The translations under genes were made by a program, and so were the position numbers. A stretch of 64,000 nt of DNA from Neolewinella lacunae (GTDB taxonomy: Bacteria; Bacteroidota; Bacteroidia; Chitinophagales; Saprospiraceae): NCBI RefSeq assembly GCF_014349155.1, contig NZ_JACSIT010000091.1, positions 62,001 through 126,000 on the forward strand. The letters run 5' to 3'. The notes beneath the pieces are model-generated. The model saw only the letters and a program-made list of their open reading frames with translations, searched no databases and was not told the DNA's origin. Positions 1 to 64,000 of the stretch are shown here, piece after piece. The stretch's first letter is position 1. Every line of letters starts with the position of its first letter.

Positions 1-1
1 G

Positions 2-1429
2 CTCTACCGGACGGGGGACCTCGTCCGCTACCGGCCCACGGGGCAGATCGACTTTTTGGGGCGGGCCGACCAGCAGGTCAAAATCCGGGGTTTTCGCGTG
101 GAGCTGGAGGAAATCAGCCGCCAACTCGAAGCCCTGCCCGCCGTGCGGGAGGCCGTCACTACCGTCGATCATTCCCCAGCGGGCCCCCAGCTCGTCGTTT
201 ACTACACCCTCCGGACGGAAACGACCGAAACGGCCCTGCGCAGCGCCCTCAGCCGGGTACTGCCTGCCTACATGGTCCCCGCCGTCTGGGTGGCGCTGCC
301 CGAATTGCCCCGCCTGCCCAATGGCAAAGTTGCCACCGCGGCCCTCCCCGCACCGCAGCCGCTGAACCACAGGGGCCCCAGCCCCACAGCCCTACCGACG
401 ACGCCAACCGAACAAGCCCTGGCCGCCATCTGGGAAAAAGTCCTCCAAAGGGGCGCGGTGGGGCTGGACGACAACTACTTCAGCAGCGGCGGTGATTCCA
501 TCCGGAGCATCCGCATCATTGCCCTGGCGAGCAAGCAGGGCCTCCACCTGGCTCCGCACCATATTTTCACTTACCAGACGGTACGGGAGCTGGCCGCCGT
601 GCTCGACGAGGCGGCTTCGGTCTTGGCCGCTGGCAGTGCGGAGGCCAGCACGGTTGTCCCCCTGCGCGTAGGCGGCGAGGGCGGCCCCCTTTTCTGCATC
701 CACGCCGGTGGTGGCCACGTTTTTTTCTACCAGCCCCTGGCCCAGCATTTGCCGCCCGGCCGGCCCGTGTACGCCATCCAGCCCCGCACCCTGGCGGGCG
801 AGGAGACGCTCCCCGGCAGCATCGCAGAAATGGCGGCGGATTACCTGGCGGAAATGCGTAAGGTACAGCCCACGGGCCCCTACCACCTCCTCGGCACCTG
901 CTTCAGCAACGCGGTAGTCCTGGAGCTGGCCCACCAGCTCACGGCGGCGGGCGAAACGATAGGCAGCCTCTTTTTCATCGACTCCGGCCCCACCCGCCTG
1001 GAGGCCATCCAGCGGGTGCGTTTTTCCCCGCTCTACACCGCCGTGCGCATTTTGCGGGAGCGGAACTGGAAACAACTGCGCCGCACCATCTACCGCTACT
1101 GGTTTTACACCCGGCAGGCGCTGGGCATCCCACTGGAAGACGCGCAGGGCAAGGTGCTGCGGCAGACGGTCAATGGCCTGTTCCGCCTCTATTCCGATTA
1201 CGATTGGCGGCCGGTGGAGCAACGCCTGACCCTCATCCGCAGCACCCAGTTTGCTGGCGACCCGGGCAAGCAATTTCACCTCGACCAACTGGGGCGTTTG
1301 GCGGGGGGTGGGTTGGACGTCCGCGTCACCCCCGGCACCCACGGCGATCTTTTTGCCGAGCCCTACGTTGGTGGCTTAGCTACAATCATCGAAGCATGTC
1401 TGCAGGAAGCCACTACCACCGTTCGCTAG
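2..1429 (+). CDS. Non-ribosomal peptide synthetase, C-terminal part (partial)
   Basis: The reading frame is open from base 2, so the gene is cut by the window edge. Seen in order: end of an adenylation domain with core motifs A7 (YRTGDL), A8 (GRADQQVKIRGFRVE) and the A10 lysine (NGK); a carrier domain with the phosphopantetheine serine in SGGDSI (codon 497-499); and an alpha/beta-hydrolase thioesterase of about 230 residues ending in the His motif GTHGDLF. The thioesterase releases the finished peptide. Its nucleophile elbow reads GTCFSN, with Cys (codon 899-901) where GxSxG enzymes have Ser. The stop overlaps the next gene by 34 bp, a phosphopantetheinyl transferase that could prime this carrier. 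Product unknown because the upstream modules are outside the window. Confidence 0.93.
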   Translation, partial: LYRTGDLVRYRPTGQIDFLGRADQQVKIRGFRVELEEISRQLEALPAVREAVTTVDHSPAGPQLVVYYTLRTETTETALRSALSRVLPAYMVPAVWVALPELPRLPNGKVATAALPAPQPLNHRGPSPTALPTTPTEQALAAIWEKVLQRGAVGLDDNYFSSGGDSIRSIRIIALASKQGLHLAPHHIFTYQTVRELAAVLDEAASVLAAGSAEASTVVPLRVGGEGGPLFCIHAGGGHVFFYQPLAQHLPPGRPVYAIQPRTLAGEETLPGSIAEMAADYLAEMRKVQPTGPYHLLGTCFSNAVVLELAHQLTAAGETIGSLFFIDSGPTRLEAIQRVRFSPLYTAVRILRERNWKQLRRTIYRYWFYTRQALGIPLEDAQGKVLRQTVNGLFRLYSDYDWRPVEQRLTLIRSTQFAGDPGKQFHLDQLGRLAGGGLDVRVTPGTHGDLFAEPYVGGLATIIEACLQEATTTVR

Positions 1430-2163
1430 CCGCTACGCCCTGGGCCATCGGGTCGCCCGAGCGTGCCTGGCCCGCGCCGGGGATCGTCGAGGTCTGGCGG
1501 ACGCCCCTGCCCGGGACGCCGGAGTCGGCGGAGAGTGCCTATCCCTTGCTGTCGGCCGGAGAACGGGAGCGGGCCGAGCGCTTTTATTTTCCGGCGGACC
1601 GCTATGCCTACGTTCGTACCCGCGGCATCCTGCGGCGTTTGCTGGCGGGCTACCTCGGGCAACGGGCGGAAGACCTCGTTTTCCGCACCAACCCCTACGG
1701 CAAGCCCTACCTGGCCGACCATCCCGAGCTGGCCTTTAACCTCTCCCACGGCGGTGGCTACGGCTTGTTCGCCTTTACGGGGGCAACAACCGTTGGCATT
1801 GACCTGGAATCCATCGCGTTGGACGTGGATACCGACCAATTTTCCCACCGGGTTTTCTCCCCCACCGAGCGCCTGCGGGTCTTGGAACTGGAAAACGCCG
1901 AAGAACGCCGGGCCACCTTTTACCGGACCTGGACGCGCAAGGAAGCCTTCCTCAAAGCCCACGGGGAGGGCCTCACCCTTCCCCTCGACCAGTTTACGGT
2001 GCCCGCCGACCTGGCCGCACCCCTCCGCATCGAAAGCATCAAGTGGGACCCGGCCAGCGCCGAAACATGGTCCTTGGCCTCCTTCATGGTCACGGAACAA
2101 CTGCCCGCCGCCCTGGTCATCGCTGGCCCCTTGAAAGACATCCGCTTTTTTGATTTTGGGTAA
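1396..2163 (+). CDS. 4'-phosphopantetheinyl transferase, Sfp type
   Basis: 255 residues. It transfers phosphopantetheine from coenzyme A to the serine of carrier domains. Family motifs seen: NLSHGGGYGLFAF (substrate/CoA region), the Mg-binding GIDLE with Asp136 and Glu138, and WTRKEAFLKAHGEG with Glu183. ATG 1396 was chosen because it gives the usual Sfp-family length. The frame is open much further upstream, but that part only shadows the synthetase. The 34-bp overlap with the NRPS gene suggests translational coupling and a shared pathway. Confidence 0.93.
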   Translation: MSAGSHYHRSLAATPWAIGSPERAWPAPGIVEVWRTPLPGTPESAESAYPLLSAGERERAERFYFPADRYAYVRTRGILRRLLAGYLGQRAEDLVFRTNPYGKPYLADHPELAFNLSHGGGYGLFAFTGATTVGIDLESIALDVDTDQFSHRVFSPTERLRVLELENAEERRATFYRTWTRKEAFLKAHGEGLTLPLDQFTVPADLAAPLRIESIKWDPASAETWSLASFMVTEQLPAALVIAGPLKDIRFFDFG

Positions 2164-2191
2164 AAACCTGAGATTTACTAGCCATCCTGCT

Positions 2192-2279
2192 GACTCGTCC
2201 TGAAATTGGTTGACACCAAATTATGTCAACTACCCGCCGGCCGGGGATTTTTAACTGTCAACCTAATCCAGGACGAGTC
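2192..2279. repeat. Imperfect inverted repeat between convergent genes
   Basis: Two 24-base arms (2192-2215 and 2256-2279) begin with GACTCGTCCTG and its complement and match at all but about three positions. A nested pair GTTGACA (2209-2215) / TGTCAAC (2224-2230) lies inside. It sits between the convergent phosphopantetheinyl transferase and SDR genes. It could be a bidirectional terminator or a small MITE. No encoded protein. Confidence 0.6.
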
Positions 2280-2280
2280 A

Positions 2281-2376
2281 CCTCCTTTTCCCCCTTCCCC
2301 CCTTTACTCCCTTCCCCCCTTATTCCCTTATTCCTTTCCCCCCTTTATTCCTTTCCCCCCTTATTCCCTTCCCCCT
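2281..2376. repeat. Low-complexity pyrimidine tract
   Basis: An almost pure C/T run on the + strand made of imperfect repeats of TTCCCCCCTTTATTCC, running up to the last codons of the SDR gene. No coding potential is visible. Slippage-prone sequence. Confidence 0.75.
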
Positions 2377-3429
2377 TTATTCCTTACGCCTTTCCCAGCT
2401 TTCGACGATCTCCTCAAACACCGTCTGGAGGGGCTTCGTGATGTTCCAGTTGGGGTAGTGGGCCCGCATTTTACTCAGGTCAGAGATGTAGCAGATGTGG
2501 TCGCCCTGGCGGTTTTCTTCGGTGTAGGTGTAGTTCATGGCTTTGCCGGTGATGCCCGCCACGCGGTCGAAGGCCTCCAGGATGGAGGTGGAGTTGGCGC
2601 GGCCGCCGCCGATATTGTAGACCTCGCCACTGCGGGGGGCGGCGAAGAATTCCTCGATGAAGCGGGCCACGTCGTAGGAGTGGATATTGTCGCGCACCTG
2701 CTTGCCCTGGTAACCGAAAACGGTGTAGGTGCCGCCGGTTACGTTGACGCGGATGAGGTAGCTCAGGAAGCCGTGCAGTTCCACCCCCGAGTGATTTGGC
2801 CCCGTCAGACAGCCGCCCCGCAGCGCGCAGGTGGGCATGCCGAAATAGCGACCGTATTCCTGGACCATAACGTCGGCCGCCACCTTTGAGGCACCAAAGA
2901 GCGAATGTTTCGACTGGTCGATGGTGAAGGTCTCGCGGATGCCCGCCTGGTACTCGGGGCTGGCGTAATCCCAGCGGGTGGGTAGTTCCACCAAGTCCAG
3001 CCGGTTGGGCGCATCGCCGTAGACTTTATTGGTGCTCAGGTGGACGAAGGGTGCTTCGGGGCAGTACTGGCGGGTGGCCTCCAGCAGGTTAAGGGTTCCG
3101 CCGGCGTTGACGTCAAAATCGTCGAATGGCCGCGAAGCCGCCAAATCGTGGGAAGGCTGCGCGGCCGTGTGCGCCACGTGGGTAGGCCGCAACTCCGCAA
3201 AAAGCGCGAGTACCCCCGCCCGGTCGCGGATGTCCAGCTCGATGTGGGAGAAATTGGGGCATTCCGCCAGCAGTTGCCCCTGGTTCCAGCGGGTATCGCC
3301 CCGGGGACCAAAAAAATCGGCCCGCATGTTGTTGTCCACCCCGTACACGCGCCAGCCCAAGGCGTGAAAATGACGAACGACTTCGGAACCGATGAGGCCG
3401 GAGGAACCGGTGACTAGTAATTTTTGCAT
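2377..3429 (-). CDS. NAD-dependent epimerase/dehydratase, CDP-paratose 2-epimerase-like
   Basis: 350 residues, extended short-chain dehydrogenase. The N-terminal NAD motif is [10 protein letters not shown], the active-site strand reads STNKVYG, and the stretch [17 protein letters not shown] resembles the RfbE (CDP-paratose/tyvelose epimerase) branch. The expected YxxxK is FGASK, so catalytic Tyr is Phe178 with Lys182 kept. It lies last in the locus, 20 bp after the heparinase-family gene, and probably makes a nucleotide sugar. Substrate is not determined by the sequence. Confidence 0.8.
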
Positions 3430-3449
3430 GGGAACGGGAGGTAAAAAAT

Positions 3450-4955
3450 TTAGGTCGTGGGGTGAATGTTGAGGGTCAGGCTACCCGTAAAATCGATTTC
3501 CAGGCACTGGGCGGCTTGCCAACGGTTCCAGCTCAGCGCTTGTTGGTAATCCGTCAGCCGGGCCGGGTTAGCGGGCCAGTGGAGACTAAGTCCGCCCACC
3601 AGGGCATTCCCCGGCCGGAGTTCCACCGCCAGCCCCGCCTGAAAGTGCAGGTAGGCCGTGGCAGAGGTACGGGGGCGGAGCTCGTCGTGGATTTGCAGCC
3701 CGCCCTCCACGAGTTGAAAGGTGCGACGGTGGTGGCCCGGGTAGCCACCGTGGCGGGCGCTGAGGGTGTCCATAGACTCAGCCACGAGCGTGGTGCGGGC
3801 CCGCCGCCCAACGCGGAAGCCCCCCCAGACGTCGGAGGAGTTCTTACCATCCACCACCACCGTATTGTGGGCGGCGGTGGAGCGCTCCCAGGCGCGGCGG
3901 GCGTCTTTTTCGTAGGTCCCGCTGCCGGCGTCGACGATGACGGGCTGGCCATCGAGGTGCACCACAAAAGTCAGGTTATCGGCGTGGGCGTGGCCCGGTT
4001 GGTGATCGGGACCGATGGCGGCAGCGTCAATCCAGACGTCGAGGCGGTCCGTGCGCCAGCGGCGGTAGCCACTGTCTTTGAGGATGCCCGCCGCCGGGGA
4101 AAAGCCGAGTTGGCGGGCGTAGGCCAGCACTTGTTGGGGCGGCGGGGCCACACCCGGGCTGCTGTCGTTAAAGTGGGGGTAGTGAGCACTGGGGCTGAGC
4201 ATGGCCAGCAGCCACGCCAGTTGCTTCTCCAAGGTAGTGTGCAGGGTGACCCGCAGTTGATCGCCGGGGGGAAGGAAGGCGTAGACGTCCAGCTGCCGCC
4301 AGAGCAAAATCAGGTGGTACATCACGCTCAGTTCGTAGTGGCCGCCATCGGGGTAGTACTGTTCGCGCAGTTCGGCCCGCAGCAGGTTATCGGCCCGCTG
4401 GCGGCCGGGACCGTCGTTGAGGTAGCGGGAAGTAAGGCTGAGGGCCAGGGCATTCTCCAGCAAATGATTACCGCCCAGGTGGTACTCCACCTTACGCAGC
4501 AGGGTGAAGTACTGCCGGGCGACCGAGGTGTGTACCGAAGGAGGCAAACACCGGTGGCCCTGCCGGCCGTAAAAGTGGAGCCAATTGACCAGGCGGAGGC
4601 TGATGGGATAAGGCTCCCAGCCATCGCGGTGGGTCGCCTCCGCCGCCATCCAGGCTTCCACCAGTGCGTAGCCCAGGGCGGGGTCCAGGCCGGGCTGCCG
4701 CAGGTACTCGAAGTAGTTGAGGTGGTAGGTCCAGAGTTTGCCGAAAGCGGGGTAGTTCCAGTCAATGGCATCCGGCTGGCCAAAGTCTTTGGCCTGGTGC
4801 AGGAAGCGGAAGTGGGCAGCCCCTTCGAGCGTGGGGGGCAGGGTGGCTTCGGATGCTGCGGAGAGACTGGGCAGCGTCCCCTGCTCCTGGGTCTTTACTC
4901 CCCCCTTCGGGGGGGCGGGGGGGAGCACCTGCGTCCGCGCCCCATTTTCCAGCAA
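3450..4955 (-). CDS. Heparinase II/III-family protein (start unresolved)
   Basis: About 500 residues of the heparinase II/III-like fold: an alpha-toroid part (for example [31 protein letters not shown]) and a C-terminal beta-sandwich part ([20 protein letters not shown]). The family cleaves or modifies uronic-acid polysaccharides. TTG 4955 gives the listed start, but family-like sequence (RYWHTLRHLRARQLVFQAWY) continues in frame to about 5045, with no ATG between there and the TAA at 5151-5153 that also ends the upstream beta-helix gene. The true start is either a rare codon or lost. A dispersed GC-rich repeat (4878-4942) encodes residues near the N-terminus. Confidence 0.8.
4878..4942. repeat. 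Dispersed repeat family G, copy inside a reading frame
   Basis: Contains the hairpin CCCCCC-TTC-GGGGGG followed by GGGAGCACCTGCGTCCGCGCC. The same block recurs at 9963-10046, 25205-25285 and 59629-59674. Here it is translated as a Pro/Gly-rich segment near the N-terminus of the heparinase-family protein. Confidence 0.75.
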
Positions 4956-5150
4956 TCGGCCAGAAAGGCGGTACCAGGCCTGGAAGACGAGTTGCCGGGC
5001 GCGGAGGTGACGCAGCGTGTGCCAGTAGCGGAGGAGGGAGTGGATGGCGGAAAAATTTGCGGATGGGTCGGGCCAGAAAATACTGTCGCCCCAATCCCGC
5101 GAGGGGAGGGGGGCGACAAATATCGAATTTATTCGGGCTTCTAACGTGGT

Positions 5151-8100
5151 TTAGCGCACGATAAGCAGGCGGTGGGTGCTGGAAGTTTCGCCGCTGATGA
5201 CCTGAACGGAGTAGGTGCCGTTGGGGAGGTCTTCGAGGGGAAGTTGGAATACGCTGCCCGCCTGGGTACGGCGCTCACCGCGTACCCGTCCGTTGGCGTC
5301 GAAGACGCGCAGGACGACCTCACCTTCGAGTTCGGCGGGGATGCTGATGTTGACCATGGCCAGTGCCGTGGGGTTGGGAAAAAGCTGTACGCTGGCGTGC
5401 AGGTTGTTGGCCAGGGCCAGGCCTTCGGGTTGCTCCAGGCCGTCGGTGAAGTTGCTGCAGCCGCCGATGAGCTCGATCGCCCCGATGTCGCGCGTGCCGT
5501 CGGGAGACTGGCCAGCTTGGTCGGGCGATGCGTCGGCGGGGTTGCCATTGCCTACGGCGTCGCTGGGGCAGGTAGGCGCGTGGGTCAGGGTCGTGCCGCC
5601 GTTGTTGGCCAGGGGCCCGAGGTTGGCGTTGCCGCCCTCGATGTCGGTTCCAACGGCGGGGAATTCGTTGGCGATGTCATCACCAATCAGGTTGTAGCCG
5701 CCGGAGTTTACCGCTGCTGCGGCCGTGACAAAATCGGGGGCGATGCCCGCGAAGTTATCGGCCACGATCGTTCCGGTGATGTCCAGGCTGGCGTCTTCAA
5801 AGGCTTGGGCAATACCGCCGCCGGCCGCTGCCGTGTTCTGCGTGATGGTGCTGTTGACGATGCTCATCGTACCGTCGTTGGTAATACCTCCACCGGCACC
5901 GCCCGTCATGTTGGAAGACACCGTGGAAGCCGTCAGGGTAAAGACACCGCCGGAACGGTTAAAGATACCGGCACCCGCCGTTGCCTCAGCGGCCACCGTA
6001 TTGAAGGCGATGGTAGAGCCCGTGACGTTGACGATACCGCCGTTGTTAAAGATTCCACCACCAGCGTCGCCAGGAGCCGTGCCATTGACGGTGTTGTTGA
6101 AGATGGAGACGTTTTCTACCGTCATCGTGGCCATTCCACTCTGGTTCCAGAGGCCAGCGCCTTCGTTGCCAGCAAAGTTGTCCATAACCATGCCACCGGT
6201 GAAGCTGGAGGTGCTGCTGGTACCCGTTACGTGGAAGGCTCCACCGTTGCCGGGCGCGCGTCCAGTAACATTGCTGCGGTAGGTGACGTCGATGGAGGTG
6301 TAGCTGCCGTCAACTTGCTCGACCGCACCACCGGCGCGGTTGGAAGAGTTGCCGAAGAAGTTGCCACCAGTGACGGTCACTGCTCCGGCCGTACTGAAGA
6401 GGCCACCACCGCTGCCCGCCGTGCCGGTTGCTGCGTTGTTGGTGACTTCAACGTCTTCCAAAATCATGGTGCCGCCGTTGTTGAACAGTCCGCCTCCACC
6501 GTCGTCGGCCTTAACGCCGAGGGCGATGTTGCCGTCCACTTCTACGCCGATGACGCGCATGGTACCGACGTTGTTCCAGAGGCCGCCGCCTTCCTGTCCG
6601 GCGCGGTTTTCGTTTACCTGTCCACCGCGGATCGTAACACTGCCGTTGCCGCCCACGTGAAGGCCACCGCCGTTACCGGGTGCGTTGAAAACTTCGTTAT
6701 TGGAGAGAATGGCGTTGATGATCATCACCTCGGAACTGTCGCCGGAGATGTCCTCAATACCACCGCCAGCGCGGTTGGCCGTGTTGCCCATGATGATGGC
6801 GCTATCGATTTGCAGGGTAGCACCGCCGTGGTTGAGGATGCCACCACCGCTGCCGGAAGTACCGGTGGCCGAATTGTTGGTGATCGTTACCCCGGGGGTA
6901 AGTACCATGGTGCCGCCGCCATTGCTGTAGAGGCCGCCGCCGCCTTGGTCGGCGTCATTGCCTTCGGCGGTGTTGCCGTCGATGACGACGGAGCCGCCCA
7001 GGGTCAGGGTTCCGGTGGCGATCCAGATGCCGCCGCCTTCGGAGCCTGCGATGTTGCCATTGACGGTGCCACTGACGAAGTTGACACTACCGTTGCCCCC
7101 TACGTGGATGCCGCCGCCGTTGCCGGGGGAGTTGAACACTTCGTTGGAGTCTACGCGGGTGCTGGTGAGGACGGTGACGAGGGAGTCGCCAGAGACGTCT
7201 TCAATGCCGCCGCCGGCCCGGTTGGCCGTGTTGCGCATGATGCTGGCTCCGGTGATGGTCAGGCCGCTGTCTTCGTCGACCAAAATACCGCCGCCGCTGC
7301 CGAGCGTACCCGTGGCGTGGTTGTCGGTAATGACCGTTCCGGCGCGGATGACGATGCGACCGCCGCCTTCGTTGTTGTAGAGGCCACCGCCGCCCTGGTT
7401 AGCGGCGTTACCGGAAGCTTCGTTACCACTGATGGTAACGCCTTCAATTTCCAGGAGGCCCCGGTCGACCCAGATGCCGCCGCCTTCCGCGCCCGCTTTG
7501 TTACCGTTGACCGTTCCGCCGGTGATGCTCAGATTGCCGCTGCCGCCGATGTGGATGCCGCCGCCGTTGCCGGGGGAGGTGAATACTTCGTTGGAGTCGA
7601 TGGCCGAGTTGGTAACGACGAAAAGGCCGTTGGCACCGCCAATGTCTTCGATGCCACCGCCAGCACGGTTGGCCGAGTTGTTCTTGATCGTAGCGTCAAT
7701 GACTTGCATGCGACCGCCCGGGGCATTGAATACGCCGCCACCGGAGCCCGCCGTGCCGAGGGCGCGGTTGTTGGATACTACGGTACCGGGACGGATGTTG
7801 AGGGTACCTCCGTTGTTGAAGATGCCGCCGCCACCGTCGTCGGCAGCCGGGCCATTGGCTTCGTTGTTGTCGACAAAAGCATTGATGACGTGCATAATGC
7901 CGGAGCCGTTCCAGAGCGCGCCGCCTTCGCGGGCGGCCGTGTTGTTCGTGTAAGATCCGCCGATGACCACCAGGTTGGCTCCGCCGGTGATGTGGACCCC
8001 ACCGCCGTTGCCGGGGTTAGGGCCCGTGCTGTTTTCGAGCATCGTACAGTTGACCAGGCGGGAGGTTCCGCTGCCTGAATTGTCTTCAATCGCACCGCCC

Positions 8101-8720
8101 GCACGAGAGGCCGTATTGCCGGAGAAACGACCGCCAGTAATGTTGAATGTGCCGCCTGGGGAGTTCAAAATCGCCCCTCCGTTGCCCGCAGCACCGGTGG
8201 CACTGTTGTCAATGAAGCGCACGAGGTTGCCTTGCAGGTTGCCCATGTTGTGGACCGCCCCACCGCCTTCCGTCGCCGCAGCTCCCGCCGCAGTGGAAGT
8301 GGTGATTTCCATTCCGTCCAGGAAAAGAATACCGTCCATGTTTTGAATGGCTCCGCCGCTTACGGCCGTAGCACAGTTGCGGATGGTCAGGATGCCGATG
8401 TAGACGTTGCCCGCGCCGGAGATACGGAAAGCCCGCGTGGTACCGCCGCCGTCGATGATCGTATTGCCCATACCGTTGCCCCGCAGGGTCAGGGGCTTAT
8501 CGATCAGGATTTCACTGCTCAGCACGATTGGCTCACGCAGGGTAGCGGAGCCAAAGCGAATGACGTCGCCAGCAACGGCGCTGCCCACCGCATCACGCAG
8601 CGAGCCCGGGCCAGCGTCGGCCGTCGAGGTCACCACAATCGTGGCCGCAAAAAGTAAGGGGAGGGAAAAGATGCCGAAGACGGCGGTAAGCGTTAGCCTA
8701 CGTAAGTACAGGTTTAACAT
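5151..8720 (-). CDS. Secreted repetitive beta-helix protein with T9SS sorting domain
   Basis: 1189 residues. Signal peptide at 1-25 (ending LLFAA), then a CSLREA/Pmp-type start (TSTADAGPGSLRDAV) and a long parallel beta-helix. A superrepeat of about 148 residues, recognisable by RAGGGIED near residues 203, 348, 497, 647 and 793, carries the sub-repeats PGNGGGIH, EGGGIW, GGGGLYNN and GSGGG. The last 80 residues (VQLFPNPTALAMVNISIP to HRLLIVR) are a type A T9SS C-terminal domain, so the protein should be exported and anchored. Probable adhesin or polysaccharide-active surface protein. Repeats are also close at DNA level. Confidence 0.9.
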   Translation of the reverse strand: MLNLYLRRLTLTAVFGIFSLPLLFAATIVVTSTADAGPGSLRDAVGSAVAGDVIRFGSATLREPIVLSSEILIDKPLTLRGNGMGNTIIDGGGTTRAFRISGAGNVYIGILTIRNCATAVSGGAIQNMDGILFLDGMEITTSTAAGAAATEGGGAVHNMGNLQGNLVRFIDNSATGAAGNGGAILNSPGGTFNITGGRFSGNTASRAGGAIEDNSGSGTSRLVNCTMLENSTGPNPGNGGGVHITGGANLVVIGGSYTNNTAAREGGALWNGSGIMHVINAFVDNNEANGPAADDGGGGIFNNGGTLNIRPGTVVSNNRALGTAGSGGGVFNAPGGRMQVIDATIKNNSANRAGGGIEDIGGANGLFVVTNSAIDSNEVFTSPGNGGGIHIGGSGNLSITGGTVNGNKAGAEGGGIWVDRGLLEIEGVTISGNEASGNAANQGGGGLYNNEGGGRIVIRAGTVITDNHATGTLGSGGGILVDEDSGLTITGASIMRNTANRAGGGIEDVSGDSLVTVLTSTRVDSNEVFNSPGNGGGIHVGGNGSVNFVSGTVNGNIAGSEGGGIWIATGTLTLGGSVVIDGNTAEGNDADQGGGGLYSNGGGTMVLTPGVTITNNSATGTSGSGGGILNHGGATLQIDSAIIMGNTANRAGGGIEDISGDSSEVMIINAILSNNEVFNAPGNGGGLHVGGNGSVTIRGGQVNENRAGQEGGGLWNNVGTMRVIGVEVDGNIALGVKADDGGGGLFNNGGTMILEDVEVTNNAATGTAGSGGGLFSTAGAVTVTGGNFFGNSSNRAGGAVEQVDGSYTSIDVTYRSNVTGRAPGNGGAFHVTGTSSTSSFTGGMVMDNFAGNEGAGLWNQSGMATMTVENVSIFNNTVNGTAPGDAGGGIFNNGGIVNVTGSTIAFNTVAAEATAGAGIFNRSGGVFTLTASTVSSNMTGGAGGGITNDGTMSIVNSTITQNTAAAGGGIAQAFEDASLDITGTIVADNFAGIAPDFVTAAAAVNSGGYNLIGDDIANEFPAVGTDIEGGNANLGPLANNGGTTLTHAPTCPSDAVGNGNPADASPDQAGQSPDGTRDIGAIELIGGCSNFTDGLEQPEGLALANNLHASVQLFPNPTALAMVNISIPAELEGEVVLRVFDANGRVRGERRTQAGSVFQLPLEDLPNGTYSVQVISGETSSTHRLLIVR

Positions 8721-8854
8721 GTGTTTTTGGTTTGATGATTTAGATTACACCAGCAGAATGGATTCCTGCCGCCTAATCACCTACGAAACCAAAGGGGGAA
8801 TTGGATTTTAACAAAAGGAAATTTTTCCACTTTTTATTTTCCCCGCACTTTATG

Positions 8855-9949
8855 CTAAGTAATGCTTACATCTGAGGCCAGGGTTGCGTCCGCTTCGCCA
8901 GCCAATTGCCGGTACTCGCGGAGGTAGGCGTTGAAACTGTCTTCGGCATCGGCCAATAGGCTGTGGCGCGGGCCGGGGCCACGTTGCCAGACGTCGAGCA
9001 GGTGTTGCAGCAGGGCCGCGTCGTCGCCCTTCCGGTAGAGGAGGGCGGCGCTGCACCGCCGGCAGACGTCGGTGGCAATGGCGGGCGTCCCCACCAGTAA
9101 GCTTTCCGCCACGCAAAGGCCGTAGCTATCGAGCAGGGAGGGCCGGATGAAAACATCCTGCGCGGCCAGCACCTCCAACACATCGGTGCGGTCTTCCAAA
9201 ACCAGCACTTCGATGTGCTCCCGCGCTGCGGAAATCTCGGCCAACACCCGCCGTTGGTAATCCGGTTCGCAGCGGATGGTGGATTGGAGGATGGTCAAAG
9301 TGGTGGCCACGCCGGTGGCGGCGTGGAAGTTGAGGGCGGCGCGCACGGCCTCCTCCACATTATAACGTTGTTCCCAGACGCCAATGGTGGCCACACGCAT
9401 CCGGCTGCGGTCGGCAGCGGAAGGCGGCAGCGGGGGCAGCCGCTTCGCCGGCGGGGCGAGGTAGGGGTTTACCGTCACCACCCGCGCGCCCAGCCACGGA
9501 TAGCGCCGCCGGATGCGCGCACACTCCTCGGGGTTCATAAACACCAGGCGGTCCAGCCAGCGGAAAAACAGCGTATTGAGGCGGTCGTAGCTGGGGTGCT
9601 CCTCCAGCCAGCGGTCGTAGCCGTAGCCGGAATGCAACGAAAGCAGCACCTTGCCACCCAGCAGTTTCAGCAGCGGGGCAAACAGGTAAAACACCAGCGC
9701 CCGATTGCTGGCGTGAAAGTGAAACACCCGGGCCCCCGCCAGCCGCAAACGTAGCAGCCGGAAGCCGATCTTGAACATGATCCAGGCACGGGAAAGCACC
9801 GTCGGGCGCTGGAAAATGAAGGCAAAATCAATGCGCTCCACCGGCAGCCCCGCCTCCCGCAGGCGCTCGTAGAGGTTGCTGCTGTGCACCGCCACGCCGC
9901 CGATGAGGCTCTCGCGAAAAATCGAAATCAGGACTATGCTGTGCTTCAT
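8855..9949 (-). CDS. Glycosyltransferase, GT-B fold (GT4-like)
   Basis: 364 residues from ATG 9949 (MKHSIVLIS). N-terminal Rossmann half with GGVAVHSSNLYERL, C-terminal donor half with RPSLLDSYGLCVAESLLVGTPAIATDV, the E-x7-E-type motif of GT4 enzymes. The open frame runs upstream to 10135, but those codons are a dispersed repeat (9963-10046) and look like artefact. Probably adds one sugar to the repeat unit at the inner membrane. Donor and acceptor unknown. Confidence 0.85.
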   Translation of the reverse strand: MKHSIVLISIFRESLIGGVAVHSSNLYERLREAGLPVERIDFAFIFQRPTVLSRAWIMFKIGFRLLRLRLAGARVFHFHASNRALVFYLFAPLLKLLGGKVLLSLHSGYGYDRWLEEHPSYDRLNTLFFRWLDRLVFMNPEECARIRRRYPWLGARVVTVNPYLAPPAKRLPPLPPSAADRSRMRVATIGVWEQRYNVEEAVRAALNFHAATGVATTLTILQSTIRCEPDYQRRVLAEISAAREHIEVLVLEDRTDVLEVLAAQDVFIRPSLLDSYGLCVAESLLVGTPAIATDVCRRCSAALLYRKGDDAALLQHLLDVWQRGPGPRHSLLADAEDSFNAYLREYRQLAGEADATLASDVSIT

Positions 9950-9962
9950 TGGTTCATCTTTT

Positions 9963-10046
9963 TTGCTTCGCAGTATCTCATGCTGGGCGCGGCCGCAGGT
10001 GCTCCCCCCCGACCCCCCGAAGGGGGGAGAAAGTTGAAGGAGCAGG
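9963..10046. repeat. Dispersed repeat family G
   Basis: Reads TTGCTTCGCAGTATCTCATG, then CTGGGCGCGGCCGCAGGTGC, then CCCCCCGAAGGGGGG and an AAGTTGAAGGAGCAGGGG tail. It matches 25205-25285 closely and the start of 61878-62008. It lies just upstream of the GT4-like gene. Confidence 0.75.
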
Positions 10047-10142
10047 GGAAGTCCACGCCAAGCGCCGTAATTTAATGCGAGGTCGGGGGGTATGAAACGT
10101 GGATATTCGCTGACTTTCAGATGGTGGGATCGCAATGGTTTT

Positions 10143-10226
10143 TAGTTCGGTAGTTTTGTAGTTCGGTAGTAGACGATGCCCCACTACCGTGCTACCGAAC
10201 TACAAAACTACTATACTACCGAACTG
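10143..10226. repeat. Palindromic repeat of AGTTCGGTAG units
   Basis: A perfect 20-base arm at 10150-10169 pairs with 10192-10211, and an outer AGTTCGGTAG/CTACCGAACT pair adds further pairing. It lies between the Wzy-like gene and the downstream glycosyltransferase, where it could terminate or attenuate transcription, or be a small mobile palindrome. Confidence 0.65.
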
Positions 10227-10261
10227 CCTTCTAGCGGCCGTTGAAGACCAATCAGTAGTGA

Positions 10262-11377
10262 TTATTGCAAAGGGTGAACCGTCAGCGTACTTCCTTTGGC
10301 CTTCCCTACCATACGCAGTTTTTGCCCCACCGAGTTTTCGTTGAGGAACATGGGAATGATCAACATCCCCGAAATCAGGCTGATGGTGAAGGGAGTCGAG
10401 GATTCAAAAAAGCCCCGTATCAGTAAGGCAAAAAGAAAGGCACTGGCCAAGGGAGAGCTGCTGGTCCAGAAAAAACCCAGCATCAGCACCAAAAAACCCG
10501 CCAGGGCCACCCAGCCGCCTTCGACCAAGACTTTCAGGTAGGTGTTGTGCGGACTGATTTCCTCTCCGTAATAATCCTCCAGGGCCTCGGTAGACATGCC
10601 CAGGCCCACCCCCTGGGGCTGCTCGTCAATCAACTCCAGCGAGTAAAAAAACAGCTCATCCCGGTGGGCCAGGCCCCGCTCCCGCTTGGAAGTGTAGGTC
10701 GTTTGCTGAATGGTTTCCAGCAGCTTAAACTGGTCGTTGGTAATCAGGGTGTAGTACGCTAAGCAGGCCACCCCGAAGCCCAGTACGAGAAGGCTGCGCA
10801 GGGTAGTTCTGAAGACGAAGCGCTGCCCAAAATAGAGCAGCACAAAAATGATCAGCGCGCCGAAGATGGAGCGGCTTTCCCCCCAGAACAGAAACAAGCC
10901 CAGCACCAACAGCACCAGCACCTGTAGGCGCCAACGGTCGCGAAAAAGCAGCATCCCGAAGTACAGGGTGGAAAAGACCACCGCACTGTAGTTGTTGGGG
11001 TTCCCGTAGATGGAGTCAATCCGGTTGCTGAAGCCGAAGGGGATGATGCTCACGCACAAGCCCCCGAAAATGATGGCCAGGTGGGCCTCAGTCAGTTCAA
11101 TCTTTTCGTAGAGGGGGTAGAGGAAAAAGTTGAGCACGGCAAAAACGACGTACAGCAGCGACTGCCCGTTGCCGTACAGGACGCTCGGGATGGCCGAGCC
11201 CACAATGACCATCATCCCACCCACCCAGTACCAGCTGCGTTTGACCGTAAAAATGCGGCGTCCGGCGGCCACAATCAGCAAGATCAGGCCGAGGATGGGC
11301 AGGTAACGGTAAATGTTTAAATCCACCAGGTGCGTGAGGGCCATGGCAAAGAAGGTGGCCGCAAGAAGTGCTTTCAT
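10262..11377 (-). CDS. O-antigen polymerase/ligase-like membrane protein (Wzy_C)
   Basis: 371 residues, about ten to twelve hydrophobic segments, and the conserved periplasmic-loop motif SPHNTYLKVLVEGG typical of Wzy/WaaL proteins. It would polymerise lipid-linked repeat units in the periplasm. Start overlaps the stop of the GT2 gene by ATGA (11374-11377). This is one of two Wzy-like genes in the window (other: 29835-31082). Confidence 0.82.
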   Translation of the reverse strand: MKALLAATFFAMALTHLVDLNIYRYLPILGLILLIVAAGRRIFTVKRSWYWVGGMMVIVGSAIPSVLYGNGQSLLYVVFAVLNFFLYPLYEKIELTEAHLAIIFGGLCVSIIPFGFSNRIDSIYGNPNNYSAVVFSTLYFGMLLFRDRWRLQVLVLLVLGLFLFWGESRSIFGALIIFVLLYFGQRFVFRTTLRSLLVLGFGVACLAYYTLITNDQFKLLETIQQTTYTSKRERGLAHRDELFFYSLELIDEQPQGVGLGMSTEALEDYYGEEISPHNTYLKVLVEGGWVALAGFLVLMLGFFWTSSSPLASAFLFALLIRGFFESSTPFTISLISGMLIIPMFLNENSVGQKLRMVGKAKGSTLTVHPLQ

Positions 11378-12384
11378 GGCAAACGGTCTTTGGGCACCAG
11401 CCCCAGGACGTAATCAACGCACCAGGCTTTGCCCACCGTATCCAGGCGGAGGGCGGCGCGGCCAATCCAGGCTGCGGAAGCCAGCGCTTGCCCAGGCCCC
11501 AGGCGGTAGTGCATCATCAGGATCCGGACGAGGTTGGCCAGGTGAAAGGCAAAACCACAGGCGGCAGTCAGGCCACCCCGGGCCGTCTTGAGGTTGACCA
11601 GCCGGCGAAGGGTGAACACTTCGCTCTTGCGCGCATTGGTGGCCAGGCTCTGCCCGACTTTGTGGTACACCACCGCGCGGAGGCAACAGACGGCCACCAT
11701 CCCGTTTGTGCGGAGCCGCCAGCTGAATTCCACGTCTTCCTCCCCAAAAAAGAAACGCTCCGTCAGCAGGCCCGTCCGCTGGGGGCGGAAGAGCAGGGCA
11801 CAGCCCGTGACGAAGCTAACGGGCAGGTAATCCGCCGCCGGCAGGCGGTCCACCGGCGCATTGGCGAAGTGGTATTTTTTGCGGCCCGGCCAGCGCAAAG
11901 CACCGCCGCAGTTCCACACCCGCCCGGGTTCAGCGTAAAGCCGGATCTGGGGGATGAGTACCGCCGTGGGGTGGACCTCCCGGGCGGCCCGGAGCCAGCG
12001 CAGAAAATCCGGTGCCACCGTCGTATCGTTGTTCAACAGCAGCACTTCTTCGTAGCCTTGGTCCATGGCCAGGCGGGTCAGCAGGTTGTTGCCCGCGGCG
12101 AAGCCGAGGTTGACGGGACTGAACAGCAGGTGGTGGCCCGTGCCGGGGGACCCTTCCGTCGGGTGGCCAGCGGCGCTGAGATGGATGGTGTGGGGGAAGA
12201 ATTGCTCGCGGTCGTTCCAGCTTTGGAGGCGATTGGCGGAGTCGTCCGCGCTACCGTTGTCCAGCAGCCAGAGGTGGGCACCGTCGAGCTGGGCGGCGCG
12301 CAGGCTGGCCAGGCAGTCCAGCGTATCGTCCACCCCCCGGAAGTTGAGGATCAGGATGGCCAGGCGAAGGGTATTGCTTTCCAT
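11374..12384 (-). CDS. Glycosyltransferase family 2
   Basis: 336 residues from ATG 12384. GT-A fold with nucleotide-binding start LAILILNFRGVDDT, LLDNGSADDS, and FFFGEEDVEFSWRLRTNG near the acceptor site, similar to rhamnosyl/galactofuranosyl transferases. The start overlaps the acetyltransferase stop (TGATG), which places it inside a tight run of seven overlapping genes (17049 to 10262). Confidence 0.88.
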   Translation of the reverse strand: MESNTLRLAILILNFRGVDDTLDCLASLRAAQLDGAHLWLLDNGSADDSANRLQSWNDREQFFPHTIHLSAAGHPTEGSPGTGHHLLFSPVNLGFAAGNNLLTRLAMDQGYEEVLLLNNDTTVAPDFLRWLRAAREVHPTAVLIPQIRLYAEPGRVWNCGGALRWPGRKKYHFANAPVDRLPAADYLPVSFVTGCALLFRPQRTGLLTERFFFGEEDVEFSWRLRTNGMVAVCCLRAVVYHKVGQSLATNARKSEVFTLRRLVNLKTARGGLTAACGFAFHLANLVRILMMHYRLGPGQALASAAWIGRAALRLDTVGKAWCVDYVLGLVPKDRLP

Positions 12385-13055
12385 CACGACTTCCTTGCGT
12401 CGCCAATGACCCGCGCGGGAATGCCGCCGACGATGGCGTAGTCGGCTACGTCTTTGGTGACGACAGCGCCAGCCGCAACAATGACGTTGCGGCCCAGCGT
12501 CACCCCGGGCAGGAGGATGGCCCGCCGCCCGATCCAACAGAGCTTACCAATGCTGATGGGCCGGTGGACGAAGCCTTGGTCGAGCAGGGGCAGGTCGGGG
12601 TCCCCGAAGGCGTGGTCGCGGGTCATGATGACCACCTCGGCGGCAATTCTTACGTCGTCGCCAATGTCGATGTCGGCCCCGATGGCGCGCAGTTCGGAGC
12701 GGCTGCCGACGGCGCAGCGGGCCCCGATCCGGCAACGGGCGTTGATGGCCGAAACGAGGGCCTCGGTTTTGACGACGCTGGCGGGGCCGATGTCGATGGT
12801 GCCGGGGGCGTCCTGCGGCGTCCAGGTCTGGGCTTCGAGGCGGGCCTTTCGCTCCAGCGTACACCCTTGGAGGTGGATGAGGGAGTGCCGGTCTTTCCGC
12901 ATCCGGATGGGGCCCTGGACCCGGTAGCCTTGGCCGCGTACGGGGTAAAAGAACCGTAGGACCAGGGTGTGAAACAGCGTCAGTACGCGGGCCGTCGCCA
13001 GGCGAAGCACGAAACGGAGGCCGCGCTGCCGGAGGATGTTGCGGAATTTACGCAC
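12384..13055 (-). CDS. Hexapeptide-repeat O-acetyltransferase
   Basis: 223 residues from GTG 13055. Left-handed beta-helix repeats (for example [20 protein letters not shown]) and the closing motif [26 protein letters not shown] of the CysE/LacA/NodL family. It would acetylate a sugar with acetyl-CoA. The GTG start gives an 8-bp overlap with the upstream gene; longer frames upstream shadow that gene. Confidence 0.87.
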
Positions 13056-14523
13056 GGGCAGACGGGGTTGGTGGGGGGACTTCCCTCGCTCCTTGTCCCG
13101 TTCCTGGCACCTGCGGCAGCGCCCGTACCAAGGCCGCGACCACGCGCTCGGTGGCCTTGCCATCCTGGTCCCCAATTTGCCGGAAAAGGGCGTGGGCGCG
13201 GGCTTCGGCACCCGTCTCGGGCGCGGCCAGCAGGGTGGTAATCTGGGCCAGCAATGCGGTGTGGCTTTCGACGACCGCGCCGCCGCCATCGCCGATGAGT
13301 TTGGCCAGGTGGGGGTAATCGCGCAGGCGACGGGCCGACTGTGCATAGGGGCGATTTTCGGGACCATCGTAGGACGTGATGACCACCGGACGGCCCAGCG
13401 CGAGGGCCTCCACGGCCACGGTAGAACCGCTGTTGAGTACGACGGCCGCGCCGCGCAGCAGGCCCACCAGCTCGTGCATATCACTGTCTTGCACGCTCCA
13501 GTTCATCCGGCTGCCGGCCACCATTTGGGGCAGGCTGACGAGGAGGCCGTGGGTGTTTTCGAGCCGCCGCAGGGCGTCCAGGGTGGCGGTATCGCGCATG
13601 ACGCCCGCCAGGGCCGAGGGATGGGGGCGGGCGACGATGCGCACGCCAGCCAAGGCGCCCCCCGGCACCGTAGCCTCGCAGAGCTGGGCCAAAATGGCTG
13701 TTTCGCCCGGCGCGTAGCGGGCGGCCGACATGGCAAAGAAGAGGTAGGGACGCCCGCCAGCCAACTGCTGAAGCAACGGACTTTCCACGGGCGTGGGTGG
13801 CTGGAAGTAGAGGTCGAAATGCGGCACGCCGCAGCGCGTCATGCGGTCGGGCGCAACGCCGTAAAATTGTTGCAATTCTTCCTCCATCGTCGGCCCCCAG
13901 GTGAGGTAGTGGTCGGCCAGCGCCTGAAAATGTCCCTTGGCCGTGATGTTGTCCCAGCTCAGCAAGTGCAAGACCGTTTGCAGGCCCAGGGCGCGGGCGG
14001 CCAGCAGCAACTCCGGCTCCGGCGCCGCCACGGGGTAGGTGGCCACCAGCGTTCGCACGCCCAGCTGCCGCAGGAAAGCGACCACCTCCGAACGCAACAA
14101 AAGACGCTGCTCGGCGGCCAGGAACCAGCGGCGCAGGATGGGCAGTTGCTCCACCACGTCATTGATGAGGAGGCCCAGGGTGGCCGCCATTTTTTTGTGC
14201 GGACGGCGGGCGTTGGCGGCCAGTACTTCTTGGTGTTTATCCCAGAGGCAGGGGTTGCGGCGGATGTCTTCCACCACGTACTTGCGCAGGCTCTTGAGCC
14301 AACGGGCCGCCGGCGCGGGCGAACAGGGATAGGCGATGGGGACGACCCCGTCGCGGCGGCACAGTTCCACCAGGTTCTGGTCTTGGGCGTCGGGGACGAT
14401 CACGCCCACGCGCAGGCCCCGGGCGGCGAGTTGGCCGAGCAATCCCGTTTGGAAAACCATCCGCACGGCAAATCCGTGGGTGGCGACGTAGCAGAGGTCG
14501 AGGTCGGTGGGCAATGCGTTCAT
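13048..14523 (-). CDS. Putative GT-B glycosyltransferase / CDP-glycerol transferase-like
   Basis: 491 residues from ATG 14523. The C-terminal half has RIVARPHPS, then [21 protein letters not shown], a donor-binding pattern shared by CDP-glycerol glycerophosphotransferase-like and capsule GT-B proteins. N-terminal half weakly conserved. Start overlaps the upstream stop (TGATG). The last residues ([15 protein letters not shown]) are encoded partly by the 17-base core of repeat family G (13107-13123), so the C-terminus may be remodelled. The exact transferred group is unknown. Confidence 0.68.
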
Positions 14524-15347
14524 CAGTAGCCCAGGCAGTAATCCAGTTGAGCGCGGTTGATGCGGCCCAGGGGCGCTTCGGTGAGTTCGAAGGCGTGGAG
14601 TTCCAGGTCGGGAAATTCCCGGTAGCTCCATTCGCGCTGGAAATTGTTTTTGAGGAAGCGGGCGTTGGCCGTCCGCCCGTCGAGGAGGATCAGTGTGCCG
14701 GGCAGGAGGAAAGGTTCGAGCATCAGCACGTCAGCGGCCATCGGCAGGCGGTCGGTGGTGGCGGTGGTGATGCCCCGCACGTCGCCCACCACCCCAAACT
14801 GGCTGGGTCCGTCGATGTAGATCAGGTCAGGACAGACGTTGGGTAGGCTGCGGTAGGCCGTGCAGATGCGGTCGTTGAAGGTGGTCATTTCGACCTCCGT
14901 GACGGTGAAGTGAACACGGCCGGCTTCCGCCGGGGGCAGCGCGGCGCGGCAGGCTTCCACCCAGTCGGGGAAGTTGTCGACCGCAAAAAGCTGGAAGGGG
15001 TGGGCCCGCCGCAGGTGTTGCTGCACGTAGGCGCCGTGTTCCCGCTCGTTATGGGCCAGGGCACGGGCGAAGACCTGGGTACTTTTGCCAACGCCGAATT
15101 CCAGCACCGTCGTTACCCGCCGGTTGAGGCACAGGAAGTGCAGGCGGATGAGGTCATCCAGTTCCGCCGGAAAGGGGACGCGGTTGGCGGGGTCTACCGC
15201 AGTAAGCAGGCCTTTACTAGCCTTTTCCGTTAGGTCAGCACCCTCCCCTACGGCAATGCCAAACCAGTCGCTGATGCCGTACTGGGCGTTCCAGGTGTGG
15301 TAATCGAGTGGGGTGCCGGTGCTGCGGGAAGTAAACAGGTCTTGCAT
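14523..15347 (-). CDS. Class I SAM methyltransferase-like protein
   Basis: 274 residues. A Rossmann-type motif TTVLEFGVGKSTQVFARAL and PDLIYIDGPSQFG suggest a methyltransferase fold as found in polysaccharide loci. It overlaps the next gene by one base. No further substrate clue. Could be a non-catalytic relative. Confidence 0.65.
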   Translation of the reverse strand: MQDLFTSRSTGTPLDYHTWNAQYGISDWFGIAVGEGADLTEKASKGLLTAVDPANRVPFPAELDDLIRLHFLCLNRRVTTVLEFGVGKSTQVFARALAHNEREHGAYVQQHLRRAHPFQLFAVDNFPDWVEACRAALPPAEAGRVHFTVTEVEMTTFNDRICTAYRSLPNVCPDLIYIDGPSQFGVVGDVRGITTATTDRLPMAADVLMLEPFLLPGTLILLDGRTANARFLKNNFQREWSYREFPDLELHAFELTEAPLGRINRAQLDYCLGY

Positions 15348-15406
15348 CGTGGGGACTGGGGTAGGCCGAAGAGCTACGGATTGGGGAGGGGGAGTGGATT
15401 GGCGGG

Positions 15407-16090
15407 TTAGCGGTCTGCCGCTCGGCTCAGCAAAAATTCGGCCCAGGCCCAGTCGAGTGGGTCGTTGATGTCGACGGAGCGTTCGCGGGGCATGCGGTAG
15501 GCGCGGCAGTCGGGGCCGATGATGTGGCCGGCGGCGATGGTTTCCCGGCGGGCGACGTAGACGGAGCCATTGCGTACGTAGACCTTGGGCAATTCGTGGG
15601 CCGCCATGCGTCCTTTTTCCTCGGTAAGGTAATCCACCAGACGGTCTCCGTCGAGGGTTTTGAATTTGTAGGGGTGGAGGTCGTGGGGAATCTCCACGAC
15701 GCTGACGGCCGAGTCGGCACCGCTGCTGCGCAAGAGGGCCACCGTAGCGTCAATGTCCTCCGCCGTCGTGAAGGGCGAGGTGGGCTGCACGATGGCCACG
15801 GCGGCAAAGTCGCCGCGCTCTGCCAGGGCGTGGCGGACGTAATCGATAGCCGGCGCGGCCGCACCACTCAGCTCCGCAGGACGGCGCAGGGCGATCAAGC
15901 CGGGGTAGGCCGCGGCGAGGGCCAGCACCTCTTCGCTGTCGGAGCTTACGACTATTTCGGCCAGGGACGTCGCCTGGGCCGCAGCGGCCAGGACGTAATC
16001 GATCAGGGGCCGGCCCGCCAGCGGCCGCCAGTTCTTGCCCGGCACGCGCTCGGAACCCGCCCGGGCGGGGATGATGCCCAGTACACGCAT
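15407..16090 (-). CDS. neuA: Acylneuraminate (nonulosonate) cytidylyltransferase
   Basis: 227 residues from ATG 16090. Nucleotide-binding IIPARAGSERVPGKN at the N-terminus, and PTSPFTTAEDID and RNGSVYVARRE typical of CMP-sialate/CMP-legionaminate synthases. Activates a nonulosonic acid with CTP before transfer. Overlaps the dehydrogenase stop by one base (TAATG). Works with neuB and neuC at 17708-19890. Whether the sugar is Neu5Ac, legionaminic or another acid cannot be told from this gene. Confidence 0.9.
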   Translation of the reverse strand: MRVLGIIPARAGSERVPGKNWRPLAGRPLIDYVLAAAAQATSLAEIVVSSDSEEVLALAAAYPGLIALRRPAELSGAAAPAIDYVRHALAERGDFAAVAIVQPTSPFTTAEDIDATVALLRSSGADSAVSVVEIPHDLHPYKFKTLDGDRLVDYLTEEKGRMAAHELPKVYVRNGSVYVARRETIAAGHIIGPDCRAYRMPRERSVDINDPLDWAWAEFLLSRAADR

Positions 16091-17049
16091 TAGGAATTGT
16101 TTTGGGGAAGGTCCGCCCACGCCGCCACCACCCGCTCGGCGATGAACTGCTCGGTGCGGGTGAAGGACTCGTAGGTATTGCCCCCGATGTGGGGCACGAG
16201 CAATAAGTTGGCGTTTTCGCGGGCGTAGGAGACCAGGGGATGGGAGGCCGTGACCGTACGTTCGGCATCCACCACATCCAGGGCAGCGCCGGCGAGGTGG
16301 CCGGATTGCAGGGCCGCCAGCAAGGCCGCTTCATCGATCAAACCGCCGCGGGAGGTATTGACGAGCACCGCGCCGGGTTTGCACTGCGCCAGGGCCGTAG
16401 TGCCGAGCATACCCCGGTTGCCGGGGTGGTAATTGACGTGGAGGGATATTACGTCGCTCTGCGCCAAAACGGCCGCCAGCGTGGTAAGTCGCTCCACGCC
16501 CGGGGGAATTTCCGCCAGCGGATCGGGGTCGTAGGTAAGTACCCGCATCCCCATGGCCAGCAGGTAGGTGGCGACGATGCCGCCGAGGCGACCGCAACCG
16601 ACGATGCCCGCCGTTTTGCCGTACAGCTCCCGGCCGCGGAAGGCATCGCGGTCCCAGGTCCCCGCCCGCACCGACGCGCTGGCGGCGGACAGGTGGCGCA
16701 GCAGGGAAAGCAGGATGCCGATGGTGAGCTCGGCGGTAGCCCGGATGGTTTTGAGAAATTCCCGCTCGCCGCGCAGGCAGACGATCCGGATGCCGAGTTG
16801 GGCACAGCGGACTTCGTCGATGTGGTCGATGCCCGTCACCGGCGTAGCGATGATGCGGCAACGGAGGCCGGGGCGAAGGACCGTCGCATCCAGGTGGAAG
16901 GCGAGGCGGAACCAGAATACGTCGTAGCTCCGCAGGGCTTCCGCTACCTCTTCGGGGCCGATGGCGCGCAGGTCCACCTCCGCCCGCTCGCGCAGCCAGG
17001 CGACGACGGAAGGACTGAAATCTTGGGGTTCGGCGATGAGGATTTTCAT
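16090..17049 (-). CDS. D-isomer 2-hydroxyacid dehydrogenase
   Basis: 319 residues. NAD motif GIVGCGRLGGIVATYL in the middle, NTSRGGLIDEAALLAAL, and the catalytic-His region VPHIGGNTYES of the PGDH family. It is embedded between neuA and neuB/neuC, so it may supply a precursor or modify the acid, but the substrate is not evident. The ATG directly abuts a family A repeat array (17050), so the leader RNA would carry that hairpin. Confidence 0.88.
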   Translation of the reverse strand: MKILIAEPQDFSPSVVAWLRERAEVDLRAIGPEEVAEALRSYDVFWFRLAFHLDATVLRPGLRCRIIATPVTGIDHIDEVRCAQLGIRIVCLRGEREFLKTIRATAELTIGILLSLLRHLSAASASVRAGTWDRDAFRGRELYGKTAGIVGCGRLGGIVATYLLAMGMRVLTYDPDPLAEIPPGVERLTTLAAVLAQSDVISLHVNYHPGNRGMLGTTALAQCKPGAVLVNTSRGGLIDEAALLAALQSGHLAGAALDVVDAERTVTASHPLVSYARENANLLLVPHIGGNTYESFTRTEQFIAERVVAAWADLPQNNS

Positions 17050-17622
17050 GTGAGGTCAAGACGTTTTACGTCGCAGTGTCAGGTGAGGTCAAGACGTTTT
17101 ACGTCGCAGTGTCAGGTGAGGTCAAGACGTTTTACGTCGCAGTGTCAGGTGAGGTCAAGACGTTTTACGTCGCAGCAGATGGGATCCGGACCTCTGGTCC
17201 GGCTGTGTTTTTAGCCCATGGAGTTACATGGAGTAGGGCATGGAGTTACATGGAGTTTTTTGCTGGTTCCGGACGAGACGTCCGGAACCAGTCAAGACGT
17301 TTTACGTCGCAGTGTCAGGTGAGGTCAAGACGTTTTACGTCGCAGTGTCAGGTGAGGTCAAGACGTTTTACGTCGCAGCAGATGGGATCCGGACCTTTGG
17401 TCCGGCTGTGTTTTTAGCCCATGGAGTTACATGGAGTAGGGCATGGAGTTACATGGAGTTTTTTGCTGGTTCCGGACGTCTCGTCTGGAACCAGTCAAGA
17501 CGTTTTACGTCGCAGTGTCAGGTGAGGTCAAGACGTTTTACGTCGCAGCGGATGTCTTTAATTCGACGTGAAACGTCTCAACCTCACCACCCTTTCTTCG
17601 ACGTGAAACGTCTCAACCTCAC
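17050..17622. repeat. Family A REP-like array I with embedded family B units
   Basis: Four direct 33-bp copies of GAGGTCAAGACGTTTTACGTC plus spacer at 17050-17175, three at 17292-17375, two at 17498-17550, then two inverted copies to 17622. Each holds the hairpin GACGT-NNN-ACGTC. Between the blocks are family B units: repeats of CATGGAGTTACATGGAGT and hairpins CCGGACC-TCT-GGTCCGG and CTGGTTCCGGACG-AGA-CGTCCGGAACCAG (13-bp arms). The 33-bp period keeps a frame open (GEVKTFYVAVS repeated), which is not a credible gene. Confidence 0.92.
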
Positions 17623-17633
17623 CCACAAAACTC

Positions 17634-17700
17634 AGTGTGCTTAGTGTGCTTAGTGCCCTTAGTGGTTCAAAAAACGCCCGAGCCGCAAAGCGGCGAGGGG
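17634..17700. repeat. Family F tract: TTAGTG repeats plus hairpin
   Basis: Tandem CTTAGTG-type units followed by GTGGTTCAAAAAA and then the hairpin GCCGC-AAA-GCGGC (17682-17694). Similar tracts with other hairpins recur at 37086, 46114, 47689, 54295 and 57000. Confidence 0.7.
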
Positions 17701-17707
17701 GGGGACC

Positions 17708-18874
17708 TCAGTAAGTAATTCGTTTACTGAAACTCAGCCCCATCCTTGCCAGCTCGGCAGCGATCATTGCACCTGCGGCCCCGCCCCCGTACACGTTGGA
17801 AGGGGGAAAGAGGCCGTGGGCGACTTGTTGTTGGATGGCGGCGACGATGGCCTCGGTGTCGTAGGGCACGTCGCGCACGTTGGGCCCGCGCTGGCGGCCG
17901 TCCTGGCGGGTGCCGATGTTGACGACGGGTACGCCGAGGTAGGCGCATTCGCGGATGCCGACGCTGGAGTTGCCCACCAGGCAGCGGGCGTTGGCCAGGA
18001 CGCGCAGAAAATCGCTGCCTTCCATGTTTTTGAAAAAGTGGAAGTGGGGCAGGCGGTAGCGTTCGCGGTACACCCGGATGCCCTTGCTGGTGCCGTCGCT
18101 GCCGGCGTCGACGTTGGGCCAAAACCAGAGGGTGGGCAGGTTGAGGCTGGCCACCGCCGCCAGCGTCAGCTCAATGTGGCGGCGCGCGTCGGCGTATTCC
18201 GTAGTGACGGGGTGTTGCATCACCACCAGGTAGCCGCCGGATAGGTCGAGCCGCTCCCCCACCCCGCCGTAGCGGGCGAAGAGGTCAAAATCGAGGGCCG
18301 GACTAGCCCGCACCGCAGCGGCCAAATCAATGGACGGGCAGCCGGTGTTGACCACCGTTTCGGGTACTTCGCCCAGGCGGATGACCCGCTGCCGGGCGTC
18401 TTCGCTGGCCACCAGGTGGCGGTCCGCCAGCTTGGTGATGGCGTGGCGGACTTTCTCGTCGATGTTGCCCGTCACCTCGCCACCCTGGATGTGGACGAGG
18501 GGGATGTTCATGTAGCTGGCCGCAATGGCCGTGGCCATGGTCTCGAAGCGGTCGGCCACCGTCACCACCACGTCGGGTTGCAGGTTGGCAAAAACGCTGG
18601 AGAGTTCCATGATACCGAGTCCCGTGGTTTTGGCCTGGGCCGTGAGGTTTTCGCCTTCCAGGACGTTGAAGACGCGGGCGGCAATCGAGAAACCATCGGC
18701 TTCGATGTAGTGGACGGCCGTGCCGTAACGCTCCAGGAGGGCGGAGCCGGCCACGACGAGTTGGAGCGTCAGCTCCGGGTGGGCATCGATGGCGTGCAGG
18801 GCCGTTTTGATGCGGCTGTAGCTGGGGCGGGCCGTAACGACGACGCATACTTTGCGGGGGGCGGTAGTCGTCAT
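17708..18874 (-). CDS. neuC: Hydrolysing UDP-GlcNAc 2-epimerase, NeuC/LegG family
   Basis: 388 residues, GT-B-like epimerase fold. VTARPSYSRIKTAL at the N-terminus, VTVADRFETMATAIAA, HIQGGEVTGNIDEKVRHA and GNSSVGIRECAYLGVPVVNIG are hallmarks of hydrolysing NeuC/LegG/PseG-type epimerases. Releases ManNAc (or the di-acetamido equivalent) for the NeuB condensation. Its start overlaps the neuB stop (ATGA, 18871-18874). Confidence 0.9.
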   Translation of the reverse strand: MTTTAPRKVCVVVTARPSYSRIKTALHAIDAHPELTLQLVVAGSALLERYGTAVHYIEADGFSIAARVFNVLEGENLTAQAKTTGLGIMELSSVFANLQPDVVVTVADRFETMATAIAASYMNIPLVHIQGGEVTGNIDEKVRHAITKLADRHLVASEDARQRVIRLGEVPETVVNTGCPSIDLAAAVRASPALDFDLFARYGGVGERLDLSGGYLVVMQHPVTTEYADARRHIELTLAAVASLNLPTLWFWPNVDAGSDGTSKGIRVYRERYRLPHFHFFKNMEGSDFLRVLANARCLVGNSSVGIRECAYLGVPVVNIGTRQDGRQRGPNVRDVPYDTEAIVAAIQQQVAHGLFPPSNVYGGGAAGAMIAAELARMGLSFSKRITY

Positions 18875-19890
18875 GGCTCCAGGTCGGCGGCGGTGAGGAA
18901 GGCGTAGCGGGAGAGGGGATGCCGGAGTTTCCGGCCGAGGACGGCGCGGAAGTCGGCCGCCGCCAGGCCGTAGCCCGCGGGTTTTTTCGCCTCCAGGTCG
19001 TCGAAGGTCAGGACGTGGCCGGCCGGTAAATCGCGGCCGACGGCGAGGGACTTTTCGAAGATGCCTTTGAGTTCGCCGTAGGCACTGTTGTCGGACTTAT
19101 CCACGGGGTTGGCCAGCATGGTTTCTACCTGCCGGACGCCCGCGACCAGGCGGCTGATCTCATCGATGGTCAGTGAGCTTGGGGCGTCGGGACCAAACAT
19201 CCGCCGGTCAAAAACGGCGTGGAATTCCAGGACTTCCGCGCCCAGGGCCACGGCGGCGATGCCCGTGGCCACCAGGGCGGTGTGTTCACTGAGGCCTACG
19301 CGCACGCCGGGGTAGCGCGCCCGCAACTCGGCCAGAACGTTGAGGCCCACGCGCTCGGGCGGCGTTGGGTAGGCGGTGGTACACTGTAAAATGCTCAGGT
19401 CATTGCCGAAGGGGCGCAGGAAGTCTACGGCCGCGTCCAGCTCCGCGTAGTTGCTCAGGCCGGAGCTGAGGAGGATGGGTTTGCCGGTGCGGGCGATCTT
19501 TTCCAGCAGCAGGAAGTTGGTCACCTCCCCACTGCCCACCTTGTAGCGGGCCATGCCGATGGCTTCCATCATGTCCACGGCCGCCTGGCTGAAGCAGCTC
19601 GAAAGGAACTCTACGCCCGCCTCCGTGCAGTGGTCTTTGATGCCTTGCCACTGCGGCAGGGTGAAGCCCATCCGTTCCCAGTAGTCGTAGCGCGTGGCGT
19701 CGGCGTAGCTGAAACGGACGCGGAAGGGTTCGTGCGCACTCGATTCGGCGGCGGCGACGTGGGTTTGGAACTTGACGGCGTCGACGCCCGTTGCGGCCAG
19801 GGCATCGATGTAGGAGTGCAGGATGCCGAGGCTGCCATCGTGGGCCTGGGCCACTTCGGCGATGAGGTAGACGGGGCGCTGCTTAGTCAT
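18871..19890 (-). CDS. neuB: N-acetylneuraminate/legionaminate synthase
   Basis: 339 residues from ATG 19890. NeuB TIM barrel (LIAEVAQAHDGSLG, DAVKFQTH, KVGSGEVTNFLLLEKIA, ILQCTTAYPTP, GLSEHT) followed by a C-terminal SAF/antifreeze-like domain (AGHVLTFDDLEAKKPAGYGL). Condenses phosphoenolpyruvate with a 2-acetamido hexose. The start overlaps the Wzz-like gene by 8 bp, and longer upstream frames shadow that gene. Confidence 0.93.
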   Translation of the reverse strand: MTKQRPVYLIAEVAQAHDGSLGILHSYIDALAATGVDAVKFQTHVAAAESSAHEPFRVRFSYADATRYDYWERMGFTLPQWQGIKDHCTEAGVEFLSSCFSQAAVDMMEAIGMARYKVGSGEVTNFLLLEKIARTGKPILLSSGLSNYAELDAAVDFLRPFGNDLSILQCTTAYPTPPERVGLNVLAELRARYPGVRVGLSEHTALVATGIAAVALGAEVLEFHAVFDRRMFGPDAPSSLTIDEISRLVAGVRQVETMLANPVDKSDNSAYGELKGIFEKSLAVGRDLPAGHVLTFDDLEAKKPAGYGLAAADFRAVLGRKLRHPLSRYAFLTAADLEP

Positions 19891-20944
19891 CGCTGTGCAT
19901 GATGTTGCGGTAAAGGAAAACGGCGCAAAGGCCCAGGAAGGCCAGTAGCGCACCGATGATGCCCCAGCGGATGCCCGCCTTGAGGGGCTGCGGGTAGGCC
20001 GGGCGGAGGGGGGAGAAGGGCGCATCCACCAGCTGGAAGAAGGGCGTGAAGCCATCCATGGCAAACTTGGCGGTTTCGAGGTTGCGCACTACCTCGCCGT
20101 AGGCCAGGGTGGCGATGTTGACCTGGCGCTGGAGTTGGAGGCGCCGCACCTGGTCGCGCTGCCGCGTGAGGCTCAGCTGGGTATCGGCCAGGTTGGCCAG
20201 TTGGTACTCCGCGCGGTTGATTTCCGTGAGCAGGGAGTCGGCGCGGGCCTTCAGGCGCTCCACGGAGGCGAGCGACTGCCCGGTGCTTTCCTCGGTGTAG
20301 AAATCACTGAGGTAGTGGTAGAGGGCGGTAGAAAGGTAGATGCTCAGGGCCTCGTTGCGGGTGCGGGCGGTGATGGTGAGCATGCCCGTTTCGTCGGAGA
20401 TGTCTTTTTGGATGGGCTTTTCGGGGTCGAGGGTGAGGTAGGCGTAGACCATCTTGAGCAGCGAGCGTTCCTGGCGGGAGAGGGAATCGAGCTGGTTGGT
20501 GGAGAGGCGGTCGAGGCCGTAAAGTTCCTGCAGTTTCCACTCCTCGGCGAAGCCCGATTGCTCGATCAGGTGGTTGATGAAGAGGTCGTGGCGGCCGCCC
20601 AGCTCGGCGGTATCCAGCAGCAGGCGGTGCAGCAGTTGCCGCGAGGTGGCAAAGGCCATCACCCGCTTGGGACTGTGCCCCGTATCGCCAGCGCCGCCGC
20701 CCAGGCCGAAGCGCCCCAGCACGGAGCCCAGGGCGTTGCCCCCGCTCTGTTGTTTGTTGACCACAAAAACGGTGGCGGCCTCGTAGAACACGGCTTCCTG
20801 GTTCACGCGCCAGGCCTGCAGGCCGCCCAGCAACAGGGCACCCAGCAGCAGCCAGGGCCAGCCGCGCAGGCCCGCCCGGCCGTAGGTTTGCAGCGTCAGG
20901 ATGACGTCGCGCAGGGGGATTTCTTTAACGGGAACTTGCTCCAC
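19883..20944 (-). CDS. Wzz-type polysaccharide chain-length/co-polymerase protein
   Basis: 353 residues. Transmembrane segments near 30-48 and 322-342, a periplasmic part with a coiled-coil stretch (residues about 215-290), and the glycine-rich motif GSVLGRFGLGGG also seen in the paralogue at 35852-36931. No C-terminal tyrosine-kinase domain. It would set chain length of one of the two Wzy systems. Upstream lies family A array II. Confidence 0.85.
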   Translation of the reverse strand: MEQVPVKEIPLRDVILTLQTYGRAGLRGWPWLLLGALLLGGLQAWRVNQEAVFYEAATVFVVNKQQSGGNALGSVLGRFGLGGGAGDTGHSPKRVMAFATSRQLLHRLLLDTAELGGRHDLFINHLIEQSGFAEEWKLQELYGLDRLSTNQLDSLSRQERSLLKMVYAYLTLDPEKPIQKDISDETGMLTITARTRNEALSIYLSTALYHYLSDFYTEESTGQSLASVERLKARADSLLTEINRAEYQLANLADTQLSLTRQRDQVRRLQLQRQVNIATLAYGEVVRNLETAKFAMDGFTPFFQLVDAPFSPLRPAYPQPLKAGIRWGIIGALLAFLGLCAVFLYRNIMHSDD

Positions 20945-20954
20945 GGATTAGGTT

Positions 20955-21159
20955 TGTGAGGTCGAGACGTTTTACGTCGAGGTGAGGTCAAGACATTTTA
21001 CGTGAGGTCGAGACGTTTTACGTCGAGGTGAGGTCAAGACATTTTACGTCGAGGTGAGGTCAAGACATTTTACGTGAGGTCGAGACGTTTTACGTCGAGG
21101 GGGGGCTTGAGCGTCATTTGCTGCGACGTGGAACGTCTTGACCTCACGTCTTGACCTCA
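20955..21159. repeat. Family A REP-like array II, upstream of the transposase
   Basis: Six forward copies, alternating GACGTTTTACGTC and the variant GACATTTTACGT, then a linker GGGGGGCTTGAGCGTCATTTGC and an inverted copy (GACGTGGAACGTC) ending in duplicated GTCTTGACCTCAC. It ends 28 bp before the RAYT start codon. Confidence 0.92.
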
Positions 21160-21187
21160 CAAACTCCAATTTAACTATCTTAGTTCC

Positions 21188-21849
21188 ATGAAAGAAGGAA
21201 CGCCCAGAATCCTACACCACAATCTTGACTACCAACCCGTGCACCTTTCCTACCGTTTGGCGGGCAGCCTCCCAGTAGCCGTATTGGACAAGATAAAATC
21301 GGACTACGAGCAAAGAAAAGCACAGTTGACAATACGATCAAATGAGCATCGTGCCCAGCCGCCGTCGAAGGACTATGCGAGGGAGATATTTGCCCTCCAT
21401 GCCCGGTTCGAACTAGAAATTGACGAGGCCCTGCACTCCATCAAAAGTGGCCCTTTTCACTTGGCCGATCCCTCCCTGGCTAAAGAGATAATTGATTCTT
21501 GAAGTTTCTGCACGATCGTCAAGAGATTTACCTGTACGTCGTTTGCGTGATGGGAAACCACGTACACGCCATCGTCCGCGCGCCCGAAGGAGTTGAGAAA
21601 GTAAACATCGGCAAATTAATGAATCGCCACAAGACACACACCGCCCAAGTGTGTAATAAGCTTTTGGGAAAAACGGGTGCCCCCTTCTGGGATCATTTCT
21701 ACTTTGACCGGACCATCCGCAAAAACAAATTTGAAAGGGCTATGTGGTACGTTCTGAACAACCCGGTGGAAGCTGGCTTGGTGCGGGATTGGCGGGATTG
21801 GGGAGGGACTTACCTTAATCCAGATTTTGATTCGCTGTTTCGTGGTTGA
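21188..21849 (+). pseudogene. REP-associated tyrosine transposase (RAYT, Y1 family), frameshifted
   Basis: Two overlapping frames make one Y1-transposase-like protein of about 220 residues. The first frame (21188-21502) ends LAKEIIDS-stop; the second resumes LKFLHDRQEIYLYVVCVMGNHVH at 21499. The HUH motif NHVH, the likely catalytic Tyr in FYFDRTIR and the C-terminal WYVLNNPVEAGLV match RAYT/TnpA-REP proteins. A single missing T at TTCTTGA (about 21496-21500) would restore one frame. The gene is flanked on both sides by family A repeats, as in RAYT-REP loci. It could be a decayed gene, a sequencing slip or a frameshift-expressed one. Confidence 0.88.
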
Positions 21850-21851
21850 GG

Positions 21852-22590
21852 GGAGGTCGAGACGTTTTACGTGAGGTCGAGACGTTTTACGTCGAGGGGG
21901 GCTTGAGCGTCATTTGCTGCGACGTAGAACGTCTTGACCTCACGTCGAGGGGGGCATTAGCGTCTTTGCTGCGACGTAGAACGTCTTGACCCCACCTGAG
22001 GTCGAGACGTTTTACGTCGAGGGGGGGCATTAGCGTCTTTGCTGCGACGTAGAACGTCTTGACCTCACCTGAGGTCGAGACGTTTCACGTCGAGGGGGGC
22101 TTGAGCGTCTTTGCTGCGACGTAGAACGTCTTGACCTCACCTGAGGTCGAGACGTTTCACGTCGAGGGGGGCTTGAGCGTCTTTGCTGCGACGTAAAACG
22201 TCTTGACCTCACGTCTTGACCTCACCTGAGGTCGAGACGTTTCACGTCGAGGGGGGCATTAGCGTCTTTGCTGCGACGTAAAACGTCTTGACCTCACGTC
22301 TTGACCTCACCTGAGGTCGAGACGTTTCACGTCGAGGGGGGCTTGAGCGTCTTTGCTGCGACGTAGAACGTCTTGACCTCACGTCTTGACCTCACCTGAC
22401 ACTGCGACGTAGAACGTCTTGACCTCACGTCTTGACCCTCACCTGAGGTCGAGACGTTTCACGTCGAGGGGGGGCATTAGCGTCTTTGCTGCGACGTGGA
22501 ACGTCTTGACCTCACGTCTTGACCTCACCTGACACTGCGACGTAGAACGTCTTGACCTCACGTCTTGACCTCACGTCTTGACCTCACGTC
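21852..22590. repeat. Family A array III: tandem BIME-like inverted pairs
   Basis: About eight units of a forward repeat (GAGGTCGAGACGTTTYACGTCGA), a linker (GGGGGGCATTAGCGTCTTTGC or a GCTTGAGCG version) and an inverted repeat (GCGACGTRRAACGTCTTGACCTCA), with extra solo inverted copies. I count about 18 hairpins. It directly follows the transposase and ends within the stop codon of the glycosyltransferase at 22584. Confidence 0.92.
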
Positions 22591-23795
22591 ACCACCTCCC
22601 GCAACGCGCCGAGCATCTCCAGCGCCAGGGTTTTGCGGTCGTAGGCGGCGGCGAGGGCGGCGCAGTTGGCCTGGCAACGGGCGTAGAGGACGGGGTCTTC
22701 GCTTAGCTTGCGGAGCTGGCGCAGGAAGTCGACCTCATCTTCCGGGCGGAAGCAGCGGCCAGCTCCGTAGCGTTCGATGATGGCCTGGCTCTCGCCCTGC
22801 ACGCCGAGCAGGATGGGTTTGCCCATGGCGGCGTTCTCGAAAATCTTGGAGGGGATGACGGTGCGGAAGGTCCGTGATTTGCGGAGGTTGACCAGTGCGA
22901 CGTCAATTACCGACAAGTAGCGGGCCACTTCGGCTTTCGGGACGACCGGCAGGATGGTGACGTTCGTCAGCTGGTGTTTCGCCACCAGGCCTTCGAGCTG
23001 TTGCCGCTTGGCACCGTCGCCCACGAGCAGGAAGTGGACGTTGGCCGCCACCTTCGGCGCACAGCGGAGGATGAAGACGAGCTTGTGCGCCAGCCCGAAA
23101 GTCCCCAGGTAACCGACTACGAATTTGCCCGACAATCCCAGCTTCTCAACCAACGCTGCATCCTGCGGCCGCGCCCTGAACTGCTCGAGGTGAACGCCAT
23201 TGGTGACGACCGTGATTTTCTCCGGCGGGATGCCCCTTTCGGCGATGTTTTTTTTGAAACTGTGGGTTACCACAATGACCTTGCGGGCGGAGCGGTAAAG
23301 GAACAATTCGAGGTGCTCCAGGCGGGAGAGGACCCGCGCTTTGCCAGAAACGGCGCCAACGGCCTTAATGCTGATGGGCCACAGATCGCGCACCTCCATC
23401 ACCCAGGGTTTGCGCTTGCAGACGCTGGCCAGGTAGCCCGCAACGGCGGTAAAAAACTGCGGCGAAGTGGCCACAATCAAGTCCGTGCGCACGAACAAGG
23501 AAGCCACAAAAGCGCAGCCGCAAAAACTGACAAAATCGATCACCCGCCGGTAAAAACCCGCGTTGGGCGCGATGTAGGACCAGACGCGGATGACGCGGAT
23601 GCCCTCCATCTCTTCCTCCTGCCAGAGCCGGTTGCGGTAGCCGGGGTAGACCTTCCCCTGCGGGAAATTCGGCGCGCAAGTGATGACCGTGACGGACACC
23701 CCCTGCCGCACCCACTCCAGGCAGTGCTCGAACGTGCGGGTCGCCGGAGCATTGACCTCGGGCGGAAAATTATCGGTGAGAAACAAAAGGCGCAT
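22584..23795 (-). CDS. Glycosyltransferase family 4, WbuB-like
   Basis: 403 residues. LTDNFPPEVNAPATRTFEH at the N-terminus, DLWPISIKAVGAVSG and VTNGVHLEQFRARP, the pattern of WbuB/FnlB-type amino-sugar transferases. The donor half has KIFENAAMGKPILLGVQGES. Cytoplasmic face of the inner membrane is expected. The terminal TGA is the first three bases of a family A repeat (TGAGGTC read on the minus strand). Confidence 0.88.
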   Translation of the reverse strand: MRLLFLTDNFPPEVNAPATRTFEHCLEWVRQGVSVTVITCAPNFPQGKVYPGYRNRLWQEEEMEGIRVIRVWSYIAPNAGFYRRVIDFVSFCGCAFVASLFVRTDLIVATSPQFFTAVAGYLASVCKRKPWVMEVRDLWPISIKAVGAVSGKARVLSRLEHLELFLYRSARKVIVVTHSFKKNIAERGIPPEKITVVTNGVHLEQFRARPQDAALVEKLGLSGKFVVGYLGTFGLAHKLVFILRCAPKVAANVHFLLVGDGAKRQQLEGLVAKHQLTNVTILPVVPKAEVARYLSVIDVALVNLRKSRTFRTVIPSKIFENAAMGKPILLGVQGESQAIIERYGAGRCFRPEDEVDFLRQLRKLSEDPVLYARCQANCAALAAAYDRKTLALEMLGALREVVT

Positions 23796-23860
23796 ACGGG
23801 CTACCAGGAAGTGTGGAAGGTAGGTACGCTAAACGGGGGTGAGGTGGTTTGGTTTTTGGA

Positions 23861-24003
23861 GGTGAGGTCGAGACGTTTCACGTGAGGTCGAGACGTTTCA
23901 CGTCGAGGGGGGCATGAGCGTCTTTGCTGCGACGTAAAACGTCTTGACCTCACTGCGACGTAAAACGTCTTGACCTCACGTCTTGACCTCACGTCTTGAC
24001 CTC
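23861..24003. repeat. Family A array IV
   Basis: Two forward copies (GACGTTTCACGT), the linker GGGGGGCATGAGCGTCTTTGC, two inverted copies (GACGTAAAACGTC) and three GTCTTGACCTCAC tails. It ends inside the stop codon of the next gene (24002). Confidence 0.9.
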
Positions 24004-24754
24004 ACCGCCAAGCCCTCAACCACTGCTTCACCTTCCGCAGCGGCTTGAGCAGCGCCAGCGCGGCTGGCGGCTGCAAGCCATTGAGTTCCCAGGCGCGGCG
24101 GTCTTCGCGGTTGGCGGCCAGGCGGTTGGCGAGGCTTTTGTTGCTCACGCCGCCTACGCGCATGTGGACGAGCACGCGGGGCAGGTACACCACCTTGATG
24201 CCGTGGCGGTAGCAGCAGCGGAGCATAAATTCGTAGTCGGCCGCTAAGCGGAGGTCCGTCTGGAAACTCCCGTAGCGTTCGTAGACGTGGCGGCGGACGA
24301 AAAAGGTCGGGTGCGGCGGCATCCAGCCCCAGCGCCAGGCGGCATGATCGTATTGGCGGGCGATCCAGCGCCGCACCACCCGCTCGGTCCGCTCGGCCGC
24401 AACGTACACCAGGTCGCCGTAGAGCGCATCCACCTCCGGGCGCCGGGCGAAGACCTCCGCCACCCAGTGCAGCACCTGCGGCGAAGGGTAAAAATCATCG
24501 GAATTCAGTATCCCAATCACCTCGCCCGTCGCCCGGGCAATGCCCCGGTTCATCGCGTCGTAAAGCCCTCCATCGCGCACACTTTCGATCCGGACAAAAG
24601 GATAACGCGCGGCAATCTCCAGCGTAGCGTCGGTACTGCCGCCGTCCTGCAAAATCACCTCCAGCCCGGGCCATTGCTGGGCCAGCAGGCTATCCAGGGT
24701 ATCCGCCAGGGTGGCGGCAGAGTTGTAGGTGGCGGTGATGATGGAAATGGTCAC
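24002..24754 (-). CDS. Glycosyltransferase family 2 (WcaA-like)
   Basis: 250 residues from GTG 24754. Starts TISIITATYNSAATLADTLDS, then LQDGGSTDATLE, the DxD-type NSDDF, and HPTFFVRRHVYERYG, a common pattern of capsule GT2 enzymes. The upstream open frame to 24949 covers a GC-rich repeat and is not used. The stop TGA comes from a family A repeat. Confidence 0.87.
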   Translation of the reverse strand: MTISIITATYNSAATLADTLDSLLAQQWPGLEVILQDGGSTDATLEIAARYPFVRIESVRDGGLYDAMNRGIARATGEVIGILNSDDFYPSPQVLHWVAEVFARRPEVDALYGDLVYVAAERTERVVRRWIARQYDHAAWRWGWMPPHPTFFVRRHVYERYGSFQTDLRLAADYEFMLRCCYRHGIKVVYLPRVLVHMRVGGVSNKSLANRLAANREDRRAWELNGLQPPAALALLKPLRKVKQWLRAWR

Positions 24755-24830
24755 GGTAGGGATGGGGCCTCTTTCCCGCGACCTCTTGGGAGGGGGGAAG
24801 TTGAGGTTTGACTTTTGCCCTCTCCCCCGG

Positions 24831-24851
24831 CCCCTCTCCAAAGGAGAGGGG
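24831..24851. repeat. Perfect hairpin with 3-nt loop
   Basis: CCCCTCTCC-AAA-GGAGAGGGG: nine-base perfect arms and an AAA loop, upstream of the GT2 gene. Same stem/3-nt-loop plan as the other repeat families here. It may act as a terminator. Confidence 0.6.
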
Positions 24852-24949
24852 AGAAGAAGAGGTTTGACTTTAATTAAATAAGTTAGATTGTTGAAAGGCG
24901 CGTGGTTTCGTGCTGCAGCAAACCACGAAGTCGCAGCGGAGCTAATCAA

Positions 24950-25364
24950 ATATCAAGTATCGTCTATCGTCTATCCAATAGCGTTTCAAAGAGTGCTGGC
25001 TCGTGCGCAAGCTAAATGCTGACCGCCGTAGGCAGCAGCGTAGTTAATTGAGAAGGTTAAATTCTCTTCGCCCAGTATTATCCGCCTACTGACAAAATTT
25101 AGCTAAATGCCGTCAGTACAGTGACCCCATTTAGCTTAAATTGGTCAGTTTCCGGTGCTTTCGGGTTGCTCCCCTACCCTACCCCACCACCGGGCAGCGG
25201 CTGCTTTTGCTCCGCAGGGTTTTGCGTTGGGCGCGGCCGCAGGTGCTCCCCCCCGACCCCCCGAAGGGGGGAGAAGGTTGGGGGAGACGGTTGGTCATCC
25301 ACGGCTGAATGGGGATTTCCCGCCGTGGTGGTTGGGGTGGGGAGATGGTGCTGCCTCGGGAACG
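24950..25364. other. Gap with family C and family G repeats, no gene
   Basis: Contains an inverted version of the family C repeat (GCTGACCGCCGTAGGCAGCA near 25017), a TCGTCTATCGTCTATC tandem near 24961-24978, and a family G copy at 25205-25285 (GGGCGCGGCCGCAGGTGC plus CCCCCCGAAGGGGGG). Short frames here are not protein-like. Confidence 0.6.
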
Positions 25365-25481
25365 TCACCCGGTAATGTTTCTGCTGCGAACGGGTTGGGC
25401 GGGGTTGCCTTGGTAGATGGTGTAGGGTGCCAAATCGCCGGTGGCCACACTCCCTACGGCCAGGACGGCGTGGGTGCCGAC
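25365..25481 (-). pseudogene. C-terminal remnant of a WcaF-like acetyltransferase
   Basis: 38 codons directly in frame after the carbamoyltransferase TAG, ending at TGA 25365. The translation runs VGTHAVLAVGSVATGDLAP and then YTIYQGNPAQPVRSRNITG. That is the closing turn and GNPA tail of hexapeptide acetyltransferases of the colanic-acid WcaF type. No start codon of its own. It complements the N-terminal remnant at 27219-27497. Confidence 0.75.
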
Positions 25482-27215
25482 CTAGGACCTACTAATCACA
25501 ATATTTTCCAACACCAACATATCCATCTTAGTTCTTAAATAACAATCGAGGGCATGTTCAGGGGAATTTACGATCGGTTCATTTTCATTAAAGGAGGTAT
25601 TCAACAAAATGGGGACACCCGACTTTTCTCGGAATTTTTCAATCAACTTATAGTAACGTGGTGAGACATCTTTGTTAACAGATTGTAATCTTCCGGTACC
25701 ATCAACGTGGGTTACGGCAGGAATTTCGGCCTGTTTATCTTTTTTGATGAGAAATACCTTTTCCATGAAGGGTACCCGATCAGTTTTTTCAAAATAATGT
25801 TCAACGTGGTTTTCCAAAATGGAAGGTGCAAAAGGGCGGAAACTTTCTCTGCGTTTTATTTTGCTGTTCAGTATTTCCTTTGCGTCATTTCTTCGTGGAT
25901 CGGCTAGAATTGAACGAGCACCCAAGGCCCTGGGCCCGAATTCTGCTCTTCCCTGAAACCATCCTACAACCCCGGCATTAAGTAAGCAATCCGTAACCAC
26001 ATCGAAAAGTTTTTCATCGTCTAGTCGCTGGTACTCGATGTTTCGCGATTTCAGGTACGCTTCAATTTCTTCATTGCTGAATTTAGCGCCAGTGTAAGCC
26101 GACCAGATTGCGGGTAAACGATTCATTCCCAATTTCTGGTGCTGAACAAATAATGCAGCTCCCATCGATATTCCGGCATCGTGCCCAGCACTGGGAATAT
26201 ATACATCCGTAAAATCAGTCTGAGACGTTATTTTCCCATTAGCTACTGAATTTTGGGCTACCCCACCAGCAATACAAACCTTGGTTAAGCCAGTTCTTTT
26301 TTGCAAGGACTGTAAGATGTGCATTATCACCGTTTCACAATACTTCTGAACCGATGCCGCAATGTCCTTGTGGTCTTGAGTCAGTTCTTCTCCGGCAATT
26401 CTTGGCTTGCCAAATAGCGTTTCTATTTTACTGCTAAAAAGCTTGGCTACTACTGGAATATTGTCAGCACCGTAACTTACTACTCCACTTTTGGTAGCTA
26501 AAAAATACGCAAGGTCTAACTCAAATAAACCGTTTGGCAATAGCTTTACCATTTTCGCCAGTTTATCAACGTACTTGGGAACCCCATAAGGTGCCAGGCC
26601 CATAACCTTATATTCATCTCCGTAGTGATGAAATCCTAGAAACTGGGTCATCGCCGAATAAAAAATGCCCAAAGAGTTCGGAAAGTCAATCGAGTCTAAA
26701 ATTTCAATACTGCTACCTCTACCAATACCGATCATGGTGGTACTGAAGTCGCCTGAACCATCAATTGACAACAATGCGGCCTCTTCATAAGGCGACGCAA
26801 AAAATGCGGAAGCCAGGTGTGCCCTATGGTGCTCAACCTGGTGAATTTTATTTTTCAGTACTTCCTTATTTACATCGGGGAAAATCTCGGCAAATTCATC
26901 CTCTAAGGAGCTAACTTTTTTAGCGTTACTCATCCTATCCGCAATTACGCTAAACCCAATCAAGGGATGGGACAGCGCAAATTTTATTTTTTGCCAATAC
27001 TTCGCCTTAGGATCCCTTCCAATGGCAATATGATCTACTTCATGAATTGAAATACCTGCTTCTCGCAAACAAAATTTAATCGATTCCGAAGGAAAACCCG
27101 CCCAGTGCTTTACCCTTCTGAATCGCTCTTCTTCCGTAGCCGCAATCATTATCCCATCTTTAAAAATCGCAGCAGAAGAATCCGCATGATAGGCGTTCAA
27201 TCCTAAAATAAACAT
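25482..27215 (-). CDS. Carbamoyltransferase, NodU/CmcH/TobZ family
   Basis: 577 residues. The N-terminal Kae1/YrdC-like domain begins ILGLNAYHADSSAAIF with TEEERFRRVKH and metal-binding HHRAHLASAFF. The C-terminal carbamoyltransferase domain has AEFGPRALGARSILADPR and FRPFAPSIL. It transfers carbamoyl from carbamoyl phosphate, via carbamoyl-adenylate, to a hydroxyl, here probably a sugar of the polysaccharide. The gene is visibly A/T-rich and lies exactly between two halves of a broken acetyltransferase gene, which suggests insertion or gene replacement. Confidence 0.94.
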   Translation of the reverse strand: MFILGLNAYHADSSAAIFKDGIMIAATEEERFRRVKHWAGFPSESIKFCLREAGISIHEVDHIAIGRDPKAKYWQKIKFALSHPLIGFSVIADRMSNAKKVSSLEDEFAEIFPDVNKEVLKNKIHQVEHHRAHLASAFFASPYEEAALLSIDGSGDFSTTMIGIGRGSSIEILDSIDFPNSLGIFYSAMTQFLGFHHYGDEYKVMGLAPYGVPKYVDKLAKMVKLLPNGLFELDLAYFLATKSGVVSYGADNIPVVAKLFSSKIETLFGKPRIAGEELTQDHKDIAASVQKYCETVIMHILQSLQKRTGLTKVCIAGGVAQNSVANGKITSQTDFTDVYIPSAGHDAGISMGAALFVQHQKLGMNRLPAIWSAYTGAKFSNEEIEAYLKSRNIEYQRLDDEKLFDVVTDCLLNAGVVGWFQGRAEFGPRALGARSILADPRRNDAKEILNSKIKRRESFRPFAPSILENHVEHYFEKTDRVPFMEKVFLIKKDKQAEIPAVTHVDGTGRLQSVNKDVSPRYYKLIEKFREKSGVPILLNTSFNENEPIVNSPEHALDCYLRTKMDMLVLENIVISRS

Positions 27216-27218
27216 AGT

Positions 27219-27497
27219 TCAAATTTTAGTTACTAGAAAAAGAGCTGACTTTGATAAAGTTGCTCGGTTGAGGTTTGTTATGGGATAGAAGTAAATCCAG
27301 ACGTTTCCCCTAATACAGCAGTGGCTCTCCATCCGCAAATGCCAGCGATACTTAATGTTGGTGGCTGGCTTTAAAATGGCGTTTTGGCCGAGTTTGGCAC
27401 CTAAGAGGGAGATGGAAAGGCGATTGAGGCCGTAAAAAGCCAGAAACAGTTCAAAGAAATTATAGTATTGATAAAGTGCCAGAGGACTCTTACAAAC
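27219..27497 (-). pseudogene. N-terminal remnant of a WcaF-like acetyltransferase
   Basis: An open stretch of about 92 codons from after TAA 27498-27500 to TGA 27219. The translation includes FYGLNRLSISLLGAKLGQNA, then ILKPATNIKYRWHLRME and GNVWIYFYPIT. This matches the start of WcaF-type acetyltransferases (LLRLFGAKIG, KPxVNIKYPW, VWI). No ATG at the expected place, and it lacks the central coils and C-terminus. It is followed at once by the carbamoyltransferase ATG. Confidence 0.72.
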
Positions 27498-27555
27498 TTA
27501 CTTGCTAACCTTTAATATCGGGTCATTAAATGTATTTAGATCAAAGTATGCTAGC

Positions 27556-28662
27556 CTATAAGGATTGCTTTAACAATCTCTCGTACGAGATGTACTGTTC
27601 TGCGGCAACAACTTCCGTAGAGTAGGTAGTGTTCACAAATTCCACAGCGTCTCTACCCATATCTAGAAGAGTCTCTTCACTAGTTTGAAGAAATAATTCT
27701 AATTCTTTAGTCATTATATCCACATCTGTTGAGAGAGAAAAAGCAACACCAGTCTTAATAGCATCAGGTAGATTGCATCCTTTTGAAAGCAGTGAAACGC
27801 ATCCATACTGCATTGCCTCAAGTACTGAAGTCGGAAGACCCTCATTTTCCGAAGGGAGAGCAAAAAATGCAGCACTTTCCATTAAAGCAGATTTCTCTTC
27901 CCCATACACCGGGCCAACATAGGCAATATTCCCCCAATCTGATTGTGGAAATAGATTCTCTATCTTAGCCAACTCACCTTGATCAGGGCCAGCAAGCACT
28001 AACCGATAAGATGGATTACAATAAAGCTTTGATTCTTTCCAAGCCTCCACTAGTTTAACAGGGTTTTTCTGAAAGTGAAGGCGACCAAGATATAATAATG
28101 TTACAGGTACTCTATATTTATTACTGACTATTTTCTTATCATTTACCTCGACACAGTTAGGAATACGACGAACGTCTACTCTGGGAATAATTTCCTTCAA
28201 CCTATCCATTTCTGGTTGACTCACAGCTCTAATTAGATCCGAAAACGATAAAGCTGGGCGCTCTAGAAGCCCAAAGTATATTTTTTTTATTAGCCATCTT
28301 TTTTGCAAACAATAAGGTTCCAGCATCCCATGTGGAACAGCAATCCATACAAAACCCTTCTCTTTAAGACGTTTACCCCATCTCGTGGGATAGCGCCAGC
28401 AGCCGTGTGAAACAACTATGTCCTCAGCGGGATTCATATTCAAATCCTTAATAATTTTCAGCACACCGTTTAAAGAAAAATCTGAAGGGTGATAATTCTC
28501 TAATCCTACTATCTCAGGGCATGTAAAAGAATCATCATTCGGCCCTACCAGTACACTTTTGACCCCGTGCGTTCGATATAATTTTTCAACAGTAGCAATT
28601 GCTGCATTCCATACCCCAAAATTTATTTTAGCCAAGCTGTCAACTAAGTTAATGATGCGCAT
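27556..28662 (-). CDS. Glycosyltransferase, GT4-like
   Basis: 368 residues. VAVPHGMLEPYCLQKRWLIK, LLYLGRLHFQKNPVKLVEAW and FFALPSENEGLPTSVLEAMQ are typical of GT4 enzymes in capsule loci (WcaC/WbaZ-like). First of a run of A/T-rich glycosyltransferase genes upstream of the carbamoyltransferase. Confidence 0.88.
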   Translation of the reverse strand: MRIINLVDSLAKINFGVWNAAIATVEKLYRTHGVKSVLVGPNDDSFTCPEIVGLENYHPSDFSLNGVLKIIKDLNMNPAEDIVVSHGCWRYPTRWGKRLKEKGFVWIAVPHGMLEPYCLQKRWLIKKIYFGLLERPALSFSDLIRAVSQPEMDRLKEIIPRVDVRRIPNCVEVNDKKIVSNKYRVPVTLLYLGRLHFQKNPVKLVEAWKESKLYCNPSYRLVLAGPDQGELAKIENLFPQSDWGNIAYVGPVYGEEKSALMESAAFFALPSENEGLPTSVLEAMQYGCVSLLSKGCNLPDAIKTGVAFSLSTDVDIMTKELELFLQTSEETLLDMGRDAVEFVNTTYSTEVVAAEQYISYERLLKQSL

Positions 28663-28676
28663 ATGTGTATATTAAT

Positions 28677-29816
28677 TCATTTGTTAGAACGCAGTACTTT
28701 CATTATCCCCTGGGTCATTTGACCTGCGGCCTTTTGCGGAGTAAAATCGGAAATAATTTCGGCTGAATTTGATCCCATCCTTTCAATTTCCTCAGGATGA
28801 TCCACAAAATAGTACATCTTTTCAGCTAGCTCTTGAACATTCTCCGGATCAAAGCTAAATCCATTTACCCCGTCGACGACTAAATCTCCACTAGCCCCAC
28901 AACGAGAAGAAACAATAACTGGAAGATGACATAACATCGCTTCATTTACTACTAGGCCCCAAATTTCACTCAAACTTGGCAATACCAAAACATGTGAATA
29001 ATAATAAAATTTCACTACTCCTACCCAGTCAGTACTACCTTGAAAAACAACTCTTCCAGATAGACCAAGTTTTTTAACCAACTCCACAAGTCCTGCTTTT
29101 TCAGGTCCTTCCCCGACTAAACTTAGCTGCGTATTGTTAGGTAGGAGTTTGAACGCCTGGATTAGTGTGGAAACATTTTTCTCGCTTGAGAACCTGCCGA
29201 CAAAGAGGAATTTTATGGCGCTACCTTTTTCCGACGCTTCTTCAGCGGCCTTATATTCATAATATTTTTCCAATATTCTATCATTATTCGTCGCTTGAAC
29301 ACGGACCCAAATTTTTCTATCGGGTATACCTAAAGATCGTAAATATGTCTTTTGGCTGCTTCCATAGCAAAAAACCAATTCTGCTCTGCATAAAAGAAGA
29401 TACTTTATTTGCTCCTTTAACCAAAATCTTTTATGGTCAAAATAAGTGGAGTCGCTACTTTGAATAAATTTAATTTTATTAAAAATAAGCATAGCCGTTA
29501 GTATCCACACAGCCTTGTCTATATATCCCGGCAAAATAATGATATCCGGCTTAAATTGTTTTATCCAATAGCGATACTTTTTGATTCTCTCCCAGACCGT
29601 AGTTGTTTCAAAAGATGAATCGAAGAGTAGTTCAAATGGGTATCGGTGGATCGATTTATCGACCGCAGAAAGGGCTTTCTGCCCTGATCCCGTCAGGGCC
29701 GTTTGCAGCACTAGTATGTTGAGCCCTTCTTTTTTAGTCTGCTTATGAAGCTCACTAAAAACTGTAGCTTTGTAGTGGCTCCACATAATATTATGAATGA
29801 TTAATATACGCATCAT
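28677..29816 (-). CDS. Glycosyltransferase family 4
   Basis: 379 residues. N-terminal ILIIHNIMWSHYKATVFSEL, a donor half with FLFVGRFSSEKNVSTLIQAF and PSLSEIWGLVVNEAMLCHLP. Cytoplasmic-face sugar transferase; sugar unknown. 14 bp from the next gene. Confidence 0.9.
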   Translation of the reverse strand: MMRILIIHNIMWSHYKATVFSELHKQTKKEGLNILVLQTALTGSGQKALSAVDKSIHRYPFELLFDSSFETTTVWERIKKYRYWIKQFKPDIIILPGYIDKAVWILTAMLIFNKIKFIQSSDSTYFDHKRFWLKEQIKYLLLCRAELVFCYGSSQKTYLRSLGIPDRKIWVRVQATNNDRILEKYYEYKAAEEASEKGSAIKFLFVGRFSSEKNVSTLIQAFKLLPNNTQLSLVGEGPEKAGLVELVKKLGLSGRVVFQGSTDWVGVVKFYYYSHVLVLPSLSEIWGLVVNEAMLCHLPVIVSSRCGASGDLVVDGVNGFSFDPENVQELAEKMYYFVDHPEEIERMGSNSAEIISDFTPQKAAGQMTQGIMKVLRSNK

Positions 29817-29834
29817 TTACAACTGGACTCAAAG

Positions 29835-31082
29835 TTAACTTAAGCAAGGCTTCCGTTTCAGCCCTAGATACATACTCACTCCTCCCCAGAGTGCGACACT
29901 TTGAAATAAACTCCCTGAAGTAATCAGGGAAAACAAAATAGCTATGAGTAAAAGACCAAAGAAAACTCCATGAGACCGTTGGTAAACATCTTGCACAAAC
30001 AAGACCAAGGCAATAACAATCATCCCGAAAAACCAGAAGCTACCAATTACTCCTGTCGCCATGGGTGCTTCTAGATAGACGTTATGGGGGTAAAAATCAA
30101 AAACACGCTCAAGGTAACGATCTCCCCAAATGGGATACTTTTGAAATTGTTCAATAGCGGACGCCCACTGCAACTCCCTTGGATCAACAACCTGCGTCTC
30201 AGCCATTTTCTGCAAACGATTAAGTGCAACAATCTGTGTATTATTGAGACTGGTTGATATCCAATACCCAATACCAAAGGTGGTGCAGAGGAAGATTATA
30301 GACATCCACAAAAGGTTTAGGGGAGTCTTACGTGTGTAGAGCACCTGAATCAAAGTGATAGTCATCAGCATAAAAATCGTGCCGAGCAATGGTCCCCTTG
30401 ATGCCCCTAAGAGCATCACCAAAATACCAGCTATAAATAAAGGCAAAGCCCACAAAGTTCTTATTAATGTCAAACGACCACGCAAGAAGAGGTAGGCAAT
30501 TACGACGGCAAATAACTCCCCTGTCAATGAAATGGTAATTGGATTGAGGACATCTCTACCGTGTTCAGAGCCGTCATCAATTGTGAAACGCGCTCTCGCG
30601 GCAATCTCAGCGGGATTTATACTTTGGTACTGATAAATAACCCCTGCCAGAACACCCACGCAAGCAAGGCCAATAGTCCAAGTAAACAAACTCCGGGCAA
30701 ACTGAATTGGCGCAAACCGAAAAGTTAGCAATGTCGCAATGGCACCTAACAAGCAATTACCAAAAGCAAAGCCATATAGTTTTAACTTGTCGCCTTTAAA
30801 AACTAAGTCAGTTATTTGAACATCGTAAACCAAACGAAGCCCATAGATGAGCCAAAAGACAAGTAAAAACCAGCCTCCTAAGGCAATACGTCTAGTCTCC
30901 GCATGAAAGTAAGCTCCTATGACTAGATACATACTCAAGCCCGTGTATCCTACGCGGAGCAACATATTGAAGACATAAGATTCCATGTTCAGGAATAATG
31001 GGACCAATGAAGTGAGTGGGAAAGCGAAACATAATAGAGCCACATTTATTGCACTAAGGTAGCCAAGTACGCTTTTGCGCAT
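29835..31082 (-). CDS. O-antigen polymerase-like membrane protein (second Wzy candidate)
   Basis: 415 residues from ATG 31082, about ten to twelve hydrophobic segments, and the loop motif FYPHNVYLEAPMATG, matching the Wzy/O-antigen ligase family HN motif. A TTG start at 31151 would overlap the upstream gene by 31 bp and is less likely. It lies among the A/T-rich genes and duplicates the role of 10262-11377. Confidence 0.8.
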   Translation of the reverse strand: MRKSVLGYLSAINVALLCFAFPLTSLVPLFLNMESYVFNMLLRVGYTGLSMYLVIGAYFHAETRRIALGGWFLLVFWLIYGLRLVYDVQITDLVFKGDKLKLYGFAFGNCLLGAIATLLTFRFAPIQFARSLFTWTIGLACVGVLAGVIYQYQSINPAEIAARARFTIDDGSEHGRDVLNPITISLTGELFAVVIAYLFLRGRLTLIRTLWALPLFIAGILVMLLGASRGPLLGTIFMLMTITLIQVLYTRKTPLNLLWMSIIFLCTTFGIGYWISTSLNNTQIVALNRLQKMAETQVVDPRELQWASAIEQFQKYPIWGDRYLERVFDFYPHNVYLEAPMATGVIGSFWFFGMIVIALVLFVQDVYQRSHGVFFGLLLIAILFSLITSGSLFQSVALWGGVSMYLGLKRKPCLS

Positions 31083-31120
31083 AAGTAGAGGAGCACCAGC
31101 AGTGGTAATAAAATCGCTCT

Positions 31121-31846
31121 TCACTTCCTTCGGGCGGGTAACGACAACCAACCTAAACTTTCTAGTCCTGTCATGATAAGTCCTCGAAAGCCGAAATGTT
31201 GGGCCACGTAGAAATAGCGGGCTCGGCGCGCTTCCCAGCTTATCCGGCTACTGATTCCTCCTCCCATAAAGTAAGCGACCGGAATATCGATATACATCCT
31301 AAGGTGTTTTTTTGCCACAATCCTGCATACGAGGTCAAACTCATTGACTAGCGGGAAACGTTCACTGTAAAAAATATCATCTCCAAGTATATCCCTATTG
31401 AAGAGCATTGATTGATGGCAGGCCATAATAAGACCATACTGTAAGCTCGCCTCTGGATAGGGCTTCACCTCTCCTCTCCCAGCATAAACTGTATTTCCGT
31501 AGACTAGCCCAGCATCAGCGTACTCGGTCAATTTTATTGACTGAAATGCCGCAGGGTCAGCAATACCGTCGCCAGCGTTAATGAAAATGACCCATTTCCC
31601 TCGTGAATGACGAATGCCCTTATTCATGGCATCAAAGGTTCCTTTATCCGGTTCACTAATGAAGGTGTCTACTAGTTCACCGTAACTCTGCACTAACTCT
31701 GCTGTACCATCATCACTTCCCCCATCCACAATCACGAACTCAATGCCTCCCTGCTTTACCGCTTTGATGGATTCCAAAGTAGCAGCCAAATTTTTTGCAT
31801 CCCGGAAACAAACCGTGATTATGCTAAGTATTGGACGCTCACTCAT
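31121..31846 (-). CDS. Glycosyltransferase family 2 (WcaA-like)
   Basis: 241 residues from ATG 31846 (MSERPILSIITV); another ATG at 31858 adds four residues. GT-A motifs FVIVDGGSDDGT, EPDKGTFDAMNKG, and INAGDG in the DxD position, plus CHQSMLFNRDI. Overlaps the hyaluronidase-like gene by 8 bp. Paralogue in type of 24002-24754. Confidence 0.87.
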   Translation of the reverse strand: MSERPILSIITVCFRDAKNLAATLESIKAVKQGGIEFVIVDGGSDDGTAELVQSYGELVDTFISEPDKGTFDAMNKGIRHSRGKWVIFINAGDGIADPAAFQSIKLTEYADAGLVYGNTVYAGRGEVKPYPEASLQYGLIMACHQSMLFNRDILGDDIFYSERFPLVNEFDLVCRIVAKKHLRMYIDIPVAYFMGGGISSRISWEARRARYFYVAQHFGFRGLIMTGLESLGWLSLPARRK

Positions 31847-32771
31847 TAGCCAAGGCATTCAATAATGTCCGTAAGTAGGCTTGGGTGACAGGAGAGTTCA
31901 AGCGTTCAAAATCTTCGGTACTACCCTCTCTCTTCTTCTCTAGATTGTAAAAGTAGCGTTCAGAGCTCCACCAAATGAGCCCATCGATTTTGTGTCCGGC
32001 CCATTTGGTTGTCACTGTAGTTCGTAGCAATTCTCCAAATTCACCCGGTGGGATCAAAGTTCTACCAACTTCTTTATTGCTGTCGTGGTAACGGTGCCAA
32101 ACAAACGGGAATACTGGCTTTTTAAGCTGGGAGCCTAAGCGAAGTGCCTCCGTTACATTGTCTTTCACGTATCCCAACTCCATTTCCCGATTCTTATCCG
32201 TGGTGGGATAAAAATCGTAAAGGGAAGGGAATATTGCATCTACTTCTCTTAGAAAAGGGGCTAAAGCTAGGTTGCGGGCGCGCCAATCATCATTCCGGTT
32301 CCAATAGTCGCGTGCCGGAAAACCGTAAAAACCTACAGTGGTCTTAGGCCGCAATTTTTTTACCAGATGATAAGCACGCATCATTTGCTCCTTTGCTTGC
32401 CAATAGTCGGTTGTTTGCCCCATCGCTCCCTCAAAAATTTGTTGCATGCGCTCACCTTCCCAGTCCAGCACTACCATTGCCCGACTTTTCTTGTTGGGAA
32501 GTTGTTCAACAATGTGTACCGCTAACCCGACACTGTCAAGAAAAAGGCCATCTTGGGTGTGAACATGTTTTCCGTTCACGAGTAAGATTTCGCCTACGCC
32601 CAAGGAGGAAAACGTATCCTGCGCAGCTTGCCCTACTCCACCGAGACTTTGGTATACTTCAACACCATTGACGCGCAATACCTTTCGGGGAGTAGTACAA
32701 CTGCAAAGCACGAGAAGGAATATTATGCTACTGGCAACTAAAATTTGCCTTTTGTAACGATTTACCTGCAT
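31839..32771 (-). CDS. Lipoprotein resembling GH56 hyaluronidase
   Basis: 310 residues from ATG 32771. Signal with lipobox LCSC (Cys25). The body resembles GH56: MVVLDWEGERM with Asp103 and Glu105 in the place of the catalytic D-x-E, KLRPKTTVGFYGFPA, VDAIFPSLYDFY, KPVFPFVWHRYHD and KIDGLIWWSS. GH56 enzymes cleave hyaluronan or chondroitin with Glu as proton donor. Here the likely role is trimming or editing the cell's own polysaccharide, or it may be inactive. The annotation is by motif order only. A TTG start at 32798 is possible but would spoil the signal. Confidence 0.65.
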   Translation of the reverse strand: MQVNRYKRQILVASSIIFLLVLCSCTTPRKVLRVNGVEVYQSLGGVGQAAQDTFSSLGVGEILLVNGKHVHTQDGLFLDSVGLAVHIVEQLPNKKSRAMVVLDWEGERMQQIFEGAMGQTTDYWQAKEQMMRAYHLVKKLRPKTTVGFYGFPARDYWNRNDDWRARNLALAPFLREVDAIFPSLYDFYPTTDKNREMELGYVKDNVTEALRLGSQLKKPVFPFVWHRYHDSNKEVGRTLIPPGEFGELLRTTVTTKWAGHKIDGLIWWSSERYFYNLEKKREGSTEDFERLNSPVTQAYLRTLLNALANE

Positions 32772-32898
32772 GCCATTTAGTTTGAGCCCATCCAACAAAA
32801 GTGTCTATGCGGTTTGCAGGCATTCAACCGCTAGGCTCAGCGAATATGAATATCCATGAACTAGAACCTCCTTATAGGAATGGCGGTACTAGCTAATT

Positions 32899-33660
32899 TC
32901 AATCCTCTTTCGATCTAAAAAACACCCCATCAAATTGCAGCATACGCCCGGTGTTTTCGTCACACAAGCCGGGCTCCATAGAATACAGTTCGTAGCCGTA
33001 TTGCTTGAGGTGCAGAATGATGTCTTCGTAGAGCCATTCTCCGGTGTATACCGGTGTGAGGGACAATTCAATTTGTAATCCAGTGATGTGGTTTTGGAGG
33101 GTGTTGCTTGCGCCTTTGAGAACTTTCTCCTCGTAGCCTTGGGTATCTATTTTAAGAAAGACCTTGCGCCCATCCAGTTTTAAGGAAGGTGCTACTTCGT
33201 CAAGGGCTTTAATGCTGATGCTTTCCTTGCGGAGATAACCGATGTTGGGAGCGGCACTTTTGTGACTCGGTTCAAACTCCAGGATCGAACTGCTGGCCAG
33301 ATTCGAGGCTACGTTGATGGAAATCGTCTCTTCGCTTAGCCCCAAGCCGTAATTAAAAACCTTCCAGAGCGGATCTTTGGCGGCTGCGTTAGCCAGGATA
33401 CCGTACGCTTCAGCCAGGGGTTCGAAAGAGTAAATTTCTCCTTGGTAACCAATGCTGCGGAGTTCCTGCGCGTACTGTCCTTTGTTGGCTCCTACGTCCA
33501 GGATTAAGTCAATCCCCTGGGTTTGGAGCAATTGGCTCCGATTGCGCAGTAAACGGGTGGGGTATCGCCTGATGTCAAAGCCCATTTGCTGGCCCCAGCG
33601 GCTGATGATACTTGATAAACGCATTCGCTTCAAATTGGTGTTAGGGTCCGCCTGGCTCAT
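32899..33660 (-). CDS. FkbM-family methyltransferase (first of a pair)
   Basis: 253 residues. SAM motif ILDVGANKGQYAQELRSIG, IYSFEPLAEAY and FLKIDTQGYEEKVLKGA, all typical of FkbM enzymes that O-methylate sugars. Its start overlaps the stop of the second FkbM gene (ATGA). Probably decorates the polysaccharide. Confidence 0.9.
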   Translation of the reverse strand: MSQADPNTNLKRMRLSSIISRWGQQMGFDIRRYPTRLLRNRSQLLQTQGIDLILDVGANKGQYAQELRSIGYQGEIYSFEPLAEAYGILANAAAKDPLWKVFNYGLGLSEETISINVASNLASSSILEFEPSHKSAAPNIGYLRKESISIKALDEVAPSLKLDGRKVFLKIDTQGYEEKVLKGASNTLQNHITGLQIELSLTPVYTGEWLYEDIILHLKQYGYELYSMEPGLCDENTGRMLQFDGVFFRSKED

Positions 33661-34493
33661 ACCTCGTTTTCTCTAATCCCTATCCACTGCCACTCTGCGT
33701 AATTTTCTACCCGGTAACCAGCAGATTTCAGGAGTACAATAATGTCGGCAATGGTATAGCCGAAGCGAATGCAGTATTGTTCAAAGGCCTCAAATACGAT
33801 ATAGCGCGGTCTCAACTGCTGCAGTACCTCTTCGGCCCCCTGAAAAAAAAGTAACTCCGCTCCTTCAATGTCTACTTTAATGAAGTCAATTCGCTTAAGC
33901 CCATGCTGGCTCACGAAAGTGTCCAATTTTATGGTTTCTACCACTTCAGCGCCGGTGTCGCTCGGGTCAGTATCGAGTTGAAAGGAGTTAAATGCATCGC
34001 TGGAGGATCCACGGCCCACGCTGGTGGGTATAGACATTTGCGCTGTTCCATTGGCGTTGGAAAGGGCAATTTTAAAGGTCTTCACGTTTTCACCGGCTTG
34101 ATTCAGTCGCAGATTCTCGTTGAGGGCGCCGTGGGTGGCGTGTACGGGTTCAAATGCGTATACCTTTCCCGCAGGACCCACCAATTTGCTGGCCAGCAGG
34201 GTGTACATCCCCACGTTTGCACCGACGTCGAGTACCACGTCGCCTGGCTTGACCAAAGTCGTAAACTTGGCTACGGTTTGGTACTCAAAGCCTTTGCCGT
34301 AGCGGTTCAATGGCTGGTGAGCGTACAAAATTTTGACGATCTCGCCGTAGGTGTTGAAGCGAAAGCGGTGGCCTTGTTCCAAAGAAAGGGCAATCTCTGA
34401 AGTCCATCTTTTCTTCCAAGCCCAAAACTCCAATCGCGCCCAAACTAGGAGCCTCGCGACAAAAACCCGAATGAGGGCAAATAATGATTTCAC
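33657..34493 (-). CDS. FkbM-family methyltransferase (second of a pair)
   Basis: 278 residues from GTG 34493. Membrane-associated-looking N-terminus, VLDVGANVGMYTLLASKLVG, VYAFEPVHATH, FIKVDIEGAELLFFQGA. Overlaps the flippase stop (GTGA). Only modestly similar to its neighbour, so not a recent duplicate. Confidence 0.9.
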   Translation of the reverse strand: MKSLFALIRVFVARLLVWARLEFWAWKKRWTSEIALSLEQGHRFRFNTYGEIVKILYAHQPLNRYGKGFEYQTVAKFTTLVKPGDVVLDVGANVGMYTLLASKLVGPAGKVYAFEPVHATHGALNENLRLNQAGENVKTFKIALSNANGTAQMSIPTSVGRGSSSDAFNSFQLDTDPSDTGAEVVETIKLDTFVSQHGLKRIDFIKVDIEGAELLFFQGAEEVLQQLRPRYIVFEAFEQYCIRFGYTIADIIVLLKSAGYRVENYAEWQWIGIRENEV

Positions 34494-35800
34494 GCAATGT
34501 ATTTTTTCACCAAGACGTAAGAAGGCAGGAAAAATGTGGTCAGCATACCGAGCGTGGTGACCACCAGCAAGCCAGGTATGCCGTAGTAGTAACAGGCTAA
34601 CGCTTTTCCCACAATGCTGCTGACCATCGCTAGAGGGTAAATCCAGGTGAGTTTAGAAATGAATGGGGTAGCCATCATGAAAAAAGAAAAGAACGGATTC
34701 AAGTTGGCAAAGACCAGAAACACCGAAAACGCCAGCACCAGTTCCGGGGGCATTTCATATTCCGACCCGAGCCAGTAGCGAATCACGAAGTTGGCGCAAA
34801 AGTAAAACCCGAGGCAAATACCTACCGTGGTGAGCAGCGAAAGCATTAACCCTTTGCTGAACAGCCTGCGTACCCAGGGCTTGTCATTTTTTTCTAAGGC
34901 ATCGTTGATAGCGGGCAAAGACGGCCCCATCACAGCGTTCATCGGCATTACCAGCAAGCCGACCAAGCGCATCCCGATGGCGAGGATGGCTACCCTCTCC
35001 GCGCCTAGAATCTGGCTGACGATGACGTTGTCGGAAGCCGTAAACAGCGCAAAACTCACCTGCACGAACATGAAAGACAGCCCATCGCGAACGATGATGC
35101 GCAGCAGGGCGGGGTCCACCAAACTCACCCTAGGCAACAAGTACCCCCGAATCCGCAGGAACTGGTTGAGAAAATTGAGCAGCAGCCCCAGCGTATTCGC
35201 GCCGTAGATGGCCAGGATGATGCCAGGTACACCCAGTTGCCAGTGAATGGCCAAAAAGATGAGGGCCAGGCCCAGCACATTGGCCCCCGTGGCCCAGAGG
35301 TTATTGAAGTATCCCTCCTGAAAACCGCCCTGCACCTTTTGTACGATGGAGATCGGGAGGTTCACAATCAGGCAGAGGAACAAGACCGTGATGCTTGTGC
35401 CGGCTTCCTGCTGGGCCAGTTCCGACTGGACGTTAAACAGCCGGTGCCAGGGCACAAAGGGGTGGACCACAAAAAACACCACCGCCAACAGCGCCGCCGA
35501 ACCTACGAGGAAGTAAAAGGTACTGCTGACGGCGGCCCGGATTTTTTCCTCGTCTTTTTCAAACTCCGGGATGCGGTTTTGCAGTCCGTAGCCGAGGCCA
35601 AAGTCCGCAAAATTCATCAACACCAGAAAGGACACGATGGTAGCCATCATGCCGTAGCGTTCTTCCCCCAGGTAGTTCAAGGTGAGGGGAAGGGAGATGA
35701 AACCCACCACGATGGAAATGCCCTTGCTCCCCAGCAGGCTCAGGAAGGTGAGGAATATCCTGCGGAGCCGGAAGTTGTTGCGAAGTCGGGCGGGAAGCAA
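34490..35800 (-). CDS. Wzx-type polysaccharide flippase (first)
   Basis: 436 residues, about twelve to fourteen transmembrane segments of the MATE/MOP superfamily; N-terminal LSLLGSKGISIVVGFISLPL and LNYLGEERYGMMATIV. Moves lipid-linked repeat units across the inner membrane. No ATG at the front; TTG 35800 fits the family length. It precedes the FkbM pair and follows a Wzz gene. Confidence 0.87.
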   Translation of the reverse strand: MLPARLRNNFRLRRIFLTFLSLLGSKGISIVVGFISLPLTLNYLGEERYGMMATIVSFLVLMNFADFGLGYGLQNRIPEFEKDEEKIRAAVSSTFYFLVGSAALLAVVFFVVHPFVPWHRLFNVQSELAQQEAGTSITVLFLCLIVNLPISIVQKVQGGFQEGYFNNLWATGANVLGLALIFLAIHWQLGVPGIILAIYGANTLGLLLNFLNQFLRIRGYLLPRVSLVDPALLRIIVRDGLSFMFVQVSFALFTASDNVIVSQILGAERVAILAIGMRLVGLLVMPMNAVMGPSLPAINDALEKNDKPWVRRLFSKGLMLSLLTTVGICLGFYFCANFVIRYWLGSEYEMPPELVLAFSVFLVFANLNPFFSFFMMATPFISKLTWIYPLAMVSSIVGKALACYYYGIPGLLVVTTLGMLTTFFLPSYVLVKKYIA

Positions 35801-35851
35801 AGCCTGGGGTTTGGGTGGTTTTCGGGGTGCGGGCTATGAAACTAAGCGTCC

Positions 35852-36931
35852 TCACGCCAGCGCATCCCGCACAATCTTCATCCCCCCGAACAACAAAACG
35901 GAGAAGAAACCGCCCAAAAATGCGCCGATGAGGATCCACCGGGTTTTCGAGGCCTTACTGGGGGGCAGGGGTGGTATTACGTCGTCTACTACCTGTAGGA
36001 AAGGCGTTTCATTGCTCAAGACGAAGCTGGCCGTTTCCCGGTTTTTGAGTGCTTCGGCGTACATCGTACTCAACACCAGCACATCCCGGCGCAGGCGGTC
36101 CTGCACCACCTGGTCGCTGCGTTGCAGGAGGCCAAGGGAGCGGTCCTGGACCTGCGCCAGGCGGTATTCCGCCGAGCGCAGCTCGGTGGCGATGGAATCG
36201 ACCTTGGCCTGCACGGTGGTGAGGGTAGCCAGTTGTTTTTCGATGGATTGGGAGACGTAGAAGTCGCTCAGGTGGGCGTAAATCCTTTTGGCCAGGGCGA
36301 TGGAGAGGTCTTCCCGGCCCGTCCGCACGGCAATGTAGAGGATGCGGGAGACGTCGGAGTAGGAAGCTTTGAGGATTTTCTCGCTGTCCTTTTGTTCCGG
36401 GGTCCCGACGATGCGGTAGTACAGGGATTTGAGGATGGCGTTTTCCGTGCGGGTGAAGCGGGTGCGGTCGGTGTGCTGGAAGTAAAAGTTGGCGTAGCTG
36501 GGGTCGGTAGCGTCTTCCCATTCCTCGTGGAGTTCCAGCTGGCGGATGAGGTGGTTGCCGAGGAGGTCGTTTTGCCCGTTCACCGTGGCACTATCGAGGA
36601 TGGTGCTGAAGATGATGCGGTTGGAGCGGCAGAGTTCCAGGATTTTGTCGTAGTTCAGGTCGCCGGCTCCGCCGCCGCCCAGGCCGAACTGCCCCAACAG
36701 GGAGCCGAGACCGCCGCCGTCGCCCGTTTCTTCGTTGACCATGTAGGAAATCTGGGCGTTGTAGGTCACCGGTTTCAGGTAAGCCATGATCCCCCCGATT
36801 CCTGCGCCGAGGAGGACGGCCAGGATGATGTACACCTTCTTGGTGAACAAGAACCCCACGATGGCACCGATGGCGTGGACGAGTTCTTTGAAGGTGAGTT
36901 CGTCTTGGTGCCGGGTGTTGTTTTCTTGCAT
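35852..36931 (-). CDS. Wzz-type chain-length/co-polymerase protein (second)
   Basis: 359 residues. Transmembrane segments near 32-50 and 330-350, coiled-coil around 235-300, and the motif GSLLGQFGLGGGGAGDLNYD. Paralogue of 19883-20944, sharing the GxLLGxFGLGGG region and domain order. No kinase domain. Family A array V lies just upstream. Confidence 0.87.
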   Translation of the reverse strand: MQENNTRHQDELTFKELVHAIGAIVGFLFTKKVYIILAVLLGAGIGGIMAYLKPVTYNAQISYMVNEETGDGGGLGSLLGQFGLGGGGAGDLNYDKILELCRSNRIIFSTILDSATVNGQNDLLGNHLIRQLELHEEWEDATDPSYANFYFQHTDRTRFTRTENAILKSLYYRIVGTPEQKDSEKILKASYSDVSRILYIAVRTGREDLSIALAKRIYAHLSDFYVSQSIEKQLATLTTVQAKVDSIATELRSAEYRLAQVQDRSLGLLQRSDQVVQDRLRRDVLVLSTMYAEALKNRETASFVLSNETPFLQVVDDVIPPLPPSKASKTRWILIGAFLGGFFSVLLFGGMKIVRDALA

Positions 36932-36949
36932 GGTTTTATCTTAAGGGGG

Positions 36950-37075
36950 AGGTGAGGTCGAGACGTTTCACGTCGAGGTGAGGTCGAGACGTTTCACGTC
37001 GAGGTGAGGTCGAGACGTTTCACGTCGAGGGGTATATGAGCGTCTTTCCTGCGACGTAAAACGTCTTGACCTCAC
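36950..37075. repeat. Family A array V, forward part
   Basis: Three forward copies of GAGGTCGAGACGTTTCACGTC, a linker (GGGGTATATGAGCGTCTTTC) and one inverted copy (GACGTAAAACGTC). Confidence 0.9.
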
Positions 37076-37085
37076 TGCTCAATCA

Positions 37086-37180
37086 CCAGCCTTAGCCCCT
37101 CTTCGTGTCCTTAGTGGTTCAAAAATGGTGGAGCCGTTTTATGGCGACTCATCACCTTTCGCCGTACAACGGCTCGAGCA
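37086..37180. repeat. Family F tract with an inverted hairpin pair
   Basis: A CTTAGTGGTTCAAAAA tract followed by GCCGT-TTT-ATGGC (37133-37145) and, inverted, GCCGT-ACA-ACGGC (37161-37173). Confidence 0.7.
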
Positions 37181-37194
37181 TTTGCCCGTCTCAC

Positions 37195-37388
37195 ACTGCG
37201 ACGTGGAACGTCTTGACCTCACCTGGCAGCTGCGACGTGGAACGTCTTGACCTCACCTGGCAGCTGCGACGTAAAACGTCTTGACCTCACCTGACACTGC
37301 GACGTAAAACGTCTTGACCTCACCTGACACTGCGACGTGAAACGTCTTGACCTCACCTGACACTGCGACGTGAAACGTCTTGACCTCA
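37195..37388. repeat. Family A array V, inverted 33-bp direct repeats
   Basis: Six inverted copies (GCGACGTNNNACGTCTTGACC) spaced by CTGGCAGCT or CTGACACT at 33 bp. Loop triplets vary (GGA, AAA, GAA) while the stem is fixed. The last copy supplies the TGA of the Wza-like gene. Confidence 0.92.
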
Positions 37389-40058
37389 CCGCCGCAACAA
37401 AATAAACGTCGTCAAAGTCGTCGCGGCACCCAGCACCACCTGCGCCAGCCCGATCCAGTCAAAGCGTTCTTCCCGCCGCTGCTTCTGTTGCTTGGGCGGT
37501 GCGGCCGCCACGCGAATCGAGGCCCCGGGCCTTACCTGGGGGTAGGCCTTGATGCCCAGGAAGTTGTTCGTTTCCTGCACACGGCCGTTGGCGTATTCCA
37601 CCGTCGTCCAGCGCTTGCGGGCGGTATCGTCGTTGAAGCCGCCGGCGTAGCGATCAATGTACCATTTGGCGGATTTCTCCCCCTGGAAAGCGACCTGGAT
37701 GGTGCCGTCCACGTTCGTGGAGTCGGTGCCGAAGCGGGTGGCCAGCGTCCGGGCGGTGTAGATCGTCACCAGTTCGTTGCGTTTGGGGATGTAGAGCGTA
37801 TCCTGGTTCAGCAGCACCATGTTCGTGGGGTCGGCCGGGTCGGCCACGGCCCGCTCGAGGTTGAGAATGACGTAGCCGATGCCCTGTTCGCCCCGGTAGA
37901 GGGTGGCGGCTTCCGGGCTGGCCTCCTGGGTAAGACCGCCGGCCCGCTGGATGATGTCGCTCAGCCGCTCGTTGTCTTTGAGCAGGGCGTACTGGCCGGG
38001 GTAGCGGACTTCCCCGAACACCACAACGTTGCGGATGAGTTCAAACTCGGCGGCGTTGCGGACGATCACCTCATCGAAAGGCTGCAGCGCAAAATCGCCG
38101 GCGGCGGCCAGGTCCAGGGTAGTCAGTAGCGTTTTGGTTTCGGCGCCGTCGAGGATCTGGAGGCGGAAGACGTCGATGCGGTCGCTGGCGGCTCCCGTGC
38201 GCAGGCCGCCCGAGAGGTAGATGAGGTCATTGAGCTGCAAGCTGGCGCTGTAGGGGTAAACCCCACCGGAGCGCACGGCCCCGGAGATGCGCACCACCGG
38301 CTGGTCCTGGTAGCGCTCGCTGTTGTAGACGCGGACCTCATCGAGGGGTTCGAGGACGAAGTCGCCGCTGACGCGGAGGTCCAGGCGTTGGTAAACCCGC
38401 TCGTCGCGGTTGCTGATGGGGGTACGGATGAGCATCACCTCGGGCAGGGCGTTGGGCAGGAGGCCGCCGGCCAGGAGGATGGCTTCATCCAGGGTGACGC
38501 CTCCATCCTGGGGGAAGGGCAAGGTGACGGCAGAGTCGCGCACGGCTCCGCTGACCTGAAAGGTACTCTGGTCTACGTAACTGGCCTGGGCGAGGATGCG
38601 GAGTTGGTCCCCACGCTGCAGTTCAACGTTCCCTGCACCTGCGTTCAGCGCCCCGTTGTTCACGGTGCTGCTGTCTAAGGCCACGCGGATGAGGCGGTTG
38701 GTGCCGTTGTCGTTTTGGCGGAAGAGGAAGGCAACGTCGCGGCGGGCCCCGGGCCTGGGCCGGCCGAGGGCAATGAGCCGGTCGAGCGTCATGCCCTCCT
38801 GGAAGGCGTAGCGGCCGGGCAGGAGTACGGCGCCCTCGATGCTGACGAAGTCTTCGATGGGGTTTTCGACGAGGCCAACCGTGATGCTGTCGCCATTCTG
38901 GAGGCCGAAGCCGGGGTTGGTGGCCAGGTCGACGTCAAAGACCCGCAGCGCCCCGTTTTGGTAGCGCGTGACGCTGATGTTGGAAAGTTCGGCGCGGGGC
39001 AGGGGGCCGCCGGCGAAGTCGAGGAGGTCTTTGATCGTCTCGCCGGCCCGCATTTCGTAGCGCATGGGGCGCTGTACGCCGCCCGTCAGGTCGACCACCG
39101 TACTGGCCAGGGGCACGAAGATGGTGGCGTTGTCGGTCAGGAAGAGGTCGCTGCGCTGGCGGGGGTCCTGGAGGAATTTGTAGACGTCGAGGGTGACGGT
39201 TTGGTCGCCCTTGGTGAGGAGGATGTTGCGGACGCTGCCGCGCTCGGTGGGGCCGCCGGCGGCGGCCAGGGCGTTGAAGCCGGTGTTGAGGCCCGACATG
39301 GTAAAGTTGCCATTGTTTTCCACCTCGCCGAAGATGTTGACGTTCACGGTGCGGGCCACCTGGATGCGGATGCTGAGCTGGCCATCGCGGAAGGCGTAGT
39401 ACTGTTTGAGGCGGTTGCCAAGCACCTCGCGGGCCTGGCCAATGGGGATGCCGGCCAGGGGCAGGCGCAGTCCGTTCTGGAGTTGCACGAAGCCGCGGTC
39501 GTCAATGCGCAGGATAAAGTCGGTCTGGCTGGCGCCGAAGATGGTGACGGCAATTTCGTCCCCCACCCGCAGGGGGTAGCTGTCGGGCGGGGTGGCATTT
39601 TCGGTGGCGCGGTACACCTGGAGGCTCTTGTTGCGGAACAGTTCGTGGCCGTAAATCATGCTTTCTTCCAGGCCCTCGGTGCTGGGTTCCGGGGGCGGCG
39701 GCGGTTCGGGCAGGGTGTCTTGCGGCATGGCGGGCGGGGTGCCGGGGCGGGTGGTGGGCGGGGGCGTAGCCGCCCGTTTTTCGGCTTCCATCTGGGCGAT
39801 GATGGCCTCGATGCGGGGCTGGGCGCGCAGCAGCTCGTCGGGGGCCATGCGGTCTACGTCAATGCCCTCGGCCAGCAGGCGGCGGCGCAGCTCGGCCTCG
39901 TCGATGTCGCGCTCCCGCAGTTCCTGCCGGGCCTGGGCCTGGGTGGGTACGGGGGTATTTTGCGCGGCCGCAGGTGCCAGGGCCAGGACGAAGAGCAAGG
40001 CCAGCAAGGCGCGGTAAAGCGGCTGCACTGGCGAAGGGATGGTTTTACGTGGAAGCAT
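37386..40058 (-). CDS. Wza-like polysaccharide export protein with multiple SLBB domains
   Basis: 890 residues, more than twice a classic Wza. Signal peptide ends near residue 33 (LALAPAAAQ). A poly-export domain around 150-240 (YPLRVGDEIAVTIFG) is followed by about six SLBB beta-grasp repeats (for example VSIEGAVLLPGRYAF, VFGEVRYPGQYALL, IQRAGGLTQEASPEAATL). One hydrophobic helix at the very end (WIGLAQVVLGAATTLTTFIL). Outer-membrane/periplasmic export channel for the polymer, shared by both Wzy systems since no second copy is seen. The signal-peptide end coincides with the core of repeat G (39962-39978). Stop codon is part of a family A repeat. Confidence 0.9.
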   Translation of the reverse strand: MLPRKTIPSPVQPLYRALLALLFVLALAPAAAQNTPVPTQAQARQELRERDIDEAELRRRLLAEGIDVDRMAPDELLRAQPRIEAIIAQMEAEKRAATPPPTTRPGTPPAMPQDTLPEPPPPPEPSTEGLEESMIYGHELFRNKSLQVYRATENATPPDSYPLRVGDEIAVTIFGASQTDFILRIDDRGFVQLQNGLRLPLAGIPIGQAREVLGNRLKQYYAFRDGQLSIRIQVARTVNVNIFGEVENNGNFTMSGLNTGFNALAAAGGPTERGSVRNILLTKGDQTVTLDVYKFLQDPRQRSDLFLTDNATIFVPLASTVVDLTGGVQRPMRYEMRAGETIKDLLDFAGGPLPRAELSNISVTRYQNGALRVFDVDLATNPGFGLQNGDSITVGLVENPIEDFVSIEGAVLLPGRYAFQEGMTLDRLIALGRPRPGARRDVAFLFRQNDNGTNRLIRVALDSSTVNNGALNAGAGNVELQRGDQLRILAQASYVDQSTFQVSGAVRDSAVTLPFPQDGGVTLDEAILLAGGLLPNALPEVMLIRTPISNRDERVYQRLDLRVSGDFVLEPLDEVRVYNSERYQDQPVVRISGAVRSGGVYPYSASLQLNDLIYLSGGLRTGAASDRIDVFRLQILDGAETKTLLTTLDLAAAGDFALQPFDEVIVRNAAEFELIRNVVVFGEVRYPGQYALLKDNERLSDIIQRAGGLTQEASPEAATLYRGEQGIGYVILNLERAVADPADPTNMVLLNQDTLYIPKRNELVTIYTARTLATRFGTDSTNVDGTIQVAFQGEKSAKWYIDRYAGGFNDDTARKRWTTVEYANGRVQETNNFLGIKAYPQVRPGASIRVAAAPPKQQKQRREERFDWIGLAQVVLGAATTLTTFILLRR

Positions 40059-40118
40059 ACTTGCGTAAATTACGAAGGCTGGGGCTTAGTTGGTTGATGG
40101 TGGGGAAGGGATAATGGC

Positions 40119-41417
40119 TTATGGCTTTGCCGACCGGTTGAGCACCAATCGGATGAGCCGCCAATCGGGCACCAGCGCACCCACGTACTCCCCCAATGTA
40201 GCCCCGCTGGGGAGGGCAATCAGGATTTTCCAGGTGGGCACAAACATCACCACAATCAGCGCCAGCAGGCCGTAGGCCACCCCAACCGCACCGGAGAAGT
40301 GCCCCGCGTACACGAATACCGGAAATGCGCCCAGCAACAGGAGGTTCCAGTAAAAATTCAGGTCGGTGCGGCCCGTGGCCACCAGCAAACTTCCCGAAGG
40401 GTTAATGATGGCCCGGAAATACATGTACCCACACAAGACGCGGACGATCGGGACGATATCCAGCTGTTCGCTCCCGTAGTAAATCCTCACCACCGGCTCA
40501 GCCAGCAGCGCCAGTGCGAGGTATACGGGGAGATTGATGCTGGCCACCATGTTGAGGATCTTGAGGAAATTGGTCTTCAGCTCTTCTTTGGTTGCTTGCA
40601 ATTTGGCCAGGTAGGGCGTCGCCACGCTCGTGACGATGGGGTTGAGCAGGGTCATTGGTTTTTGCGCCAGTTGTTTGGCCAGGCTATAGCCACCCAACAC
40701 CTCGGTACCCAGCAATTTCCCGATCAGCAGCACGTCAATGTCGCGATTGAACTGGTTAATGACTTGCCCCATCACTTCCCAAAGACCGATTTTGAGAAAG
40801 GGCTTGGTATCGCCCCAGGCAAAATGAAATAACAAGCCGTTTTCCCGCACACCCATCAGAAAAAAAGCAGCATTGCTCACCGCGTAATTGGCTATTGTAG
40901 ACCACACCAGGGCTTGCACCCGCCAGCCTTGCACGGCCAGCACAACCCCCACAATCAGGGAAACCAAAACCGCAGCCATTTCCACTAAGGCCAGGCGCTT
41001 GAAAGCAAAGTGCTTTTGGTTGACGGTTTTAAACTGCCGCCCAACGGCTGAAATGATCAAGCCCAGGCCCACCAGGCGGATAATTGAGGCCAGTTCGGTT
41101 TCTTCGTAAAACTCCCCAATCGGGATAGCCAGTAAGAAGATCATCCCGTAAAGTAACAGGCTAAAAAAAACATTAAGCCAGTAGAGGCTTGCGTATTCTT
41201 GTTTTGTGATGTCTTGTTTGTGCAGTATGGCGGTAGTGATGCCCATGCCCATAAACAAAGTCGTCATCCCAATCACGAAATTAGCCAGGGCCATCAGCCC
41301 AAAATCAGCCTTCTCCAGGTACCGTACCAGAATGGCCACCCGCAGTAAACCTGCTGCAAAAATAAAGATGTTCAGTAGGGTCGTCCATTTGACGCCCTGA
41401 CGAATGGTTTCAGCCAT
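40119..41417 (-). CDS. Wzx-type flippase (second; WzxC/TuaB-like)
   Basis: 432 residues with about twelve transmembrane segments; ILVRYLEKADFGLMALANFV and FNRDIDVLLIGKLLGTEVLG are typical of the WzxC branch. Distinct from the flippase at 34490-35800, so two repeat units may be exported. Confidence 0.87.
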   Translation of the reverse strand: MAETIRQGVKWTTLLNIFIFAAGLLRVAILVRYLEKADFGLMALANFVIGMTTLFMGMGITTAILHKQDITKQEYASLYWLNVFFSLLLYGMIFLLAIPIGEFYEETELASIIRLVGLGLIISAVGRQFKTVNQKHFAFKRLALVEMAAVLVSLIVGVVLAVQGWRVQALVWSTIANYAVSNAAFFLMGVRENGLLFHFAWGDTKPFLKIGLWEVMGQVINQFNRDIDVLLIGKLLGTEVLGGYSLAKQLAQKPMTLLNPIVTSVATPYLAKLQATKEELKTNFLKILNMVASINLPVYLALALLAEPVVRIYYGSEQLDIVPIVRVLCGYMYFRAIINPSGSLLVATGRTDLNFYWNLLLLGAFPVFVYAGHFSGAVGVAYGLLALIVVMFVPTWKILIALPSGATLGEYVGALVPDWRLIRLVLNRSAKP

Positions 41418-41435
41418 TTTCAGTCCTCACGGCGC

Positions 41436-42116
41436 TTAGAGCGGGTAGAAGTTGTAGTGGGCACCTTTCAACAGGAAGCCTCCGGTCCTGTACCTGATCT
41501 GCCCCTTGGCTTTGGCCAGGCCGGCCCACTCCTGCAAAATGCTTTTTTCTCCGGCCCGGTCGCAGTCGTCCAAATACACCAGGGAGTTCTCCGCCAGGTG
41601 CTCCGCAAAAAAGCTGTAGGCCAGTTCGCGGTTGCGGGCCTTTTCTTTGGTATAAGCCGTTGGGCCGTCCACCATCAGCACATCTATTTTGGCTGCGGCC
41701 GGAAAATGCTTCGCCAAGCTAGCCTTGTCGTACCAGGAAGATGTCGGGTACTGGACTACGGGCGCGACAATCAGTTCCACCTTTTCCGCCAGCCCTTCCG
41801 CCGCGAGTTGCTCCCCGATGTAGCCCAGCCAGGCGGGGTCTTCATCTACGGTGTAGAGTTTACCCGGGATGCCATAGTGCTTGAATACCGCTGCAAAATA
41901 GAGCGTAGAGACTCCCGCGCCCAACTCCACAATGGTTTGCCGCCGGTTGATGACGATGTCGTTCACCAAGGCTGCCAGGCAAATGGGGCGCAGTGCCGAA
42001 CTCGTAAACAACGGAGGCCGCTTAAAACGCCCGGTAATCTCCCGTAGGAGCTCCATACCGTAAATGTCTTGCGCCGTTGCACCGCACCTAATGCTTTTTA
42101 TGGAAATAAGTGACAT
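41436..42116 (-). CDS. Class I SAM methyltransferase-like protein
   Basis: 226 residues from ATG 42116 (a TTG at 42161 is less likely). TIVELGAGVSTLYFAAVFKH, VDEDPAWLGYIGEQL and VLMVDGPTAYT give a Rossmann methyltransferase outline similar to that at 14523-15347. Substrate unknown. Confidence 0.7.
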   Translation of the reverse strand: MSLISIKSIRCGATAQDIYGMELLREITGRFKRPPLFTSSALRPICLAALVNDIVINRRQTIVELGAGVSTLYFAAVFKHYGIPGKLYTVDEDPAWLGYIGEQLAAEGLAEKVELIVAPVVQYPTSSWYDKASLAKHFPAAAKIDVLMVDGPTAYTKEKARNRELAYSFFAEHLAENSLVYLDDCDRAGEKSILQEWAGLAKAKGQIRYRTGGFLLKGAHYNFYPL

Positions 42117-42248
42117 ACTGACTGAGTTGAATAAAAAACAGTAGACTGGAGAGAAATCCAATAATGGGTTAAAAAAAAGCTGGTTTAGGCAGCTAGCGAT
42201 AGTGAGTAATAAGCACCTTGTATACTGGCAAACGTACCCATCTGACGG

Positions 42249-43052
42249 TCACTTCGCAATAGTCAGCGGAACTGCGGTAATACCATTAAAAATCCCTCCC
42301 GAGTACTCCTTGCGGTCATGCGTTGGGCCAATTAACCGGGGTGGGGCAAAGCTTTCCGGGCTGTAAACACCTAAATACCTGTCTCCAGTAACAAAAAATA
42401 CTGATGTACCAATTACTGCTACGTCCGTTGCAGAAAAATATTTAGTTCTCAACACCCTCGTTGGTTGCATTGGCGAAGTCAAAGAGTAACGATCCACGCG
42501 GAAAACGGAAAGATCAATGTTCCTTCTGTTGTCATCGAAAAATAAATCCCCATCCCAGAAATAGATGTTGTCCATATCAGTGTACTGATAGGAAATGGGC
42601 AATTGATTGACTAGATTACATTCTGCAGTTTCCAAGTTAACTGTCAATAGCAAATTCGATAGCCCTCCTCTGGAAGACAGGGCCCCCGCCGCAAATACTT
42701 TTCCGTCAGATTCTCGGAGAGTCAATCCTTCACAAAGTCCAAGACGCTCGCCTTTGAGCTTGAGACTTCCGATCTCTTTATAGCTCCCATCCCATCCTAT
42801 CCTCACCAACTTTGGGTAGTTAAGCGCGTTAATGTAGGTATAAAAAGCGTTATCGGCTTTGCTGTAAACCAAGTCATCCGTGACGACGTTCGCTGGCACG
42901 TTCACCTCAGCAAGCACCGTAATTTGTGCCGTTTGCTGATGAATGCTTACTAATTGATTACCGATGATACCCATTATTATCTCCGACTGCCCCGCAAGCA
43001 CTCCCGGGCCTGAAACCATGAGAAGGAATAGATAAATTATTAAATTTTTCAT
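42249..43052 (-). CDS. Secreted protein of unknown function, possibly beta-propeller
   Basis: 267 residues. Signal peptide (about 1-20, ending GVLAG). The rest is repeated hydrophobic strands with sequences such as DDLVYSKADNAFYTYIN and DMDNIYFWDGDLFFDD, resembling quinoprotein/LVIVD-type propeller blades, but no family is certain. A/T-rich, paired 21 bp downstream of the T9SS type B protein, so the two probably function together at the surface. Confidence 0.7.
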   Translation of the reverse strand: MKNLIIYLFLLMVSGPGVLAGQSEIIMGIIGNQLVSIHQQTAQITVLAEVNVPANVVTDDLVYSKADNAFYTYINALNYPKLVRIGWDGSYKEIGSLKLKGERLGLCEGLTLRESDGKVFAAGALSSRGGLSNLLLTVNLETAECNLVNQLPISYQYTDMDNIYFWDGDLFFDDNRRNIDLSVFRVDRYSLTSPMQPTRVLRTKYFSATDVAVIGTSVFFVTGDRYLGVYSPESFAPPRLIGPTHDRKEYSGGIFNGITAVPLTIAK

Positions 43053-43073
43053 AGTTCATATAAATTTTTCACC

Positions 43074-44288
43074 CTACCGCACAAGGTGCACACCTCCACT
43101 GTAGGAAAGTACAGCACCGCTGGCAAATGCTATCTGAGATACGTAAATGTAAACCCCTTCTTCCAACTTACTATTACCGGAGGTTCCATCCCACCACTCA
43201 ACTGACGACGCAATATCAAAATTAGCCGCAATGTAGACTTTTCCACCCCAGCGATTATAAATTTCGTAGGTTAGAACTTCTGCAACCCTTCCAACACCTT
43301 CAAAAAATTTAAATTCATCGTTTATGCCATCACCATTCGGTGAAAAACTTGTAGGAATATAAATTAACTTCCTATTATCACACTCCCCTGCATTGATTGG
43401 AATACCAGGCGTATAACACTGCCCGCATTCATTGAAAAAAGATTCGCCAAAGGGGATTCCTGCACAATCCAAACATTCGTTAAAGTTTGCAGCTAAAGAA
43501 TCCACACATTGCCCACATTGATCAATTATAGAGGACCCGTTGATAGCACCTGCACAATCCAAACAATTATTAAAATCAGGAGCACTCGGTGGCAGGCAAA
43601 CTCCGCAATCATCAACAATCGCATCACCATTGATGACTCCGTAACAATCTAAACAAATTCTGTTAAAATTTATATCTGTGGGCTCCAAACATTCACCACA
43701 CTCATCTTTGATCGATTGCCCTTCTCGAACCCCTGCACAATCTACCAATTCAACATTGTCAATAGCTGGCCCACAAAAGCCCCCGTTTTTACTTAAAAAC
43801 CGGACCGAAGATACGGCAGCCACTGCCGTAAATGTAAATACCCTTGGCTCCCACCCTAAATCATTTATTGAACGCGCGCTGGTATTGAAAAGATATACTT
43901 CTCTCGTCGAACCAACCGAAACTTCAAGTACTTTTTCTAACGGGGAATCACAGACAGGATTTCCAGCGAAATCAAATTTAATATAATACTCTTTTCCAAT
44001 TTGCGTAGCGAACGATTGTGATATAGAGCCACTTTCGGAGCCATTTAAATCAATACTTCTGTTACCACTTGAAGGTGTCCAATAAGAACCAATATAATCT
44101 ATATTTCCACTTTCCACACTCCAACCTATAACGCCATCTCCACCTGGGATTACTTGGCGAAACGGTGTTAAGAGTTGAAACTGCGCGTTTTCAAAATCCC
44201 CATTCACAATGTTCTGTCCAGCCAAGGTGCTTACTCCGTTCAAAAACAAAATTAATAAAAAACAAAAATAGAGGCAATTCTTTTTCAT
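43074..44288 (-). CDS. T9SS-exported protein with gliding-motility C-terminal domain and Cys-rich repeats
   Basis: 404 residues. Signal peptide, then a carbohydrate-binding-like domain (residues 25-185: NIVNGDFENAQF to AIDNVELVDC). Four Cys-rich repeats of about 30 residues follow (DCAG-NG-SxxDxCGxC pattern, about 188-305), then a C-terminal type B sorting domain (FSPNGDGINDEFKF, YNRWGGKVY, GVYIYVSQI). Exported by the type IX system. A/T-rich relative to neighbours. Confidence 0.88.
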   Translation of the reverse strand: MKKNCLYFCFLLILFLNGVSTLAGQNIVNGDFENAQFQLLTPFRQVIPGGDGVIGWSVESGNIDYIGSYWTPSSGNRSIDLNGSESGSISQSFATQIGKEYYIKFDFAGNPVCDSPLEKVLEVSVGSTREVYLFNTSARSINDLGWEPRVFTFTAVAAVSSVRFLSKNGGFCGPAIDNVELVDCAGVREGQSIKDECGECLEPTDINFNRICLDCYGVINGDAIVDDCGVCLPPSAPDFNNCLDCAGAINGSSIIDQCGQCVDSLAANFNECLDCAGIPFGESFFNECGQCYTPGIPINAGECDNRKLIYIPTSFSPNGDGINDEFKFFEGVGRVAEVLTYEIYNRWGGKVYIAANFDIASSVEWWDGTSGNSKLEEGVYIYVSQIAFASGAVLSYSGGVHLVR

Positions 44289-44329
44289 CTTAGGGCTTTA
44301 TTTAAATAAATATTAGCGTTTTAGTGGAC

Positions 44330-44486
44330 ATTAGCCCGCTCGGAAATACTCCCAGCAACTCCATGCAACTCCATGGGCTAAGACTTACCGGACGGGACGT
44401 CCGGAACCAGGAAAAACTCCCAGCAACTCCATGCCAAGCATGAAATACTGCGAAGCAAACTCCATGCAACTCCATAGGCCAAAAAA
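44330..44486. repeat. Family B repeat cluster
   Basis: Copies of CAACTCCATGCAACTCCATG (the inverted CATGGAGT unit), a hairpin CCGGACG-GGA-CGTCCGG near 44389, and a CATGAAATACTGCGAAGCAA segment shared with the front of family G. Confidence 0.75.
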
Positions 44487-44490
44487 ATCC

Positions 44491-45831
44491 TCACAACCGC
44501 CAAACCTCCTCCCCCTCCCGCAGTTCCGCACGGTTGAAGATGGATTTGAGGTCAAAAAGCAGCAGTGCATCTTTGCTCACCGCGCGGAAATCATCGAGGC
44601 TTTTGGCGCGGAATTCCCGGTGGGCCACCGCCACTACGATGGCGTCGTATTGTTTGCCAATTTCGTCGATCATCGTCAGGCCGTATTCGTGGGCCACCTC
44701 GTTGGGGCTCGCGTGGGGGTCGTAGAGGTGGACATTGACACCGTACTCCATCAGTTCCCGCACCACATCCACCACCTTACTGTTGCGGATATCCGATACA
44801 TTTTCTTTGAAGGTAACGCCGAGCATGAGCACCTTGCTCTGCTTCGGGTTTTTATTGATTTTCAGCAGGTGCTGCACCAGTTCTTTGGCGATGAAGGCGG
44901 GCATCGAGTCGTTCACCCGCCGGCCGCTGGCAATCACCTGGGGGTCGTAGCCCAGTTTCACGCTTTTGTGCAGCAGGTAGTAGGGGTCAACGCTGATGCA
45001 GTGGCCACCCACCAGGCCTGGCCGGAAGGGCAGGAAATTCCACTTCGTCCCGGCGGCGTCGAGCACGTCCTGGGTATCGATGCCCATGCGTTTGAATATT
45101 ACGCTTAATTCATTGACGAAGCTGATGTTGAGGTCGCGTTGGCTGTTTTCAATCACCTTGGCCGCCTCGGCCACGCGGATGGTGGCCGCCTCGTAAATCC
45201 CCGCAGTAATAATGTCTCCGTAAATCCCCGCAATTACGCGCAGGGTAGCGGCGTCGCTGCCACTGACGATCTTCAGGATTTTATCCACCGTGTGTTCCTT
45301 GTCGCCCGGGTTGATCCGTTCCGGCGAGTAGCCGACGGTGAAGTCGGCGCCAAAGCGCAGGCCACTTTCTTTTTCCAGCACCGGCACGCAGTCTTCCTCC
45401 GTGCAGCCGGGGTAGACGGTCGATTCAAACACGGCAATATCCCCCACTTTCAGGGCCTTGCCCACGGTGGCCGAGGCGGCCAGGAGGGGCCGCAGGTTGG
45501 GCGTGCGGCTGTCGTCCACCGGCGTCGGCACCGCCACAATGTGCAGGGAGGCTTCGCGGATTTTTGCGCGGTCGCAGGTGAAAAGAATGTCTTTATGAGC
45601 AAAGGCCGCAGGCTCCAGTTCTTCGCTGGGATCCTCGCCGCGTTGCATCATCTCCACCCTGCTCTCCGATATGTCGAAGCCGATAACCCGGAATTTCTTG
45701 GCCAGTTCCAGCGCCAGCGGTAAACCCACGTAGCCGAGGCCGATGACGGAAATGGCCCGCGTTTTGTTGCGGTATTCTGCCAGCTGCTGTTCCGCATCGA
45801 TGCTGGCTACGCTGCCATTGAGGTTTTTCAT
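44491..45831 (-). CDS. UDP-HexNAc 6-dehydrogenase (WbpA/WecC/TviB family)
   Basis: 446 residues. NAD motif ISVIGLGYVGLPLALELAKK, FESTVYPGCTEE, and the catalytic Cys in RPGLVGGHCISVDPYYL; C-terminal UDP-binding part GVTFKENVSDIRNSKVVD. Oxidises a UDP-N-acetylhexosamine to the uronic acid in two steps. Supplies a HexNAcA residue for the polymer. Confidence 0.92.
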   Translation of the reverse strand: MKNLNGSVASIDAEQQLAEYRNKTRAISVIGLGYVGLPLALELAKKFRVIGFDISESRVEMMQRGEDPSEELEPAAFAHKDILFTCDRAKIREASLHIVAVPTPVDDSRTPNLRPLLAASATVGKALKVGDIAVFESTVYPGCTEEDCVPVLEKESGLRFGADFTVGYSPERINPGDKEHTVDKILKIVSGSDAATLRVIAGIYGDIITAGIYEAATIRVAEAAKVIENSQRDLNISFVNELSVIFKRMGIDTQDVLDAAGTKWNFLPFRPGLVGGHCISVDPYYLLHKSVKLGYDPQVIASGRRVNDSMPAFIAKELVQHLLKINKNPKQSKVLMLGVTFKENVSDIRNSKVVDVVRELMEYGVNVHLYDPHASPNEVAHEYGLTMIDEIGKQYDAIVVAVAHREFRAKSLDDFRAVSKDALLLFDLKSIFNRAELREGEEVWRL

Positions 45832-45841
45832 TGTTTTTGGT

Positions 45842-45945
45842 TTTTACCGGTTCCGGACGTCCCGTCCGGCAGATTCAGCCCATGGAGTTAAACATGGAGT
45901 TCAATGGAGTTACTGACCGGTTCCAGATGTCCCGTCCGGCAGTTT
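45842..45945. repeat. Family B repeat cluster
   Basis: Two hairpin copies (GGTTCCGGACG-TCC-CGTCCGG near 45849 and a decayed one near 45919) with CCCATGGAGTT units between. It lies upstream of the UDP-HexNAc dehydrogenase. Confidence 0.75.
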
Positions 45946-45959
45946 TAGACACGCTCTTA

Positions 45960-46112
45960 GAGCTTGTCTAAAATTTTTAAGAACTGATAATCAATGACTT
46001 ATGGTTCTGGCTAGACAAAAAATTGCGCCCATAGTGGACTACGTAAGCCATTTTTTGTGACGCCAGGTTCATAAGTACTTGGTTATCAGGAAGTAAAAAT
46101 TTAGACATGCTC
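45960..46112. mobile_element. Foldback/MITE-like palindromic element
   Basis: Terminal arms 45960-45994 and 46078-46112 pair over about 35 bases (GAGCTTGTCTAAAATTTTTA versus GAGCATGTCTAAATTTTTA) and pairing continues inward (ACTTATGGTTCTGGC / ACTTATGAACCTGGC). The whole 153 bp is therefore one long imperfect palindrome. No gene inside. CTCTTAG occurs at or near both ends and could be a target duplication. Confidence 0.7.
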
Positions 46113-46113
46113 T

Positions 46114-46165
46114 TAGTGTAACTCAGTGCCCTTAATGCCTTAGTGGTGAAAAGAAACCGCGCAGC
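46114..46165. repeat. Family F tract
   Basis: CAGTGCCCTTAATGCCTTAGTGGTGAAAAG then a CCGC-GCA-GCGG hairpin, directly before the UDP-glucuronate decarboxylase stop. Confidence 0.6.
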
Positions 46166-46173
46166 GGAAAAAA

Positions 46174-47109
46174 TCACCCCACCTTCTCCCGAAAGTAAGG
46201 CAGGGTTTTGGCCAATCCTTCGGCGCGACTGACTTTAGGTTTCCACCCCAGGAGTTCTTCGGCCAGGGTGGTATCGGGCCGCCGCTTCTTGGGGTCGTCT
46301 ACCGGCAGGGGGCGGCGGTCGAGGTGGGCTTTGGGGTTACCAACGAGAGACAGGATCTCGTTGGCGAACTCCAGGATGGTAATTTCTTCGCTGTTGCCGA
46401 TGTTGACCGGCTGGGCGTAGTCGCTCAGCAGCAGGCGGTAGATGCCTTCCACGAGGTCATCGACGTAGCAGAAGGAGCGCGTCTGGCTCCCGTCACCAAA
46501 CACCGTGAGACCCTCGCCGCGGATGGCCTGGCTGATGAAGGCGGGCAACACCCGGCCGTCGTTGATGCGCATCCGCGGACCGTAGGTATTGAAAATCCGC
46601 ACGATCCGGGTTTCCAGCCCGTGGTAGGTGTGGTAGGCCATCGTCATGGCTTCCTGAAAACGCTTCGCTTCGTCGTAGACCCCCCGGGGACCGACGGGAT
46701 TAACGTTGCCCCAGTAGTCTTCCCGCTGGGGATGAACCAGGGGGTCGCCGTACACCTCGCTGGTGGAGGCAATCAGCATCCTCGCCCGTTTGGCCCGCGC
46801 CAGGCCCAGCAGGTTGTGCGTCCCGAGGCTCCCCACTTTAAGGGTCTGGATGGGCATCTTCAGGTAGTCGATCGGGCTGGCCGGAGAGGCAAAGTGCAGG
46901 ATGTAGTCCAGCTCCCCCGGCACGTGGACGAACTTGCTGACGTCGTGGTGATAAAAAGTAAAATCCTTGCGGGGCATCAGGTGCGCAATGTTGTCCATCG
47001 ACCCCGTGATGAGGTTGTCCATCCCAATCACCTCGTACCCTTCCGCCAGAAAGCGGTCGGATAAGTGAGATCCTAAAAACCCGGCCGCGCCAGTGATGAG
47101 TACTTTCAT
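46174..47109 (-). CDS. uxs: UDP-glucuronate decarboxylase (UDP-xylose synthase), SDR
   Basis: 311 residues. [46 protein letters not shown] and [16 protein letters not shown], all strong for UXS, which makes UDP-xylose (or UDP-4-keto-pentose) from UDP-glucuronate. Its leader lies in the 81-bp composite repeat array (47122-47607). Confidence 0.92.
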
Positions 47110-47114
47110 AATGT

Positions 47115-47680
47115 AGTTATTAGCCCATGGAGTACCATGGAGTAAGGCATGGAGTTACCTGGAGCGCTGAGGTGGAGACGTTTCACGTCGACCTAGTCTT
47201 TTAGCCCATGGAGTACCATGGAGTAAGGCATGGAGTTACTTGGAGCGCTGAGGTGGAGACGTTTCACGTCGACCTAGTCTTTTAGCCCATGGAGTACCAT
47301 GGAGTAAGGCATGGAGTTACCTGGAGCGCTGAGGTGGAGACGTTTCACGTCGACCTAGTCTTTTAGCCCATGGAGTGCCATGGAGTAAGGCATGGAGTTC
47401 ATTGGGGCGCTGAGGTGGAGACGTTCCACGTCGACATAGTCTTTTAGCCCATGGAGTACCATGGAGTAAGGCATGGAGTTACCTGGAGCGCTGAGGTGGA
47501 GACGTTTCACGTCGACCTAGTCTTTTAGCCCATGGAGTACCATGGAGTAAGGCATGGAATTACCTGGAGCGCTGAGGTGGAGACGTTTCACGTCGACTGT
47601 AATCCTCCCCTGCGCCACCTAACTCGTGATTGAACCCAGTAAACCCCTCGACGTAAAACGTCTCGACCTCACGCCCAGCC
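47115..47680. repeat. Composite 81-bp tandem array (families A+B) ending in a 99-bp inverted pair element
   Basis: Six copies of an 81-bp unit starting AGCCCATGGAG at 47122, 47203, 47284, 47365, 47446 and 47527. Each joins the CATGGAGT repeat to GAGGTGGAGACGTTTCACGTCGAC. The last copy passes into a 99-bp element (47573-47671) of two inverted family A hairpins with a unique linker, present in the opposite orientation at 57325-57423. Confidence 0.92.
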
Positions 47681-47688
47681 CCAAAACT

Positions 47689-47808
47689 TAGTGTTCTTAG
47701 TGCCCTTAGTGAACTTAGTGGTGAAAAAAAAGAGCGAAGCTCTACACCTAAAGTGGTGAAAAAAAAGAGCGAAGCTCCAAAAATCCTTCGCCGTACAACG
47801 GCTCAACC
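47689..47808. repeat. Family F tract with hairpins
   Basis: TTAGTG units, two copies of AAAAAAAAGAGCGAAGCTC (GAGC-GAA-GCTC hairpin) and GCCGT-ACA-ACGGC at the end, just after the rfbA stop. Confidence 0.7.
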
Positions 47809-47813
47809 AGGCC

Positions 47814-48674
47814 TCACAAAAGCCGCAACAAATACTCCCCGTACCCACTCTTTTGCAGCGGCGCGGCAATGGTCCGGAGTTGTTCCTTATCGATGTAGCC
47901 CATGCGCCAGGCCACTTCTTCGATACAGCCGATTTTAAAGTCCTGCCGTTTTTCAATGACCCTGACGAATTCGGCCGCATCGTGCAAACTCTCGAAGGTG
48001 CCGGTATCCAGCCAGGCGGTGCCGCGTTGCATAACGCCTACTTCGAGCTCCCCCATTTCGAGGTAGCGGCGGTTGACGTCGGTGATCTCGTATTCACCGC
48101 GGGGGCTGGGAGCGATACTTTTGGCGATTTCCGTCACGCGTTCGTCGTAGAAGTAAAGGCCGGGCACGGCGTAGCGGCTCTTGGGCTGGGTGGGTTTTTC
48201 TTCGATGGAGATCGCTTTTTGGTCTTGGTCGAACTCCACCACGCCGTAGCGTTCGGGGTCGTGAACGGGGTAGGCAAACACCCGGGCGCCGCGTTCCAGG
48301 CGGGCACTCTGTTGGAGGAGCTGGCTCAGGCCCGCTCCGTGGAAGATGTTGTCGCCCAGGATGAGCGCCGCCTTTTCTCCCGCCACAAATTCTTCGCCAA
48401 TCACGAAGGCCTGGGCCAATCCGTTGGGCACTTGCTGGATGGCGTATTCAAAACGGCAGCCTAAGTCGCTGCCGTCACCCAGCAGGTTGCGGAAGGCCGC
48501 ATTGTCTTCCGGGGTAGTAATGATGAGCACTTCCCGAATACCCGCCAGCAGCAGGATCGAAAGCGGATAATAAATCATCGGTTTATCGTACACCGGCATC
48601 AACTGCTTGCATACGCCCTTGGTGATGGGGTAAAGCCGCGTCCCAGATCCGCCGGCCAGTATGATTCCTTTCAT
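47814..48674 (-). CDS. rfbA: Glucose-1-phosphate thymidylyltransferase
   Basis: 286 residues. [20 protein letters not shown] at the N-terminus, [20 protein letters not shown] and [13 protein letters not shown] identify RmlA/RfbA. Makes dTDP-glucose, the substrate of rfbB upstream. rfbC and rfbD are not in the window, so the final dTDP sugar is open. Confidence 0.95.
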
Positions 48675-48824
48675 ATCTTTTCGTGAGTTGGTGGGTTAGT
48701 GAGTTGGTGGGTTGGTGAGTTGGCCGCAGGGGAGACTGTTCAGCTAAGTGTGTCTAGTGAACTATGCACTAGTGAACTTTGAACTATCCCGTTCCCAGCA
48801 CCTGCGGCAGCGCCCCTTTATTCC

Positions 48825-49886
48825 TTACTTCCCATACATTTTGTCATAATACGCCTGGTAATCGCCGCTGGTAACGCCTTCGAGCCAGGCTTCGTTTTCC
48901 AGGTACCAGTCGATGGTCCGGGCGAGCCCTTCCTCGAAGTGAAGGCTCGGTTCCCAGCCCAGTTCGTTGCGGATTTTGCTGGCGTCGATGGCGTAGCGGA
49001 GGTCGTGGCCGGCGCGGTCGGTGACGTAGGTGATCAGGTTTTCGGAAGTCCCCTCGGGCCGTCCCAGTTTAGCGTCCATCAGCTTGCAGAGGAGGCGGAT
49101 GAGGTCGATGTTCCGGTATTCGTTGTGGCCACCGATGTTGTAGGTCTCGCCGGGCTTGCCTTTGTGCAGCACGTCGTCAATGGCCCGGGCGTGGTCTTCC
49201 ACGTAGAGCCAGTCGCGCACGTTCACGCCTTTGCCGTACACGGGCAGCGGTTTGAGGTGCTTGATGTTGTTGATGAACAGGGGCAGGAGTTTTTCGGGGA
49301 ACTGGTTGGGGCCGTAATTATTCGAGCAATTGGAGATTACCACGGGAAGCCCGAAGGTATGCCCCCAGGCCCGCACCAGGTGGTCGCTGCCCGCCTTGGA
49401 GGCGGAGTAGGGGCTGCGCGGGTCGTAGGCGGTGCTTTCGGTAAAGAAGCCCAGCTCACCGAGGCTGCCGAATACCTCGTCGGTACTGACGTGGTAAAAC
49501 AGCTTGCCCTGGGGGTGAGGGCCCCAGCTTTCCTTGGCTACCTGCAGCATGGTCGCCGTGCCCAGGAGATTGGTTTTGACGAAAATCAGTGGGTCATCAA
49601 TACTGCGGTCCACGTGACTCTCCGCCGCGAGGTGAATGACGGCGTCTACCTGGTGCACCGCAAAAACGGCCCGGATGCCTTCCAGATCGGTGATGTCGGC
49701 CCGCACGAAACTGTAGTTCGGCGCGTCGGCCACGTCGGCAACGTTGGCCAAATTACCTGCGTAAGTCAACGCATCAACGTTGACAATATGGTAGTGCGGG
49801 TAGTTGTTGACCAGCCGCCGTACCACGTGGCTGCCGATGAAGCCGGCTCCGCCGGTGACGATGATGGTGCGTTCTAGTGCGCTCAT
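48825..49886 (-). CDS. rfbB: dTDP-glucose 4,6-dehydratase
   Basis: 353 residues from ATG 49886. TGGAGFIGSHVVRRLV, HLAAESHVDRSI, STDEVFGSLG, YSASKAGSDHLVRAW and NYGPNQFPEKLLPL are diagnostic of RmlB. Converts dTDP-glucose to the 4-keto-6-deoxy sugar. The gap to rfbA (48675-48824) holds direct repeats of GTTGGTGGGTTAGTGA and a short core of repeat G (48798-48814). Confidence 0.95.
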   Translation of the reverse strand: MSALERTIIVTGGAGFIGSHVVRRLVNNYPHYHIVNVDALTYAGNLANVADVADAPNYSFVRADITDLEGIRAVFAVHQVDAVIHLAAESHVDRSIDDPLIFVKTNLLGTATMLQVAKESWGPHPQGKLFYHVSTDEVFGSLGELGFFTESTAYDPRSPYSASKAGSDHLVRAWGHTFGLPVVISNCSNNYGPNQFPEKLLPLFINNIKHLKPLPVYGKGVNVRDWLYVEDHARAIDDVLHKGKPGETYNIGGHNEYRNIDLIRLLCKLMDAKLGRPEGTSENLITYVTDRAGHDLRYAIDASKIRNELGWEPSLHFEEGLARTIDWYLENEAWLEGVTSGDYQAYYDKMYGK

Positions 49887-49983
49887 GGGATAATGAGTGG
49901 ATGCGTGAATGAGTGAATGAGTGAATGGGCTACCGCTGTTAGGAGTAGCGCAGGCCATTAGCTAGCGTTGCAGCCTACGGCGG

Positions 49984-50442
49984 TCACTCAAAATTTGTGT
50001 TGGCTTTTGCCTTAGCTACTATTAACAGTAGTTCCTGCCATTCTTTACCCAAAGTGGTGATGGCTGCGTTGTCAGTGGGTACGTCTGAGTCACGCAGGAG
50101 TTCTAGCCAGAAGAGTGTTTCGTCGGTTTCTTCGACGACGATACAGATTTTGGCGAAAAATTCCTTTTTCGAGCGGGCCCGGCAAGCTGCTCGGTAGTTG
50201 GCAGCAGCAGAGGTGGCTGACTTTAGTAACTGGTACCTTATCACTCCAAGGGCGGGTGAATTGGGCTGCTTTTCAAAATAGTTTATCACATTAAGGGAAG
50301 CCACCTTAAATCGCTGGCGGAGATTTTGTACAAACTCTGACTTCTCCTCTGAATTGTTGTACGCACTTTTCGGATCCTCCACCCAGGCGGTAAGCTCCAT
50401 AGGTAAGAAGTACTCAAAGGCTTCATTTTCTTTTTTTTGCAT
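49984..50442 (-). CDS. Four-helix bundle protein (S23/IVP-like)
   Basis: 152 residues. The section QLLKSATSAAANYRAACRARSKKEFFAKI plus a following glutamate-rich helix is the Bacteroidota four-helix-bundle family related to 23S rRNA intervening-sequence proteins. The N-terminal 45 residues are less typical. Function unknown. The gene is flanked on both sides by family C repeats, with no link to sugar synthesis. Confidence 0.82.
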   Translation of the reverse strand: MQKKENEAFEYFLPMELTAWVEDPKSAYNNSEEKSEFVQNLRQRFKVASLNVINYFEKQPNSPALGVIRYQLLKSATSAAANYRAACRARSKKEFFAKICIVVEETDETLFWLELLRDSDVPTDNAAITTLGKEWQELLLIVAKAKANTNFE

Positions 50443-50489
50443 GGTGTTGGTTTTTTTTAATGAGCACGCACTGATATCTAGCAGCAGTC

Positions 50490-51076
50490 ACGAATTTACC
50501 CATTGCCTCATTAGCTAACGTTTCTACTTCCAGCAAACATTAAATGCGCTGCTGTCTCGTACGGTGCATATCCAGTGTGGTAGCCATTAGCTGCGCTGCT
50601 GCCTACGGCGGTCACGCATTCACTCATTAGCTCATTAGCTCCGTGCGGTAGCGTGTCACTTGCGGTAGCCATTAGCTAAGCTGCTGCCTACGGCGGTCAC
50701 TCATTCACGCATTCACGCATTAGCTACGCTGCTGCCTACGGCGGTCGCTCATTAGCCCCCGTGCGGTAGCATGTCGCTTGCGGTAGCCATTCACGCATTC
50801 ACGCATTCGCTCATTCACTCATTAGCCCCCGTGCGGTAGCATGTCGCTTGCGGTAGCCATTAGCTAAGCTGCTGCCTACGGCGGTCACGCATTCACGCAT
50901 TCGCTCATTCACTCATTAGCCCCCGTGCGGTAGCATGTCGCTTGCGGTAGCATGTCGCTTGCGGTAGCCATTCACGCATTCACGCATTCGCTCATTCACT
51001 CATTAGCCCCCGTGCGGTAGCCTGTCCCTTGCGGTAGCCATTCACTCATTCACGCATTCGCTCATTCACTCATTAG
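50490..51076. repeat. Family C minisatellite-like array
   Basis: Many imperfect copies of CATTAGCTAMGCTGCTGCC, CTACGGCGGTCAC, CCCGTGCGGTAGCATGTCGC, TTGCGGTAGCCATT and short CATTCACGCATTCGCT runs, in mosaic order. More of the same lies at 49890-49983 (before the four-helix gene), in inverted form near 25017, and as a scrap near 62097. No coding potential. Confidence 0.85.
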
Positions 51077-52421
51077 CAATCCTCCCCAGCAACCCAGCAA
51101 TCTTCCCCGCCCCACCCCGCCGGGTAAAACCCTGGATGGCCGTGGGGTCTCCGGCCTGGAGGGGTTCCCCAGACTGGTAGGCCCGGTACAAGGTACGCAG
51201 GGCTTCTTTCATGGCCGCACGGTCCTGGAATCCACACAGCGTGCCTGCGCCGGTTTCGCGGAGGATGCGTGCGCTATCGCCGTCCGGCGCGCCGATGGCC
51301 AGGATGGGCCGCCCCGCCGCCAGGTATTCGAAGAGCTTGCCGGGTACTACGCCCATGACGTTGGGCGTATCGTTGGTCAGGAGCAAGAGCACGCGGGCTT
51401 TGCCGAGGGCGGCGACGACTTCGGCGTGGGGGACGTACTCCACCCGCTCCACGTTATCGCCCAGCCCCAGAGTGTCGAGCTGGGCAAAGGTGGCTGCTTC
51501 TGTCTTGCCGATGAAGCGGAGGCGGAGGTCGCGGCGGAAATTGTCGTCCTCCCGCGCCAGTTCGGCCAGGCTTTCCCAGAGTGCCGGGCTGTTGCGGTCT
51601 TTGTTGAGGGAGCCCACGTGGCAGATGGCGAAGGCGGCGTCGGGGGCCACGGCGTCGGTCGGCGGAAAGTCGGCCGTATCGAAACCGTTGGTGATGACGG
51701 CTACGTCCGGGCGGCCCAGGCGCTGGAAGTCTTCGGCCCAGCTCCAGCTGACGGTATCTACCGCATCGGCTTCGCGGAGAACGCTCTGCTCGAGTCGTTT
51801 GTGGCGCCGGTCGGCCCAGCCAGTGAGCATGAGTTGGTCGTAGAAATCGATATTCGTCCAGGGGTCCCGGAAGTCGGCCAGCCAGGGGATGCCGTGCCGG
51901 CGCTTGAGGTTTCTGGCGATGAGGTGCACGCTGTGCGGCGGCCCCGAGGATAGGATGGCATCGACGGGGTTATCGCGCAGCCAGCGGTTAAGCAGGCGAA
52001 CGGATGGGCGGATCCACAGCGCGCGCGCGTCGGGGATGAAGAGGTTGCCGCGCAGCCAGACGGAGAGGCGTTGGGCGAGCGAAGGCCTGGCACCGGCGTC
52101 CATAAAACCGGAGTACACCCGTTCTTTTTTGTTTTGGCCGGTGAAGCGCTTGTAGAGCTCGTAGGGCTCCCAGATGGGGCCGTAGAGTACTTTCTGGCCG
52201 GCGGGGACGTCGTGGAGGAGGCTGGCGTCGAGTACCGGGTAGGCGGCATCCTGGGCGGTGAAGACGATGGGCTCCCAGCCGAAGTCGCGCAGGTATTTCA
52301 CCGTCTTGAGCATACGCTGCACGCCCGCCCCGCCGCTCGGGGGCCAGTAGTAGGTGATGACGAGGACCTTCCTGGAGGTGGGTCCGTTCGTCCTTTGCTC
52401 TTGTTGTTCTTTACTTTGCAC
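51066..52421 (-). CDS. Glycosyltransferase family 4
   Basis: 451 residues from GTG 52421. LVITYYWPPSGGAGVQRMLK, WLADFRDPWTNIDFYDQL, ITNGFDTADFPP and VPGKLFEYLAAGRPILAIG match the capsule GT4 family seen widely in Bacteroidota. The start overlaps the epimerase by 11 bp, and the overlap sits on a core copy of repeat G. An internal start near the VLVITYYW segment is possible. Confidence 0.87.
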   Translation of the reverse strand: MQSKEQQEQRTNGPTSRKVLVITYYWPPSGGAGVQRMLKTVKYLRDFGWEPIVFTAQDAAYPVLDASLLHDVPAGQKVLYGPIWEPYELYKRFTGQNKKERVYSGFMDAGARPSLAQRLSVWLRGNLFIPDARALWIRPSVRLLNRWLRDNPVDAILSSGPPHSVHLIARNLKRRHGIPWLADFRDPWTNIDFYDQLMLTGWADRRHKRLEQSVLREADAVDTVSWSWAEDFQRLGRPDVAVITNGFDTADFPPTDAVAPDAAFAICHVGSLNKDRNSPALWESLAELAREDDNFRRDLRLRFIGKTEAATFAQLDTLGLGDNVERVEYVPHAEVVAALGKARVLLLLTNDTPNVMGVVPGKLFEYLAAGRPILAIGAPDGDSARILRETGAGTLCGFQDRAAMKEALRTLYRAYQSGEPLQAGDPTAIQGFTRRGGAGKIAGLLGRIANE

Positions 52422-53451
52422 CTGCGTCAGCGCCCTGATGGGGTTGGTAATAGTTGCGGTACCAGTCTACGAAGGCCGCGATGCCCGTTTCCAGGCCCGT
52501 GGTGGCGCGGTAGGCGTAATCGCGTTCCAGGGCGGAGGTATCGGCGAAGGTTTTTTCTACGTCGCCTGGCTGCATACCGGTGAAGATTTTTTCGGCCTTT
52601 ACCCCCAGTTGTTCTTCGAGCAATTCGATGAACCGGAGGAGGTTGACGGGCTGCCCCTTGCCGATGTTGTAGATGCGGCTGGGCACGCCGCTGCTTTCCG
52701 GCCGCGGCTGGAGGAGCACCCGCACGAGCCCGCCGACGATGTCGTCCACGTAAGTGAAGTCGCGCGACATGGCCCCCTGGTTGAAGACCTGGATGGGCCG
52801 GCCGGCCAGGATGGCGTCGCTGAAGAGGCTGTAGGCCATATCTGGTCGTCCCCAGGGGCCGTAGACGGTGAAGAAGCGCAGGCCCGTGGTGGGGAGGCCG
52901 TAGAGGTGGCTGTAGACGTGGGCGAGCAGTTCGTTGCTCCGCTTGGTGGCCGCGTAGAGGCTGGCGGGCTGGCTGACGTCGTCGGTTTCCGCAAAGGGCA
53001 CCTTGGCGTTGAGGCCGTAAACGCTGCTGCTGCTGGCGTAGACGAGGTGGCCGACGCGGTGCTGCCGGCACTGTTCGAGGACGTTGACGAAGCCGGTAAC
53101 GTTGCTATCGACGTAGGCCTGGGGGTTGGTCAGGCTGTAACGCACGCCCGCCTGGGCGGCCAGGTTGCAGACGGCCGTGAAGGAAAATTGCTCAAAGAGC
53201 CGGGCCACGCCCGGGCCGTCTTCGAGCCCGAGACGGAAGAAGTGATAGTTGGGGAAGCGGCTGCTGCGGGCAGTGCCGCTTTCCTCGACGGTCCGTTGGT
53301 CAATACCGGCTGCCGCCAGGCGGGCCCACTTCAGTTCCGGGGGGTAATAGTCGTTGAGGTTATCGATGCCCACTACCGTCTCCCCGGCCGCTACCAGGGC
53401 CGTGGTGAGGTGAAAACCGATGAATCCCGCCGCTCCGCTTACTAGTATCAT
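52411..53451 (-). CDS. UDP-glucuronate 4-epimerase-like SDR
   Basis: 346 residues. VSGAAGFIGFHLTTALVAAG, NLAAQAGVRYSLTNPQAYVD, YASSSSVYG, YAATKRSNELLAHVYSHLYG and RFFTVYGPWGRPDMA are typical of UDP-GlcA 4-epimerases (CapI/LpsL), giving UDP-galacturonate. The C-terminus (QGADAGAK) is written by repeat G bases. Confidence 0.9.
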   Translation of the reverse strand: MILVSGAAGFIGFHLTTALVAAGETVVGIDNLNDYYPPELKWARLAAAGIDQRTVEESGTARSSRFPNYHFFRLGLEDGPGVARLFEQFSFTAVCNLAAQAGVRYSLTNPQAYVDSNVTGFVNVLEQCRQHRVGHLVYASSSSVYGLNAKVPFAETDDVSQPASLYAATKRSNELLAHVYSHLYGLPTTGLRFFTVYGPWGRPDMAYSLFSDAILAGRPIQVFNQGAMSRDFTYVDDIVGGLVRVLLQPRPESSGVPSRIYNIGKGQPVNLLRFIELLEEQLGVKAEKIFTGMQPGDVEKTFADTSALERDYAYRATTGLETGIAAFVDWYRNYYQPHQGADAGAK

Positions 53452-53601
53452 CTGTGCTGCTTATCCCGCCCGCCGTAGCCAGCCGGTTTGTTGAATACGA
53501 CCCTGGCGGACAGGCCTTCGGCGTCCATGCGTCGGGGGCGCATCTCCCAACCGCCCGTGGCGGCCCGTAATTCCCTGCTTGGTACCTTCGTGCAAATGCG
53601 G

Positions 53602-54174
53602 TCAGTACGTATTGATGCCTTCGCTGCTGCCTTCGTGGCCCGCTTCGATGGCACGCCCATCGAGGGCCACCAAACAGCGGGGGTCCACCTCACAGGTCGC
53701 CAGGCAGGCGTGGAGGCTTCCGAGGGTAATCAGGAAGGTTTTTTTATTCTTTTTGCGCAGGTAATACCCACGCACTCCGGCCAGGGGGCCGGTGATGATC
53801 TCCACCGGGGTGCCGGCGGTGAAATCGAAAACTTCTTCTACGGTTTCCCAGTCGAGATTGCGGTCGGTACTCAGGCGGCGCAGCAGCGTCAACTCAGCAT
53901 CCTTAACGCGCCGCCGTTCGCCGCCCAGGGTGACGAAGCGGGAGACAAAATGCGCACGCCGCACCCGCTCTTCCTCCTGCCCGCAGATGTGGACGAAAAC
54001 GTAACCGGGCAGGAGCGGCAACTCCCGTAAGACTTTCTTCGAAGCGTAGGTGTACACTTTCTCCCGCAGGGGCAGGTAGCATTCCACGCCCAGCGTCTCC
54101 AGTTCCCGCGCGGCCCTTTTCTCGTGCTTACTCGACGTGCGCACCGCAAACCACCGCTTTTCCGCCGTGTGCAT
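53602..54174 (-). CDS. UpxY-like NusG-paralogue antiterminator
   Basis: 190 residues from ATG 54174 (MHTAEKRWFAVRTSSKHEKR); an ATG at 54240 is an alternative. The NGN domain has WFAVRTSSKHEKRAA, YLPLREK and LPGYVFVHI; the C-terminal KOW-like part has PVEIITGPLAGVRGYY. UpxY/RfaH-type proteins bind paused RNA polymerase and let it read through long polysaccharide operons. Its place at the front of the roughly 52-kb minus-strand locus fits that role. Confidence 0.9.
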   Translation of the reverse strand: MHTAEKRWFAVRTSSKHEKRAARELETLGVECYLPLREKVYTYASKKVLRELPLLPGYVFVHICGQEEERVRRAHFVSRFVTLGGERRRVKDAELTLLRRLSTDRNLDWETVEEVFDFTAGTPVEIITGPLAGVRGYYLRKKNKKTFLITLGSLHACLATCEVDPRCLVALDGRAIEAGHEGSSEGINTY

Positions 54175-54266
54175 ATCGTCCGCCAAGGCTGCCGTGGTGT
54201 GCTGAATGCGGTGGTTAAGACAAGAAATCCGGATCGCCATAAGGGACAACAGGGGTTAACAGTGGG

Positions 54267-54274
54267 CAAAGATA
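54267..54274 (-). promoter_or_regulatory. Possible Bacteroidota -7 element for the locus
   Basis: TATCTTTG on the minus strand matches the Bacteroidota -7 consensus TAnnTTTG, 26 bp upstream of the ATG at 54240 and 92 bp upstream of that at 54174. No clear -33 TTG is visible, so this is tentative. Confidence 0.35.
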
Positions 54275-54294
54275 GAAAGGAAAGGAGGAAAGGG

Positions 54295-54665
54295 GCTGCT
54301 TCGCAGCTTTTTGAACCACTAAGAATGTAAGGTCACTAAGGGTCACTAAGGTGGAAAGGATGGAAACTGCCAAGGCAGGGAAAGAAAACTAAGTGCCCCT
54401 TAGTGCACTCAGTGTCCTTAGTGGTTCAAAAAATCCCCTCCCCCAACCCCCTCCCCGAAAGTGAGGGGGCTAAAAGGTGCGTTTATCTAGGGACCAGGTT
54501 TGGATTCTGGTGAAGGATTGCTTTTTCGTCCTGTTCTTCGGGCTTGATCACTTAGTCCCTCTTTGTGTCCTTAGTGGTTCAAGAAGAGCGAAGCGCAGAA
54601 AACCTTAGTGACCTTAGTGTACTCAATGTCCTTAGTGGTTCAAAAAAAAGAGCGAAGCGCAAAAC
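54295..54665. repeat. Family F tracts between the antiterminator and the vWA gene
   Basis: GCTGC-TTC-GCAGC hairpin at about 54295-54308, then TTTTTGAACCACTAAG; TTAGTG-type tandems at about 54390-54430 and 54555-54660; GAGCGAAGCGC segments near 54587 and 54651. A C/T-rich stretch lies at 54430-54470. No gene in this gap. Confidence 0.65.
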
Positions 54666-54668
54666 AAC

Positions 54669-56762
54669 CTAGTACCCCCCGAAGTACCGCCGCAAAAACC
54701 ACTCCACCGAGAGCAAGCCCAGCAACAGGAAAAACAACCACTTAAGATGGATCACCGAGCGGGTATTGACCGTGGAAAACTGTACGGGTTTCACCGTGCC
54801 GGCGGCTTCCAGGCGCGCTGCCAGGCCTTCCAGGTCGGCGGGAAAGAGGAGTTCACCCCCGTAGCGGCCGGAGAGTTGGCGCAGCAGACCGTGGTCGGCC
54901 TCCAGCGCGTAACGCTCCACTTCTACGGCCTGTACGCTGAAGCGTCCCTCGTACGTCAGTTCCTCATTGCCAATGGCGGTGCGGGCGCGGAAGCGGTAAT
55001 TGCCCACCGGCAGCGTACCTGCGTTGAGCTTGTAGGCGTCGGCGGTCCGGGTAAAGACGAAGAGAAACTCCCGGCCTTCCTGGTTGGTGATCGTCACCGT
55101 CGCTTCGGGCTCGTTGATGAGTTCGTAGTTGCTGTTGTAGAGTTCGGCGTCGAGAACGACCGGCTCGTTTTCGTCGAAGATGTTTTCCGGCAGGCTGACG
55201 CGGAAGCGCCGCTTATCGTCCTGCACCGTGAGGTACTGGCTGAGTTGGCTGATGAGTTCGTCGAAGTGGGCGTGGTTGCCGTTTTCCAGGAAGTCGAACA
55301 GGCGCCACTGCCAGAGGCCGGTGCCCGCCAGGACGCCCGTCCGGACGCCCTTGCTCTCCCCGATCACCAGCAGGGGGTACTCGGTATCCACCCGGCCGAT
55401 GCGCTGTCGTAAGACCACCGTGCTGCCGGGTCCGGCGCTGAACTCGCCGAAGGGGGCCGTCAGGGGCGGGAAGCGGGGCAGGGCCTGCCGGAGTTCGTCG
55501 CTGGTAGTAAACAGGTTGAAGCCCGGGCTAAGGCGGGCGCTGACGTCGTTGCCCCTCGCGCCCGGGGTGCCCCGGAAGCTGAGCAGATCCTGGGCACCGG
55601 CTACGGCGCGGGCGGGTGCGGCGTCGCCCAGGATGAAGAGGGTGGGAATTTTGGCGCGCTGCAATTCCGCCAGTTCCGCCGTCGCGGGCCGCTCGGCGGC
55701 GGGAAGTTGGTGGAGGACGACGAGGTCAAAATCCGCCAGCCGGCCGGAGAATTTGCCGGCGTAGCCAATGGAGACTTCGTTGTTCTGTCCGGTGGCCAAA
55801 GACTGCCGCAGGGCCGTCAGGTCGGGGTGCGGCGCGGCGGCCAGCAGCAGGATTTTCTGACGGGCGTCGAGGACGTCCACGAAGAAATCGCGGCGGTTGT
55901 TGGCTGTGCTCACTTCGTCGCCAATACCACTCAGGCTGATGCGGTAGCGTTGGACGCCGGGGCGGTCGGCATCGAGAATCACCTCGCGGGTGGTAAAAAA
56001 GTCGTTGCGGTCGATGGCAATCGCCTCGGTGTGCAGGGTCACTTCGCCTGCATCGCCGACGCGGCTGACGGTCAGGCGGGTACTGGCCCCGGCGGCGTTG
56101 CGGGCCGCGACGTCGATCTGGACGGAAAAGCGGTCGTCCAGGTAAGCAATTTTGTTGTGGAAGACCCGGCGGATGAGGAGATCGCGGCGCTGGGTGGTGT
56201 CACCCAGGCCGACGGTATAGATCGGTGCTTTGAGCTGGAGGTTGCGGTAGGCGGGGTTGGTGCCCTCGTTGTAGATGCCGTCGGTGGCCAATACGATGGC
56301 TCCCAGGTTTTGGGTGCCGTAGACGTCGCTGATTTCGGTCAGGACAGCATCCAGGTTAGTGCGCTTATCGGTAAAGGTGAGGGCACCCTGGGGACGGACG
56401 TCCGCGCCGAAGGTATAGTCCACCACCTGGTAGCGCTCAGCCAGCTCCTCGCGCAGCGCGGCCCAGCGGGCAGCGTAGGCCGTGGTATCCAGGCCGAGGC
56501 CCACCGATTCGCTCACGTCCTGGGCCAAGACGATGACGGGGTCCTGCTGGTCAATGTCCAGGTAACGCAGCAACGGGGCCAGCAGCAAGGCCGCCAGTAA
56601 GCTGTACCCCACCCAGCGCAGCAGGCCCAGCAGCGGCACCAAGGCGCGGTGCTGCTCCCGGAAGTTCCGCTCCCGGTAGTACAGCAAAAGGGCAATGCCC
56701 AGGCCAGCCAGGGCGCAGAGGATCAAAAACCAACTGGGGTACTCAAACGTGAGGTTTTGCAT
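54669..56762 (-). CDS. BatA-like von Willebrand factor A membrane protein
   Basis: 697 residues. Two N-terminal transmembrane helices (about 10-27 and 48-66), a vWA domain with the metal site AQDVSESVG and LATDGIYNEG (residues about 75-190), a middle beta-rich region, and a C-terminal transmembrane helix (LKWLFFLLLGLLSVEWFL). The region around 300-400 (ILLLAAAPHPDLTALRQSL, IPTLFILGD) is like the glutamine-amidotransferase-like module of related proteins. Membrane-anchored, function unknown. It is not obviously part of the polysaccharide locus. Confidence 0.85.
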   Translation of the reverse strand: MQNLTFEYPSWFLILCALAGLGIALLLYYRERNFREQHRALVPLLGLLRWVGYSLLAALLLAPLLRYLDIDQQDPVIVLAQDVSESVGLGLDTTAYAARWAALREELAERYQVVDYTFGADVRPQGALTFTDKRTNLDAVLTEISDVYGTQNLGAIVLATDGIYNEGTNPAYRNLQLKAPIYTVGLGDTTQRRDLLIRRVFHNKIAYLDDRFSVQIDVAARNAAGASTRLTVSRVGDAGEVTLHTEAIAIDRNDFFTTREVILDADRPGVQRYRISLSGIGDEVSTANNRRDFFVDVLDARQKILLLAAAPHPDLTALRQSLATGQNNEVSIGYAGKFSGRLADFDLVVLHQLPAAERPATAELAELQRAKIPTLFILGDAAPARAVAGAQDLLSFRGTPGARGNDVSARLSPGFNLFTTSDELRQALPRFPPLTAPFGEFSAGPGSTVVLRQRIGRVDTEYPLLVIGESKGVRTGVLAGTGLWQWRLFDFLENGNHAHFDELISQLSQYLTVQDDKRRFRVSLPENIFDENEPVVLDAELYNSNYELINEPEATVTITNQEGREFLFVFTRTADAYKLNAGTLPVGNYRFRARTAIGNEELTYEGRFSVQAVEVERYALEADHGLLRQLSGRYGGELLFPADLEGLAARLEAAGTVKPVQFSTVNTRSVIHLKWLFFLLLGLLSVEWFLRRYFGGY

Positions 56763-57035
56763 CTGGGAAGGGGTAGTCCCGCCGGAAAAGAAGACGGAAA
56801 ATCAGAGTAGAGCATCTTGAACGCACGAAAAGCTAAATCAGTACACATCCAAAACTGGTGCAAGGTAGGGAGGAAAGGGGAAAGGAGGGGGCTTGGTTGA
56901 GCCGTTGTCCGGCGAAGTGGGGTTGGAGCATTTTTTGACCCACGTTTTACGCCGCGGGGCCAAAACCCGAAGGAAGTACCGTGGAAAAGGTTAGAAGTCG
57001 CCGTATAACGGCTCCACCATTTTTGAACCACTTAG
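56763..57035. other. Intergenic stretch with family F hairpins, no gene
   Basis: Holds a decayed hairpin GAGCCGTTGTCCGGCGA near 56906, a copy of TCGCCGTATAACGGCTCCAC near 56999 and a TTTTTGAACCACTTAGG tract that the next element interrupts. Confidence 0.55.
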
Positions 57036-57286
57036 GGTAGGCTGTCTAATCTAATGGGTTTAACCCGTACGCGCTTTAGGGGCCTGGACCGCCTAGGTTG
57101 AGACCCTCTGGGTCGATCCAGCTAATCACGGTGCCCCCCTAGGTTGAGACCCTCTGTGGGTCGATCCAGCTAAGTAAATTGGCGTATTCTCCTACGGCCC
57201 AGAGGGTCTCGACCTATTAAGCGCTTGAGCCTCCCCGGTTGGCTAAAGTGAGTACGGCTGCGGCCTGGCTAATTAGACAGCCTACC
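57036..57286. mobile_element. MITE-like element with 15-bp terminal inverted repeats
   Basis: Perfect terminal repeats GGTAGGCTGTCTAAT (57036-57050 and, inverted, 57272-57286). Flanks CACTTAGG / CACTAAGG look like a target-site duplication in a family F tract. Inside are two direct copies of GGTTGAGACCCTCTGGGTCG (57096, 57142) and one inverted copy (57198-57215). No gene. Confidence 0.72.
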
Positions 57287-57324
57287 ACTAAGGGCACTAA
57301 GAACACTAAGCTTTGGGCAGCAAC

Positions 57325-57423
57325 TGAGGTCGAGACGTTTTACGTCGAGGGGTTTACTGGGTTCAATCACGAGTTAAGTAGTGCGGGGGAGGATTACAGT
57401 CGACGTGAAACGTCTCCACCTCA
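57325..57423. repeat. 99-bp family A inverted pair, second copy
   Basis: GAGGTCGAGACGTTTTACGTC, a linker (GGGGTTTACTGGGTTCAATC...), then the inverted hairpin. Near-identical to the reverse complement of 47573-47671. A family F hairpin (GCCGT-ATA-ACGGC) follows at about 57429. From there to 57644 I see nothing else. Confidence 0.9.
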
Positions 57424-57644
57424 CGGTCGCCGTATAACGGCTCCACCATTTTGAACCACTTAGGGCATGAAGAGGGGCTAAGAAGAGAGTGGGGGCTAGT
57501 CCGGAATAGTCTCGAACTATCATGAACAGTCTCCGCCTCCGCAGGCATTTACCCACCGCCTATGCCACTATTGTTATACTTTGTCACCGGTTCTTATCCT
57601 TTCACCCGGAGAGGCACGGTCATTTTCAAGTACAACAGCGGTAA

Positions 57645-60446
57645 ATGAAAGCCTGCGTAACGATCTTCTTGGTCTTATTCCTTCTGCCCACCCGGGCATC
57701 GGACACTATACCGGTGCACGCCTACGGAGACGATGCCCACGACTTCATGAAGCTCAGCAGAAAGTGCGGTATCCTGCTGGACCCCAGCGGCGCATTGACC
57801 ATTGAAGACATTCTGCGGGACAGCAGCCTCCAGTTTTACCGCCTGGGGGATCGGGCCTTGCCTCCCCTACCCTTCGTCTCCTGGAACCGGATCCGCGTAA
57901 CGAATACGGGCACGAAGACCCGCCACGACGTCTTTGCGAATTATATCTACTCCGATTCCGTTTGGATGTACACGGTAGACGGGAAGCAGGTCGTGGCGGA
58001 GGGCTTGGCGGGCGGTGCGGTGCACCCCCACAACAAGTATTTCCCCAACGTCGGCGCGGATTTTCCCTTCAGTTTGGCTCCGGGGCAGACGCGCGACTAC
58101 TACTTCCGGGCTAAGTACGTGCGGTCAACGCCATATTTGAGGAGTTCGCTCCACCTCCTAACCATCTTTCCTGGCAAAACCTATCGCGACTGGATGGACG
58201 ATAACAAAAGGCAAGAGTTCTTTTATGCGGGCATCTTGTGCTTATGTGGCCTGGTCAGTTTTTTCATGTACACCGTTTTCCGGGAAAAGATTTTTATTTA
58301 CTTCGGCACTTTGATGCTGGCTCTGGCGGGTTATTTTTTGGACTTTTACAATGAGCTCGGTGCCTTATTCAACTTTACCCAGGAGATCGGCAGCTACGTA
58401 CGGCACTTGCTGGTGCTGGGGCTGGTGGGGTCCTTGTTTCTCTTCATTAAAGATTTTTTAGACCTGCGGGAGCAACAACCGGCTTTCCACCGGCCTTACC
58501 TGGGCGCTTCGGGATTACTGCTGCTGGTTATTTTGGCCAACACTGTTTTTGGCTTTTGGATACCCACCCCTGTGATCAGCCTGGGCATCATCGGCTGGAG
58601 CCTGGTGAGTATTGCGCTGATTGGCTACCTGGCCTGGCGGGGCAGCGCGGCTGGCAAGATTCTGCTGATCTCTATTTCTTTCCTTTGCCTGGGAGGCCTG
58701 GCGCTGCTGTTGAGCGGGTTCGGGATTTTCGATACCACCCTGACCTCCCAAGCCTTTAAAATCGGGGTACTGCTCTTTTCCGGCATCCTCTTCTACGGCC
58801 TCTTCGACCGGGTGAATGCCATCCGGCGGGCCAAAAGCGAAGCGGAGGAGCTCAACGATGTAAAATCCCGCATCTTCGCCAACATCACCCACGAGTTCCG
58901 CACCCCGCTCACCCTGATGCTCGGCCCCCTGGAGCAGTTGCTGAGCGAAAGTACCGACCCCCAGCAGCGCAAGCTCCTGCAACTGGCCCACCGGAACGCG
59001 GAGCGGCAACTTTCTTTGGTCAATCAACTCCTCGACCTCTCCAAGGCCGAAAGTGGTCATTTGCCCCTGCGGGCCACCGAACAGGATTTCATTCCTTTCC
59101 TGAAGGGCGCGGTTTACGCCTACACCTCGCTGGCCGAGCAGAAAAACATTGCCCTCCAACTACACTGCCCGGAAGACTCGCTGCTGCTGTACTTCGACCG
59201 GGAAAAGATGGAGCAGATCATCTACAACCTGCTGTCCAACGCTTTCAAGTTCACGCCAGAGGGTGGGCAGGTGACCGTTACCTTGCGAAGCCAGAAGGAG
59301 GGCATCAAGCTAGACATCCAGGACAGCGGCATTGGCATCCCGGAACACCGCCTGCAACACGTCTTTGACCGTTTCTTCCGGGAAGAGGCGGCCGAGCGGG
59401 GTAATTTCGAAGGCTACGGCATTGGCCTGGCGCTGGTCAAAGAGCTCGTCCAACTCCACCGGGGAAGCGTCAGCCTACAGAGCAAAGTAGACGTTGGCAC
59501 CACCGTCACCCTGACTTTCCCGCTGGGCAGCAAGCATTTAGCGGCCGAGCAAATCGTCTTGACGGAGGCCATCGCTCCCCGCGTCCTTCCCCCGCTCCTC
59601 CCCCTTGGGGGGCGGGGGGCATCCCAACTCCCCCTTTCGGGGGGTCGGGGGGGAGCACCTGCGGCCGCGCCCGCATCCACGCCCCAGCCCGACCAAAACA
59701 CCCTGCTGCTGGTGGAGGACAATGCCGACGTGCGGGCCTTCATCCGCCAAAGGCTGGTGCCGAAATTCCTCGTTCTGGAGGCCGTCAACGGCCAGGAAGG
59801 CATCGAAATGGCCATCCTGCACACGCCCGACCTGATCATCAGCGACGTGATGATGCCCGATAAAAACGGCTACGAGCTTTGCCAGACCCTGAAAACGGAC
59901 GTCCGCACCAGCCACATCCCCATCATCTTGCTGACGGCCAAAGCCGCCCGGGAGGAAAAACTGGAGGGCCTGGAAACCGGGGCCGATGCCTACCTGACCA
60001 AGCCCTTCGACGCCCGCGAGCTGGCCATCCGGGTCGATAACCTGATCCAAACCCGGGAGCAACTCCGCAAGCGTTTTGCGACGGCCATCGAGCTGAAACC
60101 CGAAGAAATCACGGCCAACTCCATCGATCAAAGCTTCCTGCAAAGCGCCCTCCACGTGGTGGAAGCCCACCTGGCCGAGGAAAATTTCAGCGTCGAAGAC
60201 CTGGCGCAGGCCTTGAACATGAGCCGCTCCAACCTCAACCGGAAACTGCGGGCGCTCATCAACCAATCCTCCAACCAGTTCATCCAATCCGTGCGGCTGC
60301 AGCGGGCCGCCGATTTGCTGCGGCAACGGGCCGGCACGGTGGGCGAAATCGCCTTCCAAACGGGCTTCAGCAGCACCGCGTATTTCGTCAAATGCTTTAA
60401 GGACAAATACGGGCAAACGCCGGGCACTTTTCTGGAGTCCCACTAG
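57645..60446 (+). CDS. Hybrid two-component regulator: 7TM sensor, histidine kinase, receiver, AraC
   Basis: 933 residues. Signal peptide (1-18), periplasmic sensor module (about 20-190), seven hydrophobic segments (about 195-395, 7TMR-DISM type), HisKA with His416 (ANITHEFRTPLTLML), HATPase (YNLLSNAFKFTP, DSGIGIP, GYGIGLALVKEL), a linker, a receiver domain from about residue 687 with phospho-acceptor Asp734 (IISDVMMPDKNG) and Lys in LTKPFDA, and an AraC helix-turn-helix to the end (about 830-930). Senses an outside signal and controls transcription directly. The linker residues 661-682 are encoded by repeat G (59629-59674). Confidence 0.93.
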   Translation: MKACVTIFLVLFLLPTRASDTIPVHAYGDDAHDFMKLSRKCGILLDPSGALTIEDILRDSSLQFYRLGDRALPPLPFVSWNRIRVTNTGTKTRHDVFANYIYSDSVWMYTVDGKQVVAEGLAGGAVHPHNKYFPNVGADFPFSLAPGQTRDYYFRAKYVRSTPYLRSSLHLLTIFPGKTYRDWMDDNKRQEFFYAGILCLCGLVSFFMYTVFREKIFIYFGTLMLALAGYFLDFYNELGALFNFTQEIGSYVRHLLVLGLVGSLFLFIKDFLDLREQQPAFHRPYLGASGLLLLVILANTVFGFWIPTPVISLGIIGWSLVSIALIGYLAWRGSAAGKILLISISFLCLGGLALLLSGFGIFDTTLTSQAFKIGVLLFSGILFYGLFDRVNAIRRAKSEAEELNDVKSRIFANITHEFRTPLTLMLGPLEQLLSESTDPQQRKLLQLAHRNAERQLSLVNQLLDLSKAESGHLPLRATEQDFIPFLKGAVYAYTSLAEQKNIALQLHCPEDSLLLYFDREKMEQIIYNLLSNAFKFTPEGGQVTVTLRSQKEGIKLDIQDSGIGIPEHRLQHVFDRFFREEAAERGNFEGYGIGLALVKELVQLHRGSVSLQSKVDVGTTVTLTFPLGSKHLAAEQIVLTEAIAPRVLPPLLPLGGRGASQLPLSGGRGGAPAAAPASTPQPDQNTLLLVEDNADVRAFIRQRLVPKFLVLEAVNGQEGIEMAILHTPDLIISDVMMPDKNGYELCQTLKTDVRTSHIPIILLTAKAAREEKLEGLETGADAYLTKPFDARELAIRVDNLIQTREQLRKRFATAIELKPEEITANSIDQSFLQSALHVVEAHLAEENFSVEDLAQALNMSRSNLNRKLRALINQSSNQFIQSVRLQRAADLLRQRAGTVGEIAFQTGFSSTAYFVKCFKDKYGQTPGTFLESH
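59629..59674. repeat. Repeat family G inside the regulator gene
   Basis: CCCCCTTTCGGGGGG then GGGAGCACCTGCGGCCGCGCC, as at 4878-4942. It encodes a Gly/Pro/Ala stretch in the kinase-receiver linker, in frame. Confidence 0.8.
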
Positions 60447-60704
60447 CGTTTTGCCCCAAATCTCCAGCAAAACCGTGCTTTTGCGCGGATTTTGATGCGG
60501 TTTGCGCCGCTTTTGATATGGGTCGGGCGGGCCATCCCCCCACCTTTGAGCCATCGGTAATCCACGGGGAAACGGCCTTTTTCGCTGCTCCCTGGGTGAC
60601 CCTGGTACGCTTCATCTTTTCACCCATATCCGGTCTTTTCGCTCCCCCCACCGGCCTGTTGCGGCGGGGTTCATCCACCAGGAAGACCACCACAACCTCT
60701 TATT

Positions 60705-61874
60705 ATGCAACTCCGTACTTTACTTGTATTGCTCAGTGGCCTGCTTGGCGCCTTCCAGGCCAGCGCCCAAATCACCATCAACCGGGCCGACTTCCCGCGG
60801 CCGGCGGATCTTCAGGACACCATCGTCCTTTCCAGCTTGGCCGATGCAAGCTTCGACCTGGCCGAAGGCGATGGGCAGGTGTGGGATTTTTCCGCGCTGC
60901 AGCCCATGGAGACGCGCGTCCGGGTGTACCAGTCTGCTGCAGCAGACACTTTGCTGCCCAACGCCTTCCAAAAAGAAGACATCAACCTGTTCTTCCAGGC
61001 TTTCCCCATTCCCACCACGCTGTATACTGGCTTGGATGACGAGGGTTGGTACGACGTGGGGCGGGTGACGACCAGCGTCAAGTACCCCATTGCCCAAATT
61101 ACGGGCAGCCCGACGGATACCCTGGCCTTCCCCGGCTTGGTCCAGGAGTATCCCGGCCGGATCAACACGATCCAGTTCCCAATGGCTTTTGGCGACGAAT
61201 GGGAGCAGACGCACCTGGAACAGACGCCTTATGAACTGACGGTAGCGGCCTTTGGTCTGAACCAGACGCCGGGCCTCAACCGCAGATCCTTCACGGAAAA
61301 GCGGGAGGTCGTGGGCTCCGGGGAGATCCGGCTGCCCCGGGGCACGGATGAGCCGCAGCTTTCGACCGAGGTTTTGCTGGTGCGGATAACGACAACGGCC
61401 ATCGACAGTTTTTTCCTGGGCGGTGCCCCCGCGCCAGCCCCCCTGCTCGCCGCCTTCGGCATCAGCCAGGCCCAGGTGAGCGTTGGGGTACGCTTCGTGT
61501 TCTACCGGCCGGGGGCGGGTGCCCCGGTGGCCGATATTTTTGAGAATAACCGTTTCATCACTTACCGACCCCGGCTTGCGGAGCCCCTCGTGAGTGTACG
61601 GGAGCATTTCCTGCCGTCGGTGCGCCACTACCCCAACCCCATCGCCGCCGGCACCCCGCTGACGATCGAAGCTGGCCAGCCCATCGGCAGCGGACGGGTG
61701 GAAGTGGTCGACATGCAGGGGCGGCGCGTATTCCAGCAGGACTTCCGCGCAGCAGGCAGCCAATCCCTCACGCTGGACTTACCCGCCAACTTACCCACCG
61801 GCCTCTACGTGTACCACCTGCGCAATACCGCCGGCCAACGCATCTGGGCGGGAAGGTTGCAGGTCATGCAGTAA
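60705..61874 (+). CDS. T9SS-exported protein of unknown function
   Basis: 389 residues. Signal peptide 1-22 (ending FQASA), an uncharacterised beta-rich body, and a type A C-terminal sorting domain (about 305-389: RHYPNPIAAGTPLTIE, GRVEVVDMQGRRVFQQDF, LPTGLYVYHL). Should be carried over the outer membrane by the type IX system. 258 bp after the regulator, possibly under its control (inference). Confidence 0.85.
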   Translation: MQLRTLLVLLSGLLGAFQASAQITINRADFPRPADLQDTIVLSSLADASFDLAEGDGQVWDFSALQPMETRVRVYQSAAADTLLPNAFQKEDINLFFQAFPIPTTLYTGLDDEGWYDVGRVTTSVKYPIAQITGSPTDTLAFPGLVQEYPGRINTIQFPMAFGDEWEQTHLEQTPYELTVAAFGLNQTPGLNRRSFTEKREVVGSGEIRLPRGTDEPQLSTEVLLVRITTTAIDSFFLGGAPAPAPLLAAFGISQAQVSVGVRFVFYRPGAGAPVADIFENNRFITYRPRLAEPLVSVREHFLPSVRHYPNPIAAGTPLTIEAGQPIGSGRVEVVDMQGRRVFQQDFRAAGSQSLTLDLPANLPTGLYVYHLRNTAGQRIWAGRLQVMQ

Positions 61875-61877
61875 ATC

Positions 61878-62008
61878 ATTTTTTGCTGCGCAGTATTTCA
61901 CGCTGGGCGCGGACGCAGGTGCAGGGAAAGGTAGAAGGAGCAGGGTATGGACGGGGCTTGCTCTTAACCCGGCCTTTGACTTCCCATTGCACCTGCGGCC
62001 GCGCAAAA
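61878..62008. repeat. Repeat family G, inverted pair
   Basis: TTTTGCTGCGCAGTATTTCACGCT-type start, GGCGCGGACGCAGGTGC, and at the far side the inverted GCACCTGCGGCCGCGC. Spacer about 70 bp. Between genes. A family C scrap (GTGCGGTAGCTTATTC) follows at about 62097. Confidence 0.75.
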
Positions 62009-62137
62009 AAAAGCGCAGGAATCAGCTGCTGCAATAGAAGGCACCCGTAACACTATTGAACAACACTTTTCCTACCCGGTGCAGCAACATCCCCTGTGCG
62101 GTAGCTTATTCAATTCTTCACCACTAAATCAATCATT

Positions 62138-63064
62138 ATGCAAAGAATTCTCAAAAACCTCGAGACACTACCCTTCGTAGTTCAGCCTGCGGACTCAATC
62201 CATCCCGTCATTTTCTCCCTCTACAACAAATGGATACCCAACTCCTCGAAAATCGATAAAGTGTATCAAGGGAGGGGGTACATCAATTTGGACGCGCGTA
62301 CAGGAAGTGTTAAGGCCGAACTATTAACAGACATCGGTTTGAACAGTGTAAATGTTGTCCGAACCAAGACAGACTCCCACCTCTATTTCCATCTTTGGGA
62401 GATGGTGTGGACCAATAAAGTCGAAAATCCTTTGTACCATGACGACTACATAAAGAGTGCGGTACAATCTGTCACCTGGGGTATTGGAGCCAGGGTGTTG
62501 TTTACCTGCTGGGACATCAAAGGGGATGTCAACTTTAGCAGCCCCAAGGGAATCGCAGCCAGTGCGCACGTAAGCTACGCGCAAACCCATTTCGACGTCG
62601 ACTTACTGGGTGCTGACCCTGCGGCGCTCAAAATCTTTGAGCCGCTGTTGATCAAATCCGGGAGTAAATTCAGCCTGGAAGAGCTGCCTTTATTGGAAAA
62701 TGCGCAAAGAGACCTAGCCGCATATTTCAACAACAAAGAAGTCCAGGAAAGGCTCATACCTACCGTCATGAGTGTTGACGTGGACCTCGACCGCCTCCAC
62801 TGGGGCAGAAAGGAATATACCGACTTTAAAGCGGTATTGACTGCCGAGTCTTATGCGATGGAGAGGGGCTCTAGAAATGAATCCTATCGGGAAGCGATGG
62901 CTCTTTCAAATAGCGCCCCCAACCACTACCATAAAGCCAAGCTTTCTGGTGACCATTTGCTCGAAGTCTATAAAGAGTACTGGCACGCAGAGCATGAGGA
63001 TTCCAAGCCGGAAGACGAAGCACTAATGCAGGCATCCTGGGACCGTCTCAGCGTTGGCCGATAA
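62138..63064 (+). CDS. Unrecognised protein, first of a series
   Basis: 308 residues, no signal peptide or membrane helix seen. Mixed alpha/beta-looking, Trp- and Tyr-rich in the first half (DSHLYFHLWEMVW), acidic C-terminus. Distant likeness to the next gene in the middle (a GxGxR segment followed by AAxV and a later LLG/IFG). I do not recognise a family. Leader has no obvious promoter. Confidence 0.75.
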   Translation: MQRILKNLETLPFVVQPADSIHPVIFSLYNKWIPNSSKIDKVYQGRGYINLDARTGSVKAELLTDIGLNSVNVVRTKTDSHLYFHLWEMVWTNKVENPLYHDDYIKSAVQSVTWGIGARVLFTCWDIKGDVNFSSPKGIAASAHVSYAQTHFDVDLLGADPAALKIFEPLLIKSGSKFSLEELPLLENAQRDLAAYFNNKEVQERLIPTVMSVDVDLDRLHWGRKEYTDFKAVLTAESYAMERGSRNESYREAMALSNSAPNHYHKAKLSGDHLLEVYKEYWHAEHEDSKPEDEALMQASWDRLSVGR

Positions 63065-63095
63065 CATTAACATAAATCAAATCAATATCCGCATT

Positions 63096-63965
63096 ATGCA
63101 CAATTCCTACATCCCGCTGAATCCTGAAGTACAGGAAGGAGTGGACAGCTTTTCCAATTTCGACACCTCAGAGGTCGGAGCGCAAAGCATTAATCAATTG
63201 CTGAAACACTCTGCTTACGCTAAGGACGTCGCATCGTTATCCTGCGCCCAGATATCGGTGAATTACGTGGAGGGCAAAGTCTGGGGTGATCTCTTTACTA
63301 CCCCGCTCGAATTTAAAGGCAGCGCAGAGGTAGTTTGTTTTGTCATTGACGTCATGGTTTATGACAGCAAAGTTAAATTGATCCAGACGGAAGACATGAA
63401 CTACGTGCAGCGCATGGGGAGTGGTTTCCGGCTGGGAGTAGCTGCCGGGGACGCCAAGGTGAAATTGACCGCTGACATCCAACAGATTGCGGCGTTGGTG
63501 GAACTAAACCAAACTACGGTATTTATGGAAAGCAAGATCTTCGGGATCAAGACCCATAAAATGGACTTTCAGAAGTTCCCGCTTTTCAACCTCACTTCCA
63601 ACGACTTCGCCTCGATCCACAAACACATCGGCATCACGGCTGCCAACCTTACGGATTTTATCGTAGAACATCCAGAAGAGCTAGTACCGCAGCCCGTTGG
63701 CCAGTCCATCCTCGGTGGGCCGAGCTACAGCACCTTCAACATGGTGTGGTCCCACCACTTTGCCCTGGAAGGCATCACCAACGGGCGATCAATAAAGAAG
63801 CAGCTTGAGCATATCAATTACCATCACCCGAAAATATACCAGCAAAACCTGCTTATCCCCATTGTGACCTCCGTTTACCAGGAATTTGGCTGTAAGGACA
63901 CTGATTCCTACCCTACCTGGGAAAACAAGGACACCGCTTACCATATTTTGCAAAAAGGCAAATAA
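63096..63965 (+). CDS. Unrecognised protein, second of a series
   Basis: 289 residues from ATG 63096. TTG 63054 would overlap the first gene. No signal peptide or transmembrane helix. Segments such as RMGSGFRLGVAAGDAKVKL and NQTTVFMESKIFG parallel the first gene weakly, suggesting distant paralogues. Gap to the first gene only 31 bp, so probably one operon. Function unknown. Confidence 0.75.
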   Translation: MHNSYIPLNPEVQEGVDSFSNFDTSEVGAQSINQLLKHSAYAKDVASLSCAQISVNYVEGKVWGDLFTTPLEFKGSAEVVCFVIDVMVYDSKVKLIQTEDMNYVQRMGSGFRLGVAAGDAKVKLTADIQQIAALVELNQTTVFMESKIFGIKTHKMDFQKFPLFNLTSNDFASIHKHIGITAANLTDFIVEHPEELVPQPVGQSILGGPSYSTFNMVWSHHFALEGITNGRSIKKQLEHINYHHPKIYQQNLLIPIVTSVYQEFGCKDTDSYPTWENKDTAYHILQKGK

Positions 63966-63983
63966 CTCCTCAAATCATCAACC

Positions 63984-64000
63984 ATGCCATTCCCAAACCC
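63984..64000 (+). CDS. Possible start of a third gene of the series (partial)
   Basis: ATG 63984 (MPFPN) in the same direction, 18 bp after the previous stop, with an ATCATCAACC leader like that before 62138. Only five codons are in the window. Confidence 0.3.

Follow-up and report, generated by a model that had tools for sequence, protein, structure and literature searches.

How RAYTs (REP-associated tyrosine transposases of the Y1/HUH type) choose their REPs and cut sites has so far been worked out for a few proteobacterial enzymes, with GTAG feet. In E. coli, TnpA-REP (RAYT group 2, PDB 4er8) belongs to a REP/BIME system in which REPs flank the gene in inverted pairs. The locus described here shares this arrangement; 4er8 is the best structural match of the fold modeled for an ortholog of its gene, and the AA/GC mismatch of E. 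coli REPs (PMC8266576, available text) recurs in one of its two repeat forms (form 2, below). Unlike the E. coli system, the foot reads GGTY rather than GTAG, the stem spans 5 bp, Q95 and H101 are replaced, and two extra helices follow strand 1 in the predicted fold. The group 3 REPtron Mb of Marinomonas also places a perfect 5-bp stem two bases from its tetranucleotide, but combines it with a GTAG foot, a 4-nt loop, and a RAYT of another group (PMC8266576, available text).

Non-GT[AG]G feet in the Bacteroidetes subclass 2.6 were noted in 2018, as were CnGA feet of class 3 (PMC6006769, available text), so the kind of system was already known. Subclass 2.6 (RAYT group 5; atypical structures) resembles our locus in phylum, absence of GT[AG]G, weak hairpins, and copies elsewhere in the genome, whereas its published motifs, WQ and YIH[QN]NP, differ from the W followed by E, A, D, N, or T and the YVLNNP-like sequences found here (same source and scope). 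The gene under study has WD and YVLNNP, and Q follows W in none of the 32 genes of its type (group A), as judged by eye. Subclass 2.4 (RAYT group 4) shares NH[IFV]H, and its YIxNNP is close to the YVLNNP/YILNNP seen here; unlike our locus, it has WQ and GT[AG]G REPs, sometimes double-footed, so that among WQ, YIxNNP, and GT[AG]G REPs only the YxxNNP part is approached. Another set of RAYT genes in the genus, group C, matches subclass 2.4 better. CGTC-tagged REPs are likewise short palindromes with Bacteroidetes among their reported hosts, but they are described with 8-9 bp stems, 4-5 nt loops, CCA-type tails, and no flanked transposase gene (PMC3733652, available text). We rule out membership in that class: the stem here is 5 bp, the loop 3 nt, and CGTC, an unpaired tag in that class, lies inside the stem of one species. 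No description of a GGTC/GGTT REP was found in the literature searched, including the available portions of PMC3733652, PMC6006769, PMC8266576, PMC2817692, and PMC8049555; the subclass 2.6 foot sequences are given in a supplement, and an earlier description there is possible. Within the reach of these searches, the putative GGTY guide is new, as are the constant frame shared by many stems and the diversity of feet inside one genus.

The window, by which we mean the whole 64-kb stretch analyzed, is part of contig C73 of the 5.8-Mb draft genome of a Lewinella-type bacterium. It carries a frame-broken RAYT-type gene (21188-21849, plus strand) sited between a left (20958-21145) and a right (21853-22559) hairpin array, and the gene family, the repeats, and their signature can be read directly at the locus. 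With high confidence, we regard the locus as a REPtron, in which a RAYT gene lies between its cognate REPs and these are single-strand non-autonomous elements that the RAYT lineage has spread genome-wide. A one-base frame change, which could be a sequencing error, splits the gene into overlapping ORFs, and a profile of relatives matches both halves. The N-terminal half (21188-21502, 104 aa) aligns with model positions 5-107 (E 1e-21) and by itself has no Pfam match. The C-terminal half (21499-21849, 116 aa), which aligns with positions 104-218, is the catalytic Y1/HUH part (Pfam Y1_Tnp, E 9.9e-8) and carries NHVH at 21556-21567 (residues 20-23), in agreement with the initial annotation of a Y1/HUH transposase with NHVH between two hairpin arrays. 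Alignments to 4er8 and an alignment of 62 RAYTs place WDHFYFDRTIR (21688-21720) opposite the E. coli guide-contact residues W94, Q95, E100, H101, and R104, whose roles are taken from the available text of PMC6006769. The tyrosine of YVLNNP (21748-21750; residue 84 of this half), invariant in alignment A1, is probably catalytic, and the gene has the RAYT core of NHxH plus one tyrosine.

The genome encodes a second RAYT of 222 aa, without stops, 49% identical to the first and accompanied by its own GGTT/GGCT hairpins. For both proteins, NCBIfam NF047646 (REP_Tyr_transpos) is the best NCBIfam family, though the C-terminal half scores 59.3 bits and the intact second RAYT 61.5, below its cut-off of 80. 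The ortholog in genome G002 has an open frame of just 178 aa and lacks a start, so decay is not limited to the window gene. Broken frames or inner stops are also present in the RAYT genes L082, L050, G015:C1:168978, and G016:C15:18571, and RAYT decay seems common in the genus. Separately, in distant relatives, RAYT-profile matches fall within open frames of 1082-1332 codons (G101:C1:142104, G329:C3:1459, G305:C53:1239, G356:C44:9421, G207:C40:8900), which would be either gene fusions or nothing more than long open frames.

The hairpin GACGT-NNN-ACGTC occurs 54 times exactly in the window, against a mean of 0.03 and a maximum of 1 in 100 shuffles. None of the 54 centers lies inside a gene by the gene list used (44 genes picked by eye from ORFs, 87% of 3450-63965). 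When the foot GAGGTCNA is included and up to 3 mismatches are allowed, 59 places match, compared with 0.07 expected. The initial annotation put about 60 copies elsewhere in the window; that figure fits the window total, with 25 places in the two gene-side arrays (7 left, 18 right, mainly as head-to-head pairs of form 1 and form 2) and 34 in five other gaps. These gaps hold an array in which 9 form 2 copies, spaced mostly by 33 bp, are followed by 2 inverted form 1 copies (17052-17620), a cluster (23864-23977), an array (36954-37387), an array in 81-bp tandem with another repeat, CATGGAGT (47169-47670), and a pair (57326-57422). Tandem periods range from 26 to 81 bp and runs reach 18 copies. 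The genome-wide count that had been proposed with the annotation gave 157 hairpins, foot plus hairpin was counted 127 times, and the hairpin pattern read backwards gave 6. A second repeat, CATGGAGTNNCATGGAGT, matches 19 window places with up to 2 mismatches (0.02 expected), at 17217-17459, 44348-44476, 45893-45910, and 47126-47548, and is also found in L008; it alternates with REPs in the 81-bp tandem at 47126-47594. The hairpin GGACC-TCT-GGTCC is present at 17180-17205 and 17383-17408 of the window and at 360-390 of L008. It is the stem of REP families beside the RAYTs of G002 and G020 (L051, L088), stands here without a matching RAYT, and is perhaps a relic family.

The window repeat follows the design GAGGTC(G/A)A-GACGT-NNN-ACGTC. 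In 95 copies of the 157 existing, chosen by stem alone from the window and 14 genome stretches, the foot was GAGGTCAA in 44, GAGGTCGA in 17, and GAGGTGGA in 13, and the first loop base, read from the foot, was T in every copy. The last two foot bases are coupled to the first two tail bases, with AA accompanied by GC in 48 copies, GA by GA in 34, and other combinations in 13. Each of the 54 window copies belongs to one of two forms around the stem, form 1 (GA...GA, tail GA) or form 2 (AA...GC, tail GC), with 29 copies of one and 25 of the other. Taken singly, the hairpins fold weakly (-3.9 kcal/mol, z -1.2 to -1.5); one REP pair, folded as a single strand, reaches z -4.96. The locus (L089) has no GTAG match; where canonical REPs have GT[AG]G at the hairpin foot, it has GGTC. 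The initial annotation had offered GAGG or GGTC in the role of GTAG. GGTC holds up as a foot, with GGTC or GGTT at 16 of 21 group A loci (see below), while GAGG is ruled out, as the two bases preceding GGT vary between families.

RAYT relatives (E <= 1e-8) were found in 23 of 60 genomes; within the genus, counting the genome under study, 20 of 21 have them. Searches of the related genomes used exact patterns with the foot included, and the foot plus hairpin of the window, present 127 times in its own genome, was found in none of the 59 others. The three closest genes (68-72% identical; G002, G014, G015) are flanked by the same repeat design with the stem GACGC, which with its foot occurs 58, 10, and 21 times in these genomes, 15 times in G009, 6 times in the own genome, once in G005, and not in the other 15 of the 21. 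The GGGTG family of the second RAYT numbers 87 copies in the own genome, 2 in G005, and none in 19; the GGCTT family has 43 copies in G004, 27 in G017, and none in 19; and the GGGCC family has 45 in G019, 36 in G020, 11 in G003, 3 in G014, 1 in G007, and none in 16. Stems are largely species-bound. Copies with the matching stem cluster within 1.5 kb of the RAYT in all 8 gene-family pairs examined (3-21 copies versus 0.006-0.1 expected if evenly spread; the P values assume independent copies and ignore clustering). Together with the comparison of 62 RAYTs, these results support the earlier proposal that the hairpins are the cognate REPs of this gene. All 23 repeat families compared, which between them use 16 stems, have T at loop base 1, a pyrimidine at loop base 3, and the tail G, and 21 have the tail A; stem positions vary on both sides. 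Because the comparison took in only perfect hairpins whose foot is GG[TC]N[AG]A, its pairing counts, stem variation, and foot conservation are partly by construction; loop and tail were unselected. Co-divergence of stems with the RAYT tree was weak and not significant beyond the four closest genes (rho 0.16, a value reached in 282 of 5000 permutations, and 0.04 once those four are removed).

The 62 RAYT loci comprise 32 of group A (window type), 16 of B, and 14 of C, labels drawn from the alignment and assigned after some flanks had already been viewed. In a tree, C forms one branch (100/100), and L057 and L059, labeled B, sit among A. Hairpins with a GGYYRA foot occur at least twice at 15 of the 32 A loci (123 hairpins; shuffles 0.9) and at no B or C locus; the wider foot GGYNRA extends this to 19 A loci. 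Conversely, 7 of 14 C loci, 2 of 32 A loci, and none of the 16 in B have GTAG two bases ahead of a hairpin. In a foot-neutral ranking, GGTC was top in A and GTAG in C (7 of 9 loci), and B was led by CTGG (6 of 10) with GTAC and GTAA (5 of 10 each). With both strands read, GGTC appears at 13 of 21 A loci, or 18 with GGTT, tallies that are too high because a GACC tail is counted as GGTC; with the strand fixed by the loop T, they become 9 and 16. This strand lock fails to recover B and C feet (GTAC and GTAA at 2 of 10 each, GTAG outside the top six), so those feet rest on the GTAG-pattern and foot-neutral both-strand counts. When pairing was not required, the complement of the commonest 5-mer after the foot followed in at least half of the copies at 13 of 32 loci, all A; control feet gave 1 of 21 and 1 of 23. 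Group A REPs thus mostly have a GGTC or GGTT foot, two bases (usually GA), a species-variable 5-bp stem, a T-first loop, and a GA tail. There is also a RAYT subgroup without GGTY. L033 and L048 have GTAG-like and no GGYNRA matches, and L034, L025, and L082 have other feet. Of the 32 group A loci, 11 lack a repeated hairpin within 1.5 kb. Among group B RAYTs of the genus (L063, L065, L067, L040, L069), flanking hairpins mostly have CTGCC/GGCAG arms with GTAC/GTAA-like, non-GTAG feet. Group C RAYTs of the genus (L072, L077, L078, L079, L080) have ordinary GTAG feet and ACGGC-type stems, a built-in positive control. A residue-to-foot code linking Q95/H101 with GTAG is suggestive only, because the groups are confounded by descent; L033 and L048 pair window-type residues with GTAG-like matches.

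Outside the genomes that defined the signature, we considered 52 loci from named genomes: Lewinella cohaerens and 51 outside Lewinella/Neolewinella or from more distant genes, including N. agarilytica L161. Scanning named genomes with the C-terminal half found no relative, whereas scanning with A1 did. A GGYNRA family is present at 2 of the 52 loci: L. cohaerens has 2 copies, of which one retains the full tail, and an uncultured Saprospiraceae has 2 in which the tail is not preserved. In a partly overlapping set of 28 loci of other genera, none has two or more GGYNRA hairpins. At the 34 outside loci with a repeated hairpin, the commonest tetranucleotides, both strands read, were TGTA (17), CGTA (13), GTAA (12), GTAC (11), and GTAG (11). 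The other two RAYT groups of the genus carry GTAC/GTAA-like and GTAG feet, and GTA-type feet prevail among related RAYTs elsewhere, so GGTY looks like a guide switch; these distributions suggest, short of proof, that it arose within Lewinella/Neolewinella. That one RAYT lineage there changed its guide tetranucleotide from GTA type to GGTY, the cut site shifting along, is a tentative proposal that we hold to be somewhat improbable. Work on Marinomonas REPs has tested a cross-complementarity rule in which the cut dinucleotide is set by guide bases 3+4 or 2+4 (PMC8266576, available text). For GGTC the rule gives GA or GC, and these are the dinucleotides found after the hairpin here. If the guide switch is real, every REP would have a cut site matching its guide at the 3' foot. 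Several points weigh on this cut-site reading: the tail of GGTT families is likewise GA, a case that calls for a T-G pair; cut sites already known do not always adjoin the hairpin; and the tail may instead be structural, forming GA/GA or AA/GC mismatches.

Hairpin presence by itself is insufficient to tie the hairpins to the RAYT gene. A covariance model of the signature finds matches in 19 of 21 genomes of the genus, from at least 24 to at least 149 each, with up to 150 candidates scored per genome; among candidates scored, there are none in G013, which has a group A gene, or in G018, in which no RAYT was found. G006 (at least 71) and G011 (at least 24) carry the signature, and the RAYTs found there belong to groups B or C only; G017 has 27 GGCTT REPs and no close RAYT of that kind. 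Equal abundance in relatives lacking this RAYT had been named in advance as counter-evidence: the exact foot and hairpin is absent from all 59 relatives, but two of the three genomes without a window-type RAYT nevertheless hold signature hairpins. The arrays could accordingly be intergenic repeats spread by recombination, slippage, or another enzyme (e.g., group B or C RAYTs), with window-type RAYTs merely residing in repeat-rich gaps. The orphan hairpins of G006 and G011 fit this explanation, as do the tandem periods in the window, which resemble local amplification, and the stretches read in G006 (five), G011 (one), and G017 (one), where the signature occurs on several stems and no relic of a RAYT is seen. 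We nonetheless consider it unlikely, since copies with the local stem pile up beside the RAYT in every pair examined (with the caveat on P values above), the foot at the gene varies with RAYT group, and the genome's two RAYTs lie between different families. REPs are known to outlast their RAYT in E. coli (PMC8049555, available text), so orphan hairpins are not fatal to the cognate reading.

A perfect, intergenic inverted repeat could also be a double-stranded binding site for a regulator or nucleoid protein, or a terminator-like RNA hairpin, with the transposase unrelated. Loop, foot, and tail are strand-specific, however, and the T found in all 95 loops would be needless in a symmetric double-stranded site; with the weakness of single hairpins and tandem runs of up to 18 copies, this makes such a role quite improbable. 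An ordinary IS200/IS605 insertion sequence with degraded ends is hardly credible. The gene is single-copy rather than multiplying, its only other match in the genome being the 49% identical RAYT, the hairpins are far more numerous than the gene, and NCBIfam NF033573 scores 15.7 and 33.5 bits against a cut-off of 55. The E. coli RAYT is a better fit, and the flanking foot-and-hairpin repeats, inverted pairs, and many copies elsewhere are those of a RAYT locus.

For the favored REPtron, we rely on the systems of E. coli, Stenotrophomonas, and Marinomonas (PMC8266576, available text) to infer how the guide is used and how REPs are cut and copied. By such analogy, the RAYT would bind the folded single strand of a REP with the approximate layout GGTY-RA-[5-bp stem]-TNY-[stem]-G(A/C), reading the loop T and the hairpin shape, with GGTY as putative guide tetranucleotide in the role of GTAG. 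The stem sequence would be free to drift, and we propose that species therefore own separate stem families. Head-to-head pairs of the two forms resemble a BIME-type unit that may have been tandem-amplified and scattered between genes. With the RAYT broken here, the hairpin family would be static unless the intact second RAYT acts on it in trans.

Together, these observations give concrete form to non-GTAG REPs in Bacteroidota. A single genus holds GGTY, GTAC/GTAA-like, and GTAG feet and many stems on one frame (GGTY, loop T, GA tail), which sets the features that the enzyme probably has to read apart from those that can drift, and its RAYT genes are seen decaying or missing while hairpins persist. 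The guide rule becomes testable by foot swaps, and the genus offers a natural test of how RAYTs find their targets.
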